Shown: positions 1 to 51,415 of the stretch, piece by piece
Position numbering within the stretch: the first letter of the stretch is position 1
Layout: the number at the start of each line of letters is the position of its first letter
Assembly (NCBI GenBank): GCA_002839805.1
Contig: PGYT01000014.1
Span: forward strand, 5,208 to 56,622
Direction of reading: 5' to 3'
Length of the DNA stretch: 51,415 nt
DNA from: Ignavibacteriae bacterium HGW-Ignavibacteriae-2
GTDB lineage: Bacteria > Bacteroidota > Ignavibacteria > Ignavibacteriales > Melioribacteraceae
The notes under the pieces: generated by a model
What the model was told of the DNA's origin: nothing
Seen by the model: the letters and a program-made list of their open reading frames with translations, nothing else
Databases searched by the model: none
Made by a program: the position numbers and the translations under genes

Positions 1-834
1 TGCTTTCCTATTAAAAATAAAAACGAAGATATTGTTGGTGTATTGCAACTGCTAAATAATGCGAACGGTAAATTTACCCTTCTTGATGAGGAATTTTTAG
101 AATCACTTTCAATACATGCTGCCCTAGCATTACAAAACGCGGAACTCGTTGAACAGTTGTTAACTACAGAAAGAATTTCGTCACTTGGGAAAATGGCTAA
201 TTTTTTGATGCAGGATATTAAAAAACCCATTCTTGTTAGTAAAAGATACGCGGAACATCTTAAAACTAAAATCACTCAGGACGACACAACTCGTGTAGTT
301 GATATGCTTCTCGACCAACTAAATCATATTGTAGATTTAGTGCAGGCGACATCAAGTTATTCGGAAGGGCAAATTGTTCTGCGTAGTTTGATAACAAAAT
401 TAAACGGGACGCTTGACGATTTTGTAACACGTATTAATTCATTGGCCCGAACAAATAATTGCGAAATTAAAAAAGAATACGATAAGGATGTAAACGTTAA
501 ACTTTCCGAAAAACAATTTTATCAGTGTTTTCAGCATATTGTAAAAAATGCCTGCGACGCTATGCCTGAAGGTGGAACAATATATCTGTCAACAAAATAT
601 GACAACGATAAAGTTCATATCACTATTAAAGATACAGGATTAGGAATCCCTGAAAGTCTGCATGAAAAAATCTTTGAACCGTTTATGTCTCATGGAAAAA
701 AGGAAGCAACTGGTCTAGGGTTATCGATCACTAAAAAAATTATTGAAGAACATGGCGGGACAATAAAAGTGGAAAGTGTAATAGGCGAGGGCGCTTCTTT
801 TATTATCAGCTTCCCTGTTATTCACACAGTTTAG
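1..834 (+). CDS. GAF-domain histidine-kinase-like protein, 5' end outside window
   Basis: The frame is open from base 1, so the start lies upstream; 277 residues are visible. The first 45 or so look like the end of a GAF domain (VGVLQLLNN, then a helix leading into the dimerisation region). The C-terminal half is a HATPase_c domain with N-box HIVKNACDAMPEGG, G1 box DTGLGIPE and G2 box ATGLGLSITKKIIEEHGG. The H-box region reads SLGKMANFLMQDIKKPI, where a kinase would have His before the DI; here it is Gln (codon 211-213). ATP binding therefore looks intact, but the usual phosphoacceptor is missing. Possible roles are a pseudokinase, an ATP-binding signalling partner or an anti-sigma-type switch. 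It lies 22 bp before miaA on the same strand, which may only reflect dense packing. Confidence 0.85.
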   Translation, partial: CFPIKNKNEDIVGVLQLLNNANGKFTLLDEEFLESLSIHAALALQNAELVEQLLTTERISSLGKMANFLMQDIKKPILVSKRYAEHLKTKITQDDTTRVVDMLLDQLNHIVDLVQATSSYSEGQIVLRSLITKLNGTLDDFVTRINSLARTNNCEIKKEYDKDVNVKLSEKQFYQCFQHIVKNACDAMPEGGTIYLSTKYDNDKVHITIKDTGLGIPESLHEKIFEPFMSHGKKEATGLGLSITKKIIEEHGGTIKVESVIGEGASFIISFPVIHTV

Positions 835-856
835 TTCGAACATTTCCGAATAAAAC

Positions 857-1759
857 ATGTCTGAAAAACTGATTACCATTCTTGGCCCCACGGCAGTTGG
901 CAAAACAAAATTTGCGGTTGATCTTGCCGAAAAATTTAACGGAGAAATTATTTCTGCCGATAGCAGGCAAGTCTATAAGCATATGAACATAGGTACTGGT
1001 AAAGATCTTAAGGATTATCATACAACAATTGGGATTGTAAATTATCATCTTATTGATATTCTCGAACCTTGGGAAGAGTTCGATCTTTATAAATTTCGAA
1101 AGGAATTTGTAAAAGTATTCAACGATATTCAGTCGAAAGGGAAAAATCCTTTTCTTGTTGGAGGATCGGGAATGTATATCAGTTCTGTGATTCAGAATTA
1201 TAATATCCCTCCTGTTGATTTTAATTCTACAAGATATAAAGAACTATATGAATTAGAAGAGTCGGAACTGAGAAAAATATTATTAATACTTAAACCGGAA
1301 CAGCATAACGTTACAGATTTAATTAGAAAAGAAAGACTAATAAAAGCTATTCTTGTTGCCGAACAGTCCGGCCAGAAAATGCCCCAGCCCGATTTAGTTT
1401 CATTAAATATTGGAATTTTACAGAGCAGGGATTTGATAAAAAAAAATATAACAACACGACTTAAAATAAGATTAGATGAGGGAATGATTGATGAAGTACG
1501 TAATCTGTTAAAAATAGGTGTCACATTTGAAAAACTTAAATTCTTTGGTTTGGAATATAAATTTATAGGCATGTATTTAAATAAAGAGTTGAATTATAAC
1601 GATATGTACCAGCAATTAAACAGTGCGATTCATCAGTTTGCCAAAAGACAAATGACATGGTTTCGTAAAATGGAAAAAGAAGGTGTAACTATTTACTGGG
1701 TATCGCCCGGCGATAAAAGTTATGCGTCCGAATTAATTTCAAAATTTATAAATGGATAA
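857..1759 (+). CDS. miaA: tRNA dimethylallyltransferase MiaA
   Basis: This enzyme transfers a dimethylallyl group to N6 of A37 in tRNAs that read codons starting with U. The 300-aa length is normal for the family. The P-loop GPTAVGKT is at residues 10-17. The substrate-binding segment ISADSRQVYKHMNIGTGK follows at about 32-49, then FLVGGSGMYI near 100, and the family hallmark KRQMTWFRK lies near the C-terminus. The ATG is the first in frame after the previous gene. The 3' end overlaps the next gene by 8 bp, suggesting translational coupling to the glycosyltransferase. Confidence 0.95.
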   Translation: MSEKLITILGPTAVGKTKFAVDLAEKFNGEIISADSRQVYKHMNIGTGKDLKDYHTTIGIVNYHLIDILEPWEEFDLYKFRKEFVKVFNDIQSKGKNPFLVGGSGMYISSVIQNYNIPPVDFNSTRYKELYELEESELRKILLILKPEQHNVTDLIRKERLIKAILVAEQSGQKMPQPDLVSLNIGILQSRDLIKKNITTRLKIRLDEGMIDEVRNLLKIGVTFEKLKFFGLEYKFIGMYLNKELNYNDMYQQLNSAIHQFAKRQMTWFRKMEKEGVTIYWVSPGDKSYASELISKFING

Positions 1760-3095
1760 GATGAATATTCCTACTGCAGTTCAAAAATATTTAAATAAAT
1801 TTGCCGATAATAATCATGTTCTGGAAACATCTTCAGAGAAATATTTTAATAATATTATTGTTATTCCCGCTATTGCAGAATATGAGAATATTCAAGTACT
1901 GTTAAAATCGTTTCTTTCTGGCAGTTCAAAACATTTTAATTACACTTTGATTTGTTTTGTTGTCAATAATACAGCAGGTGTTTCACCCGAGATTCTACAT
2001 GCGAATTATGAAACATTAGAATTTCTCCGCGAATTAATATTTAACAGATCACCTGATAAATACAATGACTTGAAAATGGAAATAAACAGCAGTGGATTAA
2101 ATATAGGTCTGGTTGATACCTCATCACCTAATAATGTATTGGACGAAAAAAATGGAGGGGTCGGATTGGCTCGTAAAACAGGTATGGATCTGGCTTTGCA
2201 TTATTTCGATTATAATAATCAATATAAAAAACTTTTGATATGTCTGGATGCCGATTGCAGAGTAGATTCGGATTATCTTGATGTTATAATAGAAGAGATG
2301 AATTCTTTAAATGCTCACGCGGGTTATGTAAAATTTGAGCATAATTGGGATGGACTTGATGAAAACGCCGAGGCAATTGTCTGTTACGAAATATTTCTAA
2401 GGTACTATGTTCTTGGTTTGATGTTCGCAAATTCTCCATATGCGTTCCATACAATAGGTTCCACAATGATTTGCGATCATGAGGCGTACATAAAAGTTCA
2501 AGGCATGAATAAACGAAAAGCCGCTGAGGATTTTTATTTTATGGAAAAACTTGCCAAACATTATCCTATTTACAAAATAGATAATACATGCATTTACCCC
2601 TCTGGTAGAGGGTCATGGCGAGTTCCTTTTGGTACGGGGCAAAGAGTAAACAGATTTATATCCAAAATGCAGGATGAATACCAATTATATTCTCCAAAAT
2701 CCTTCGAGTTGCTTAAAAAATGGAATGATTTTTTCTTTAGTGATTCCGCAAAAACGGTTGAAGAAATTTATATTAAAGCTGAAGAAATTCATCCCGTATT
2801 GAAAGAATTTTTAGCGCTTAACTCATTTGAAAAAGATTGGAAAAATATTGTCTCAAATTCAAAATCTATTGATCAATTACGTCAGCAGAAAAAATTGTGG
2901 TTCGACGGCTTCAGAACTCTGAAACTTATACATTTATTTCGGGACAAAGTATTTGAAAATGTTCATATGTTCGACGCATTAGACATTATTTTAGAATTGA
3001 TAGGAGAGGAAAAAAAAATTACAAGACAAATAAAAATTATTCCTGATATACCTACGCAATTAGAGTACTTAAAGCTATTACGACACTACGCATAG
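1752..3095 (+). CDS. Family 2-like glycosyltransferase
   Basis: The 447-aa protein has a GT-A style N-terminal half: a beta strand with IIVIPAIAEYENIQVLL near residue 35, a second strand with FVVNN, the segment GGVGLARKTGMDLAL, and a DxD-type metal site in LLICLDADCRVDSDYL at about residue 160. Later AAEDFYFMEKLAK resembles the catalytic-base region (ED) of GT2 enzymes. No membrane segments are evident, so it is probably cytoplasmic. The acceptor and sugar donor cannot be read from the sequence. The start overlaps the end of miaA; a second ATG nine bases downstream is equally possible. The C-terminal 130 residues are charged and unassigned. Confidence 0.75.
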   Translation: MDKMNIPTAVQKYLNKFADNNHVLETSSEKYFNNIIVIPAIAEYENIQVLLKSFLSGSSKHFNYTLICFVVNNTAGVSPEILHANYETLEFLRELIFNRSPDKYNDLKMEINSSGLNIGLVDTSSPNNVLDEKNGGVGLARKTGMDLALHYFDYNNQYKKLLICLDADCRVDSDYLDVIIEEMNSLNAHAGYVKFEHNWDGLDENAEAIVCYEIFLRYYVLGLMFANSPYAFHTIGSTMICDHEAYIKVQGMNKRKAAEDFYFMEKLAKHYPIYKIDNTCIYPSGRGSWRVPFGTGQRVNRFISKMQDEYQLYSPKSFELLKKWNDFFFSDSAKTVEEIYIKAEEIHPVLKEFLALNSFEKDWKNIVSNSKSIDQLRQQKKLWFDGFRTLKLIHLFRDKVFENVHMFDALDIILELIGEEKKITRQIKIIPDIPTQLEYLKLLRHYA

Positions 3096-3160
3096 GAATA
3101 GACGCTTAGTTTTTGCGTATTTACTTTCCTATATTTACAACTCGAAATAATGAGGATACG

Positions 3161-4231
3161 ATGGATATTGTTGGCAAACTAAAAGAAATAAGAGAAAAAT
3201 ATAACCGAATTCATGAAGAACTTTCTGATCCCGAAATCATGTCTCATCAGGATAAACTTATCAAGTTAAGTAAAGAACGCAGCGAATTACAGGAAATAGT
3301 TGATAGTTATGATCTTTATATAAAAGTTCAGAAAAATATAGACGGAAATAACGAAATAATTAGCTCTTCAAACGATAAAGAGCTTATTGAACTTGCAGAA
3401 ATTGAACTTGATGATTTATTGCAGCAAAGAGAAGAAATTGAAGAAAATATTAAAGTAATGCTAATACCAAAAGATCCGGATGATAATAAAGATGTGATTT
3501 TGGAAGTAAGAGCGGGTACAGGGGGCGAAGAAGCCGGACTTTTTGCGGGAGATTTGTTTAGAATGTATACTCGTTTTGCTGAGCTTAAAGGGTGGAAAGT
3601 TGAATTACTCGACATTAACGAAGCTTCTATGGGCGGAATAAAAGAAGCGGTTTTAAATCTCCGTGGAAATGATGTTTATGGTGATCTGAAATTTGAAAGC
3701 GGTGTCCACAGAGTTCAGCGTGTTCCCGCCACAGAAGCCAGCGGTCGCGTACATACATCAGCCGCATCCGTTGTAGTTTTACCTGAAGTGGAGGATGTGG
3801 AAGTAGAAATCGATCAAAATGACTTAAGAATAGACGTCTATAGAAGCGGCGGCGCTGGTGGACAGAATGTTAACAAAGTAGAAACCGCAATTCGAATAAC
3901 GCATATTCCTACCGGTCTTGTAGTTCAATGCCAGGACGAAAGATCTCAGCTAAAAAACAGGCAAAAAGCTATGAAGGTTTTGAAATCACGACTTTTTGAT
4001 ATTAAAAGGCAGGAACAAAATAATGTTGTGGCCGCACAAAGAAAATTGATGGTAAAAAGTGGTGATAGAAGTGACAAAATACGAACTTATAATTTCCCTC
4101 AAAATCGAGTAACAGACCACAGAATAGGTCTTACGCTTTATAACCTATCAAATATAATAGAGGGCGATTTATTTGAATTAGTTGAAAAACTGAAAATTGC
4201 CGATACAACGGAGAGATTAAAAGCCAGCTAG
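3161..4231 (+). CDS. prfA: Peptide chain release factor 1
   Basis: RF1 releases the nascent peptide at UAA and UAG codons. The catalytic motif GGAGGQNVNKVETAIR is present, and the codon-recognition tripeptide is PAT (in RVPATEASGRVHTS), the PxT form that marks RF1 rather than RF2. The frame extends upstream to 3113, but the ATG at 3161 is preferred: it is preceded by TGAGGA, gives a 356-aa protein of normal RF1 length and begins with the expected family N-terminus. The methyltransferase gene prmC, often next to prfA, is absent; a small membrane-protein gene converges and overlaps the stop by four bases. Confidence 0.95.
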   Translation: MDIVGKLKEIREKYNRIHEELSDPEIMSHQDKLIKLSKERSELQEIVDSYDLYIKVQKNIDGNNEIISSSNDKELIELAEIELDDLLQQREEIEENIKVMLIPKDPDDNKDVILEVRAGTGGEEAGLFAGDLFRMYTRFAELKGWKVELLDINEASMGGIKEAVLNLRGNDVYGDLKFESGVHRVQRVPATEASGRVHTSAASVVVLPEVEDVEVEIDQNDLRIDVYRSGGAGGQNVNKVETAIRITHIPTGLVVQCQDERSQLKNRQKAMKVLKSRLFDIKRQEQNNVVAAQRKLMVKSGDRSDKIRTYNFPQNRVTDHRIGLTLYNLSNIIEGDLFELVEKLKIADTTERLKAS

Positions 4232-4506
4232 AATTCATTTTGTTTAAAGTTTTCCAAAAATTTAATTATTGCAACTAATACAAATCCGATTGCCGATAAT
4301 GTAACATCGTCGGCATCCACTGTAAAAAAACTATAAGTTCCGATCCAATAACTAAAAAGTTTTGTAGCAATTAGAATTGAAAAAAATGCCGCAAAACCAA
4401 ATAATCCGGACCTAAATGGATTTATTACATAATTTTTTAGGAAAACCAGAACTATTGGTTTTCCCTCCGATTTTTCATCCGATCTTTCCAAAACAATGTT
4501 TTTCAT
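4228..4506 (-). CDS. Small two-helix membrane protein, unknown function
   Basis: The 92-aa protein has two hydrophobic stretches (about residues 30-50, containing GLFGFAAFFSILIATKLF, and 65-85, containing LSAIGFVLVAIIKFL) with charged ends, predicting two membrane helices. The frame can be extended to 4533, but the ATG at 4506 has a GAGGG Shine-Dalgarno sequence at good spacing and is preferred. Its 3' end overlaps the end of prfA in convergent orientation. I do not recognise the family. The protein is too short for more than a scaffold or helper role to be guessed. Confidence 0.65.
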   Translation of the reverse strand: MKNIVLERSDEKSEGKPIVLVFLKNYVINPFRSGLFGFAAFFSILIATKLFSYWIGTYSFFTVDADDVTLSAIGFVLVAIIKFLENFKQNEF

Positions 4507-4778
4507 GGTATCCCTCAAATTACTTTTCCCCATATAAAGTATATACTACAACTCTAAAAGTAGTAGTATTGCTTTTTTTTAATATTATTGTAATGTGCCC
4601 TTTACGAGGAGTTTTTCTCTATAACAACTTCAATATAAGAGAATTAATACACTTCGTCAATCAAAATCGAAAATAAAATTAGACAATTAGTGTTATTATG
4701 TTTTTTATCACATTTTATCACTAATATTTGTACCGATTATTCTATAATTAATTAAAAATCTCTTGGTAAGGACAATTA

Positions 4779-6623
4779 ATGAAACTTCAACTGCTTGTTT
4801 TTTTCATAGTATATTTTATGATCAACATATTAATTTTTTCTCAGATTAAATTTTCGGACAATTTTGAAAGTGGAAATATTGAATCTATAACGACTACTGA
4901 TTCTGTTAAATATTATGTTACAACAAAAAGTGATGTCGGGGGCAGATGGTTTTATTTTAAAATTAGCGGTGTGAAGAATAAGTATATTTATGTTAAAATT
5001 AACAATAGCGACGCTAACAGGCCCGTGTATTCTTACGACAATGTAAATTTTGAGAGATTCACGTCCGAAGAAAGCCCATCACTAAATGTATTTCAAAAAA
5101 CATTTTCCAATGACTCCGTTTTTATAGCGTATTATAACCCTTATACTTTCTCCTATCTGCAGGACAGAATAGAAGAATGGGGGATTAATCCTTCTGTAAA
5201 AATCGATACTCTCGGATTTTCACCCAATAACTTTCCTATGCAGCAAATAACGATAACAGATTTTTCAGTTCCCGATGATAATAAATACTCAGTATGGATT
5301 CACGCCCGAACGCATCCCGGTGAAACTCCAAGTTCTTTTCAATTCGACGGCCTTGTACAGAAATTAATTGAAAATGATGACGTAATTGATTATTACAGGA
5401 AAAATATAATTTTTTATCTGATCCCATTTAATAATCCCGAAGGAGTTTATTATGGCAGATCAAGAACAAATTATTATAATGTTGATCAGGAAAGAGAGTG
5501 GAATAAGACTCCCGAACAGACCGCGAGTGAAGTTCAAATTCTTAAAACAAGATTAAAAGAAATATGTGATCAAAAACCAGTTGATGTTTTTCTTAATTTA
5601 CATTCGCAATCATCTCCATATTGTACGTTTTGGATTCATACACCGGGAAGTACTTCCGATTATTTCTACAGAAGGGAATACCAGTTTTCTAACCTTAATA
5701 TTTCAGATAACCCCTATTTTCAATTTGGTGATTACAGTGAATCGAATCTAGCAAGCCATTTCCCTGAGGGATGGCTCTGGGCTAATTACGGCGAGAAAAC
5801 AATGGCATTGACTTACGAAACTCCTTACGATCATTATTCCAACGGGGAATGGGTTACAAACGAAAACTTATACGAACTGGGTTACAGAACTATTTATTCA
5901 ATTGGTGAGTACCTTGAACTGTCGCCGACTAAACATCAAATACTGGATAATACTTATGCTTATATAGAAGGAGAGTGGAATAATAACAAAACAGGATTGG
6001 AATTTTATAGTGATGATTTTCTCGTTAATTCTACAGGTTCAGGTTCAGTTGAATTTACTTCAGAAGCATTGCCGGCCGGGAAATATGATGTTTATGCGTG
6101 GTGGCCAACTTCATCCGCTAATTCATACAAAACTCAATTCGAATTAATAACTGGTTTCGATTCGCACATAATTGAAAAAACACAAAAGACCAATGGCGGC
6201 CAGTGGAATTTTCTTAAAGATTTAGAGGTAAAAGATGGGATGGATTTATCAGTTAAAATAAATTCGGACAAATCCGGCTTGGTTGCAGCAGATGCTATTC
6301 GAATAATATACAGGGGACCTCTAACAACAATTGATGAAAGAAATATCGCAGAAAGTTTTTATCTATATCAAAACTACCCGAATCCTTTTAATCCCTCGAC
6401 GACAATAAGATTCGAGTTGAAAGAATCGCAGAATGTAATATTAAATATATTTAATCCATTGGGGCAATTGGTGGAAACGCTTACTGACAGATATTTAAGC
6501 GCTGGTTCACACGAATTTATATTTAATGCAGCAGAGCATAAAGGATTAAGCAGCGGAGTTTACTATTATCAATTAACAACTGAATCTTATTCTCAAACGA
6601 AAGGCATGGTTTTGGTCAAATAG
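4779..6623 (+). CDS. Secreted M14 carboxypeptidase, cytosolic-carboxypeptidase-like, with T9SS sorting tail
   Basis: A zinc carboxypeptidase of 614 aa. An N-terminal signal peptide (about 1-21) is followed by a domain like that of cytosolic carboxypeptidases (NFESGNIESI, then GRWFYFKISG). Zinc ligands are H179 and E182 in HARTHPGE and H275 in LNLHSQSSP; the catalytic Glu is E347 in ALTYETPYD. Residues about 395-525 resemble a golvesin/Xly CBD-like beta domain (LPAGKYDVYAWWP, ending AADAIRIIY). The last 80 residues are a type IX secretion sorting domain (YLYQNYPNPFNPSTTIRFEL, ending KGMVLVK). It should therefore be exported and possibly attached to the cell surface. CCP-type enzymes usually remove glutamate residues; the substrate here is unknown. 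It stands alone, after a 245-bp AT-rich gap. Confidence 0.88.
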   Translation: MKLQLLVFFIVYFMINILIFSQIKFSDNFESGNIESITTTDSVKYYVTTKSDVGGRWFYFKISGVKNKYIYVKINNSDANRPVYSYDNVNFERFTSEESPSLNVFQKTFSNDSVFIAYYNPYTFSYLQDRIEEWGINPSVKIDTLGFSPNNFPMQQITITDFSVPDDNKYSVWIHARTHPGETPSSFQFDGLVQKLIENDDVIDYYRKNIIFYLIPFNNPEGVYYGRSRTNYYNVDQEREWNKTPEQTASEVQILKTRLKEICDQKPVDVFLNLHSQSSPYCTFWIHTPGSTSDYFYRREYQFSNLNISDNPYFQFGDYSESNLASHFPEGWLWANYGEKTMALTYETPYDHYSNGEWVTNENLYELGYRTIYSIGEYLELSPTKHQILDNTYAYIEGEWNNNKTGLEFYSDDFLVNSTGSGSVEFTSEALPAGKYDVYAWWPTSSANSYKTQFELITGFDSHIIEKTQKTNGGQWNFLKDLEVKDGMDLSVKINSDKSGLVAADAIRIIYRGPLTTIDERNIAESFYLYQNYPNPFNPSTTIRFELKESQNVILNIFNPLGQLVETLTDRYLSAGSHEFIFNAAEHKGLSSGVYYYQLTTESYSQTKGMVLVK

Positions 6624-6704
6624 GAATATGGAAGGTAGGATTTTTTTTGTTTTTCATTGATTTTAAAATCAAATAAAGAAAATAGAAAATGGCGTGCTTT
6701 AAAA

Positions 6705-6732
6705 AGTTGAGGCTACTAATTAGGCCTCTTTG
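6705..6732. terminator. Weak hairpin between convergent genes
   Basis: GAGGC at 6709-6713 pairs with GCCTC at 6724-6728. The minus-strand reading is followed by AACTTTTT, which would suit the end of the sirtuin operon; the plus-strand reading is followed only by TTT. The 5-bp stem is short, so this is a tentative call. Confidence 0.3.
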
Positions 6733-6833
6733 GGGTTAAGTGGAATAAAAATTATAAGTAAAAATACAGACTCAATTAGTTGCTGTAAAACATTTAAACT
6801 TCTTCATATTAAATAAAATATTGCAAATCGCAA

Positions 6834-7577
6834 TTAGATAAAAAGTTTAACCTGCTCAAGTATTTGGGGCATAATTTCCCCCGCTTTTCCGAATAGAGAA
6901 TAATCTACGGTGGAACTGATTTCCGTTGGTTCAATGTTAACTTCCACTAAAAATGAGCCGGCACGTTTGGCGCCCAGCGGTATATAAGCCGCCGGGTAAA
7001 CCACAGCAGAAGTTCCAACAACAAAACAAATATCACTGTTCTCGGCTTTTTGTTCCCCTTTCGCAAAAACATCCTGGGGTAAAAATTCTCCGAACCATAC
7101 AATATCCGGTCGTATAAGTCCCCCGCATTTATCACAATGCGGCACAGTTTTTCCGGTCATCTCAAATGTAGTATCGTCGAATCTTTCCAGGCAGTCTATA
7201 CAATAATTTTTTTCTATATTCCCGTGAAGTTCGAATACGTGTGTGCTTCCTGCACGGTGATGCAGGTTATCTACGTTTTGTGTTACAACGGTAACATCGT
7301 TATAATATTTTTCAAATTCAGCTATTGCTACGTGCGCCGGATTAGGACCGGTTTCGTTAATTATTGTTTTACGGTGCTGGTACCATTCCCAAACCATATC
7401 GGGATTTTTTAAGAAAGCGTTAAAATTGGCAAGTTCTTCAGGTTTCAATTTATTCCAAATGCCGTCTTTGCCGCGGAATGTGGGAATACCGCTTTCGGCA
7501 GATATTCCCGCTCCAGTAAAAAATACAATCGATTTGGCTTTTCTTAATTGATCTAAAAAATCATTATCGAACAACAT
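6834..7577 (-). CDS. cobB: NAD-dependent protein deacylase, sirtuin (CobB-like)
   Basis: Sirtuins remove acyl groups from lysines using NAD+. The 247-aa protein has GAGISAESGIPTFRG at residues 22-36, TQNVDNLHHRAGS at about 99-111, the catalytic His in ELHGN (H118) and a four-Cys zinc site (C126, C129, C148, C151). Y66 and R69 in WYQHRK match the Tyr-x-x-Arg pair found in E. coli CobB and SIRT5, which bind acidic acyl groups, so desuccinylase activity is plausible in addition to deacetylation. The ATG lies two bases after the TPR gene stop, so it is probably translated from the same message. Confidence 0.93.
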   Translation of the reverse strand: MLFDNDFLDQLRKAKSIVFFTGAGISAESGIPTFRGKDGIWNKLKPEELANFNAFLKNPDMVWEWYQHRKTIINETGPNPAHVAIAEFEKYYNDVTVVTQNVDNLHHRAGSTHVFELHGNIEKNYCIDCLERFDDTTFEMTGKTVPHCDKCGGLIRPDIVWFGEFLPQDVFAKGEQKAENSDICFVVGTSAVVYPAAYIPLGAKRAGSFLVEVNIEPTEISSTVDYSLFGKAGEIMPQILEQVKLFI

Positions 7578-7579
7578 AA

Positions 7580-8365
7580 TTATTCGTTTTCAATTTCTTT
7601 TAATAATTGTTTCGCTTCATCTTTTTTTACAGCGTCGTCTTCATCTTCAATAGCACATTTAAGAACGATATTCAAATTTTTGCGAGCTTCTTTGTAATTG
7701 TCATCAGCAATTAATGCCTTCGCGTAATCCAAGTGGAACATCACAAAATTAGCTTTTAATGCGATTGCCTTTTTAAAATGAACAAATGAGCTATCTAATT
7801 CAGCCCAACCGAGTCCCAAAACCGCTCTTGCGGGAGCCCATTTTTCACTTATCTTAGCGTGAGTCCGGGCTAATACATAATGAGCTATCGCCTGATTATC
7901 ATCACCACCGTTGCCAAGTTTAATAGCTTTTTCACAGTCATCTCGGACTGCGTTTACAACATCAGCCACTGAAAACACACCTTTGAAAAGAGCAATTCTG
8001 CCATTAACAATTGCACGACGTATATATGGAAGCGCCTGATTAGGAGCAAGTTGCACAGCCTTGTTAGAATAATCGTAAGCCAGCTGATATTTGGCAAGTT
8101 GTGCTTTTTCCTGATCACTTGTACTTGTTGGCATATGCTCGCCTATATCAACGTAAGCCCGGCTGATACGCCAGAGAATTTCCCAATTATCTGGATATTT
8201 AACATCAGCTTTTTTATATACTTCCAGAGCTTTTTCGTTTTTAAATTCTTTATAATACTTATCACCTTCCTCCAACATTGTTTTCATATCTTGAGCAACG
8301 ATCTGAAAAAACGGAAGGACAAGAAAGGCGAGTAAAACCAAGGGCATTGTTAATGTTTTTTTCAT
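7580..8365 (-). CDS. Exported TPR-repeat protein
   Basis: The 261-aa protein begins with a signal peptide (KK, then a hydrophobic run to QIVAQD). It then has tetratricopeptide-like helices, for example EEGDKYYKEFKNEKALEVYK, YDYSNKAVQLAPNQALPYI and HFKKAIALKANFVMFHLDYAKAL, so it is an all-helical binding scaffold in the periplasm or membrane-anchored. The frame extends to 8452, but the ATG at 8365 is chosen because AAGGA lies 8 bases upstream and the signal peptide starts there. It sits 16 bp after the YhaM-like gene and 2 bp before the sirtuin. The partner is unknown. Confidence 0.82.
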   Translation of the reverse strand: MKKTLTMPLVLLAFLVLPFFQIVAQDMKTMLEEGDKYYKEFKNEKALEVYKKADVKYPDNWEILWRISRAYVDIGEHMPTSTSDQEKAQLAKYQLAYDYSNKAVQLAPNQALPYIRRAIVNGRIALFKGVFSVADVVNAVRDDCEKAIKLGNGGDDNQAIAHYVLARTHAKISEKWAPARAVLGLGWAELDSSFVHFKKAIALKANFVMFHLDYAKALIADDNYKEARKNLNIVLKCAIEDEDDAVKKDEAKQLLKEIENE

Positions 8366-8381
8366 TGAGGGCATCCTTAAA

Positions 8382-9371
8382 TTATAAATCAAATAAATTT
8401 TCTTTAACGTCATTTTCCTTATCACGTGGAATATATAGGGCAGTATTTGCAAGGGGCAGATATTTTGTCCAATTGGATGAAGAGGAATTTTCCGACTTAA
8501 TTGCGTTTTTATATGCGTTTGCTTTCGCGCTTAATTCATCAGCGTGATAAAGTATAATTGCTTCGAGGGTTTTGGGTTCTACGGGGGAGGCAAATTCAAG
8601 TTTTCCCTGATGACTTAGAATTAAATGTATAAGCTGATACTTTAGATCTTCAGGAAATTCTGAAATTTTTTCGCACTCTTTATCAACAATATTCGCTGCT
8701 ATAACAATGTGGCCGATAAGTCGTCCTTTATCGGTATAATCGAAATTGGCGTCGATTTTTAATTCCTCAGTTTTACCGAAATCGTGCAGTATGGCACCCG
8801 CGATCAACAAATCCCTTTTCACCTCATTGTGGAATGATGCTGCCAGCTCGCATATTTTTACAATTTCTAAAGTATGTTCCAATAACCCGTGAATATATGA
8901 ATGGTGCCATGATTTACCTGCCGGCACACGAAGATATTTATCGAAACGTTCCCCCACTAAAACGTTGCCGAGTAGTTGTTTGATAAAAGGATTTGAAATG
9001 GAATCTATAACTATTCCCAATTCCTTTTTCATTAAGTCCAAATTACGTTCGGATTTGGGTAAAAAATATTCGAATGTTATACCATCGGCCGGGTCAACTT
9101 TTCTAATTTTATTGATCTTAATTTGTGGTGTTCCCTGAAATTCATCAATAACACCTTCAACTTTTACAATATCTCCCTCTTTGGCCGTAGTAAAAATTTC
9201 CGCAAAGCCGTCCCACATTTTGGAAGAAAGAGAATTCGTGTCGTCGCGTAATTCGATGTTTAGATAATCGCGACCGTTTTTGGCAGTTCTTATTTCTCTT
9301 TTAGACAAAAGTAAAAAATGGTTTAAACTATCTCCTACCAAAACTTTGTTTAATTTCGATTGAGTCTGCAT
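8382..9371 (-). CDS. yhaM: YhaM-like 3'-5' exoribonuclease (OB fold plus HD domain)
   Basis: The 329-aa protein has an N-terminal OB-fold nucleic-acid-binding region (about 15-95, with YLNIELRDDTNSLSSKMWDG and EGDIVKVEGVIDEFQG). An HD-superfamily phosphohydrolase domain follows, with HHSYIHGLLEHTLEIV near 156-171 and the metal-binding HD pair H196-D197 in ILHDFGKTEEL. This architecture is that of B. subtilis YhaM, a 3'-5' exonuclease acting on RNA and single-stranded DNA. It is the first gene of a likely three-gene minus-strand operon with the TPR protein and the sirtuin. The functional link among the three is not obvious. Confidence 0.85.
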   Translation of the reverse strand: MQTQSKLNKVLVGDSLNHFLLLSKREIRTAKNGRDYLNIELRDDTNSLSSKMWDGFAEIFTTAKEGDIVKVEGVIDEFQGTPQIKINKIRKVDPADGITFEYFLPKSERNLDLMKKELGIVIDSISNPFIKQLLGNVLVGERFDKYLRVPAGKSWHHSYIHGLLEHTLEIVKICELAASFHNEVKRDLLIAGAILHDFGKTEELKIDANFDYTDKGRLIGHIVIAANIVDKECEKISEFPEDLKYQLIHLILSHQGKLEFASPVEPKTLEAIILYHADELSAKANAYKNAIKSENSSSSNWTKYLPLANTALYIPRDKENDVKENLFDL

Positions 9372-9434
9372 AATTTATTTATTATCCCTGTCCAAAGAAG
9401 AAATTTAAGTTAATAAATTTTTATTAGCATTTCA

Positions 9435-9944
9435 TTAATTATTGCTTTTTTTTACAATACTTTCCGCAGGCAGTTTTACTAAAACAGACCTGTTTAACAT
9501 TTCCACGCTAATTGCCAGCATAGTTTCGTCTTTGTTAACTTCGTAAATAACACCTTCAACTCCACTGAATGGACCGTTTATAACTTTCACACAATTTCCA
9601 GTAACAAGTTCATTTAAAACGCTAACATTTTGTGTTTCTTTAAGCATTCCACGAAGGCTATCAATTTGCCATTCGGGTATTACCGATGGTTTTCCGTCAA
9701 AAAAAATTGTTTTAATAATCGCTTTTTGCTCAACTGAAATAAATCTTTCTTTTTCAGTCGCATGTATAAATATGTACCCATTAAATAAAGGTTCAGTGAC
9801 TCTTTTTTTTCGGTCGCTCCATTTTTTTAATTTTGTTATCGTGGGAAGATAATTTTCAACTGAAATCGAGTTAAGCTGTTCGGCAGCTTTAAATTCGTGA
9901 CGAGGTTTAGTGTATAAAGCAAACCATTTCCTTAATTCCTCCAT
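9435..9944 (-). CDS. NusG-family antiterminator, UpxY-like paralog
   Basis: The 169-aa protein has an NGN domain (KWFALYTKPRHEFKAAEQL, then YLPTITKLKKWSDRKKRVTEPLFNGYIFI) and a short KOW-type C-terminal domain (GNCVKVINGPFSGVEGVIYEV). It resembles the UpxY/RfaH-like specialised NusG proteins that control long polysaccharide operons in Bacteroidota, not housekeeping NusG with its usual ribosomal-protein neighbours. A TTG at 9962 extends the frame; the ATG at 9944 is preferred and has GGAG about 12 bases upstream. No capsule operon is present in this window, so its target must be elsewhere or downstream of a distant promoter. Confidence 0.85.
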   Translation of the reverse strand: MEELRKWFALYTKPRHEFKAAEQLNSISVENYLPTITKLKKWSDRKKRVTEPLFNGYIFIHATEKERFISVEQKAIIKTIFFDGKPSVIPEWQIDSLRGMLKETQNVSVLNELVTGNCVKVINGPFSGVEGVIYEVNKDETMLAISVEMLNRSVLVKLPAESIVKKSNN

Positions 9945-9983
9945 AAGGGAAAAACACTCCAAATATTTTTATAATAAATATTA

Positions 9984-11573
9984 CTATCTAAGTGAGCTTT
10001 TAATAATATCCGATAGCATTGAGGTATCGAATGGTTTAGGAATAAGGTGCTCTACACCAAATTGTTTATATTTTTCAATTACATCTTCATCAAATTTCGC
10101 CGATATTACTATCACCGGAATTAAAAACCGTCTATCCTTCTTGCGTATGGCTTCCACCAATTGAATTCCATTCATAAGAGGCATATCATGATCAGTTATC
10201 ACAAGTGAGGGCATTTCCGAAAATATATTGCTCATCGCTTCGTAACCGTTATTGGCTTCTTTAATTCTATAGTGAATATTTGAAGAATCAACCAGTTTTT
10301 TATACAGCTGTCGAACTTCGGGATCGTCTTCAACCAATAGTACAACGTTTTGAGCTTCAGGAATAGTTATATGGAATTCGCTGCCTTCGCCCGGTTTAGA
10401 ATAAAACCAGACTTCGCCCCCATGTTTTTGAACGATCTCTTTAACGAGGTTTAAACCCATACCGCTTCCTTTGTCGCCCTTGGTTCCCTTTGTAATATAT
10501 TTCTGATCTATTCTGAAAAGTTTTGATTGATGTTCTTCAACAATACCTATTCCTTCATCTTTAACAACAACTTCCACCATTCCCTGTTTAAACTCATTAA
10601 CGGCAATAAAAATTCTTTTGTTGCTCTCACTGAACTTAATTGCGTTTTGAAGAAGATTACCGATAGCATCGCCCATAAGTCTTTCATCAACACTTACATA
10701 CAATTCCTCATTAACGTGAACATTTATATCAAGATTTTTAGAAACCGCAGATCTTGTTACAAGTGAGACCTGATTTGAAATAATATCTTTTAATAATAAT
10801 CTTTTTGGATCAATTGTAATTTTTCCGGTTTTAAGTCGAGACCAATCAAGAAGGTGGTTAATAAATTGCAGCTGAATTTTACTAGCGTCGTGGATGTACT
10901 GTAAATATTCTATTTGTTCACTATTCGTTAAATTAGGTTCGTTTATAAGTATTTCAGAAAATCCCAGCAGACTTGTAAATGGTGAACGCAGATCGTGTGA
11001 AATAATATTTATAAAACGATCCCTTTCATCCAGCAATATTTTTAAATCTTTATATGCAACCTCTAAATCCGTTTCTCTGTTCATAAAATCAGTAATGTTG
11101 CTGGCGAGGCTATGGCATTGTGAAATATTGCCTTTTTCGTCTTTTTCCATAAAAAATGTTTCGCCTATCCAAACCATTTTTTTGTCTTTGGATAAAATTC
11201 TGTAGCGAACCTTACAGAATGAATCCATCGAACCGGTTAATATATCGGTATACTTGCGTTTGATTTTATCGTAATCTTCGGGATGTACTATTGAGAGAAG
11301 TTTACCAGGCAGTTGAGATAATTCCTGATTGGTATAACCTGTAATTTTTTTTATTGATTCGGAATATTGTATTTTTGATAAATCTGTCGGATCAAACTTA
11401 GTCCAGAAATAGCCTTCGAATTGGCAAAAACTACCTTTGAGCTCAAATGAACTTGAAGCCAATTTTTTCGAGTTATCTTCCAGTTCGGAAAATATATTTA
11501 ACAGTTCTTCAAAAGAATTTTCGTCTTTCGCAAGATCCCGGAGTTTTACAATAAAATTAACTGGATTACCCAT
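9984..11573 (-). CDS. PAS hybrid sensor histidine kinase with C-terminal receiver
   Basis: The 529-aa protein has no membrane segment and is probably a cytoplasmic sensor. Order of domains: PAS at about 50-165 (FWTKFDPTDLSKIQYS, GYTNQELSQLPG, IVHPEDY), HisKA with phosphoacceptor H193 in NIISHDLRSPFTSL, HATPase_c at about 290-405 (N-box NLLQNAIKFSE, G1 DEGIGI, G2 GSGMGLNLVKEIVQKHGG), then a receiver at about 408-529 with acidic pair ED and phosphoacceptor D461 in VITDHDMPLMNG and the conserved Lys in IPKPF. There is no DNA-binding output, so it presumably feeds a phosphorelay through an Hpt protein not seen here. It is divergent from the TonB receptor gene, 121 bp away, and 39 bp ahead of the NusG paralog. 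Confidence 0.92.
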   Translation of the reverse strand: MGNPVNFIVKLRDLAKDENSFEELLNIFSELEDNSKKLASSSFELKGSFCQFEGYFWTKFDPTDLSKIQYSESIKKITGYTNQELSQLPGKLLSIVHPEDYDKIKRKYTDILTGSMDSFCKVRYRILSKDKKMVWIGETFFMEKDEKGNISQCHSLASNITDFMNRETDLEVAYKDLKILLDERDRFINIISHDLRSPFTSLLGFSEILINEPNLTNSEQIEYLQYIHDASKIQLQFINHLLDWSRLKTGKITIDPKRLLLKDIISNQVSLVTRSAVSKNLDINVHVNEELYVSVDERLMGDAIGNLLQNAIKFSESNKRIFIAVNEFKQGMVEVVVKDEGIGIVEEHQSKLFRIDQKYITKGTKGDKGSGMGLNLVKEIVQKHGGEVWFYSKPGEGSEFHITIPEAQNVVLLVEDDPEVRQLYKKLVDSSNIHYRIKEANNGYEAMSNIFSEMPSLVITDHDMPLMNGIQLVEAIRKKDRRFLIPVIVISAKFDEDVIEKYKQFGVEHLIPKPFDTSMLSDIIKSSLR

Positions 11574-11694
11574 TCCGTATGAAAATTGTTGAATTTAAAT
11601 CTAAATATAATAAAATAGTGCTCAATACAATACATTCATCATTAATTAGTTATATAGAACTTAAAACTGTATTCATGTGTTTCTAAAAATAAAA

Positions 11695-13986
11695 ATGGAG
11701 AAATTCTTGAAATTCCCTGTATTTATCACTTTGTTTTTAGTTTCGTTCAATCTTTCCGCCCAATCATACACTGGAAACATTGAAGGTAAAATCACCGATA
11801 AAATGAGCGGACAATCATTACCCGGTGTAAATGTTATCTTAATGGGTTCTTCCAAAGGAGCCTCTTCGGATTTAAATGGAAATTTTCTAATAACCAATAT
11901 CCCTATTGGAACGTATCAGGTAAAAGCATCATATGTTGGTTTCAAATCTATTATAATCTCAGATGTAATTGTATCTTCGGCCCGCCCGGCATTTTTAAAA
12001 ATTGAAATGATTGAATCTGTAATTCAGCTTGAGGGAGTTACCGTAACTTCAGATTATTTTGACATTCAACCGACGGAGGTTAACAGCATAAAAAGCTTCA
12101 GTTACGAAGAGATTCGAAGAGCACCAGGTGGTTTTGAAGATGTTGTGCGAGCTCTTTCGGTGCTGCCTGGAGTAGCACAGGCGCAGGCAGGACGAAACGA
12201 CCTTGTAGTAAGAGGAGGTGCGCCATCTGAAAATTTGTTTTTAGTTGATGGATTTGTTGTTCCCAATATAAACCATTTTGGCAGTCAGGGTGCTACAGGA
12301 GGTCCTCTTAGTTTTATTAATTTGGATTTTGTCAACTCAACTTCATTTTCAACAGGAGGATTTTCAGCGCTTTATGGTGATAAATTATCCTCTGTTCTTT
12401 CTATCGATTTACGCGAAGGACGTAAGGACAGGTTAGGAGGTAAAGCTTTAATTTCAGCTTCTCAATTCGGGTTAAATTTTGAAGGACCTATCGGAAATAA
12501 AGGAAGTTTTATTGTATCTGCCAGAAGAAGTTACCTGGATTTTATTTTTAATGCGGCAGGTTTCAATTTTGTACCCGAGTATTACGACGTTTTGGCGAAA
12601 TTTAATTACGCTGTAAACAATAACAATAAATTTTCTTTTTTATTTGTATCGGCGTTCGATAAAGTAAAATTTAATAACGACACTGATGAAGATATTTATG
12701 ATAATGCCCAGATTCTGGGAAGTAATCAGAATCAATATGTTACGGGCATAAACTACCAGGCATTATTCGATAATGGCTTTGCAAGAATTAGTCTGAGTCG
12801 TAATTTTGTGGATTATGATTCTTATCAAAATGATACTTTACTTCAGCCGATCTTTAAAAATATTTCCCGTGAAGCGGAAAATGAATTAAAAGCAGACATT
12901 GTATATAAACTTTCGGCGGCTTCGGAACTGAACTTTGGTGCTTCGGCGAAACTAATTAAATTCAGCTCAGATATTCTTTTCCCAAATTATTTTGTTACCA
13001 CATTTGGGGAAGTTCTTCCGGTCTCCAACTTAACAACTAAAGAAAATTTTACAAAATATGCCGGATTTATTCAATATACCAACACAATGTTTAATAGGTT
13101 ACGGGTAAATTTGGGTTTACGTTTGGATTATTTTGATGCGATTGAGGAACCACTTGCCGTAAGTCCACGATTTTCAACATCCTATATGATAGACGAATTA
13201 ACAACTGTCAGCTTCAGCTCAGGGGTTTTTAAACAGAGTCCGTCATATATTTGGCTTTCCGCCGATAAAATCAACATGGATTTGAAATTTGTGAAAGTAA
13301 ATCAATATGTACTTGGTGTTGAAAGATTGCTTCAGAAAGATATCCGACTAAAGGTGGAAGGATTTATTAAGGATTATTCCGATTATCCAGCGAGTATAAT
13401 AAGACCATACTTGGTGTTAGCAAATACGGGAGCCGGCTTCGGCGGTTCGACACAAAATTTTTCATCTCTGGGGCTAGAGCCGCTGATAAGTGGTGGAAAA
13501 GGGAGCGCGCGTGGTGTTGAACTTTCTATACAAAAAAAATCTTCGGATACGCCCCTTTATGGTATTGCATCACTAACCTACAGCGAAAGTAAATTTAGCG
13601 GTTTAGACGGAATTGAAAGAAATGGTCAGTATGATCAGACTTGGATATTAAACTTCAGTTCAGGTTACATATTTAATGAAAAATGGGAGGCATCATTAAA
13701 GTTTCGTTTTGCCAATGGGAATCCTTACACTCCTTATAATAATGACGGAACACAAAGTGTTGAAAATTATTTGTCAGAAAGATTTAGACCATCCCACTCT
13801 TTGGATTTAAGGGTTGATAGACGCTGGGATTTTGACGGTTGGAATCTTATAACATACATCGATGTTCAAAATATATACAACAACAAAAATGTTTCTGACA
13901 TTAAATATGATTACAAACTACAAAAATCGGAAACTAATTCCAGCATAGGCATTCTGCCATCAATAGGAATTAGTGTTCAATTTTAA
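11695..13986 (+). CDS. TonB-dependent outer-membrane receptor with carboxypeptidase-regulatory-like N-domain
   Basis: The 763-aa protein carries a signal peptide ending at about LSAQS. A CarboxypepD_reg-like domain follows (GKITDKMSGQSLPGVNVILMG, IPIGTYQVKASYVGFKS). The plug domain comes next (EDVVRALSVLPGVAQ, DLVVRGGAPSENLFLVDG). The rest is a beta barrel with many alternating strands, ending in a terminal Phe (IGISVQF) as expected for Bam recognition. It should import a ligand across the outer membrane using TonB energy. The ligand is unknown: no SusD partner, vitamin B12 or siderophore gene lies beside it. A GTG at 11677 extends the frame; ATG 11695 gives the better signal peptide. Confidence 0.9.
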   Translation: MEKFLKFPVFITLFLVSFNLSAQSYTGNIEGKITDKMSGQSLPGVNVILMGSSKGASSDLNGNFLITNIPIGTYQVKASYVGFKSIIISDVIVSSARPAFLKIEMIESVIQLEGVTVTSDYFDIQPTEVNSIKSFSYEEIRRAPGGFEDVVRALSVLPGVAQAQAGRNDLVVRGGAPSENLFLVDGFVVPNINHFGSQGATGGPLSFINLDFVNSTSFSTGGFSALYGDKLSSVLSIDLREGRKDRLGGKALISASQFGLNFEGPIGNKGSFIVSARRSYLDFIFNAAGFNFVPEYYDVLAKFNYAVNNNNKFSFLFVSAFDKVKFNNDTDEDIYDNAQILGSNQNQYVTGINYQALFDNGFARISLSRNFVDYDSYQNDTLLQPIFKNISREAENELKADIVYKLSAASELNFGASAKLIKFSSDILFPNYFVTTFGEVLPVSNLTTKENFTKYAGFIQYTNTMFNRLRVNLGLRLDYFDAIEEPLAVSPRFSTSYMIDELTTVSFSSGVFKQSPSYIWLSADKINMDLKFVKVNQYVLGVERLLQKDIRLKVEGFIKDYSDYPASIIRPYLVLANTGAGFGGSTQNFSSLGLEPLISGGKGSARGVELSIQKKSSDTPLYGIASLTYSESKFSGLDGIERNGQYDQTWILNFSSGYIFNEKWEASLKFRFANGNPYTPYNNDGTQSVENYLSERFRPSHSLDLRVDRRWDFDGWNLITYIDVQNIYNNKNVSDIKYDYKLQKSETNSSIGILPSIGISVQF

Positions 13987-14072
13987 TTGTAGCTCATATT
14001 ACAAGTGAGAACAATAATAGAAAATGCTGCCAAAGGAAATATGAAGTTTTAAACTACCTTCCATAGGTATTT

Positions 14073-15446
14073 TTAAGCTTCCCCTTCACGCGGACTTTTT
14101 GTAGGGATACCCAACTCCTCCATTTTCCTATACAACGAGGAAAGTCCTATGGATAAAGCTTTTGCGGCATCCTCTTTGTTGTAGTCGAATTTTTTAATGA
14201 CTCTGTTGATATGTTCTTTTTCAAAATTTCTAATTGCGTCTTTTAATGAATCAGGAAACGCTTCATTAGTGGCGTTTCCGCGCACATGATCCGCCAGATC
14301 GTCAAGACTTATTAAATCTTCTTTGGCGAATATAACCGCTCTTTCTATAACGTTTTCAAGTTCTCTCACGCCGCCTCGCCAATCGTGTGACATCAAGGCT
14401 TTAAGAGTGCTGTTATCCAAACCAACAACTTTTTTCCCCATTTCCTTACAGTACTTTTCAATAAAATGGCTTACAAGCAAAGGTATATCATCTTTTCTCT
14501 CGTTTAAACTTGGCAGTTTAATTTCAATAACATTAAGTCGATAATATAAATCTTCCCTAAATTCTCCGGACTTAGTTTTTTCAAAAAGATTTTGATTTGT
14601 GGCAGCAATAATACGAACGTTACTGCTAACGGCTTTCGTTCCTCCTACGGGTAAAAATTGTCTGTCTTCAATTGCTCTAAGCAGTTTGACCTGCAGATTC
14701 AATGGAAGATCGCCAATCTCATCAAGAAATAATGTGCCGCCGTCTGCAACTTTAAATAATCCCGCTTTTTCTTCAATAGCCCCCGTAAACGAACCTTTTC
14801 TGTGTCCGAATAATTCACTTTCAATAAGGTTTTCGGAAATTGCCCCGCAGTTTACAGGAAGAAAAATTTTGTCCTTTCTTAAAGAATTATAATGGATGGC
14901 TTTGGCTATTAATTCCTTCCCTGTACCGCTTTTACCATAAACAAGCACATTGCTGTTTGTCGGGGCTACTTGTGTTACAAGATTAAACACGCGTTGCATC
15001 GCGTCGCTTTGCCCTATAATATTTTGATAGCCGGCTTCAGCTGAAACCCGCTGACGTAACGATTTATTTTCCATAGAAATTTTTTTATAATCGATTAGTC
15101 TTTTTATACGAAGGAGCAGGTCATCGAATTCTATTGGTTTAATCAAATAATCGTAAGCGCCAATTCGCATAGCTTCAACCGCCGTTTTTACAGAGGCGTA
15201 AGCTGTCATAACAATAAAAAAACTATTAGGACTAATTTTCGATGTTTTGTTTAATAATTCCATCCCATCGATATTGGGCATTTTAATATCTGTTATAATT
15301 AAGTCGTAATCTTCCGAACCTATTTTTTCCAAAGCTTCCTGCCCATCCCTTGCTACGGATGTTATATACCCTTCCTCATCGAGAACAAGTTTTAACGAAT
15401 CGCGTATAGCTTTTTCATCATCTACAATTAATATTTTAGCGGACAT
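14073..15446 (-). CDS. Sigma-54-dependent response regulator, NtrC family
   Basis: The 457-aa protein has a receiver domain (DDE near the N-terminus, phosphoacceptor D53 in LIITDIKMPNIDG). A sigma-54 interaction AAA+ domain follows, with Walker A VYGKSGTGKE, sigma-54 contact loop GSFTGA (a variant of GAFTGA) and Walker B GGTLFLDEIGDL. The C-terminus is a Fis-type helix-turn-helix (NKEDAAKALSIGLSSLYRKMEELGI). It activates sigma-54 promoters when phosphorylated. The ATG at 15446 has GGAG about six bases upstream. It follows the cognate-looking PAS kinase by 12 bp. Confidence 0.93.
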   Translation of the reverse strand: MSAKILIVDDEKAIRDSLKLVLDEEGYITSVARDGQEALEKIGSEDYDLIITDIKMPNIDGMELLNKTSKISPNSFFIVMTAYASVKTAVEAMRIGAYDYLIKPIEFDDLLLRIKRLIDYKKISMENKSLRQRVSAEAGYQNIIGQSDAMQRVFNLVTQVAPTNSNVLVYGKSGTGKELIAKAIHYNSLRKDKIFLPVNCGAISENLIESELFGHRKGSFTGAIEEKAGLFKVADGGTLFLDEIGDLPLNLQVKLLRAIEDRQFLPVGGTKAVSSNVRIIAATNQNLFEKTKSGEFREDLYYRLNVIEIKLPSLNERKDDIPLLVSHFIEKYCKEMGKKVVGLDNSTLKALMSHDWRGGVRELENVIERAVIFAKEDLISLDDLADHVRGNATNEAFPDSLKDAIRNFEKEHINRVIKKFDYNKEDAAKALSIGLSSLYRKMEELGIPTKSPREGEA

Positions 15447-15458
15447 TACCACTCCGTT

Positions 15459-16958
15459 TTAATTTTCTAATACTGGAATTTTTATTTTAAATGTGCTGCC
15501 TTTATTTATTTCGCTATTAACTAAAATTTCGCCATTAAATTTTTTTACTATACTATAACTTACAGAGAGACCCAATCCTGTTCCTTTACCGACTTCTTTT
15601 GTAGTATAGAAAGGATCAAAAATTTTACCGGCAGTCTCCGAATCCATTCCGCACCCGTTATCTGCAATTTCAATATAAATGTATTCATCCTTATAATAAG
15701 ATGAAACTTTTATGTTGCCTTTACCTCCAATGGCGTCAAGAGCGTTAATAAGTATATTTACAAATACTTGCAGCATCTGGTCGGGCACTATTCTGGCCAA
15801 CGGAAGGTTAGGGTCGAAGTCTGTTTCAAAGTTAACTTTTTTTACACGTTTATCGTACTTAACAATGCCAACTGCGGTTTTAATTACATCTGTAATTTGA
15901 ATAATAACAGTTTCGTAACTTGGCGGACGTGAAAAATCTACAAGTTCGCGGACAATTTTTGAGATCCTGTCTATATTCTCTTTAATTATAATTAATTGTT
16001 CATTCAGTATATCATCTTTGTTTTTCCGTTGAATAACCTGAACGAGTGAAGAAATTGAAGCTAAAGGATTACCAATTTCGTGCGCGACACCAGCGGCAAG
16101 TTGCCCTATAACGGCCAATTTTTCTGATTGATCCACCTGCTGCTGCAATTGTTTAACTTGAGTTTGATCTTTAAGGATAATTGTTCTGCCGTTATATTCT
16201 TTGTTAATGCTCGGCAGCTTAGCGACGCTTAGTTGCACAGGTAATACCCGTCCATCTTTAGCTTTACGTTCGGTATCAAGTATAAGGACATCATTTGTCC
16301 TTTGGGTGTCCTTAATAATTAATTTGAGTTCGTCGTGATATTTTTTTTCATTAGGTAAAAGAAAAGAGGAAGGTTTGCCTATAACTTCTTCTTCGGTATA
16401 TCCAAATATTTTCTCAGCGCCTTTATTCCACGACATAAATTTCTCGTTTTCATCTATTACAGCGATGGCAGTTTCGGAAGTATGGAGTATACTGCTCAAA
16501 TATTTTTGATTCATTTCGAGTTTATGGGCAAGTCTGTCGCGGTCTTTAGCAAGTTCTTTCATTTCCGCATTTTGATGAAGCACTCCATAACGGGCGTAAA
16601 TCTGTTCGATTAATTCATCTATAAAACCGAGTATAATAACAGGATCGTAATCACCGCTTTTATCTTTTTGAAGATTGTTAAGCAATGAATTTCTTCCGCT
16701 ATTAAACAATTGACTGACTTCAAGCAACGTGAGGTTTGTTTCAGAAAAAAGATTATAAGCGTCTATCAGATACTGATCTGCGCTTTTGTAATCGCCTTGT
16801 TCTATAATTTCAATTAATGTCTGTAAACTACTTTCAACATAAGTTTTAATCTGTGATTCCGAAAGTTTTAGTCCGAATTCAGCGAAAAGTTTCTCGGACC
16901 AAGAATTAAAAATTGAGTCATAATACTTTTTAAGCAATTCTAAAATTATTTTTTTCAT
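15459..16958 (-). CDS. PAS sensor histidine kinase, NtrB type
   Basis: The 499-aa protein lacks clear membrane helices. Residues 1-125 are an all-helical segment resembling the RsbRD N-terminal domain. A short coiled region precedes a PAS domain at about 155-265 (AIAVIDENEKFMSWNKGAEKIFGYTEEEV). HisKA carries H293 in AAGVAHEIGNPLASIS. HATPase_c has INALDAIGGKG, DNGCGM and GTGLGLSVSYSIVKKFNGE. The start codon overlaps the stop of the geranylgeranyl reductase-like gene (ATGA), and the NtrC-type regulator follows 12 bp later, so the pair is almost certainly cognate and co-translated with the reductase. The signal is unknown. Confidence 0.92.
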   Translation of the reverse strand: MKKIILELLKKYYDSIFNSWSEKLFAEFGLKLSESQIKTYVESSLQTLIEIIEQGDYKSADQYLIDAYNLFSETNLTLLEVSQLFNSGRNSLLNNLQKDKSGDYDPVIILGFIDELIEQIYARYGVLHQNAEMKELAKDRDRLAHKLEMNQKYLSSILHTSETAIAVIDENEKFMSWNKGAEKIFGYTEEEVIGKPSSFLLPNEKKYHDELKLIIKDTQRTNDVLILDTERKAKDGRVLPVQLSVAKLPSINKEYNGRTIILKDQTQVKQLQQQVDQSEKLAVIGQLAAGVAHEIGNPLASISSLVQVIQRKNKDDILNEQLIIIKENIDRISKIVRELVDFSRPPSYETVIIQITDVIKTAVGIVKYDKRVKKVNFETDFDPNLPLARIVPDQMLQVFVNILINALDAIGGKGNIKVSSYYKDEYIYIEIADNGCGMDSETAGKIFDPFYTTKEVGKGTGLGLSVSYSIVKKFNGEILVNSEINKGSTFKIKIPVLEN

Positions 16959-18127
16959 CTTACGACAAACACCTTGGCAACATCAATTAATAACGATGGA
17001 TTATGAAATAAAGCTGTTTTAAATAGGTTACCCAGCGAACGGTTTTCGAATGGAATTTTGAAAAACGAGTGAGCTATACTATTAAATTTATTATCGCTGA
17101 AATTATAAATGCCTTCTTTTATCCTGTCGAAAGTTTCATGTCTTTTTCCTAATCTATCACGCCATATTTTATCGTATGTTAAAAGGTGCGAAGGGTTATT
17201 GGTTAAAACCGCTTCCCCTGCAATTTTACCTGCAATTTTACCACCGATCATTCCGCTTGCTATCCCTCCGCCGGATAGAGGATTCACTTGTCTGGCAGCA
17301 TCTCCGGCCAGCAGTATTCCGGGAGCTGAAATTTGAGACAGTGTAACTGCCGATGGAACTCCCCCTGCTATTTGTGTAAGAAGGGAAGCGTTTGGATAAT
17401 TTTTTGCCATAAAATTATTAAGGAAAGACTGAGCTGATCTTTTTCGCCCTATCATTCCACTCACACCAAGTCCTATATTGGCAGCACTGTTGCCTTTAGG
17501 AAAAATCCAAAAATATCCTTGAGGTGCGTAATCTTCACCAAAATAAAAATAACATGTATTCTGATCAACAGGTATGTTGCCTGCTGTAATTTGCACACAA
17601 CATTCCATATCCCGGAAATCTATATAAGTTTTAATCCCAGCCCATCGTCCTACACGGCTTTCAACGCCGTCAGCACCAATTACAACTTTTGCTTTAACCT
17701 CTTTTTGTTCTCCCTGATATTCGTATTTAACACCAGTAACTTTATTTCCTTCCATCAATAAACCATTCACATATGCACGGGTTAAAATTTCGGCACCCGC
17801 ATTGGCGGCAGTTTTAGCCAGCTCGTAATCAAAGATTCTTCTTTCCAAAACATAACCAACTTGTTCCAGAGGAATAATAACCTCTGTACCGTCAGGCGAA
17901 ATCATTGAAAATTTATCTATTGTGGAGGCAATAAATTTATTATTCGGTTCAATAAATTCTTCCACACCCTCTTTACTAATAGCCTCGCCGCATCTAACGG
18001 GATATCCAACGTCACGATCCTTTTCCAGAATCAAAACCGAAACGCCCTGTTCGGAGGCATAACGTGCCGCCATCGATCCGGCGGGACCCGCGCCTACAAC
18101 CACTATATCGTATTCATTTTTTAGCAT
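16955..18127 (-). CDS. Geranylgeranyl reductase family FAD-dependent oxidoreductase
   Basis: This flavoprotein of 390 aa belongs to the GGR/digeranylgeranylglycerophospholipid reductase group, which hydrogenates isoprenoid chains. It shows the FAD dinucleotide motif VVVGAGPAGSMAARYASEQG at the N-terminus, the family Cys in GYPVRCGEAISKEG, a central GADGVESRVGRWAG and the second FAD motif LLAGDAARQVNPLSGGGI. No signal peptide or membrane helix is seen. A two-cluster ferredoxin gene lies 129 bp upstream on the same strand and could donate electrons. The 3' end overlaps the sensor kinase gene by four bases. Bacterial homologues can act on menaquinone side chains or bacteriochlorophyll phytol, so the exact substrate is open. 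Confidence 0.88.
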   Translation of the reverse strand: MLKNEYDIVVVGAGPAGSMAARYASEQGVSVLILEKDRDVGYPVRCGEAISKEGVEEFIEPNNKFIASTIDKFSMISPDGTEVIIPLEQVGYVLERRIFDYELAKTAANAGAEILTRAYVNGLLMEGNKVTGVKYEYQGEQKEVKAKVVIGADGVESRVGRWAGIKTYIDFRDMECCVQITAGNIPVDQNTCYFYFGEDYAPQGYFWIFPKGNSAANIGLGVSGMIGRKRSAQSFLNNFMAKNYPNASLLTQIAGGVPSAVTLSQISAPGILLAGDAARQVNPLSGGGIASGMIGGKIAGKIAGEAVLTNNPSHLLTYDKIWRDRLGKRHETFDRIKEGIYNFSDNKFNSIAHSFFKIPFENRSLGNLFKTALFHNPSLLIDVAKVFVVR

Positions 18128-18256
18128 TGTTTTTTATAAGATTAAAAATTTTTTATCTAAAATTTTGTTCATTAGTTAAAATAGGATAGAAAAAAATTGT
18201 AATAATCTTAGTTGTTTTATCCGATTTAATTTCATCAATACATGATAGTTTTATAT

Positions 18257-18451
18257 CTATTTTCGAATTCCCTCTTTATTAAATTTTAACACCTCAATTG
18301 GACATGCCCAAACGCATTTGGAACAATTGGTACATAATTCTTCTGAAATTGTAATTTCAGCTTCTTTGAGTTCAATTGCATCCTCGGGACAAATCCCGAC
18401 ACAACATCCGCAAAAATCACATTTATCAGGCAATATTTCTATAAGAAGCAA
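18257..18451 (-). CDS. 2[4Fe-4S] ferredoxin
   Basis: The 64-aa protein carries two CxxCxxCxxxC(P) clusters: CDFCGCCVGICPEDAIEL and CTNCSKCVWACPIEVL. It is a small soluble electron carrier. No ATG is available; the frame opens after a stop at about 18491, and the TTG at 18451 with AAAGG nine bases upstream is the best start. It lies between the geranylgeranyl reductase-like gene and a decayed region, so loss of an original 5' end is possible, but the length is already normal for this family. It is a plausible electron donor for the reductase or Rnf substrate. Confidence 0.8.
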   Translation of the reverse strand: MLLIEILPDKCDFCGCCVGICPEDAIELKEAEITISEELCTNCSKCVWACPIEVLKFNKEGIRK

Positions 18452-18800
18452 AGGGATTAAACCTTTCTTAAAATTGAGAATGTAAAATAGTTATAGATTG
18501 TCTTAATAAAAAGAAATTACTTATAAATTATTTGATAATTTGATAGAATGGTACAATTTCTGAGCAAATTCGAGCCAAATATCCATTTTAAGGTAGATTG
18601 GAAATTTTATATTTATTCAGGCAAAATTATCATAATTAAAAATTATTGAGCTTTTCAGTCTCTTGTAGCATTGAAATAGTTATTATATCCAACTTTTTTC
18701 AAGTTTCATTTTCTCCAATTTATAATGAATTGGTGCTTTTTAAGATTATTGAAATATAATTTAGAATTGTAAAAGGGACAAAAAAATCATAAAATATTTT

Positions 18801-19690
18801 TCGTTTTAAATTGTCATAAATTCTATAAGCAATTTGTTCCTCGGTTAATCCTTCGTTTTCCAGTACATCTTATAAAAGCGCTGGTTTAAACCAACGCTCC
18901 TTTAATGCGAAAGGTAATGTATGAGTAGTTTTTCTGTTTTTTAACAAAAACTCCGCGAGAATTGAATATAGTCCGCCAATTAAAAAATTGTCTTCTACAG
19001 TAACAACAAGTTTATATTCTTCTAAAGCGGGCCGAATAATTTCAGCATCAAAAGGATTAATAAATCGCAAATTTAATATCCTTATACTTACACCTATAGT
19101 CTCCAGAATATTTTTTGCATACTGAACTTGATTAAACGATAAGTCATACACGAGTATTGCCGCATCAGTTCCTTTTCAGAATACCTCCGTTTGACCGATT
19201 TCAAATTATTTTTATACCACGCTGGCTATAAGAGGATTAAAACGAAGATAAAATGGATTTTTACATTCCAGTTTTTTCGGTAATCCTTTTAGCATATCGG
19301 ATTCGTTGGCAGGTCAGAAAACATTCATATTTGGAATAACCTTCATCGGCGATATATCTTCCAAGGCCTGGTGAGTAGGATCGTTAGCTTCCGATAAAAA
19401 ACCGGCGACACTTCCTACTATTTTAACGGGCAAGTTTCCTATGCCGAAGACGGTTCGAATAAACTCGAAAGCGTGTATGGTTAATATATTTGCTTATGCG
19501 TGTATTACATGGATTCTGCCGCCCAGCGCCAAAACGAAGTAGACGTATACAATTGTTTGTTCGGCTATGCCTACGTTAATAAATCTTTCTGACAGGTTAC
19601 GCATTGCCGCACAATTTTAGGATGTTAAAATAATATATCGGTGGTCGCCTGTTACAATGTTCAGTAATAAATTTTCATAATTCATAATTT
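18801..19690 (-). pseudogene. Transketolase C-terminal half, decayed
   Basis: Minus-strand translation in shifting frames gives the pyrimidine-binding and C-terminal domains of a transketolase. In order: VTGDHRYIILTS, MRNLSERFINVGIAEQT, LPVKIVGSVAGF, NDPTHQALEDISPMKVIPNMNVF, FEIGQTEVF, KGTDAAILVYDLS, then the open segment 18870-19151 (INPFDAEIIRPALEEYKLVV, VEDNFLIGGLYSILAEFL). In-frame stops interrupt it after IPNMNVF, around 19200 and at 18870-18872, beyond which DVLENEGLTEEQIAYRIYDN continues the homology. Frame changes separate other blocks. The N-terminal thiamine-binding half was not found upstream. The enzyme would have transferred two-carbon units between sugar phosphates; the gene is clearly inactive. 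Confidence 0.88.
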
Positions 19691-19753
19691 TGTTAACACC
19701 ATTGTTTGGGATGTTAATAGAGATTGTTTTTCGTCGTGAAGCCCTTTCTGTAA

Positions 19754-20050
19754 TTGTTAAACTTCTTTGTCCGTAAACTTACAGAACCAGCGATGGAAGC
19801 GTTATTCAATACCAGGCGTGCCCATAACGGATTAAAGAAAATAAGTATGACACATCACCATTTTTATAAACATTATATGGACTCAACCGCTTTAAGGAGA
19901 AGTGTTTGGAATAATATTGAATCGTTTACTATGAATTTTAATGGAAAGAAAAAATTGTTAAACTTTTTCAAAGAAAAAGATTTTCCTCTTCTGATGCATG
20001 GAAATAGTAATGAACAGAAGGTGTGTTATAGAAAAGGAATAGTTTTTTAA
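19754..20050 (+). CDS. Unassigned 98-codon ORF, possibly a remnant
   Basis: An open frame of 98 codons starting with TTG-type or internal codons and no clear Shine-Dalgarno sequence. It contains AHNGLKKISMTHHHFYKHYM and WNNIESFTMNFNGKKKLL, a basic, His-rich composition I cannot assign. The next ATG (20051) is in the same frame directly after the stop and runs 57 codons to 20224, so the two could be pieces of one gene split by a TAA. It lies in the decayed interval next to the transketolase pseudogene, which lowers the chance that it is functional. Confidence 0.25.
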   Translation: MLNFFVRKLTEPAMEALFNTRRAHNGLKKISMTHHHFYKHYMDSTALRRSVWNNIESFTMNFNGKKKLLNFFKEKDFPLLMHGNSNEQKVCYRKGIVF

Positions 20051-20224
20051 ATGCCGGAGTCCCTTGAAAATCAATCGAAATATTCGAGTTTTTTTGTCAA
20101 TAATTCAAAACAGGAAAGCACACGCGTAAAATTGGAGAAAGTTCCTTCTAAAACCATTAACGCTGTTTCTTTATGTATCCCCAAATTAATAATTCCCAAA
20201 CTTGCCCGTCAGACTAATATTTAA
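20051..20224 (+). pseudogene. Same-frame ORF fragment following 19754-20050
   Basis: Fifty-seven codons beginning at the ATG directly after the TAA of the previous ORF, in the same frame (ENQSKYSSFFVNNSKQES, then VPSKTINAVSLCIPKLII). No family is recognised and no ribosome binding site stands out. I list it as a possible continuation of a broken gene. The remaining 20225-20436 holds only a 44-codon frame (20287-20421, ending GIIYGGKLFRVVP) and AT-rich sequence that must include the promoter of the rnf operon. Confidence 0.2.
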
Positions 20225-20436
20225 ACCACTCCAAGTCTTTTATTTCTCATACATTTATTCACTTTTTCAAATTTGAAAATAATATAATGATATTATTTAT
20301 TTTAGGAATTTGCACCTACAATTATTTCGAAATCAGCTTAAATTTAGACATTATAAAAGAACCCAGGGATCGTATTTATGGCATAATTTATGGTGGTAAA
20401 TTGTTTCGTGTTGTTCCATAAACTAATGAAACTAAT

Positions 20437-21774
20437 ATGGGTCTACTCAGTAAAGTAAAATCCTTTAAGGGTGGTGTTCATCCTGCGGAATGGAAAGAAC
20501 TTACGAAAAACTTATCCTTCGAACAAATGCCCAACCCAAATCTTGTTATTATTCCTTTAGCCCAGCATATAGGAAAACCGGCTAATCCCATCGTAAAAAA
20601 GAAAGATGAAGTTAAAGCCGGTCAGATTATTGCGGAAGCAGAAGGTTTTATTTCTTCGCCAATACACAGTCCGGTTTCAGGAATTATAAAAGACATACAC
20701 AGAGAAAATACTGTATCAGGTTTCCCAAAAGATTCAATCGTAATTCAATCAAGCGAGTCAAATGAAGTTGATTTAATGGATATTCTAAATCCCGAAACAA
20801 TTACGCCGGAAGAAATTAGGCAACGTGTAAAAGCGGCTGGAATTGTAGGACAAGGGGGAGCGGCATTTCCCACATTCGTAAAATTATCGCCGCCCGAAAA
20901 AACCAAAATCGATTGTGTGATTTTAAATGGATGCGAATGTGAACCATATCTTACTCGAGACGACCGTTATATGATTGAAAGAACCCAAGATGTGGTAAAC
21001 GGACTAAAATTAATAATGAAAGCTTTGGGAGTTAAAAAAGGCGCCATTGGTATTGAAAACAATAAATCGGAAGCTATTTCCAAAATTAGAGCCGCTGTTA
21101 AAAATCAAAATGATATAAGTGTTGAAATTCTACAGACAAAATATCCGCAAGGTGCCGAAAAGATGCTTATTAAAGCGGTGCTCGATAGGGAAGTGCCTCC
21201 GGGTAAATTACCTATGGATGTTGGAGCTGTAATTCAAAATATAGGTACCGCTATTGCAATTTATGATAGTGTTACAAAAGGTGAAGCTCAGATTACAGCC
21301 GCAATAACAGTATCCGGCGGTGGAATTAAACAACCCAAAAATGTTATTGTGCCTGTAGGCACTCCTTTAAAAGACGTTCTTGATTTTTGCGGCGGAGTAA
21401 AAGACAATGCTGTAAAAGTAATTGTTGGCGGACCAATGATGGGTGTAACACAATTCGATTTTGGCGCGCCTGTTATGAAAGCAACTTCGGGTATACTTGT
21501 ATTGACCTCGGCCGAAGTAAACGCGCATCCGGAAACGCCTTGTTTAAAATGCGGTAAATGTATTGAAGTTTGTCCACTTGGTTTAGTTCCAACTAAACTA
21601 GCGCGTTTTTCTCAGCTGGAAAGATACGAAGACGCTGAAAATTTTGGAATTACTACATGTATGGAATGCGGAACTTGTACATTCACTTGTCCGGCAAACA
21701 TTCCTTTGGTTCAATGGTTGCGTTTAGGCAAACAGAAAGTTCTTACTTTACAAAGAGAAAAAAAATCAGCTTAA
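20437..21774 (+). CDS. rnfC: Rnf electron transport complex subunit C
   Basis: RnfC is the peripheral subunit that exchanges electrons with NAD(H). The 445-aa protein has an N-terminal Rnf-Nqr barrel-like region, the nucleotide/FMN-binding stretch GQGGAAFPTFVKLSPPEKTK and LNGCECEPYLTRDDRYM, and two C-terminal [4Fe-4S] sites, CLKCGKCIEVCPLGLVP and CMECGTCTFTCPANIPL. It is the first gene of rnfCDGEAB, the gene order known from Acetobacterium and Clostridium. The Shine-Dalgarno sequence is weak. The operon follows 386 bp after the transketolase-pseudogene region and ORF remnants. Confidence 0.95.
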   Translation: MGLLSKVKSFKGGVHPAEWKELTKNLSFEQMPNPNLVIIPLAQHIGKPANPIVKKKDEVKAGQIIAEAEGFISSPIHSPVSGIIKDIHRENTVSGFPKDSIVIQSSESNEVDLMDILNPETITPEEIRQRVKAAGIVGQGGAAFPTFVKLSPPEKTKIDCVILNGCECEPYLTRDDRYMIERTQDVVNGLKLIMKALGVKKGAIGIENNKSEAISKIRAAVKNQNDISVEILQTKYPQGAEKMLIKAVLDREVPPGKLPMDVGAVIQNIGTAIAIYDSVTKGEAQITAAITVSGGGIKQPKNVIVPVGTPLKDVLDFCGGVKDNAVKVIVGGPMMGVTQFDFGAPVMKATSGILVLTSAEVNAHPETPCLKCGKCIEVCPLGLVPTKLARFSQLERYEDAENFGITTCMECGTCTFTCPANIPLVQWLRLGKQKVLTLQREKKSA

Positions 21775-21863
21775 ACTCTGTAGCTTTGTTTATTTGTGTT
21801 AGCATTGGATACTTAGAATGAATAATGCTGCAGAGATTTATTAGTATAAAAAAATGAGAGAGT

Positions 21864-22829
21864 ATGACTACCATTACTGAAAATCCCACTTACAAATTGG
21901 AACTCGCAAGCTCTCCGCACGTACACTCAAAATGGAATACAAAACAGGCAATGTGGTTGGTTGTAATCGCGTTAATTCCCCCGGTTATTTCCGCTTTGGT
22001 TTTTTTTGGATTCTATCAGTTGTCGATTATAGCGGTAAGCGTTGGCTTTTGTGTGGGAACGGAAATTACAATTAAAAAATTCAGAAAACGAAAAGTTTCG
22101 ATACAGGACGGAAGCGCCGTTATTACTGGATTGCTTTTAGCACTAATACTGCCTCCAAATTTTTCTCTAGTATCAACAGCATTAGGTGCTATAGTTGCCA
22201 TTTCAATTGGTAAAGAAATATTCGGTGGAATAGGATTTAATATTTTTAATCCCGCTTTAGTTGGCAGAGCTTTTTTACAAGCGGCTTTTCCTGTGCCAAT
22301 GACCACCTGGTATACTCCGAATTATTCGGTTGACACTATTACTAGTGCAACTCCTCTTTCGGCGATGAAATTCGATCATGTATTTGCGGATATTTCCAAT
22401 ATGTTTATAGGCAACATCGGCGGATCAATCGGCGAGACTTCCTCATTGGCTGTTTTAATAGGAGGAATTTTTCTCTTAGTTATCGGAATTGTAAATTGGA
22501 GAGTACCAATTGCTATGACCACAGGAGTAATTGTTTTCGGTGGAATATTCTGGTTGATTGATCCTGTTAAATACCCGAATCCTGCATTTCATCTCTTCGC
22601 GGGTGGATTTTTATTCGGAGCCCTGTTTATGGCTACCGATTGGGTTACTTCTCCATTAACAGCCAAAGGGATGTGGCTTTACGGACTGGGAATTTCTTTG
22701 ATGGTTGTTATTATCCGTTTGTTTGGGGGATTACCGGAAGGTGTTATGTACGCTATACTGTTAATGAATGCTTTTGTGCCTTTGATTAATAAATACACCC
22801 GTCCTAAAGTTTTCGGAGGTACGGTATGA
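21864..22829 (+). CDS. rnfD: Rnf electron transport complex subunit D
   Basis: RnfD is a polytopic inner-membrane subunit (321 aa) that carries covalently bound FMN. The flavinylated Thr is predicted to be T163 in TITSATPLSAM, matching the family S-[GA]-A-T-P-L motif. About nine hydrophobic helices are visible, for example VVIALIPPVISALVFFGF and AVITGLLLALILPP. GAGAG(T) precedes the ATG as ribosome binding site. The stop overlaps the rnfG start by four bases. Confidence 0.95.
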   Translation: MTTITENPTYKLELASSPHVHSKWNTKQAMWLVVIALIPPVISALVFFGFYQLSIIAVSVGFCVGTEITIKKFRKRKVSIQDGSAVITGLLLALILPPNFSLVSTALGAIVAISIGKEIFGGIGFNIFNPALVGRAFLQAAFPVPMTTWYTPNYSVDTITSATPLSAMKFDHVFADISNMFIGNIGGSIGETSSLAVLIGGIFLLVIGIVNWRVPIAMTTGVIVFGGIFWLIDPVKYPNPAFHLFAGGFLFGALFMATDWVTSPLTAKGMWLYGLGISLMVVIIRLFGGLPEGVMYAILLMNAFVPLINKYTRPKVFGGTV

Positions 22830-23392
22830 AAACAGTTGTTAAAATGATTGTAACATTATCTTTAATAGGAATTATTTCCGGCGGATTCCTTTCTTATATA
22901 GCTGCGTGGGCAGCACCCAAAATTGAAAAACATAGAAAAGAAGCTACAGCCAAAGCGATATTTCTAGTCCAGCCGGAAGGGAAAAAATACGAATCTGTAG
23001 AAAAAATTGATTTTGAATGTTATAAAGTGTTGGGTGAAAATGACCAATTGCTTGGTTTTGCATTGCCTTACGAGGGCAACGGTTTCCAGGGAAAAATAAG
23101 GCTGATGATTGGAATAAAAGATGACCTGAAAGAAATGACGGGTTTGCAAGTACTCGAACAAGTTGAAACTCCTGGATTAGGAACAAGAGTAACCGAAGAA
23201 GATTACTTAAAGCAGTTTGTCGGGTTGATTACCGAACCTCGGATCGACTGGGTTAAAGGGGCTGCACCTGATAAGTCAAATGAGATACAGGCAATAACAG
23301 GCGCAACAATTTCTTCGAAAGCTGTAGTTCTCATAGTAAATGATGGAATTAAAAAACTTCGCTCAATAAAAGATAGCGGAGGTAAATTATGA
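22826..23392 (+). CDS. rnfG: Rnf electron transport complex subunit G
   Basis: RnfG has one N-terminal membrane helix (about 5-30) and an external domain with covalent FMN. The FMN_bind region is complete: FQGKIRLMIGIKDDLKEM, ETPGLGTRVTEEDYLKQF, and the flavinylation site T161 in AITGATISSKAV. At 188 aa it has the usual length. It overlaps both neighbours by four bases (ATGA), so translation is coupled through the operon. Flavinylation needs an ApbE-type transferase, which is not in the window. Confidence 0.95.
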   Translation: MKTVVKMIVTLSLIGIISGGFLSYIAAWAAPKIEKHRKEATAKAIFLVQPEGKKYESVEKIDFECYKVLGENDQLLGFALPYEGNGFQGKIRLMIGIKDDLKEMTGLQVLEQVETPGLGTRVTEEDYLKQFVGLITEPRIDWVKGAAPDKSNEIQAITGATISSKAVVLIVNDGIKKLRSIKDSGGKL

Positions 23393-24072
23393 AAAAACAA
23401 GTGACTTTAATTAAAGAATATACGAAAGGTATCTGGGAAACCAATCCGGTATTTAAACAGGTCTTAGGCATGTGTCCGACTCTAGCTGTAACTGTTTCTG
23501 CAGAAAACGGGATAGCTATGGGTTTGGCAACTACTTTTGTTCTTGTGTTTTCAAGTTTTATTATTTCCTTAGTCAGGAAACTAATTCCAACTCAGGTTAG
23601 AATTGCAAGCTATATTGTTGTAATAGCTACATTCGTAACTATTGTGGATTTAGTGATGAAAGCTCAATTCCCGGAATTAAGTGTGGCTCTTGGTCCATAC
23701 ATTCCCTTGATTGTTGTTAACTGTATAATACTGGGCAGACAAGAAGCTTTTGCGTCCAAAAATTCTGTAGGTCGTTCTGTTACTGACGCTCTTGGAATGG
23801 GGAGTGGTTTTCTTTTAGCTTTGTTTATGCTCGGAAGTATTCGCGAAATTCTTGGTTCGCGTACAATTTTAGGATTTCAAGTGATGCCAAATTTTTATGA
23901 GCCGTGGCTGATTATGATACTTCCAGCCGGAGCGTTTTTAACACTTGGATTACTGATGGGTACTTTCGCTACTTTTTCCGCAAGAAAGAAAAGAATTGAA
24001 AGAGAGTTTATACTGAAAAAACATACTAGCTCTAGACAAATTATTTCCGCAACTGAAGGGGGAGCTGAATAA
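23389..24072 (+). CDS. rnfE: Rnf electron transport complex subunit E
   Basis: The 227-aa protein is a six-helix membrane protein, one of the paired RnfA/RnfE subunits that form the ion channel and a shared iron-sulfur site in the membrane core. Family landmarks are NPVFKQVLGMCPTLAVT near residue 20, with the conserved Cys, and VVNCIILGRQEAFASKN in the middle, with a second Cys. The C-terminal tail is basic and cytoplasmic. The stop and the next start share one base (TAATG). Confidence 0.95.
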   Translation: MKKQVTLIKEYTKGIWETNPVFKQVLGMCPTLAVTVSAENGIAMGLATTFVLVFSSFIISLVRKLIPTQVRIASYIVVIATFVTIVDLVMKAQFPELSVALGPYIPLIVVNCIILGRQEAFASKNSVGRSVTDALGMGSGFLLALFMLGSIREILGSRTILGFQVMPNFYEPWLIMILPAGAFLTLGLLMGTFATFSARKKRIEREFILKKHTSSRQIISATEGGAE

Positions 24073-24644
24073 TGGAACTGTTTTTAATTTTCTTTTCGGC
24101 TTCAATTGTAAACAATTTTGTTCTATCGTACTTTTTGGGTATCTGTCCATTTATAGGTGTATCCAATAAAATAAGCTCAGCCGTATCTATGGGTATGGCC
24201 ACAACATTTGTGATGGTTATAACGGCAATAGTCTCCTGGTTGATTTATCATATGATACTGGTACCATTTCAGCTGGAGTTCCTGCAGTATGTAGCGTTTA
24301 TTCTCGTAATAGCTTCACTGGTTCAGTTTGTTGAAATGTTTATCAAAAAAGTGAGTCAGCCTTTATACCGAGCTCTTGGAATTTTCCTTCCTTTAATTAC
24401 AACTAATTGCGCGATTTTAGGACTGGCGCTTTTTCTTGTTCTGCGCGATTATAATTTTTTGGAATCTATAGTCTTCGGAGTTGGTGCCGGAGCTGGTTTT
24501 ACTCTGGCTTTAACAATTATGGCAGGAATAAGAGAAGAATTGGATTTGGCGGATGTACCAAAACCTTTGCAGGGAGCACCCATAACTTTAATGGTCGCAG
24601 GAATTCTTGCCTTGGCGTTTATGGGATTTTCAGGTTTATTATAA
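24072..24644 (+). CDS. rnfA: Rnf electron transport complex subunit A
   Basis: The 190-aa protein is the partner of RnfE, with about six membrane helices. The conserved Cys motifs are NNFVLSYFLGICPFIGVS near the N-terminus and ITTNCAILGLALFLV near the middle, which together with RnfE hold a cluster within the membrane. It starts on the last base of rnfE. It ends 69 bp before rnfB; that gap has no terminator. Confidence 0.95.
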   Translation: MELFLIFFSASIVNNFVLSYFLGICPFIGVSNKISSAVSMGMATTFVMVITAIVSWLIYHMILVPFQLEFLQYVAFILVIASLVQFVEMFIKKVSQPLYRALGIFLPLITTNCAILGLALFLVLRDYNFLESIVFGVGAGAGFTLALTIMAGIREELDLADVPKPLQGAPITLMVAGILALAFMGFSGLL

Positions 24645-24713
24645 ATTACTTTGGCTCTGTTCTTATTTAGTATAGATGTAGTACAGAGTAGCTGAGATAA
24701 CGGAGGAATAAAT

Positions 24714-25553
24714 ATGGATGCAACTCTTTTAATAGCACTTGCAACAATGGGCGGGCTCGGTTTTATTTTCGCCGGCGGACTTGCTATTGCAGATAAAAAA
24801 CTAAGAGTTGAGGAGAATCCCTTAATAGGGCAAATAAATGACTCACTGCCGGGCGCCAATTGCGGGGCGTGCGGCAGAGCCGGTTGTTACGATTTTGCGT
24901 CAAATGTTGTTAACGGTACAGCACCCGTAAACGGATGTCCGGTTGGAGGAAACGATACAGCAGTAATTATAGCTGAAATTATGGGAGTGGAAGCCGGAAG
25001 CACTGTTAAAATGGTTCCAAGAATAATGTGTCGCGGAGGAAATAGTGAAGCCGTAAAAAAAATGGCTGAATATTACGGTCCTTTAAGTTGTAAAGCCATG
25101 GATGTAGTTTCGGGTGGCGACAAAATGTGTTACTATGGTTGTTTAGGCGGTGGCGATTGTGTTGAAGTCTGCCCATTCGATGCTATGATTATGAACGAAA
25201 ACGGTATTCCCGAAGTCATTGAAGAATTATGTACCGGTTGTACAATGTGTGTTAAAGCTTGCCCACGTAATGTAATTGAAATGCACCCCATTGATCGTAA
25301 TGTTTTTGTTTTCTGTAAAAATGAGGATGATCCCAAATCATCCAAAGAAGTTTGTAATGTTTCCTGCTGGGGATGTGGTATCTGTGCCCGTAAATCCGAA
25401 GGCAGTGTTGAAATGATAGGATTTCTGGGACATATCAATTATGATAAATTAGATGAAAGTAAAATCCCTTTTGATAAATGTAAATCGGGAGCTATAAATC
25501 ATCTACGCCCGGTAATTGAGGATTTAAAAATTACCGATGTACAAAATAATTGA
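24714..25553 (+). CDS. rnfB: Rnf electron transport complex subunit B, ferredoxin-type
   Basis: RnfB receives electrons from reduced ferredoxin. The 279-aa protein has an N-terminal membrane helix (about 4-25) followed by the 4Fe-4S domain NCGACGRAGCYDFASNV and CP at GCPVGG. Further Cys-rich motifs are CYYGCLGGGDCVEVCPFDAM and CTGCTMCVKACPRNVIEM, with additional Cys in CNVSCWGCGICARK, giving several [4Fe-4S] clusters. A GGAGG Shine-Dalgarno sequence precedes the ATG. It is the last Rnf gene and is followed by a RseC-family gene. Whether the complex pumps Na+ or H+ cannot be decided from this sequence. Confidence 0.95.
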   Translation: MDATLLIALATMGGLGFIFAGGLAIADKKLRVEENPLIGQINDSLPGANCGACGRAGCYDFASNVVNGTAPVNGCPVGGNDTAVIIAEIMGVEAGSTVKMVPRIMCRGGNSEAVKKMAEYYGPLSCKAMDVVSGGDKMCYYGCLGGGDCVEVCPFDAMIMNENGIPEVIEELCTGCTMCVKACPRNVIEMHPIDRNVFVFCKNEDDPKSSKEVCNVSCWGCGICARKSEGSVEMIGFLGHINYDKLDESKIPFDKCKSGAINHLRPVIEDLKITDVQNN

Positions 25554-25628
25554 ATTCGTAAAACAATTTAACAAGAACATTTTTTACAGATTAAAGATCT
25601 TATTAGCACTGTGCAGCAACGAGATAAA

Positions 25629-26069
25629 ATGATAAAAGAAGAATTAATAGAAGAGGGTGTTGTCTTAAAATCCGAAAACGGAATAGCCGAAATTGGATTA
25701 ATTGAAAGTGAAGATTGTGAAAATTGTTCTGCGAAATTGTTCTGTAAACCAGGTGAGGAAAAATCTAAAACAATTAAAGCTTATGATCCTTATAAAACCA
25801 AAGCGGGCGATTCGGTAAAAATATCGGTGTCGGGCAGCATTGTACTAAAAGCCACAATTCTATTGTACGGCATTCCCTTAATTATTTTAATACTCGGTAT
25901 TTGGATCGGTCTAATTTTCATTCCGTACAACTCTTCAAAAGAATTATTCTCTTTCATGTTTGCGCTGATTTTAATGGGCCTGTATTATTTAATAATATAT
26001 TTATACGGCAAAAAAAATAAAGTTCATTTAAATTTGGCTCGCATAATTACAGTTCAACGAAATAGATAA
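25629..26069 (+). CDS. SoxR-reducing/RseC family membrane protein
   Basis: The 146-aa protein has an N-terminal RseC_MucC-type domain with a Cys cluster (GVVLKSENGIAEI, CENCSAKLFCKP), then two membrane helices (about 82-104 and 112-130). In E. coli RseC belongs to the Rsx/Rnf system that keeps SoxR reduced. Its location 75 bp after rnfB fits a maturation or regulatory role for Rnf here; this is inference. A GTG at 25611 extends the frame; ATG 25629 is preferred because the conserved N-terminus begins there. Confidence 0.85.
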   Translation: MIKEELIEEGVVLKSENGIAEIGLIESEDCENCSAKLFCKPGEEKSKTIKAYDPYKTKAGDSVKISVSGSIVLKATILLYGIPLIILILGIWIGLIFIPYNSSKELFSFMFALILMGLYYLIIYLYGKKNKVHLNLARIITVQRNR

Positions 26070-26216
26070 TATATTTTACGCTCATAAATATTTTTATTGA
26101 AACAATTAATTCTTCCTTTTCTAATAACACCTGAGTCTAACTTTTCCTTATTAATTTGAAATTGAGTTAAACTACAAATAATTTATATACCTACTTATAA
26201 TTAATCGGTGAATAAG

Positions 26217-28253
26217 ATGCGCAAATATTCAGTTCTAACACTCATATTTATAATTGTAATTACCTCAGCAACATATTCTCAATCATCAGAGAATCAATTA
26301 AATTTAATGCCTTGGCCAAAGGAGTTGAAATTAATTGATGGCAAATTCCGCATCGATACTAATTTTTTAGTAGGCTTAAAAGGTGATGGCGATAAAAGAA
26401 TATTTGCTGCCTCGACCAAGATGCTTCGCAGACTGGATGCAAGAACCGGATTGTTTTTTAAACAGGATTTTATAACTCCAGAGAACAACCCCGATTCCGC
26501 GAATCTCACAATTATTTGCGCTGAGCCTGGTGTTGTAAAATTAGGTGCCGACGAATCATATGTGATTAATATTGATTCGCTAAAAATAGAAATTATCGCC
26601 CCTAATGATTTAGGAGCAATGCATGGAATGGAGACACTGCTTCAGTTGTTGAATGTGGATGAAAAAGGCTACTTCTTTCCAGCAATAAATATTATTGATG
26701 AACCCCGCTTTCCCTGGCGCGGATTAATGATAGATGCATGTCGACATTTTATGCCGGTGGACGTTATTAAAAGAAATTTGGATGCTATGGCGTCCGTTAA
26801 ATTAAATGTATTTCACTGGCATCTTAGTGAGGATCAGGGATTCAGAGTAGAAAGTAAGCTGTACCCGAAACTACAAGAACTTGGATCAGATGGTCTTTAT
26901 TACACACAGGAAGAAATTAAAAACATTGTGCAATATGCTTCTGACAGAGGTATACGAGTTGTACCGGAGTTTGATGTACCTGGCCATGCAACTAGCTGGT
27001 TTGCGGCATACCCTGAATTTGCAAGCGCGCCGGGACCATATAAAATTGAAAGGAAATGGGGAGTCTTCGATCCCACATTTGACCCTACTCAAAAAGCAAC
27101 TTATAAGTTTTTGGGAGGAGTATTCGGCGAAATGAAAAACTTATTTCCCGATGAATATTTCCATATCGGCGGTGATGAGAACAACGGGAAACAATGGAAT
27201 GAGAACGAGTCTATTCAAAAGTTTATGAAAGAAAAAAACATTAAGGATAATCACGAACTACAGGCTTTTTTTAATAATAATCTTTTAAAAATTCTCACTC
27301 TGCTTGACAAAAAAATGGTGGGCTGGGATGAAATTTTGCACGAACAAATGCCTAAGGATATTGTAATCCAATCTTGGCGAGGAAAAGACGCCATGATAAA
27401 AGCAGCGAAAGAAGGCTACAAGTCTATTCTTTCCAATGGATATTATATTGATTTAGTTCAGCACACAGATGTCCACTACCTTAACGATCCTTTGCCTGAA
27501 GATTCGCCATTAACATTTGAAGAGCGTAAACGTATTTTAGGAGGTGAGGCTACTATGTGGGCGGAGCTAATAACACCAGAAACAATAGATTCAAGAATAT
27601 GGCCGCGTACAGCCGCGATTGCAGAAAGATTCTGGTCACCGGGTAATTTAACTGATGTGAAAAACATGTTTCACCGCTTGGATAGAATTAGTTTTTTGCT
27701 TGAAGAACATGGACTATTGCATTTAAAAAACTATGAGATGATGCTTCGCCGGCTCACAAATAATAATGATATTGTTCCCCTTAAAGTTCTTGTTGATGTG
27801 TTGGAACCGCTCAAAGGTTATAGTCGTCACTCGGGTGCGGAGTACCGGCAACAATCACCATATACAAGAGTTGTTGACGCAGCGCGGCCGGATTCGAAAG
27901 TGGGAAGAGAGTTTGAGAATATAGTTGAAGAATACCTGAGTACAAAAAATCCTGAAACGCTGGATGCATTAAAATCGAAACTTATTGTTTGGCAGAATAA
28001 CCATAATAAATTGGTCCCGATAATCAATTTATCGCCGGTTTTAAAAGAAATAGAAATGATTTCATTGAACCTATCCAATTTGTCCCAAGTAGGTATAGAA
28101 GCTCTTAATCTTTTGCGTGACGGTAACAAAGCTCCTGTAAAATGGATTAATAAGGCCAGAGCTTTGTTAGAAGAAGCTAAAAAACCATACGGTCAAACAG
28201 AGATAAGAGTAACTAAAGCGATTGAAACTCTTGTATTTTCTGTTACCGAGTAA
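26217..28253 (+). CDS. Secreted beta-N-acetylhexosaminidase, GH20
   Basis: The 678-aa enzyme starts with a signal peptide ending near ATYSQSS. A GH20b N-terminal domain follows (LMPWPKELKL, DLGAMHGMETLLQLL). The catalytic TIM barrel has RGLMIDACRHFMPVD, LNVFHWHLSEDQGFR, VVPEFDVPGHATSW and the D-E catalytic pair D320-E321 in YFHIGGDENNG, consistent with substrate-assisted removal of terminal GlcNAc or GalNAc from chitin fragments, glycans or peptidoglycan. Residues after 560 form an unassigned helical extension. A GTG at 26208 is possible; ATG 26217 has GGTGAA upstream. It stands alone, divergent in role from its neighbours. Confidence 0.93.
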   Translation: MRKYSVLTLIFIIVITSATYSQSSENQLNLMPWPKELKLIDGKFRIDTNFLVGLKGDGDKRIFAASTKMLRRLDARTGLFFKQDFITPENNPDSANLTIICAEPGVVKLGADESYVINIDSLKIEIIAPNDLGAMHGMETLLQLLNVDEKGYFFPAINIIDEPRFPWRGLMIDACRHFMPVDVIKRNLDAMASVKLNVFHWHLSEDQGFRVESKLYPKLQELGSDGLYYTQEEIKNIVQYASDRGIRVVPEFDVPGHATSWFAAYPEFASAPGPYKIERKWGVFDPTFDPTQKATYKFLGGVFGEMKNLFPDEYFHIGGDENNGKQWNENESIQKFMKEKNIKDNHELQAFFNNNLLKILTLLDKKMVGWDEILHEQMPKDIVIQSWRGKDAMIKAAKEGYKSILSNGYYIDLVQHTDVHYLNDPLPEDSPLTFEERKRILGGEATMWAELITPETIDSRIWPRTAAIAERFWSPGNLTDVKNMFHRLDRISFLLEEHGLLHLKNYEMMLRRLTNNNDIVPLKVLVDVLEPLKGYSRHSGAEYRQQSPYTRVVDAARPDSKVGREFENIVEEYLSTKNPETLDALKSKLIVWQNNHNKLVPIINLSPVLKEIEMISLNLSNLSQVGIEALNLLRDGNKAPVKWINKARALLEEAKKPYGQTEIRVTKAIETLVFSVTE

Positions 28254-28295
28254 TTACGAGAAAAGATGAATTTTATTTATTCGAATTACCCGCTT

Positions 28296-28347
28296 AAATA
28301 AAAAACCCATTATTCTTTATTAATTTTGAATCTTAGAATAATGGGTT
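28296..28347 (-). terminator. Intrinsic terminator for dnaA
   Basis: A perfect 13-bp inverted repeat (AACCCATTATTCT at 28304-28316, AGAATAATGGGTT at 28335-28347) with an 18-nt loop. On the minus strand the stem is followed by a T-rich run (TTTTTTATTT) at 28296-28305. It lies 63 bp past the dnaA stop and can act for dnaA; the plus-strand tail is not T-rich. Confidence 0.8.
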
Positions 28348-28409
28348 CCATTCATTCGTATTATGGCAATACTTAATCATGTATTTTAATTCTATTTAAT
28401 AAATAATCC

Positions 28410-29822
28410 TCAGGCAACTCCCAATTCAATTTTGTTTTTTAACGAGTCAATAGTGTCTTTGAGTTTAATATCGCTGCTAATCATATTTTCCACTGAATTA
28501 AATGCATGTATAACAGTGGAATGATCTCTGCCACCAAAATGAAGCCCGATTGTTTTTAACGAAGATCGTGTAAGCTGTTTGGACAGATACATGGCAATCT
28601 GACGTGAATTTACAACCTCCTGCTTTCTGTTTTTTTCCCGCACTTTGTTTTCTTCCACACCAAAATGCTCACAAACAATTTTAGTAATATACTCGATTGA
28701 TATATTAATCTGACGGGTTGTTGAAATCTCTTTGACTGTTTTCTTGGCGAGTGATAAATCAATTTCTTTTGAACTCAATGACGAGCTGGCAAGTAATTTA
28801 ATTAAACATCCCTCCAGCTCTCTAATATTCGAAGTAATGTTAACAGCTATATATTCTAAAATTTCGTTCTCAAGTTCAATTCCGAAACTTTTAGCTTTAT
28901 TTTTTAAAATCGCGATTCTTGTTTCGAAATCGGGGGGTTGAACATCTGCAGCTAATCCCCACTGAAATCTCGAAATTAACCTTTCATTTAATCCCTTTAA
29001 ATCCTTTGGCGGTTTATCGGAAGAAAGTATAATCTGTTTTCCGGACTGATGCAGTGTATTAAAAATATGAAAGAAATAATCCTGCGTTTTTTCCTTACCG
29101 ACTAAAAATTGAATATCATCAATAATTAAAGCATCCATATTTTTGTAAAAACTGGAAAACTCATTTGCGGTATTGTTTTGAATAGCATCCACAAACTGAA
29201 CAGTAAAATGCTCGGAGGACAAATAAATAACTTTTTTGCCGGGATGTTTTTCCATTATTTTATTTCCAATGGCTTGAATTAGATGGGTTTTACCCAAACC
29301 TACACCGCCATAAATAAAAAACGGATTAAAAGAAGTTTCACCCGGATTATCAGCAATAGCATAGGCCGCCGCCCTGGCCAATTGATTACCTTCCCCTTTA
29401 ATAAAATTTTCGAACTTGTAGCGTGGATTTAAATATGATTCAAATTCCGGCTCATCATTATTGTTTTGTGTTTTAACTTCCGGTTTTGATACCTTTTGGG
29501 GTTCATCAAATAAACCGGGTTCATTATCCAATACCGGACCGCCATCATCATCTACAATATATACAAGTTGTCCTTCGGTACCCAGTATCTGATTAATTGT
29601 TCTGTTAATAAGAGTATTATAATGTTCGTCTATCCATTCAATAAAAAAATTGTTTGGAACTTTAATCTTAAGGGTCGAATTTTCTAATTCGATGGGTTTT
29701 ATTGGCAAAAACCAAGTATTATAAGTTAAAGCCGGTACGTTAGATTTAATGAACTCTAAGCATTGTTTCCATATTTTTGAGTGTTCTGTTTCTACACGCT
29801 CAGCAATAATCGGATCCTTCAT
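28410..29822 (-). CDS. dnaA: Chromosomal replication initiator DnaA
   Basis: DnaA binds DnaA boxes at oriC and opens the duplex. The 470-aa protein has the N-terminal helicase-loading domain (1-85, TYNTWFLPIKP), a linker of low complexity (about 90-130), the AAA+ domain with Walker A GGVGLGKTHL at 172-181 and Walker B LIIDDIQFL, and the C-terminal DNA-binding domain with the signature FGGRDHSTVIHA. The gene points away from the adjacent likely origin. A perfect DnaA box lies eight bases upstream of the start codon, so autoregulation is likely. Confidence 0.97.
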   Translation of the reverse strand: MKDPIIAERVETEHSKIWKQCLEFIKSNVPALTYNTWFLPIKPIELENSTLKIKVPNNFFIEWIDEHYNTLINRTINQILGTEGQLVYIVDDDGGPVLDNEPGLFDEPQKVSKPEVKTQNNNDEPEFESYLNPRYKFENFIKGEGNQLARAAAYAIADNPGETSFNPFFIYGGVGLGKTHLIQAIGNKIMEKHPGKKVIYLSSEHFTVQFVDAIQNNTANEFSSFYKNMDALIIDDIQFLVGKEKTQDYFFHIFNTLHQSGKQIILSSDKPPKDLKGLNERLISRFQWGLAADVQPPDFETRIAILKNKAKSFGIELENEILEYIAVNITSNIRELEGCLIKLLASSSLSSKEIDLSLAKKTVKEISTTRQINISIEYITKIVCEHFGVEENKVREKNRKQEVVNSRQIAMYLSKQLTRSSLKTIGLHFGGRDHSTVIHAFNSVENMISSDIKLKDTIDSLKNKIELGVA

Positions 29823-30337
29823 TTAATAGTTATCCACAAATTAAGTATTTATAAATTATTTGGATTTTGGTGAATTTGTCGAACAATCAAAAAAGCAAGA
29901 GAAACTTATCAACAAATTGTCAACATTAGTTGTTCTGTTTAACTAGTTGTTTATTAAAGACTTAAGAGGAACACCTAACAATTTGTAAACAGATATAATG
30001 TGTTAAATTTTTACTTTAGTTTTAAGTGTTTTTCGTGAAACGTTTCACAGAAAGACGTTATCCACAAGTTATCAACATACTGTCTGCTCTTCTAAAGTGG
30101 AGTGAAATTATGATTATTTGGTCGATTGTGCAAATTAAATCTTTAGAATCTTTGTAAGTCCTTACTACAAAATGAAATAAATTTTATAATCATTCAAAAT
30201 TTTCTGATATATTTTTAGGGTATTATTTGTTGCCTCAAATTTTAGATACAAGTCCAACTTTTAACAAAAATTCTTTCAAACTTTCGCAAAAACTAATTAA
30301 CTTTTATTATCAATAAATAGGAAACTATAGTTACGAT
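29823..30337. other. oriC: Probable chromosomal origin oriC
   Basis: This 515-bp gene-free region between dnaA and the asparaginase gene has perfect DnaA boxes TTATCCACA at 29830-29838 and 30058-30066. One-mismatch boxes TTATCAACA lie at 29906-29914 and 30069-30077. All four are in the same orientation. The pair near 30060-30077 is spaced by two bases. AT-rich stretches (30160-30330) beyond the boxes could be the unwinding element. A parS-like palindrome lies inside (30027-30048). The location next to dnaA supports the call; replication data are needed to confirm. Confidence 0.75.
30027..30048. promoter_or_regulatory. parS-like ParB binding site or other palindrome
   Basis: TGTTTTTCGTGAAACG at 30027-30042 matches the parS consensus at 13 of 16 positions. 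It overlaps a perfect 14-bp palindrome GTGAAACGTTTCAC at 30035-30048, which uses the same two half-words in the opposite order. It sits among the DnaA boxes. No parA or parB gene is in the window. It could instead be an operator for a dimeric regulator. Confidence 0.4.
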
Positions 30338-31312
30338 ATGAAAAATATTCTGATCGTATTTTGTGGCGGTACATTTTCGATGAAAATTGATGAACAAACC
30401 GGCGGTGCTGTTCCATATTTTCACGGAGACGAACTGCTCAAGTTAATTCCCGACGTAAATGAAATGGCTAATATTTCAATGTATGAGTTTGGAATGTATC
30501 CGGGCCCGCACATGACACCTGAGCTTATGTTGCAGCTATCTAAAAAAGTGGACGAGTTTATTCAAAAGAAAGAAATTGATGGAATTGTTATAACCCACGG
30601 TACTGATACTCTGGAAGAAACTGCTTATTTACTCGACTTAACAATTAAAACACCAAAACCAATTATCCTTATAGGGGCAATGAAAACGAGCTCTGAGCCC
30701 GATTGGGATGGACCTAAAAATTTAACTGACGCAATACATATAATTAACAACCCTAATAGTGCAAATCTTGGACTGCTGGTTTGTCTTAATGGAGAAATTA
30801 ATGCAGCGAGCGAAGTAACAAAAACACACACCGAAGATATTGAAACTTTCCACAGCCTGGATTTTGGCGCATTAGGATTTGTTGACAGGGGACGGGTTAT
30901 TTTTAATAGAGCTCCACGCAAACTTGAAACGATTGAAACGGAGAGCATAAATTCTAATGTCCATTTGATAAAAGTTTACGCTGGGATGGACGATCGTTAC
31001 TTTAAACATGCCGCTGACGAAGGAATTGACGGACTTGTTGTTGAAGCAATGGGTGTTGGTAACGTTCCGCCGAAAGTCCTGGATGGTATAAAATATGTCT
31101 TGAATAAAAACATTCCTGTGGTTCTTGTTTCCAGGTGTCCTGCCGGGGAAACATTAGATGTTTACAGTTACCCGGGCGCTGGTAAATGGCTTAAAAAAGC
31201 CGGTGTGATATTTACAGATTACCTTAATGGGCAAAAAGCAAGAATTAAATTGATGATATGTCTTGGTAAAACAAGTGATATTAAACAACTTAGAACGCTT
31301 ATTGAAGAGTAA
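30338..31312 (+). CDS. ansA: L-asparaginase, type I-like
   Basis: The 324-aa protein is a bacterial-type asparaginase that hydrolyses asparagine to aspartate and ammonia. The two catalytic threonines sit in CGGTFSM (T12) and ITHGTDTLEETA (T89 with D90). The conserved GAMKTSSEPDWDGPKNL is at about 136-152. No signal peptide is seen, so it is cytoplasmic. The ATG lies at the edge of the probable oriC and has only a weak AGGAAA ribosome binding site about 17 bases upstream. A homologous glutamyl-tRNA amidotransferase subunit D is excluded because the N-terminal extension of that family is missing. Confidence 0.9.
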   Translation: MKNILIVFCGGTFSMKIDEQTGGAVPYFHGDELLKLIPDVNEMANISMYEFGMYPGPHMTPELMLQLSKKVDEFIQKKEIDGIVITHGTDTLEETAYLLDLTIKTPKPIILIGAMKTSSEPDWDGPKNLTDAIHIINNPNSANLGLLVCLNGEINAASEVTKTHTEDIETFHSLDFGALGFVDRGRVIFNRAPRKLETIETESINSNVHLIKVYAGMDDRYFKHAADEGIDGLVVEAMGVGNVPPKVLDGIKYVLNKNIPVVLVSRCPAGETLDVYSYPGAGKWLKKAGVIFTDYLNGQKARIKLMICLGKTSDIKQLRTLIEE

Positions 31313-31410
31313 CTTAGTTTTTTTGCAAAACATATTGTCCATAAATTTAATCGGAATTGTTCTTATTCCATCTAACGGACGGTAATTAGTGTTAAACTTT
31401 CACAAGATCA

Positions 31411-31926
31411 ATGACGGAAAAAACTAAAAAGTATATTGGATCTATATTTCTTACCCCTGTCGCTGTTTTTCTAATTTTGAACAGAGGTGATTTTATTTTT
31501 ATTCTGGATCATATAAATCTTCTTTTCCATGAAGGCGGGCATGGGATCTTTAAAATTTTTGGCGGGTTTATTTACACATTGGGCGGATCTTTAATGCAGT
31601 TGATCATACCGTCACTGTTTATCTTTTACTTTGCTTCGAATAAAAAAAAAATTGGTTTGCAAATTTCAATTTTGTATTTGGCCCAAAACCTTATGAACAT
31701 ATCGGTCTATGTTGCCGATGCCAGGTTAAAAATACTTCCTCTTTTAGGTGGCAAAAATGTTTATCACGATTGGAATTACATTTTTAGTCGCATGAACATT
31801 CTTGAATACGATGTTGTTATTTCGCAAATAATTTATTATACCGCTGTCTGTATCTGTGTTTTAGCATTATTATTGCCGATGCTCGGAAAAGAATACAAAA
31901 CTGAATCAATAGACTTAAACTTGTAA
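31411..31926 (+). CDS. Membrane protein with HEGGH metal-binding motif
   Basis: The 171-aa protein has about four hydrophobic segments (10-24, 62-75, 80-98, 147-165). It contains HEGGHGIF at residues 40-47, an HExxH sequence next to a membrane segment, as in M50-like membrane metalloproteases. The typical M50 second motif (NPDG-like) was not seen. A protease or a non-catalytic zinc-site protein is possible. It lies between asparaginase and the ATP-cone kinase, 98 and 73 bp apart. Confidence 0.65.
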   Translation: MTEKTKKYIGSIFLTPVAVFLILNRGDFIFILDHINLLFHEGGHGIFKIFGGFIYTLGGSLMQLIIPSLFIFYFASNKKKIGLQISILYLAQNLMNISVYVADARLKILPLLGGKNVYHDWNYIFSRMNILEYDVVISQIIYYTAVCICVLALLLPMLGKEYKTESIDLNL

Positions 31927-31999
31927 AATACTTTCGTATTATATGAATTGGAGTTAAATTTAACAGTATTTTTCATTTCGAATATAAATGGGGTGATAA

Positions 32000-33340
32000 A
32001 TGGGTAAAATTACTCATGTAGTAAAACGTAACGGCGCAATTGTGGAGTTCAACCCACAGAGGATAAGCAACGCGATATACCGGGCCGCAGTTTCAGTAGG
32101 CGGACGAGATAAAGAAACCGCAGACAAGCTGGGCAAACAGGTAGAAGAAGTAATTGAGCAGACCTTTGATGATGGATATAAACTGCATATTGAGGAGATT
32201 CAGGATATTGTTGAAAAGGTGTTAATTGAAAACGGTCACGCTAAAGTTGCTAAAGAGTATATATTGTACCGTGATGAGCAGATTAAAAAAAGAACATTAA
32301 ATGCAAGTCAGGGAACCCGTCCCAAAGAAAATATTCCCTGGTCTAAAATTTGGCATATTTTGGACTGGTCCGTTTCTAATAACCTTCACTCAATACCTAG
32401 TTTAAATGAAAAAATTGATCATAACGAATTTGCCGATATTGTTCGTATATCAGAAAAATTATACGATCATGATCTGGATCAGTCCGCAAAATTGATTACC
32501 GATAAAGCGAATAGTTTAAAAATGGTAATGATTACGGGCCCTTCCTCTTCAGGTAAAACAACTACAACATACAGGATGGAAGAGAGATTAAAATCGAAAG
32601 GAATGAGTTTTGTCCCACTTGTAGTTGATCATTATTTTTTTGATCTTGAACTTCACCCTAAAGATGAATTTGGCGATTACGATTTCGAAACTCCTCAAGC
32701 GCTCGATCTGGATTTAATAAACGAACATCTCCATTTACTTAGCGAAGGAAAAGAAGTAAAAATTCCTTTTTACGATTTTAAAGAGGGCAAAAGATATCCG
32801 AATCATACAAAAATGCAATTAAAAGAAGGGCAAATTCTTTTAATAGACAGCTTGCACGCACTCTATCCAAAATTTAGCGAAGGAATTGATACCACTCTCA
32901 CATTTAAAGTTTATCTCGAACCACTTATACAAATGAAAGGTCCTGAAAACCAATACATTCAATGGACAGACTTACGTTTAATTAGAAGAATGCTCCGCGA
33001 TTCTGTTCAACGCGCATATAATCCCCAGCAAACATTGGAGCACTGGCATTATGTCAGATCAAGCGAATTGAGGCATATTATTCCTTACAGCAATAACGCG
33101 GATTATATTATTAGCAGCGGCATGCCATATGAAATTGCACTTTACAGACCAATGCTTATTGATAAATTTGCCGAATGGGTAAAACTTTATAGAAACAACC
33201 CATTACGTTTGGACGCATTTACCCGCGCGGAAAGGGTATTTAAGATGCTTGATGCAGTCAGAGGGGTAGAGGATAATTCCGCTGTGCCAACAAATTCAGT
33301 TCTAAGAGAATTTATAGGGGGCAGTGTTTATAAATATTAA
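32000..33340 (+). CDS. ATP-cone domain fused to uridine-kinase-like P-loop kinase
   Basis: The 446-aa protein starts with an ATP-cone (1-98: THVVKRNGAIVEFNPQRISNAIYRAA, VLIENGHAKVAKEYILYRDEQI), the nucleotide-sensing domain best known from NrdR and class I and III ribonucleotide reductases. The C-terminal part is a kinase of the uridine kinase/phosphoribulokinase fold with P-loop GPSSSGKTT at 180-188, VVDHYFFDLELHPKDEFGDYDFETPQALDLDL-type substrate segment (starting near 209) and ILLIDSLHALYP. The ATG has GGGGTG upstream. The fusion suggests allosteric control by ATP or dATP. The true substrate is not known. Confidence 0.85.
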   Translation: MGKITHVVKRNGAIVEFNPQRISNAIYRAAVSVGGRDKETADKLGKQVEEVIEQTFDDGYKLHIEEIQDIVEKVLIENGHAKVAKEYILYRDEQIKKRTLNASQGTRPKENIPWSKIWHILDWSVSNNLHSIPSLNEKIDHNEFADIVRISEKLYDHDLDQSAKLITDKANSLKMVMITGPSSSGKTTTTYRMEERLKSKGMSFVPLVVDHYFFDLELHPKDEFGDYDFETPQALDLDLINEHLHLLSEGKEVKIPFYDFKEGKRYPNHTKMQLKEGQILLIDSLHALYPKFSEGIDTTLTFKVYLEPLIQMKGPENQYIQWTDLRLIRRMLRDSVQRAYNPQQTLEHWHYVRSSELRHIIPYSNNADYIISSGMPYEIALYRPMLIDKFAEWVKLYRNNPLRLDAFTRAERVFKMLDAVRGVEDNSAVPTNSVLREFIGGSVYKY

Positions 33341-33499
33341 AAAGCGCAAAGTTCGTTTAATAGTGAAGAAAAATTTATTTTATAATTGATTGCTGAATGG
33401 ATTAGTAATTGCGAGTGTTAGTTTTTGAAATCGAAATTGCAATCCCATCTGTAGATGAAGATCTATTTAATCTTTTAATCAAATATTTCTGAATCCGGT

Positions 33500-35197
33500 T
33501 TATATGATTTTTCTATTTCCGATAATATATTCGTATGGAATAATAATTTCAAATTTTGTTCCCTCACCTAATCGGCTTTGCACAGAAATTTCACCTCCCA
33601 GTAATTTTACGAATTCTTTGCAAATTGCAAGTCCTAACCCACTTCCATATTCACCGGATTTTTCTTCTTTCAAAGAAATAAACGGAGTGAAAATATTGCG
33701 CATTTTATTATCCGGCATCCCACTGCCCGTATCTTTAACGGTGGTCTCTAGAGCATATTTATGCTCACCCAGAATTTTTGTTTTAGCTGAAATTGTAATT
33801 ATGCCTTTATGGGTAAATTTAATCGCGTTACCTATCAAATTTATTAACACCTGCTTGTATTTAGTCCCATCCGAATACACAATATTTTGGGTTATGTCTT
33901 CTGTTGAAAGAACTATTGTATTGTTTTTCATTTCAGCCAGAGGAGTCATCAGTTTAATAGTCTCTTGAAGAAGTTCCGTCAAATTGAACGGTTCTTTTTC
34001 TGCCTCAATTTTTCCAGTTTCAATTTTTGCAAACTCTATGAAATTTTCAATTGTATGAAGAAGGCTTTCTGCAGATATTTTTACTGATGATGCATAATCT
34101 TTAATATCATTTATAGTGTTCATCATATTTGTTTCAATCATTTCAAAAAACATAAGAATGGAATTCAAAGGAGTTTTTACTTCGTGATTTATCTTTGCAA
34201 GAAGTTGAATTTTTTGATTTTTTTCATCTAAAGCAAGGTGCGCATTCCGCTCACTAATTTTTGCTTCGTTAAACAACTTTTCGAGCGCCAAATTTTTTTC
34301 AATTTCATTTAATTTTTCTTTTGTCTCGTCTTTAATAATACACTGATAAGTCGAATTATACTCTTTACCACGAATCATCCTGGTAAAAATGCGTAAAAAC
34401 TTTCTTTCATCATTATTTAATAAAATTATTGATAAGCTATCGTCTATACCGGTTAAAATTCTTCGCTGAAAATTTTCTTTTTCAAAATGTTCTTCGTTTA
34501 TATAATCAAACAGAATTGTATTTTTTAAATCACCTGTTATTCCAAGTAAATCTAGCAAATAAGTGTTCGCTGTTATAATTCTTCCTTCCCCGTCTATTCT
34601 GCAAATTCCAATAGGGGCGTTCTCGAATAAAAATTTAATCTCATCCGTTTTTTTTGCATTTTCATCCCTCATTTTGTAAATAATAGCGCTGGTTACAACA
34701 CTCATAAAACTAACGAAACCAACAAATAGAACAATGGGCAAAAGATTGGGCAGGTGATATAGGCTGGAATCTCCATAAAATATAGATGTTGCGAAAAACA
34801 AATTATAATAGATGGATACAATAAGTTGCTGAGTAACTTCCCAGCTGAAAATAATTGCGATAGTAAAAATTAACAATGATAGAATTTGTGAGTTGATAAA
34901 AATTGTAGAAGGTATTTTGTAGATAGAAATAACAAATGAAGCTATTAAAGCCATTATTAAAATGTGACTTAAAATTGTCGATTTGGTTTTTCCTAATTTT
35001 CTAAAGGATAATGCAAAGATTACAAATGAAAGAACTGTAAACAATACTCTCGCAAAATATATATCTAATTGAAAGTCCTTAAAAAAGTATATTTCAAAAA
35101 TCAAAGACCAACTACCTGCGACAATTGAAATAGCGGCTACAATTTTCAGCGGCACTAATATTCCTTCCGATTCGAGTCTAAAACTTTTTTCTACCAT
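33500..35197 (-). CDS. Membrane-bound PAS sensor histidine kinase
   Basis: The 565-aa protein begins with about six membrane helices (16-180, MASE-like but unassigned). A PAS domain follows at about 185-290 (FENAPIGICRIDGEGRIITAN). A coiled region precedes HisKA with H338 in LLAKINHEVKTPLNSIL and the HATPase_c domain (N-box NLIGNAIKFTHKG, DTGSGMP, YGSGLGLAICKEFVKLLGGE). No receiver domain or response regulator is adjacent. The ATG has TTGGA nine bases upstream. Plus-strand neighbours point away, so it forms its own unit. Confidence 0.92.
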   Translation of the reverse strand: MVEKSFRLESEGILVPLKIVAAISIVAGSWSLIFEIYFFKDFQLDIYFARVLFTVLSFVIFALSFRKLGKTKSTILSHILIMALIASFVISIYKIPSTIFINSQILSLLIFTIAIIFSWEVTQQLIVSIYYNLFFATSIFYGDSSLYHLPNLLPIVLFVGFVSFMSVVTSAIIYKMRDENAKKTDEIKFLFENAPIGICRIDGEGRIITANTYLLDLLGITGDLKNTILFDYINEEHFEKENFQRRILTGIDDSLSIILLNNDERKFLRIFTRMIRGKEYNSTYQCIIKDETKEKLNEIEKNLALEKLFNEAKISERNAHLALDEKNQKIQLLAKINHEVKTPLNSILMFFEMIETNMMNTINDIKDYASSVKISAESLLHTIENFIEFAKIETGKIEAEKEPFNLTELLQETIKLMTPLAEMKNNTIVLSTEDITQNIVYSDGTKYKQVLINLIGNAIKFTHKGIITISAKTKILGEHKYALETTVKDTGSGMPDNKMRNIFTPFISLKEEKSGEYGSGLGLAICKEFVKLLGGEISVQSRLGEGTKFEIIIPYEYIIGNRKII

Positions 35198-35375
35198 ATA
35201 AAATCCAAATAATTTTTATATATATTATAAATATAAACTAAGAAATGTTTTAACAATATTAATTGATAAAGATAATGGCAGGGATAGATTATTTAATAAT
35301 TGCTGTATCAGATAGTATTTTTGAGTGAATTTAAGTGTTTTGTTAAATAATAATTTTTGTCCGAAGTTAAGTTTA

Positions 35376-35549
35376 TTATTTTTTTTGCCTTTTCCTTTTT
35401 TCCAATTCTTTAATCCGTTCTTCGGCCGGAATTGCAAATTCAAATCTGTTATGTAAAACACAGCCTTTACGTCCCGGCACACAGTCTGTTTTCAGCCTGA
35501 GGCAGAAATTGTCTTTTATATTTAAATGCGGGCAGGAGAACGAATTCAT
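35376..35549 (-). CDS. Small cysteine-rich protein, 57 aa
   Basis: The frame opens with ATG at 35549 and ends with TAA at 35376. Four Cys (C6, C16, C23, C30) frame a pattern CPHLN-x5-CLRLKTDCVPGRKGCVL, then a Pro/Glu start and a basic coiled tail (PAEERIKELEKRKRQKK). This looks like a small zinc- or iron-binding protein. I do not recognise a named family. The overlapping 85-codon frame (35225-35482) on the same strand is less protein-like, so I reject it as the product. It is upstream of the sensor kinase and downstream of the ArsC-like gene. Confidence 0.68.
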   Translation of the reverse strand: MNSFSCPHLNIKDNFCLRLKTDCVPGRKGCVLHNRFEFAIPAEERIKELEKRKRQKK

Positions 35550-35571
35550 TTTTTACCGTCCAGAAATCTAT

Positions 35572-35925
35572 TTAATCAAATAATTCAAGTATTTTTTCCA
35601 CTGGTCTGCCTAAAATAGCTTTTTCTCCTTTTTCTACAATAGGTCTTTGAATTAAATTATGATCGGAAATCATGAACTCCAGGATTTGATTTTCGCTATA
35701 TTTCTTGTTTTTAATGTCTAATTGTTTGAAAGCTTCTTCATTTTTTCTAAGAAGCTCACTTGGTTTCATATTCATTTTTTTAAGAAGGGTATTAAGTTTA
35801 TTTTTTGAAAAAGGTTTTATATAGTAGTTTATCCTATCGAAACTATAACCCTTTTCTTGAAGGAGTTTTATCGTTTTCCTACAGGTGGTGCAGGTAGGTT
35901 TTTCGTATACTGTAATTTTTTCCAT
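35572..35925 (-). CDS. ArsC/Spx-family thioredoxin-fold protein
   Basis: The 117-aa protein shows YEKPTCTTCRKTIKLLQEKG near the N-terminus, with Cys-x-x-Cys (C12, C15), and IQRPIVEKGEKAILGRP in the middle, the Arg-Pro loop of the arsenate reductase/Spx family. ArsC enzymes use one N-terminal Cys and glutaredoxin; Spx proteins use CxxC as a redox switch on RNA polymerase. This sequence has the CxxC of Spx but ordinary ArsC loops, so either reductase or redox role is possible. An extended frame to 36030 is not favoured; ATG 35925 gives the family-length N-terminus, with GGA about nine bases upstream. Confidence 0.85.
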   Translation of the reverse strand: MEKITVYEKPTCTTCRKTIKLLQEKGYSFDRINYYIKPFSKNKLNTLLKKMNMKPSELLRKNEEAFKQLDIKNKKYSENQILEFMISDHNLIQRPIVEKGEKAILGRPVEKILELFD

Positions 35926-36186
35926 TATAAAGAATCCGGTTAATTTTTTTCTAAAATAATAAATTAAAATACATCTATAAAATATTATTAAACTAAAGCC
36001 AATATCGGCAATAATAGTCCTACATAACAAAGTAATTCTATTTAAATATAGGCAAGTAAAATTAGTAATTATTTTACAAGTGGATAAATAATTTTCTTAA
36101 TATTTGTTTTGTACCACAAGTTATTTTGTATAATTGAACTTAAATAAATTTTATAATCATTGGTAATAATCGGGTAATAATATTAT

Positions 36187-38355
36187 ATGAACATTCCATT
36201 ACAGATAGCAAAAGAAATTGATTTAAAAGAAAAGCAAGTGCTTGCAACAATTGCTTTGTTAAATGAAGGATCTACAATCCCATTTTTAGCAAGATACAGA
36301 AAAGAACATACGGGCGGTTTGGATGAGGATCAATTAAGAATAATTGAGGACAGGTTAAATTATCTTACGTTATTGGAAGAACGCAAAGTTACAGTATTAA
36401 GCAGTATTGAAGAGCAGGGTAAATTAACAGATGAATTAAAAGAAAAAATACTTGCCGCTTTAAAATTGCAGGAAGTAGAGGATCTATATTTGCCTTATAA
36501 ACCGAAACGCAAAACACGCGGTACAATTGCAAAAGCGAAAGGTTTGGAACCGCTGGCACTATTTATTCTCGATAATCCCAACTTTATTGGAAATTTTGAG
36601 GACGAGTTGGCAAAATATATTGATCCTGAAAAAGGCGTAAATTCTCTTGAAGAAGCTTTACAGGGAGCTAAAGATATTATTGCTGAAATGATAAGCGACG
36701 ATGCCGATGTAAGAAAAGTGGTTCGTGAAAACCTGCTTGAAAAATCAGTAGTCTCTTCTCAAAAATCAAATCCCAAAAAAGAGGATTTAGCGCCGAAAGC
36801 AAAAGATGTTTATGAAGTTTATCATGATTTTAAGATTGAAATCACAAAAATTAAAGCCTACCAGCTGCTTGCTTTAAATAGGGGAGAGCGAGAAAAATTC
36901 TTAAAAGTATCTTTCGGATTCGATAAAGACGAAATATTAAAAGATATTTTTAAACAATTCTTCGTTTATAAGGATTCGGCTTTTTTAGAAATTTTGGAAT
37001 CAGTTGTTGATGATTCGTTTGCAAGGTTAATTTATCCTTCAATTGAGCGTGAAATCAGAAATTATTTAACTGAAATTGCCGATGTACACGCAATAGAAAT
37101 ATTTGCCTCAAATCTAAAACAATTATTGCTTCAACCTCCTATTGCTGATACAATGATTATGGGTATTGACCCAGGCTTTTATTCGGGATCTAAAATTGCC
37201 GTAATCGATCCAACAGGCAAATATATTGACGGCTCAACAATGTATCCACACCCCCCTCAAAGTAAAGTTGTGGAATCAAAAAAAATTCTTCTGGACTTTA
37301 TTAAAAAATATAACGTTAGTTTAATTGCAATTGGCAATGGAACGGCAAGTAGAGAAACAGAGTTTTTAATTGCCGAATTGATAAAAGAAAATGATCTTAA
37401 ATGTAATTATCTGATTATAAATGAAGCGGGTGCTTCGGTTTATTCGGCCTCTGCAATTGCCAAGCAGGAATTTCCTGATCTGGAGGCAAGTCAGCGAGGC
37501 AATATATCGATCGCTCGCCGTGTGCTCGATCCTTTGGCCGAATTAGTTAAAATTGATCCCAAATCTATAGGAGTCGGGTTATATCAGCACGATGTTGATC
37601 AGAAATTACTTGTTAAAAAACTTGATGATGTGGTTGTAAGCTGCGTAAACTATGTGGGTGTAGACGCCAATACAGCTTCGGCTTCTCTTTTAACTTACGT
37701 CTCCGGAATGAATAAAAGAATTGCCAATAACTTTATAAAATATCGTGAAACTCACGGCAAATTTACAAACAGAAAAGAATTTTTGGAAGTTACGGGTGTT
37801 GGTGAAAAATTGTTTGAACAATGCGCGGGATTTTTAAAAATAAATGATGGAGATAATCCGCTCGACAATACTTTTATTCATCCAGAGTCTTATAAGGCTA
37901 CAGAGGAACTGCTTAACATGTGCAATATTCCTCTTTATGCCGTAAATAAATCGGGCAATCTTGTAAGTTTGTTCGCAAGTCAAAAAGGGCCGGAAAAAAT
38001 TTCAGAAGAAATTGGTATAGGCGAACCGACGTTAATGGACATTATAGAAAATTTAAAAAAACCGGGACGCGACCCACGCGAAGAAATGCCCAAACCTATA
38101 CTTAGAAGCGATGTATTGAAAATGGAGGATCTGCAGATTGGAATGACCCTGAAAGGAACTGTGCGGAACGTTGTTGATTTCGGAGCATTTGTAGATATTG
38201 GAGTAAAACAGGATGGTCTCTTGCATATCTCTCAGATAGCGGACAAATACATTAAAAATCCATTGGAAGTATTAAATGTTGGCGACATTATTGATGTTAA
38301 GATTACCGGCGTAGATATAGAAAAGGGCAGAATTTCTCTCAGTATGCGCAAATAA
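36187..38355 (+). CDS. tex: Tex-family RNA-binding transcription accessory protein
   Basis: The 722-aa protein matches Tex in order. N-terminal helical domain (PFLARYRKEHTGGLDEDQL, PYKPKRKTRGTIAKAKGLEPLA). YqgF-like RNase H-fold domain from about 322 (MGIDPGFYSGSKIAVIDPTG, FPDLEASQRGNISIARRVLDPLAELVKIDPKSIGVGLYQHDV region). HhH motifs (TGVGEKLFEQCAGFL). C-terminal S1 RNA-binding domain at about 645-720 (GMTLKGTVRNVVDFGAFVDIG, ISLSMRK end). Tex associates with RNA polymerase and affects transcript elongation and toxin genes in other species. A hairpin 11 bp after the stop is a likely terminator. Confidence 0.95.
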   Translation: MNIPLQIAKEIDLKEKQVLATIALLNEGSTIPFLARYRKEHTGGLDEDQLRIIEDRLNYLTLLEERKVTVLSSIEEQGKLTDELKEKILAALKLQEVEDLYLPYKPKRKTRGTIAKAKGLEPLALFILDNPNFIGNFEDELAKYIDPEKGVNSLEEALQGAKDIIAEMISDDADVRKVVRENLLEKSVVSSQKSNPKKEDLAPKAKDVYEVYHDFKIEITKIKAYQLLALNRGEREKFLKVSFGFDKDEILKDIFKQFFVYKDSAFLEILESVVDDSFARLIYPSIEREIRNYLTEIADVHAIEIFASNLKQLLLQPPIADTMIMGIDPGFYSGSKIAVIDPTGKYIDGSTMYPHPPQSKVVESKKILLDFIKKYNVSLIAIGNGTASRETEFLIAELIKENDLKCNYLIINEAGASVYSASAIAKQEFPDLEASQRGNISIARRVLDPLAELVKIDPKSIGVGLYQHDVDQKLLVKKLDDVVVSCVNYVGVDANTASASLLTYVSGMNKRIANNFIKYRETHGKFTNRKEFLEVTGVGEKLFEQCAGFLKINDGDNPLDNTFIHPESYKATEELLNMCNIPLYAVNKSGNLVSLFASQKGPEKISEEIGIGEPTLMDIIENLKKPGRDPREEMPKPILRSDVLKMEDLQIGMTLKGTVRNVVDFGAFVDIGVKQDGLLHISQIADKYIKNPLEVLNVGDIIDVKITGVDIEKGRISLSMRK

Positions 38356-38365
38356 TATTTGTATG

Positions 38366-38408
38366 ATCCCGGTTTTAATTATGTGTTGAGACCGGGATAA
38401 TAATTTTT
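38366..38408 (+). terminator. Intrinsic terminator after tex
   Basis: ATCCCGGT at 38366-38373 pairs with ACCGGGAT at 38391-38398 through a 17-nt loop. AATAATTTTT follows on the plus strand. It starts 10 bp after the tex stop. Confidence 0.6.
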
Positions 38409-38576
38409 GGTACACTCCAAACTCCATTTTTAAAATCCTAAAAGTGTCCTAAAGCTATAAATCACCAAAAAAAAGCAATTGATTTGACATAAAGTCGTTT
38501 TATTTATATTTTGATCTATCCCAAACTCGAACCCCGCTTTTGCCCTAAAACAAATAACTCTGCAATAGGAGACAAC

Positions 38577-40277
38577 ATGAAAAAGATTTTTTTAATTTCA
38601 TTCATTTTCTCTTCCATAATATGTGCGCAGTCCACAGCTTCAGAAGAATATATACTCGCCGATAAAATGCCAAATTCAATTTTTGGACCACGTGGTAAAA
38701 TGATAGAAATAATAAAGGAAGATACCGAGGGCAATGAAGTGTTGGATACTCTTTATGTGAAATATTCAATTAATAGAAATTATAGCGTATCGGATTCGGG
38801 AAAAGGAGATGTTAAAACACGTATTAAAAATTTCATCGAACCTAATTTTACACATATTAGAAAAACCTTGGATTCATTATTTGTTAACGTGGTTATAAGC
38901 TCAATTTACATTGATGAAATCGCCTATAAAATCAAATCTGTAATTGAGTCCGCTCAAGAATTAAAAACCGAAAAATTAGTGGAACAAAAAATAAAAATCG
39001 CCGAAAAACTGGATATTGGTTCAGTATCTTTTAGGAATAAAGACAACAAAATACCAATTTATAATGTTTCTCAAAAAGACAGTGGTAAACAAATAGACGG
39101 CGATTGGTTTATAAATAAAGGCAAAACCGGAACGGTTTCGGATTTTCAAATAACATTTGAAGATGGATTTATTAAATCTGCAGTGGCGCAAATTAACACC
39201 GACTCCGAAGTCATTTTTTTCTATAACCGTTACCCTATATCAGTAAAAAAAAACAACGACATATCTAAATTAAACTCACCTGGTCAATATGCACTTACGT
39301 CAAATTTATTTGATTTGGAAAATTCGTACACAGTGGATTTATATGATTTAATAATTTATAAACAGAGACTTGTATCAGGCTCTGGAAATTATTTCCCGTC
39401 CAATAATCAGGTAGTACGTTTAAATATAGATTCAGTTTCTATTGATCTGAAAAAATCATCTTTTATTAACGATTTTAGCATCGCTATTTATACAGACGTT
39501 ACAGGACTAAAAAGAGATAATCCTAATGGACTTATTCAAATAGAGGGCGAATATGAATATTTAGGATGGACCGAAAGACAATTTATTGCGCTTGGAGGAT
39601 ACGGATATTATTTTCACCGTTTAATTCCCTACCTGTCATTTACTAAACTTGAAGATAAACTAAATGTGCTGGCGTTAGACTATTATGAAGATAAACAATA
39701 TACATCCATATTTAATCTGTTAAAATATTCCAACCTCAATTTTGGACTAAAGTTGAATTTAATATCCCTTATCGGGCAAAGCTGGTTATTTAACCTGGAT
39801 GTTAAAGGTGGGTTATTAAGAACTGCTGTAGCTGACAGTATTGTAAAAGAAGCCGAAAAATTGTCAGATACGGATGAAAATCCAAAATGGGTGAATTATG
39901 GCGAAAGAAATTTGAATTCCGTTTATATCGCTCCCTCAATTCAATATTCCGTTATACCAAACCCGCATGTAAATATTAATTTATCTTACGGCGTAATATT
40001 TTCTGAACTTCTTAGCAACGAAATTACTGTTGTTAAAAAGAGTGTTAGAGCGGATAAGGTGAGCCAAAATAAGTACTCTAATTTTTTAGATCCGGCAAAT
40101 ATTATACAAGTTTTCCAGGCGGATCTTAAAGTTATTATCGACCCGATTAATAAAAAAGAAAATTTGTTTTTCCGCAGCGCTTTTTACTGGCGCAAACCGA
40201 GTTCTAATTATACTTTACAATTGGGTTACGCATTTCCAGTAACAAAATTATTTACATTGGTCAGTAACTCGGATTAA
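38577..40277 (+). CDS. Secreted protein, unknown function, 566 aa
   Basis: Starts with a clear signal peptide (MKKIFLISFIFSSIICAQS). The ATG at 38577 has AGGAG six bases upstream, so the longer open frame to 38511 is rejected. The mature part is Asp-, Lys- and Asn-rich and holds long stretches of alternating polar and hydrophobic residues (for example LGGYGYYFHRLIPYLSF, LNFGLKLNLISLIGQSWLFNLD), suggesting a beta-rich outer-membrane or surface protein. Repeat structure or a sorting tail was not seen at the C-terminus (ending TKLFTLVSNSD). No family was recognised. It stands alone downstream of tex, behind the tex terminator. Confidence 0.75.
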   Translation: MKKIFLISFIFSSIICAQSTASEEYILADKMPNSIFGPRGKMIEIIKEDTEGNEVLDTLYVKYSINRNYSVSDSGKGDVKTRIKNFIEPNFTHIRKTLDSLFVNVVISSIYIDEIAYKIKSVIESAQELKTEKLVEQKIKIAEKLDIGSVSFRNKDNKIPIYNVSQKDSGKQIDGDWFINKGKTGTVSDFQITFEDGFIKSAVAQINTDSEVIFFYNRYPISVKKNNDISKLNSPGQYALTSNLFDLENSYTVDLYDLIIYKQRLVSGSGNYFPSNNQVVRLNIDSVSIDLKKSSFINDFSIAIYTDVTGLKRDNPNGLIQIEGEYEYLGWTERQFIALGGYGYYFHRLIPYLSFTKLEDKLNVLALDYYEDKQYTSIFNLLKYSNLNFGLKLNLISLIGQSWLFNLDVKGGLLRTAVADSIVKEAEKLSDTDENPKWVNYGERNLNSVYIAPSIQYSVIPNPHVNINLSYGVIFSELLSNEITVVKKSVRADKVSQNKYSNFLDPANIIQVFQADLKVIIDPINKKENLFFRSAFYWRKPSSNYTLQLGYAFPVTKLFTLVSNSD

Positions 40278-40347
40278 AAAATGTTTTTAATAGAATAATA
40301 CTTTTGTTTATACTTCCTGATATTCAGTGGATTTAGTTCGAAAAGGG

Positions 40348-40536
40348 TTAAGATCTTTTACCGAGGCAACGATTGTTTTTGTTGTTGTATCTCTCAAAAT
40401 GTTTGCACCAGACAGCCAACTCCTTGCGGCAGGCTCCAATTGCGCGGGGATCCGGAAAGGCGGCAAACCAACAATTGTAATCGCAGAATGACGGATAATT
40501 ATAATTAGTTTCCTTCTTTTCTTTCTTCTTTGACAT
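40348..40536 (-). CDS. Possible small cysteine-rich protein, 62 aa
   Basis: Minus-strand frame with a lysine-rich start and five cysteines (SFCDYNCWFAAFPDPRAIGA, CRKELAVWCKHFERYNNKNN, then RC). The region is richer in G+C than its surroundings. No Shine-Dalgarno sequence precedes the ATG. An overlapping 95-codon frame (40308-40595) is an alternative that is less cysteine-rich and starts with a hydrophobic run. The pattern of paired Cys and aromatic residues is what one expects of a small zinc-binding protein. The 343-bp gap 40278-40621 holds nothing else apparent. Confidence 0.4.
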   Translation of the reverse strand: MSKKKEKKETNYNYPSFCDYNCWFAAFPDPRAIGACRKELAVWCKHFERYNNKNNRCLGKRS

Positions 40537-40621
40537 AAATCATACGAATGTAAATTTTCTAAGAGAATGATAACAAACTTTATTATTTTTAACAACCGTC
40601 ATTCAATCCGATTAAGGGGCT

Positions 40622-41380
40622 ATGAAAGTATATAATTATCTGCAGAAGAAAATCACCGAATTGGGCGCGATATATTTGATTTTGATTGATCCGGATATAT
40701 TGTCCGGCGATAAATTAGTTGAGTTTGTAGGTTTATGCCAAAATTCGGGTGTAGATGGTTTTTTAGTCGGCGGCAGTTTGGTTTTAGAAGATAATTTAAA
40801 ACACGATATAGAGCTAATAAAGAAGCATACGAACCTTCCGGTTATCATTTTCCCCGGAGGAATTAACCAGGTAATACCGGCTGCTGATGCGCTATTGTTT
40901 ATTTCTTTAATAAGCGGAAGAAACGCAGAACATATAATTGGCAAACATGTCGCTGCAGCACCGTTAATAAAAAAAGCCGGTCTTGAACCTATTTCCACAG
41001 GCTATATGCTCATCGAATCCGGCAGTGTTACAACAGCCGAATATATGAGTGAGAGTAAACCTATACCTCGTAATAAGCCCGAAATTGCGGCTGCTACGGC
41101 TTTGGCAGCAGAATATCTTGGAATGAAAATGATTTATCTTGAGGCGGGTTCAGGAGCAAAATTGTCTGTACCCAACGAAATGGTAAAAGCTGTATCTTCT
41201 ATATCTTCCTTACCGTTAATTGTTGGCGGAGGCATAAGAGACGCAGTAAGTGCGCGTCAAAAAGTTGAAAACGGAGCAAAAATAATTGTAACGGGAAATT
41301 ATTTTGAAGACTCCCAAAATTGGAGTAAGATAAAAGAATTTGCAAACGCTATTCATATAAACAAACCATTAGAAATATAA
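40622..41380 (+). CDS. Geranylgeranylglyceryl phosphate synthase (GGGPS), bacterial type
   Basis: GGGPS joins geranylgeranyl (or heptaprenyl) diphosphate to the 3-hydroxyl of sn-glycerol-1-phosphate, the first committed step of archaeal-type ether lipids. The 252-aa TIM-barrel protein has LIDPD at 21-25, GVDGFLVGGSLVL, the phosphate-binding LEAGSGAKLSVP and PLIVGGGIRDA near residue 200. Close relatives are PcrB (heptaprenyl) in Firmicutes and group II GGGPS in Bacteroidota; chain length cannot be predicted reliably here. No G1P dehydrogenase gene is in the window. It is followed, two bp after its stop, by gmhA. Confidence 0.9.
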   Translation: MKVYNYLQKKITELGAIYLILIDPDILSGDKLVEFVGLCQNSGVDGFLVGGSLVLEDNLKHDIELIKKHTNLPVIIFPGGINQVIPAADALLFISLISGRNAEHIIGKHVAAAPLIKKAGLEPISTGYMLIESGSVTTAEYMSESKPIPRNKPEIAAATALAAEYLGMKMIYLEAGSGAKLSVPNEMVKAVSSISSLPLIVGGGIRDAVSARQKVENGAKIIVTGNYFEDSQNWSKIKEFANAIHINKPLEI

Positions 41381-41382
41381 TT

Positions 41383-41976
41383 ATGAAAACAAATAAAGCG
41401 GAATTTATTATTTCATCGCTTCAAGAAAGCTCAAAAGTAAAATTAGAAATTCTCGATAAATGTTCCGATGATATATTAAAGTCTCTCGAAATTGCGGTTG
41501 AATCAATCGAGAATGGGCATAAAATTTTATTTTGCGGTAACGGAGGAAGCGCTGCTGATGCACAGCACCTATCAACTGAATTAGTAATTAGATTAAGTCA
41601 TGATATAAAACGTCCCGCAATTCCAGCTCTGTCATTAACCACAGATACTTCATTGCTAACCGCCGGTGGAAACGATATTGGGTTCGATAATGTTTTTGCC
41701 CGCAGTGTTGAAGGCTTGGGTAATAAAGGTGATGTTTTAATTGCTATTTCTACAAGTGGTAACTCCGAAAATGTATTGCGGGCTGTTAATAAAGCCAAGG
41801 AAAAAGGTATAAAATCAATTGGTTTTTTAGGCGGAAACGGCGGTAAATTAAAAAATCTTGTGGATGTTTCAATTATAATTCCTTCAACCAATGTTCAAAG
41901 AATTCAGGAAGGTCATATTACAATTGGTCATATTATCTGTGAACTTATAGAACGTGAATTATACGAACAGGATTAA
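41383..41976 (+). CDS. gmhA: SIS-domain phosphoheptose isomerase-like protein (GmhA-like)
   Basis: The 197-aa protein has an N-terminal helical segment and a SIS sugar-isomerase domain. Landmarks are FCGNGGSAADAQHLSTEL near 46-64, the second phosphate loop ISTSGNSENVL near 124, and IQEGHITIGHIICELIERE near the end. This matches sedoheptulose-7-phosphate isomerase, the first step of heptose synthesis for lipopolysaccharide and other glycans. It lies two bp after GGGPS, probably one transcript. Confidence 0.9.
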   Translation: MKTNKAEFIISSLQESSKVKLEILDKCSDDILKSLEIAVESIENGHKILFCGNGGSAADAQHLSTELVIRLSHDIKRPAIPALSLTTDTSLLTAGGNDIGFDNVFARSVEGLGNKGDVLIAISTSGNSENVLRAVNKAKEKGIKSIGFLGGNGGKLKNLVDVSIIIPSTNVQRIQEGHITIGHIICELIERELYEQD

Positions 41977-42091
41977 ATCTTTTTTAATATTATACTTACA
42001 CTCCTTAGTAAAGTCTCCCTTAGTATTTTAAATTATAAATCTTATCTTGATCTCAAATTATTCAAAGAAAATAAAACATTCCGGAAGTTGG

Positions 42092-42745
42092 ATGGATCAA
42101 AAAATAATAATTGAAAATACAATAAAATACGTAAAAGAAACTTTGATCGGATCGGAAGGCGGACACGATTGGTGGCATATTTACAGGGTATGGAAAAACG
42201 CAAAACATATTGCGCAATTTGAGAACGTAGATCTTTTTATTGTGGAATTGGGTGCTTTATTGCATGACATTGCCGACTCCAAATTTAACGAAGGTGATGA
42301 AACTATTGGTCCGCAGAAAGCAAAAGAATTTTTAGAATCTCAAAATCTTGACATTGATACAGTTGAACATATTGTAAAAATTGTTGAAAACATATCGTTC
42401 AAGATGAGTAAAGAGATACAGATATTCAAATCTCCCGAATTGGATGTAATTCAGGATGCCGACCGCCTTGATGCGATCGGCGCTATTGGTATAGCCAGGG
42501 CCTTTAATTATGGCGGATTTAAGAATCGTGAAATATATAATCCTGAAATTAAACCCAATTTAAACATGAACAAAGAAGATTACAAAAAAAATACTGCTCC
42601 TACAATAAATCATTTTTACGAAAAATTACTTCTGTTAAAAGATCTTATGAACACAAAAACCGGCAAAAAATTAGCTGAAAGCCGGCATAAATTTATGAAA
42701 TCTTTTCTTGATCAATTTTACGAAGAATGGGGCGGAATAAGATAA
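42092..42745 (+). CDS. HD-domain phosphohydrolase, YedJ-like
   Basis: The 217-aa protein has the HD superfamily pattern: GGHDWWHIYRVWKNAKHIA near the N-terminus, metal pair in LGALLHDIADSKF (HD), a His in the ENISFK region and the second Asp in VIQDADRLDAIGAIGIAR. These proteins hydrolyse phosphates, often nucleotides; the substrate is unknown. The open frame reaches 42047 but ATG 42092 has GGAAG nearby and starts just before the conserved domain. It is 115 bp after gmhA. Confidence 0.85.
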   Translation: MDQKIIIENTIKYVKETLIGSEGGHDWWHIYRVWKNAKHIAQFENVDLFIVELGALLHDIADSKFNEGDETIGPQKAKEFLESQNLDIDTVEHIVKIVENISFKMSKEIQIFKSPELDVIQDADRLDAIGAIGIARAFNYGGFKNREIYNPEIKPNLNMNKEDYKKNTAPTINHFYEKLLLLKDLMNTKTGKKLAESRHKFMKSFLDQFYEEWGGIR

Positions 42746-42918
42746 ATAATATTTTCTGCAGAGGTACGTTTTAATCAGTTATATCAATAATAATTTATTT
42801 TTTTAAGGATTATAATTCACTCAATATTCAGATAATTCTGAATCCAATCGTCTGCAACATTCATCAAATTTCATTAACTTGCTAATCTTAAAATTAAACA
42901 ATGACAAAAGGTATTATT

Positions 42919-45180
42919 ATGGCCGAAAATTTTGATATGATTCAAAAAGTATATGCGGAACTTGGGGCTAAAATTGAAGAAGTACGAAAAGTTCTTGGCA
43001 GACCGGTAACATATACAGAAAAAATTCTTTACTCACATTTGTGGGATGGAATAACCAAAGAATTTGTTCGTGGTAAAGACTACGTTGATCTAGCTCCTGA
43101 TCGTGTTGCAATGCAAGATGCAACAGCTCAGATGGCTTTGCTTCAGTTTATGCATTCAGGTCGAAAAAGCGTAGCGGTACCCTCAACCGCTCATGCGGAT
43201 CATTTGATACAGGCAAAATTAGGCGCCGTCGATGATCTTAACAGGGCAAAGGATGAAAACAAGGAAGTTTATGATTTTATCGCCAGCATTTCTCAACGGT
43301 TTGGTGTAGGATTCTGGAAACCGGGCGCGGGCATTATTCACCAGGTTGTTTTAGAAAATTATGCTTTTCCGGGTGGGATGATGATTGGTACAGACAGCCA
43401 TACGCCAAACGCTGGAGGATTGGGTATGATAGCCATTGGCGTTGGAGGCGCGGATGCAGTTGATGTGATGGCAGGTATGGCATGGGAATTAAAATGGCCC
43501 AAAATAATTGGAGTTAAACTTACAGGCAGATTAAACGGTTGGGCGACACCAAAAGATATAATCCTTAAACTCGCAGGTATACTTACTGTAAAAGGCGGAA
43601 CAGGTGCCATTGTGGAATATTTCGGCGAAGGCACAAAGTCAATTTCATGCACAGGAAAAGCAACTATTTGTAATATGGGCGCTGAAATTGGAGCCACAAC
43701 GTCTTTATTCCCTTTTGATGATAAAATGGATATTTACCTGAGAAAAACAGAGCGTGCCGATGTTGCTGATTTGGCAAAACTTAATGAATCGATTTTGAAA
43801 GCCGATGACGAAGTTATATTAAATCCCGAAAAATATTATGATCAGGTAATTGAGATAAATCTTAACGAATTGGAACCCCACTTAAATGGTCCTTTCACTC
43901 CGGATAGAGCATGGCCAATTTCAGAAATGAAAAAAGCTGTAATAGAAAATGATTTCCCAAAAAATGTGAGTGTCGCTTTAATTGGCAGTTGTACAAACTC
44001 CAGTTACGAAGATATAGACCGATCCGCAAATATTGCTAAACAGGCAATGTCAAAAGGACTTAAAGCTAAATCCCAATTTACAATTACTCCGGGTTCCGAG
44101 CAGGTTAGAGCTACAATTGAACGCGACGGGCAACTAAAAACTCTTACCGATTTCGGCGGAGTTGTTTTGGCCAATGCCTGCGGTCCTTGCATTGGTATGT
44201 GGCAAAGAATGGATAATCCTTCGGGTGAAAGAAATACTATAGTTACATCATTTAATAGAAATTTCGCAAAACGAAATGATGGAAATCCCAACACACTGGC
44301 CTTTGTAGCTTCTCCCGAATTAACAACGGCTCTCGCGTTAGCTGGGGATCTTACGTTTAATCCGGTTACAGATGAACTTATAAACGAAGCCGGAGAAAAA
44401 GTAAAGCTTGATGAACCACATGGTCACGAACTTCCTGAAAACGGGTTTATTCCTGATACTGAAGGTTATCTGGCTCCGTTGGAAGATGGCTCTGATGTGG
44501 ATGTAATTGTTAATCCCGAAAGTAAAAGACTCCAGTTACTTGAAAAATTTGAGCAGTGGGATGGAAATGATTACTTGAATATGCCTGTGCTGATAAAAGC
44601 AAAAGGCAAATGCACTACGGATCATATATCGATGGCAGGTTCCTGGCTTAAATTCAGAGGACATTTGGATAATATTTCCAACAATTTATTGCTTGGAGCA
44701 ATAAACGCTTATACTGATGAAGCTGGTAAAATTAAAAATGTGTTTACCGGTGAAACCAAACTAGTTCACGAAGTAGCACGTGAGTATAAAGCTAAAGGAG
44801 TTGGCTGGATAGTGGTCGGTGACGAGAATTATGGAGAAGGTTCAAGCCGCGAACATGCCGCTATGGAACCGCGTCATCTCGGAGGTAAAGCTATTATTGT
44901 AAAAAGTTTTGCCCGAATTCACGAAACAAACCTTAAAAAACAGGGTATGCTTCCTTTAACTTTCAACAATCCGGCTGATTACGACAAAATTCTGGAAGAC
45001 GACAAAGTAAACATTATCGGATTAAAAGAATTTGCCCCCGGCAAACCGTTAAAAATGCTTGTTAATCATTCTGACGGTTCAGTAGAGGAAATTTTATTAA
45101 ATCATACATTTAACGAAAATCAGATAGAATGGTTTAAAGCAGGCAGCGCGTTAAATTTAATTGCCAAACAACTTTCCTGA
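42919..45180 (+). CDS. acnA: Aconitate hydratase
   Basis: Aconitase converts citrate to isocitrate through a [4Fe-4S] cluster. The 753-aa protein has [20 protein letters not shown], the cluster Cys in [13 protein letters not shown] and in [10 protein letters not shown], and the C-terminal swivel domain with [18 protein letters not shown] and [15 protein letters not shown]. Overall it resembles the mitochondrial-type aconitase group; the symbol is a convenience. Two starts compete: 42901 and 42919. AAAGG, seven bases before 42919, favours the latter. An intrinsic terminator follows the stop. Confidence 0.9.
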
Positions 45181-45189
45181 TTATTAAAA

Positions 45190-45227
45190 GACCTAAGTTC
45201 CAAAAGGGACTTAGGTCCTATTTTTAT
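45190..45227 (+). terminator. Intrinsic terminator, probably bidirectional
   Basis: GACCTAAGTTCC (45190-45201) pairs with GGGACTTAGGTC (45206-45217) around an AAAA loop; one position is a G-T pair. A T-run follows at 45221-45225, and on the minus strand the stem is followed by TTTT. It ends the aconitase message and probably that of the 43-aa membrane protein. Confidence 0.85.
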
Positions 45228-45296
45228 TATAACGGATATATAATAAAATCCTGTTAATCAATGTCTCAAAACAAATCTGCCTTCACACTTTTATAA

Positions 45297-45428
45297 TTAT
45301 ACAAACAACGAATAAACTACATAACCCAGACTAACTACAAAAGTTAATGCTATGCAACCGGCGAGAATATAAAACAATGTGTCGGATGTTGCATCCTTTT
45401 TTTTCGGATCAATTGCGTGAGTAGCCAT
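45297..45428 (-). CDS. Small single-helix membrane protein, 43 aa
   Basis: ATG at 45428 is preceded by AAAGGAG, a strong Shine-Dalgarno sequence at good spacing. The protein has a polar start (THAIDPKKKDATSD) and one hydrophobic helix (LFYILAGCIALTFVVSLGYV) close to the C-terminus. It stops at 45297. Size and form fit an accessory subunit of a membrane complex, but I cannot name one. The gene lies between the aconitase terminator and the 112-aa secreted protein. Confidence 0.7.
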   Translation of the reverse strand: MATHAIDPKKKDATSDTLFYILAGCIALTFVVSLGYVVYSLFV

Positions 45429-45489
45429 TATTAGCTCCTTTAATTTAAAATTATTTTTTTACTTAAAAAACGAGAGTAAATTAAATGAG

Positions 45490-45828
45490 CTAAGTACTTG
45501 TGGTATATAGGAATGTAAAAAAGTTTTTATCGCGGTATTCTATGGACATGTTTTTGGCTATATGAATAAGATAACGCTCTTCGCCAAGTAACAATCTGCT
45601 GCTGTTTTGCAATACAGAACTATAATTAATTCTTTCGTAATTGTTCGAAACCTTTTTTGCCTGCAGAAAATTTGAACCGGTAATTGCTGTTTCACTAAAT
45701 GACGAAATTACAGATTCTTTTGCCGCACTGCCTTCATATGTTTGATAAGGTGACAGTTGGATAATAATATTGCCGACGAAAGAAAGAATAAGCAGCAAAG
45801 AAATTATTTTACTTTTTATATCTTGCAT
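45490..45828 (-). CDS. Predicted membrane-anchored or secreted protein, unknown function
   Basis: The 112-aa protein starts with a short hydrophobic signal or anchor (KIISLLLILSFVGNIIIQL) and continues polar, with repeated Ser/Asn and aromatic residues (SNNYERINYSSVLQNSSRLL). There is no Cys lipobox. No family is recognised. The ribosome binding site is weak (AAGATA). It shares direction with the 43-aa membrane protein 61 bp downstream. The 290-bp stretch upstream to the DUF192 stop (45829-46118) shows no other gene. Confidence 0.5.
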   Translation of the reverse strand: MQDIKSKIISLLLILSFVGNIIIQLSPYQTYEGSAAKESVISSFSETAITGSNFLQAKKVSNNYERINYSSVLQNSSRLLLGEERYLIHIAKNMSIEYRDKNFFTFLYTTST

Positions 45829-46118
45829 TATCTTAAAAAATGTATTCGTAATTAATTACAGAATTGTTTAGTCATTTCAAAGAATAATTTGATGTAAATT
45901 TCATGCTAGTATTTAATGCTAAATTATGGTTGTCACGGTTAAAGAACTAATTGAGTTTGAGGAGTATCTAATCTAACTGAAGCTTTGATTAGGTTTTATA
46001 TATGGGCTTTTGAGGGCTTAAGATTCATACATATGTTGAAAAATAAACGACAAAATATTATCTCCTTAAGTATTACTCTGAATGGAAGTTTTGGTTAAAT
46101 ATCTTTAGAATTGTTCAG

Positions 46119-46673
46119 TTACATTCTACGCCAGGTAATAAAATCTCCTTCATTAATATTAAATTTATCCGAGTAACCGGCGTTAACTTCAACAACATAA
46201 ATCGCTGAAGCGCCCGAGGGGTATGAGCTTTCATCGTAAGGGACAGCATTTTTATGAATTTTTACTATTTTATTTTGTTTATTAACAAAAATAATATCAA
46301 GCGGTAAAACAGTGTTACGCATCCAAAAGGATTGATATGTTTCTTCTGGAAATAGAAATAACATTCCCTGATTTTCATTCATTTTATATCTGTACATTAA
46401 TCCCTGTGAACGGGTATCGTCATTTTCTGCAATTTCAACATCAATTTTCGCGAGAAATTTTTGATCAGATGATGTAAAAGTAAGTTCACCTTGTTTTTTA
46501 AACTCGAATGCTGAACGGGTTTTAATTTCAGAATCATTCATGCTATTGTTGTCGTTGCTTTTAAAATTAGAAAACACAAAAAAAATTATTAATGAAATAA
46601 ACACAATTCCGGTTATTAACTGAAAGGCAAGATTTCTACGCGATCCTTTTTTTTGTTTTATTTTATTAGACAT
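46119..46673 (-). CDS. DUF192-family exported protein
   Basis: The 184-aa protein has a basic N-terminus, one membrane helix (about 14-34) and a DUF192 domain. The hallmarks are EIAENDDTRSQGLMYRYKM, QGMLFLFPEE, FWMRNTVLPLDIIFVN and AIYVVEVNAG. The function of the family is not established; members are often exported. The long frame to 46790 is not used; ATG 46673 has TGGAAA about nine bases upstream, and the longer version would overlap the start of the next gene on the plus strand. Confidence 0.85.
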   Translation of the reverse strand: MSNKIKQKKGSRRNLAFQLITGIVFISLIIFFVFSNFKSNDNNSMNDSEIKTRSAFEFKKQGELTFTSSDQKFLAKIDVEIAENDDTRSQGLMYRYKMNENQGMLFLFPEETYQSFWMRNTVLPLDIIFVNKQNKIVKIHKNAVPYDESSYPSGASAIYVVEVNAGYSDKFNINEGDFITWRRM

Positions 46674-46743
46674 TGAATGTTTCCAGGTGATTAGTTTAGT
46701 ATTTTTAACAACATAAAAATAATATTTTTTACGGATTGTTCTA

Positions 46744-47607
46744 ATGGCAAATAAAATAATTGATCGGAAAATTATAGAATTACAACCCACCCAGTTAAAG
46801 ATGGTTCGCAGCGGCTGGGGTGATTCGGCTATTGATGATACAATAGTTGAAAAAATAACGTATATGTCCGACGAACTTAAAATAAAAGGTTATATTGCTT
46901 ATCCTAAAAACAGTACCCAAAAGTATCCGTGTGTTATTTGGTGCCGAGGCGGAATAGGAAATGCCGGGGCAATCGATTCATTTAACGCGCGAGGAATTTT
47001 CGGTCAACTGGCTAGCTGGGGCTATGTTGTTATCGCCTCTCAATACAGAGGTAACGACGGCGGCGAAGGTTCTGATGAATTCGGAGGAGAAGATTTGAAC
47101 GATGTGCTGAACCTAATTCCTTTAGCTGATGAAATTCCAAACGCCGATAAAAATATTTGGGGCATTGAAGGCTGGAGCCGTGGTGGAATGATGACGTATC
47201 TTGCTTTAACTAAAACAAACATCTTTAAGGCCGCTGTTGTTACGGGTGGTATAGCTAACCTGAGATGTAACGCTGAAGAAAGCAGGTTTATGAAAAGACT
47301 TTACGAAGTAACAATGGGAAAAGGAGACAGTATTCAGTTTACTGAAAAGTGTATGTCCCGCTCTGTAGTTAATTTTGCCGAAAAATTAAGTGCGGAGACT
47401 CCATTGTTAATTATGCATGGCACTAACGATCAACGCGTTCTTCCTCACGATTCGCTTGATTTATCCTATAAACTTCTTGAAAATAATATTCCATTCCGAC
47501 TCGTTATGCTTGAGGGGGGCGATCATTTTTTGAAAGCTTTTCGAAAAGATGTTGATAATCTTAGGCGGGAATGGTACGAAAAATATTTGAATTCCGTAAC
47601 TGTTTAA
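46744..47607 (+). CDS. Alpha/beta hydrolase, prolyl-oligopeptidase (S9)-like
   Basis: The 287-aa protein has the nucleophile elbow GIEGWSRGGMM (Ser within GxSxGG), an acid in PLLIMHGTNDQRVLP and a catalytic His in LEGGDHFL. Oxyanion-hole context is CVIWCRGGIGNAG. No signal peptide. S9C-like peptidase or dienelactone-hydrolase-like esterase activity is equally possible. Divergent from the DUF192 gene, 70 bp apart; the intergenic part must hold both promoters. Confidence 0.85.
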   Translation: MANKIIDRKIIELQPTQLKMVRSGWGDSAIDDTIVEKITYMSDELKIKGYIAYPKNSTQKYPCVIWCRGGIGNAGAIDSFNARGIFGQLASWGYVVIASQYRGNDGGEGSDEFGGEDLNDVLNLIPLADEIPNADKNIWGIEGWSRGGMMTYLALTKTNIFKAAVVTGGIANLRCNAEESRFMKRLYEVTMGKGDSIQFTEKCMSRSVVNFAEKLSAETPLLIMHGTNDQRVLPHDSLDLSYKLLENNIPFRLVMLEGGDHFLKAFRKDVDNLRREWYEKYLNSVTV

Positions 47608-47714
47608 TGAGTTAAATATTTAATACGATTTTCAACAAATAACTTGAAAATAACATTCGATATCTAAAATGAATAATAGCGAAAACTGTTGTAACAATAT
47701 AAGGAGTAACATTG

Positions 47715-48182
47715 ATGCCGAAATATTGGTTGTTTAAATCTGAGCCTAATGTTTTTTCGATTGACGATCTCGCGAAAGAACCAAAAAAAACAACATACTG
47801 GAATGGTGTTAGAAATTATCAGGCACGTAATTTTATTCGCGACGAAATGAAAAAGGGGGATATGGTTCTGTTTTACCATAGCAATACAAATCCAATGGCG
47901 GTTGCGGGAATTTGTGAAATTGTTAAAGAAGCTTATCCTGATTATACGGCATTCGATTCTAATTCGGAGTATTTTGATCCTAAGAGCAAAAAGGATTCTC
48001 CAGCTTGGTTTATGGTCGATATAAAACTATTTGAAAAATTTAAGAAACCCGTGTCCCTTTCTGATATTAAAAATAATTCCAAGTTGAAAAACATTCGGCT
48101 TGTTCAACGCGGCAACAGATTATCTGTTTTCCCAATTGAAAAAAATGAATACATCGAAATCTTGAAGATGTCGGAAGTTTAA
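47715..48182 (+). CDS. EVE-domain protein
   Basis: The 155-aa protein is a stand-alone EVE domain (PKYWLFKSEPNVFSIDDLAK, YWNGVRNYQARNFIRDEMKKGDMVLFYHS, then VDIKLFEKFKKPVSL). EVE is a PUA-related fold that reads modified bases in DNA or RNA. AAGGAG lies eight bases before ATG 47715; a TTG at 47712 is the start of the longer frame and is rejected. It follows the hydrolase by 107 bp. Confidence 0.92.
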   Translation: MPKYWLFKSEPNVFSIDDLAKEPKKTTYWNGVRNYQARNFIRDEMKKGDMVLFYHSNTNPMAVAGICEIVKEAYPDYTAFDSNSEYFDPKSKKDSPAWFMVDIKLFEKFKKPVSLSDIKNNSKLKNIRLVQRGNRLSVFPIEKNEYIEILKMSEV

Positions 48183-48272
48183 TATTTTTATTTAAAAGAA
48201 GAGTAAATTTGGCTAATATATAAAGTCTTTTTTCGCGAACTACCACACTTAAATGAATAAAAGGAAACGAGT

Positions 48273-49592
48273 ATGAAAAAATCATTCTTGTCGGCATTGT
48301 TTATAATGCTGGTTTCAACAATATTATTGTCTCAAACAAAAAAAATTGATTTCGTTGAATATGATTTGGACAATGGATTACACGTAATTTTGCACAAAGA
48401 TAATTCAACTCCAATCGTTGCCGTATCAATTATGTACCACGTCGGTTCTAAAAATGAAGAACCAGACAGAACAGGTTTTGCCCATTTTTTTGAACATCTT
48501 ATGTTTGAGGGATCTAAAAACATTGATCGAGGTCAGTTTGACAAAATAATGGAAGGAGCCGGTGCCGCAAATAATGCAAGCACAAGTTTCGATAGAACTT
48601 TCTATTACGAAATACTTCCTTCAAATCAATTAGACTTAGGGCTTTGGGTGGAATCGGAAAGGCTTTTACACGGTAAAATTGATTCTATTGGGGTAGAGAC
48701 TCAGCGTAAAGTTGTAAAGGAAGAACGAAGTCAACGAATGGATAACCAGCCCTACGGGTCTTTGCTGGAACAGACCTTCAGTCATTCGTATAAAGTGCAT
48801 CCATACCGATGGACTCCAATAGGTTCGACACAATATATTGATCAGGCAACAATTGAGGAATTCGTTGAGTTCTATAAAAAATTCTATGTGCCCAACAATG
48901 CTGTACTGTCATTAGCCGGTGATATCGATTATGATATAGCTAAAGAGAAAGTTGCAAAATATTTTGCCGATATTCCAAGGGGCACTATAGAGATTAAAAA
49001 ACCTACTGAAGTAGAACCTGTAAAAACAGAAGAAGTTCGCGATGTGGTTTACGACAACATAACATTACCACTTGTGCTTTACGCATACCACATTCCCGGA
49101 ATGTCCGATCCTGATTCTTATTCTCTTACTATGTTAACAACTTTGCTCTCAGGCGGTGAAAGTTCCCGTCTTAATAAGTCACTTGTTGACGATCAACAAA
49201 AAGCTCGTGTAACAGGATCTTTCCCTTTGCCAACTGAAGATCCCGGTTTATTTTTAGCGTACGCCATTAGCAATGTTGGTGTTAGTGCAGATGACTTGGA
49301 TAAAGCACTGGACAATGAAATTGAGAAAGTGAAGAGTAGTCCAATCGAAGAAACCGAATTTCAGAAACTCCGAAACCAGGTGGAAAATAATTTTATTAGC
49401 AGTAATTCACGTGTTGCAGGCATTGCTGAAAGTCTGGCAGATTATTATATGTTTTATGGAAATACGGATCTTATTAATTCTGATTTGGATAAGTATATGG
49501 CTGTTACAATTGATGATATTAAAAGAGTCGCAAATAAATATTTAACAAAAGAAAACAGAGTTGTTTTACATTATCTGCCAAAAGAAAAGTAA
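48273..49592 (+). CDS. Zinc protease of M16 family, active subunit, exported
   Basis: The 439-aa protein has a signal peptide (to about 21), then the inverted zinc motif H71-F-F-E74-H75 in AHFFEHLMFEGS. The distal Glu is expected in the KVVKEERSQRMDN stretch. The second half is a partner-type M16 domain (DPDSYSLTMLTTLLSGGESSRL). M16 proteases form a clam-shaped chamber and degrade peptides; secreted bacterial forms usually pair with an inactive subunit, as here. The next gene is 27 bp downstream, in the same direction. Confidence 0.93.
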   Translation: MKKSFLSALFIMLVSTILLSQTKKIDFVEYDLDNGLHVILHKDNSTPIVAVSIMYHVGSKNEEPDRTGFAHFFEHLMFEGSKNIDRGQFDKIMEGAGAANNASTSFDRTFYYEILPSNQLDLGLWVESERLLHGKIDSIGVETQRKVVKEERSQRMDNQPYGSLLEQTFSHSYKVHPYRWTPIGSTQYIDQATIEEFVEFYKKFYVPNNAVLSLAGDIDYDIAKEKVAKYFADIPRGTIEIKKPTEVEPVKTEEVRDVVYDNITLPLVLYAYHIPGMSDPDSYSLTMLTTLLSGGESSRLNKSLVDDQQKARVTGSFPLPTEDPGLFLAYAISNVGVSADDLDKALDNEIEKVKSSPIEETEFQKLRNQVENNFISSNSRVAGIAESLADYYMFYGNTDLINSDLDKYMAVTIDDIKRVANKYLTKENRVVLHYLPKEK

Positions 49593-49619
49593 AAGAAAAT
49601 TTTTCGGAGAATAAATTAG

Positions 49620-51415
49620 ATGAAAAAAACTTTATTTGTATTAACGCTAACATTACTATTTACAGCTCTATGCTTCGCTCAGGTTGATAGAAGTAAACAA
49701 CCTACTCCCGGTCCGGCGCCGGAAATTAATATAGCCGAGTACCAATCTTTTATTTTAGAAAATGGCTTAAAAGTTTTTGTAGTTGAAAACGATAAATTGC
49801 CGGTTGTTTCATTCCGTATGATTTTTGACAGAGATCCGATTCTTGAAAAAGAAAACGCCGGGTATATTCAAATCGCTTCACAACTTCTTAAAACCGGAAC
49901 AAAAACAAGAACCAAAGCGCAAATTGATGAAGAGACTGATTTTATTGGAGCCGAATTAACCACCACAAGCGGCAGTATTAATGGTTCCTCGCTTAAAAAA
50001 CATTCTGAAAAACTTTTTGAACTGATGTCGGATATTTTGCTTAACGCCGATTTCAAGCAGGATGAATTTGAAAAAATTAAAAAACAAACGTTATCAAATA
50101 TTGCGCTGTCTAAAGATCAGCCGAATGCAATAGCAGATAATGTTCGTCGTGTATTAGATTACGGCAAAGAACATCCATACGGTGAAATAACAACTGAAAA
50201 AACTGTTGAAACCATTACACTCGAAAAGTGCAATGAATTCTATAACAATTATTATTCTCCTTCTATAGCATACTTGGCTATAGTTGGGGATATAACAGTT
50301 GATCAGGCGAAAGAATTGGTTGAAAAATATTTGAGTAAATGGAATTCAAAACAAGTTGAAAAATTTACTTATGAGAATCCTAAAGCCCCTTTGATAAGAA
50401 AAGTTGCTCTTGTTGACAGGGATAACTCAGTTCAATCAGTTGTAAATGTTACCTATCCTATTGATCTAAAAACTGGAAGTGAAGATGTTATTAAAGTCAG
50501 CGTTCTTAATACATTACTCGGCGGATCATTTTCTGCGCGACTAAATCAGAACCTGAGGGAAAAACATGCTTACACTTATGGCGCGCGTACATCAATGGCC
50601 AGCGACGAACTTGTTGGAAATTTTACCGCCAGTGCCGAAGTACGTAACGCCGTTACGGACAGCACTGTAAATGAAATTCTTGAAGAATTAAAAAGACTGA
50701 GAACCGAAAAGGTAGGCGAAGCGGAACTTCAACGTGTTAAAAATTATATGACCGGAAGTTTTGCGCGTTCGCTTGAAAGTCCGCAAACTGTGGCTGGGTT
50801 CGCGCTGAATATTGCTCGTTACAATCTGCCAAAAGATTATTATAAAAATTATCTTAAAAATCTGAATGCCGTTACCGTGGAAGATATTGAAGAGATGGCT
50901 AAAAAATATATAAAACCTAATAATTGTTATATTTTGGTTGTTGGTAAAGGTGCGGAAATAGCGGATAATTTGAAAAGATTTAGCGTTAACGGAAAAATTG
51001 ATTACTATGATATTTACGGTGAGAAATATGATCCGTCGGCAAAAACCATTCCCGAAGGAGTAACAGCTCAGACCGTTCTTGATAAATATATAAAAGCAAT
51101 TGGCGGAAAAGAGAAACTTAATAGTGTTAAAGATAAAAAAGTTATTCTTAAAGGCGAAGTTCAGGGATTACAACTGACATTGGAAATCTATCAGAAAGTG
51201 CCTAATAAATATTATCAAAAACTTGATGCTGGTGTGATGAAACAAGAATCCTGGTTCGACGGCGAAAAAGGAAAACAAGCCGCAATGGGCAGGGAGACAC
51301 CAATTGAAGGTGAGATGTTAGAATCGATGAAGGTTACAGCGGTTATGAATATAGAATTACATTTAGCGGAACTTGGAATAACTCCTGAGTTAGTTGGTAT
51401 CGAACAAATTGATGG
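49620..51415 (+). CDS. M16 family protease partner subunit, catalytically inactive, 3' end outside window
   Basis: A signal peptide (to about AQ) is followed by two M16 domains, but the zinc motif region reads YIQIASQLLKTGT, with no HxxEH, so it should be the non-catalytic partner of the preceding subunit. The second half keeps the family hallmarks NTLLGGSFSARLNQNLRE and AYTYGARTSM. After about residue 480 an extra domain begins (LDKYIKAIGGKEKLNSV, then DAGVMKQESWFDG) that resembles a LolA-like lipid-carrier extension. The frame is still open at the window end with 598 codons. CGGAG is about 12 bases upstream of the ATG. Confidence 0.9.
   Translation, partial: MKKTLFVLTLTLLFTALCFAQVDRSKQPTPGPAPEINIAEYQSFILENGLKVFVVENDKLPVVSFRMIFDRDPILEKENAGYIQIASQLLKTGTKTRTKAQIDEETDFIGAELTTTSGSINGSSLKKHSEKLFELMSDILLNADFKQDEFEKIKKQTLSNIALSKDQPNAIADNVRRVLDYGKEHPYGEITTEKTVETITLEKCNEFYNNYYSPSIAYLAIVGDITVDQAKELVEKYLSKWNSKQVEKFTYENPKAPLIRKVALVDRDNSVQSVVNVTYPIDLKTGSEDVIKVSVLNTLLGGSFSARLNQNLREKHAYTYGARTSMASDELVGNFTASAEVRNAVTDSTVNEILEELKRLRTEKVGEAELQRVKNYMTGSFARSLESPQTVAGFALNIARYNLPKDYYKNYLKNLNAVTVEDIEEMAKKYIKPNNCYILVVGKGAEIADNLKRFSVNGKIDYYDIYGEKYDPSAKTIPEGVTAQTVLDKYIKAIGGKEKLNSVKDKKVILKGEVQGLQLTLEIYQKVPNKYYQKLDAGVMKQESWFDGEKGKQAAMGRETPIEGEMLESMKVTAVMNIELHLAELGITPELVGIEQID

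What the first reader, a model, noticed from the sequence alone, without database searches (positions are those of the whole stretch)
35376..35549. Compact cysteine-rich 57-aa protein
Four Cys in an ordered pattern (CPHLN, CLRLKTDC, GC) and a basic coiled tail give a strong protein-like frame that is short enough to be missed. It may be a small metal-binding protein of the group.
Basis: seen in the sequence. Interest (0 to 1): 0.5.

Follow-up and report, generated by a model that had tools for sequence, protein, structure and literature searches.

The report
Small cysteine protein beside hemerythrin genes
A tiny, unnamed bacterial protein with four conserved cysteines is a genuine gene that in several unrelated bacteria sits next to, and once in one reading frame with, iron-containing (hemerythrin-type) proteins that deal with oxygen and nitric oxide, so it may be their small helper.

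Summary
The 57-aa frame is real. It lies on the minus strand (35376-35549), 22 bp behind a Spx/ArsC-like gene, and belongs to a family without a meaningful match in Pfam, NCBIfam or PDB sequences. Homologues: window's order 23 of 164 genomes, a verrucomicrobial class 16 of 236, Planctomycetota 22 of 294, Lindowbacteria phylum 2 of 3. Four cysteines are invariant in 64 of 64 aligned sequences; dN/dS against the sister species is 0.13.

Neighbourhoods point to hemerythrin-like diiron proteins: one within 1.5 kb in 11 of 54 genomes, 0.22 expected, including the sister species, overlapping genes and one continuous small-protein-hemerythrin frame. Rubrerythrin, haem peroxidase, flavodiiron, Ric, nosZ and iron-sulphur assembly genes also occur. 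The window itself, and 67 of 80 contexts, have no hemerythrin within 1.5 kb. I propose a Cys4 redox or iron relay for diiron proteins in oxidative/nitrosative stress, working like the cysteine domain of YtfE/Ric but not a member of that family. The link is moderately supported; the mechanism is inferred.

The parts
35376..35549 (-). 57-aa Cys4 protein (core SFxCPHx7CxRLxxxCxPGRxGCVLxxxxxF, then a basic charged tail)
   Evidence: translation; homologues and profiles; dN/dS; Cys invariant in 64 of 64 aligned
35572..35925 (-). Spx/ArsC-like thioredoxin-fold protein with a CxxC motif, 22 bp upstream, same strand; co-transcription is inferred; same order in the sister species
   Evidence: Pfam ArsC 4.6e-19; NCBIfam TIGR01617 75.8 bits, cut-off 75.05; L066 = G001
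35198..35375 (.). stretch between the small gene and the histidine kinase; the sister species has a 136-aa bacteriohemerythrin gene right behind the small gene, the window has none
   Evidence: L066:7415-7825 Pfam Hemerythrin 1.4e-14; three minus-strand frames of the stretch show none, and the local hemerythrin profile finds none in the window

Best explanation
It is a stand-alone Cys4 protein of an undescribed, multi-phylum family. Its four invariant cysteines most likely hold a metal (Fe(Cys)4, an iron-sulphur cluster, or Zn) or act as a thiol relay. It works as a small helper of hemerythrin-like non-haem diiron proteins, and of comparable O2/peroxide/NO-handling proteins (Ric/ScdA, rubrerythrin, flavodiiron), in oxidative and nitrosative stress, by passing electrons or iron to the diiron site. 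Shown: the gene is real, conserved and under purifying selection; the cysteines are invariant in the set aligned; its genes recur next to, overlapping, or in one frame with hemerythrin genes. Inferred: that this gene company reflects a working partnership. Hypothesis only: metal content, and electron versus iron delivery.
For: Hemerythrin within 1.5 kb in 11 of 54 positive genomes, 0.22 expected from hemerythrin copy number; Poisson about 4e-9 if I collapse the 11 to 7 lineages. The 54 were picked from about 70 positive genomes known by then; of the 16 left out, two (G966 = L145, G993 = L152) also have it. Distance control, 57 contexts with longer flanks: 8 hemerythrin frames at 7 loci within 1.5 kb (4.7 per 100 kb), 3 at 1.5-3 kb (1.9), 1 at 3-8 kb (0.26). 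Sister species: Spx/ArsC - small - bacteriohemerythrin. Overlaps: L036 4 bp, L041 = L111 14 bp and L152 one base (Pfam). One 243-aa frame with the Cys4 core first and Pfam Hemerythrin at 106-220 (L117). Ric (ScdA_N + hemerythrin) beside L029 and L149, 2.2 kb from L025. Flavodiiron-type protein upstream, and ferredoxin in the same frame, in L138. Rubrerythrin near L160 and L078 (L166 by eye). Haem peroxidase beside L075 and L137. Precedent: in YtfE the ScdA_N cysteine pair delivers electrons to the diiron centre and the physiological reductant is unknown (PMC9052748, passages).
Against: The window has no hemerythrin neighbour; 67 of 80 contexts, one of them counted twice (L035 = L116), have none within 1.5 kb. 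Six of the 13 loci that do are one Planctomycetota group. The idea came partly from the same loci; the local hemerythrin profile was seeded with seven sequences from six such loci; the observed column was entered by hand and takes one locus per genome though four genomes have two. In one search the 22 short-flank Planctomycetota loci fed only the innermost bin, which inflates that contrast (hence). Five of 54 positive genomes have no hemerythrin. No association with nosZ in the relatives (9 of 18 with the gene, 35 of 79 without); weak with DUF2249 (13 of 24 vs 11 of 40). RIC genes are said not to be usually clustered with stress genes (PMC9268430, passage). The L117 and L138 frames have an internal Met before the second domain, so fusion is not certain. 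No metal, expression or usable structure.
Confidence: 0.43

Rival explanations
1. An iron or iron-sulphur donor, carrier or repair factor for damaged iron proteins, working beside Ric/ScdA or cluster-assembly proteins rather than as an electron carrier.
For: Ric beside L029 and L149, near in L025. Iron-sulphur assembly genes near some loci: Mrp-type cluster carrier in L065 and L049, NifU/Nfu-type in L065, cysteine desulfurase directly upstream in L146, itself a weak match at a contig end. RICs are reported to donate iron for cluster assembly (PMC9268430, passages).
Against: These genes are on the other strand or over 1 kb away in L065 and L049, and were identified at only three loci (I did not screen the others for them). 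Another study saw iron donation by YtfE only when its centre was damaged (PMC9052748, passages).
Confidence: 0.2
2. A zinc-bound structural or regulatory small protein of redox and NO-stress operons: the cysteines hold Zn and release it, or form disulphides, when hit by NO or peroxide, so the protein is a sensor or adaptor.
For: Cys4 without a known redox-cofactor motif; regulators nearby: Rrf2 in L036 and L025 and L149 (by eye), Crp/Fnr-type in L032, Fur-type in L079, and the Spx/ArsC-like gene in the window.
Against: Regulators at only a few loci; no known DNA-binding family matched; the continuous frames are with hemerythrin and ferredoxin domains.
Confidence: 0.18
3. A copper chaperone or assembly factor for haem-copper NO/O2 reductases and nitrous-oxide reductase.
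For: SCO1-type genes near L072, L026-L028, L042, L047 and L034 (there with a CusF domain), a divergent COX1-family gene (L026-L028, L042, L047) and Sec-type nosZ (L034).
Against: My SCO, COX1 and NosZ references found nothing near most other loci, and nosZ presence does not track the gene. The Planctomycetota arrangement is with DUF488 and hemerythrin.
Confidence: 0.1
4. A chance or non-functional open frame.
For: Short; no match in Pfam, NCBIfam or PDB sequences.
Against: Cross-phylum conservation, low dN/dS, invariant cysteines, comparable starts, gene order kept in the sister species.
Confidence: 0.01

Closest known systems
RIC / YtfE / ScdA (ScdA_N PF04405 + hemerythrin PF01814)
   Same: A cysteine-bearing N-terminal part serves a hemerythrin-like diiron part; NO/oxidative-stress setting; in L117 the Cys4 core and a hemerythrin domain share one frame.
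   Different: No ScdA_N match and no vicinal CC motif; four spaced cysteines instead of DfCCgG; mostly a separate gene.
Rubredoxin and the rubredoxin-like domain of rubrerythrin
   Same: Small Cys4 protein that could serve diiron peroxidases; rubrerythrin is near the small gene in L160 and L078.
   Different: No paired CxxC motifs (motif recalled); gaps between cysteines about 9-6-6, or 7-6-6 in the Planctomycetota type; no Pfam match.
Bacterial [4Fe-4S] ferredoxins
   Same: Small Cys-rich electron carriers; a ferredoxin domain follows the Cys4 core in the same frame in L138.
   Different: No CxxCxxC motif and no Fer4 match of the Cys4 part itself.

Membership tests
RIC / ScdA | ScdA_N domain with the DfCCgG motif | tested here: not met
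   No ScdA_N match among 42 members of A1 or 28 of A3; no vicinal CC in the rows shown; motif from PMC9268430, passages.
RIC / ScdA | hemerythrin-like diiron domain in the same protein | tested here: not met
   The window protein is 57 aa and has no Pfam match; one relative, L117, has a hemerythrin domain in the same frame.
Rubredoxin | two CxxC knuckles binding one iron | tested here: not met
   Cysteine spacing in A1 and A3; no Pfam rubredoxin match. The motif is recalled.
[4Fe-4S] ferredoxin | CxxCxxCx(n)C motif / Fer4 profile | tested here: not met
   No Fer4 match of the Cys4 proteins and no such spacing.
Small metal-binding protein (functional class) | bound metal ion or cluster | not testable with these tools
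   Four invariant Cys are compatible; no metal data.
Undescribed Cys4 family (this report) | C-x(7-9)-C-x(6-7)-C-x(6)-C core in a protein of roughly 50-90 aa | tested here: met
   64 of 64 aligned sequences keep the four Cys; the window has gaps 9-6-6. The degenerate G489 copy, not in that set, lacks the first and last Cys.

The most novel reading that the evidence does not exclude
The family is the missing dedicated redox (or iron) partner of hemerythrin-like and RIC diiron proteins: a portable Cys4 module, encoded apart or in one frame with its client, that plays the electron-delivery role performed in YtfE by the ScdA_N cysteines. It would be a new type of small electron carrier, with a cysteine spacing not in the libraries searched, shared by at least four phyla.
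Probability: 0.22. Interest if true: 0.7.

Novelty: new variant of a known kind. Interest (0 to 1): 0.5.

Why it matters
What reduces hemerythrin-like and RIC diiron proteins in the cell is open: the YtfE study calls its physiological reductant unknown (PMC9052748, passages). A small Cys4 protein encoded beside, and once in frame with, such proteins is a concrete, easily tested candidate. The family has no match in Pfam or NCBIfam, so its members may be missed or called hypothetical in annotation, and it bears on O2/NO tolerance.

Tried and rejected
nosZ / denitrification as the driver: nosZ lies by the small gene in L034, but across 97 relatives presence is unrelated (9 of 18 with the small gene, 35 of 79 without). 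A first try with PF18793 rang nowhere, not even in the 14 controls, and says nothing. DUF488-N3i: in 22 of 54 positive genomes, next to the small gene only in Planctomycetota, and near it in L034. Phage or plasmid origin: no hit in phages (one query), plasmids (two queries) or viral contigs. Fold: model uninformative, so no fold search. PDB by sequence: chance-level hits only. Literature: listings of nine searches showed no paper on this family; I read passages of two papers only, and the library is partial. Tree: the window protein groups with other Ignavibacteria-type sequences (0.95 for that group, inner nodes down to 0.00), so I claim no recent transfer (L020 was mislabelled there, its record is titled Bacteroidota). 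I had labelled proteins in L034, L049 and L120 'NnrS'; the L034 protein matches nothing in Pfam, NCBIfam or PDB sequences and the L049 one nothing in Pfam, so I dropped that label. The L025 protein matches NnrS weakly, below Pfam's cut-off. A draft statement that no iron-sulphur assembly genes lie near was wrong; some searches found some, and I moved a little weight to the iron-donor rival and lowered the main confidence from 0.45 to 0.43.

Rows: I treat as chance or degenerate G055, G328, G489 and G1046; the tallies quoted for searches are the tools' own and include such rows. In one search some matches are weak or have stops (second G974 match, G759, G966, G991). One search was given 54 of about 70 positive genomes; left out: G009, G015, G028, G097, G102, G106, G111, G466, G476, G481, G489, G499, G512, G966, G991, G993. 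The 64-sequence alignment holds A1 and A3 only; near-identical copies (L023, L024, L026, L028, L045) and members found later or only in part (among them L112-L115, L117-L120, L135, L145-L147, L150-L152 and L156-L173) are not in it.

Full report
What is there. The frame at 35376-35549 is on the minus strand and encodes 57 residues with Cys at 6, 16, 23 and 30 and a basic, charged tail. It starts 22 bp after a 117-aa Spx/ArsC-like gene (35572-35925, minus) whose protein matches Pfam ArsC (4.6e-19) and just passes the cut-off of NCBIfam's Spx/MgsR-type model. Downstream on the same strand is a PAS/histidine kinase (33500-35197); a divergent Tex gene begins at 36187. The window lies in contig C118 of a 4.16-Mb genome, G000. 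Two same-family contigs have the lengths of records titled Ignavibacteriales bacterium and Melioribacter roseus (G033:C8 and G047:C10 versus L024 and L023), so the window is most likely from the Ignavibacteria; that is inference.

It is a real gene. Related genomes: 18 of 97 after dropping one chance row. Scan of one genome per species: 30 loci, in records titled Verrucomicrobia/Opitutaceae, Bacteroidota, Ignavibacteriales, Melioribacter, Phycisphaeraceae, Kiritimatiellae and Lindowbacteria. Profile searches, counts as the tool gives them: 15 of 395 genomes of the phylum, one (G328) with stops inside; 16 of 236 of the class of an Opitutus record, one (G489) degenerate; 22 of 294 of the phylum of a Phycisphaeraceae record, some of them weak; 2 of 3 in the phylum of the Lindowbacteria record; with the broader profile 23 of 164 of the window's order, 20 of 109 at good quality, one match per genome, one of them (G1046) over 27 positions only. 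The gene is patchy but widespread. Nei-Gojobori comparisons of 16 pairs give dN/dS 0.13 with the sister species and 0 to 0.45 over the 14 pairs with a finite value. In the 64 sequences aligned, the four cysteines are in 64 of 64; P25 in 62, G29 in 61, S3 and L32 in 58, V31 in 56 and F38 in 53.

It belongs to no described family that I could find. No meaningful match in Pfam or NCBIfam for the window protein, for 42 members in Pfam or for 28 members in both libraries; PDB sequences gave chance-level hits; none in phages, plasmids or viral contigs. The AlphaFold model (29 sequences) has pLDDT 56.6 and pTM 0.30 and shows little but a C-terminal helix; I draw nothing from it.

Two main sequence types. 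The LKTDCVPGR type (window, Verrucomicrobia, Phycisphaeraceae, Lindowbacteria) and a SWxCPHQxxxxCxRLxxxCQP type of Planctomycetota, whose first cysteine gap is two residues shorter; diverged copies also occur in Ignavibacteria (L016-L018) and in another class of the phylum (L082-L084).

Gene neighbourhoods differ from lineage to lineage but share a theme. Planctomycetota, second type: a DUF488-N3i gene overlaps the start of the small gene by 4 bp at seven loci (L129, L131, L136, L143, L144, L145, L148; a remnant in L147), and a hemerythrin-domain gene follows the small gene at five of these seven and at L141; DsrE-like, ferredoxin and phosphatase-like genes are near some. L149 has Ric and, by eye, Rrf2 upstream; L138 has a flavodiiron-type protein upstream and a ferredoxin in the same frame as the Cys4 core. 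Phycisphaeraceae: L036 has Rrf2 and hemerythrin immediately upstream; L025 has Rrf2 and a weakly NnrS-like protein upstream and Ric 2.2 kb away. Verrucomicrobia: L029 has Ric upstream; L041 = L111 a hemerythrin gene whose start overlaps the small gene by 14 bp; L117 a 243-aa frame with the Cys4 core first and a hemerythrin domain at 106-220; L026-L028, L042 and L047 a divergent COX1-family, SCO1-type and cytochrome b/ferredoxin-type gene upstream (L038, at a contig edge, the last of these); L034 a Sec-type nosZ, SCO1/CusF and DUF488; L032 a DUF2249 gene, with a Crp/Fnr-type regulator next to it. Lindowbacteria phylum: L152 has hemerythrin directly upstream with a one-base overlap. The window's order: the sister species G001 has Spx/ArsC - small - bacteriohemerythrin; L072 has SCO1 upstream; L075 a haem peroxidase (KatG-like by eye); L160 and L166 a rubrerythrin with one gene between, L078 with three between (L166 by eye). 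Iron-sulphur assembly genes were identified near L065 (Mrp and NifU types), L049 (Mrp type) and L146 (cysteine desulfurase).

Is the hemerythrin link more than chance? In 54 positive genomes (of about 70 known) I counted hemerythrin genes and computed the number expected within 1.5 kb of the small gene, one locus per genome: 0.22. Observed: 11 genomes; treated as 7 lineages the Poisson tail is about 4e-9 (observed column entered by hand). A distance control over 80 fetched contexts (one counted twice) gave 18, 3 and 1 hemerythrin domain pieces at 0-1.5, 1.5-3 and 3-8 kb, at 13, 3 and 1 loci; but 22 short-flank Planctomycetota loci fed only the inner bin. Without them, in 57 contexts, 8, 3 and 1 frames, or 4.7, 1.9 and 0.26 per 100 kb, the inner ones at 7 loci. 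Caveats: the idea came partly from the same loci; the local profile was seeded from such loci (the Pfam count was not); six of 13 loci share one arrangement; 67 of 80 contexts, the window included, have no hemerythrin within 1.5 kb; 5 of 54 positive genomes have none at all.

What did not hold. nosZ presence is not correlated with the gene (9 of 18 vs 35 of 79). DUF2249 is only weakly enriched (13 of 24 vs 11 of 40). The theme is wider than denitrification: diiron, peroxide- and NO-handling, and at some loci iron-sulphur assembly.

Mechanism. In E. coli YtfE the vicinal cysteines of the N-terminal ScdA_N domain deliver electrons to the diiron centre of the hemerythrin domain, the physiological reductant is unknown, and one orthologue carries a ferredoxin-like domain (PMC9052748, passages). 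[quoted passage not shown] The L117 frame (Cys4 + hemerythrin), the L138 frame (Cys4 + ferredoxin) and the adjacent genes suggest by analogy that the Cys4 protein is a redox or iron relay for diiron proteins. Both frames have an internal Met before the second domain, so true fusion is likely but not proven. The protein is not a RIC, rubredoxin or ferredoxin by the features tested. Iron-sulphur donor, zinc adaptor and copper chaperone remain possible.

Verdict. Gene: certain for practical purposes. Role with hemerythrin-like/stress proteins: moderately supported, about 0.6 by my judgement. The specific electron-relay mechanism: about 0.2-0.3. Overall confidence in the stated explanation 0.43.

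Noticed in passing
window 32000-33340 +: A 446-aa protein joins an ATP-cone (Pfam 1.4e-23) to a phosphoribulokinase/uridine-kinase domain (1.8e-22): an ATP-binding module best matched by ribonucleotide reductases in front of a kinase domain; also in the sister species.
   Followed up: no
window 33500-35197 -: A PAS/histidine kinase stands where the sister species G001 has a bacteriohemerythrin gene next to the small gene.
   Followed up: partly
L147 (G974:C3:109840-110001): Second copy of the small gene behind a truncated DUF488 remnant, with stops in the matched frame by the tool's count: perhaps a decaying duplicate of the DUF488-small pair.
   Followed up: no
G019:C37:40939-45053, G042:C143:1421-5535, G021:C398:3322-7436: Two neighbouring NosZ-like frames of about 754-757 and 811-821 aa, only 32-39% identical to the verrucomicrobial NosZ query, in three same-family genomes.
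   Followed up: no
L026:65-5001, L042:183-4989, L047:183-4989: Divergent COX1-family subunit (far below the cut-off of NCBIfam's cytochrome oxidase models), SCO1-like protein and a cytochrome b/4Fe-4S/FlpD fusion in a row ahead of the small gene: possibly an unusual NO or O2 reductase module.
   Followed up: partly
L034:6946-8484, L049:3188-4648, L120:12830-14350: A protein of about 490-510 aa shared by three verrucomicrobial loci (68% identical) that carry the small gene or, in L120, its degenerate copy; the L034 copy has no match in Pfam, NCBIfam or PDB sequences, the L049 copy none in Pfam.
   Followed up: partly
L065:8230-8676, L039:5296-5799: A deaminase-type gene follows the small gene in two unrelated lineages (L039 by Pfam; L065 by eye); meaning unknown.
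   Followed up: no
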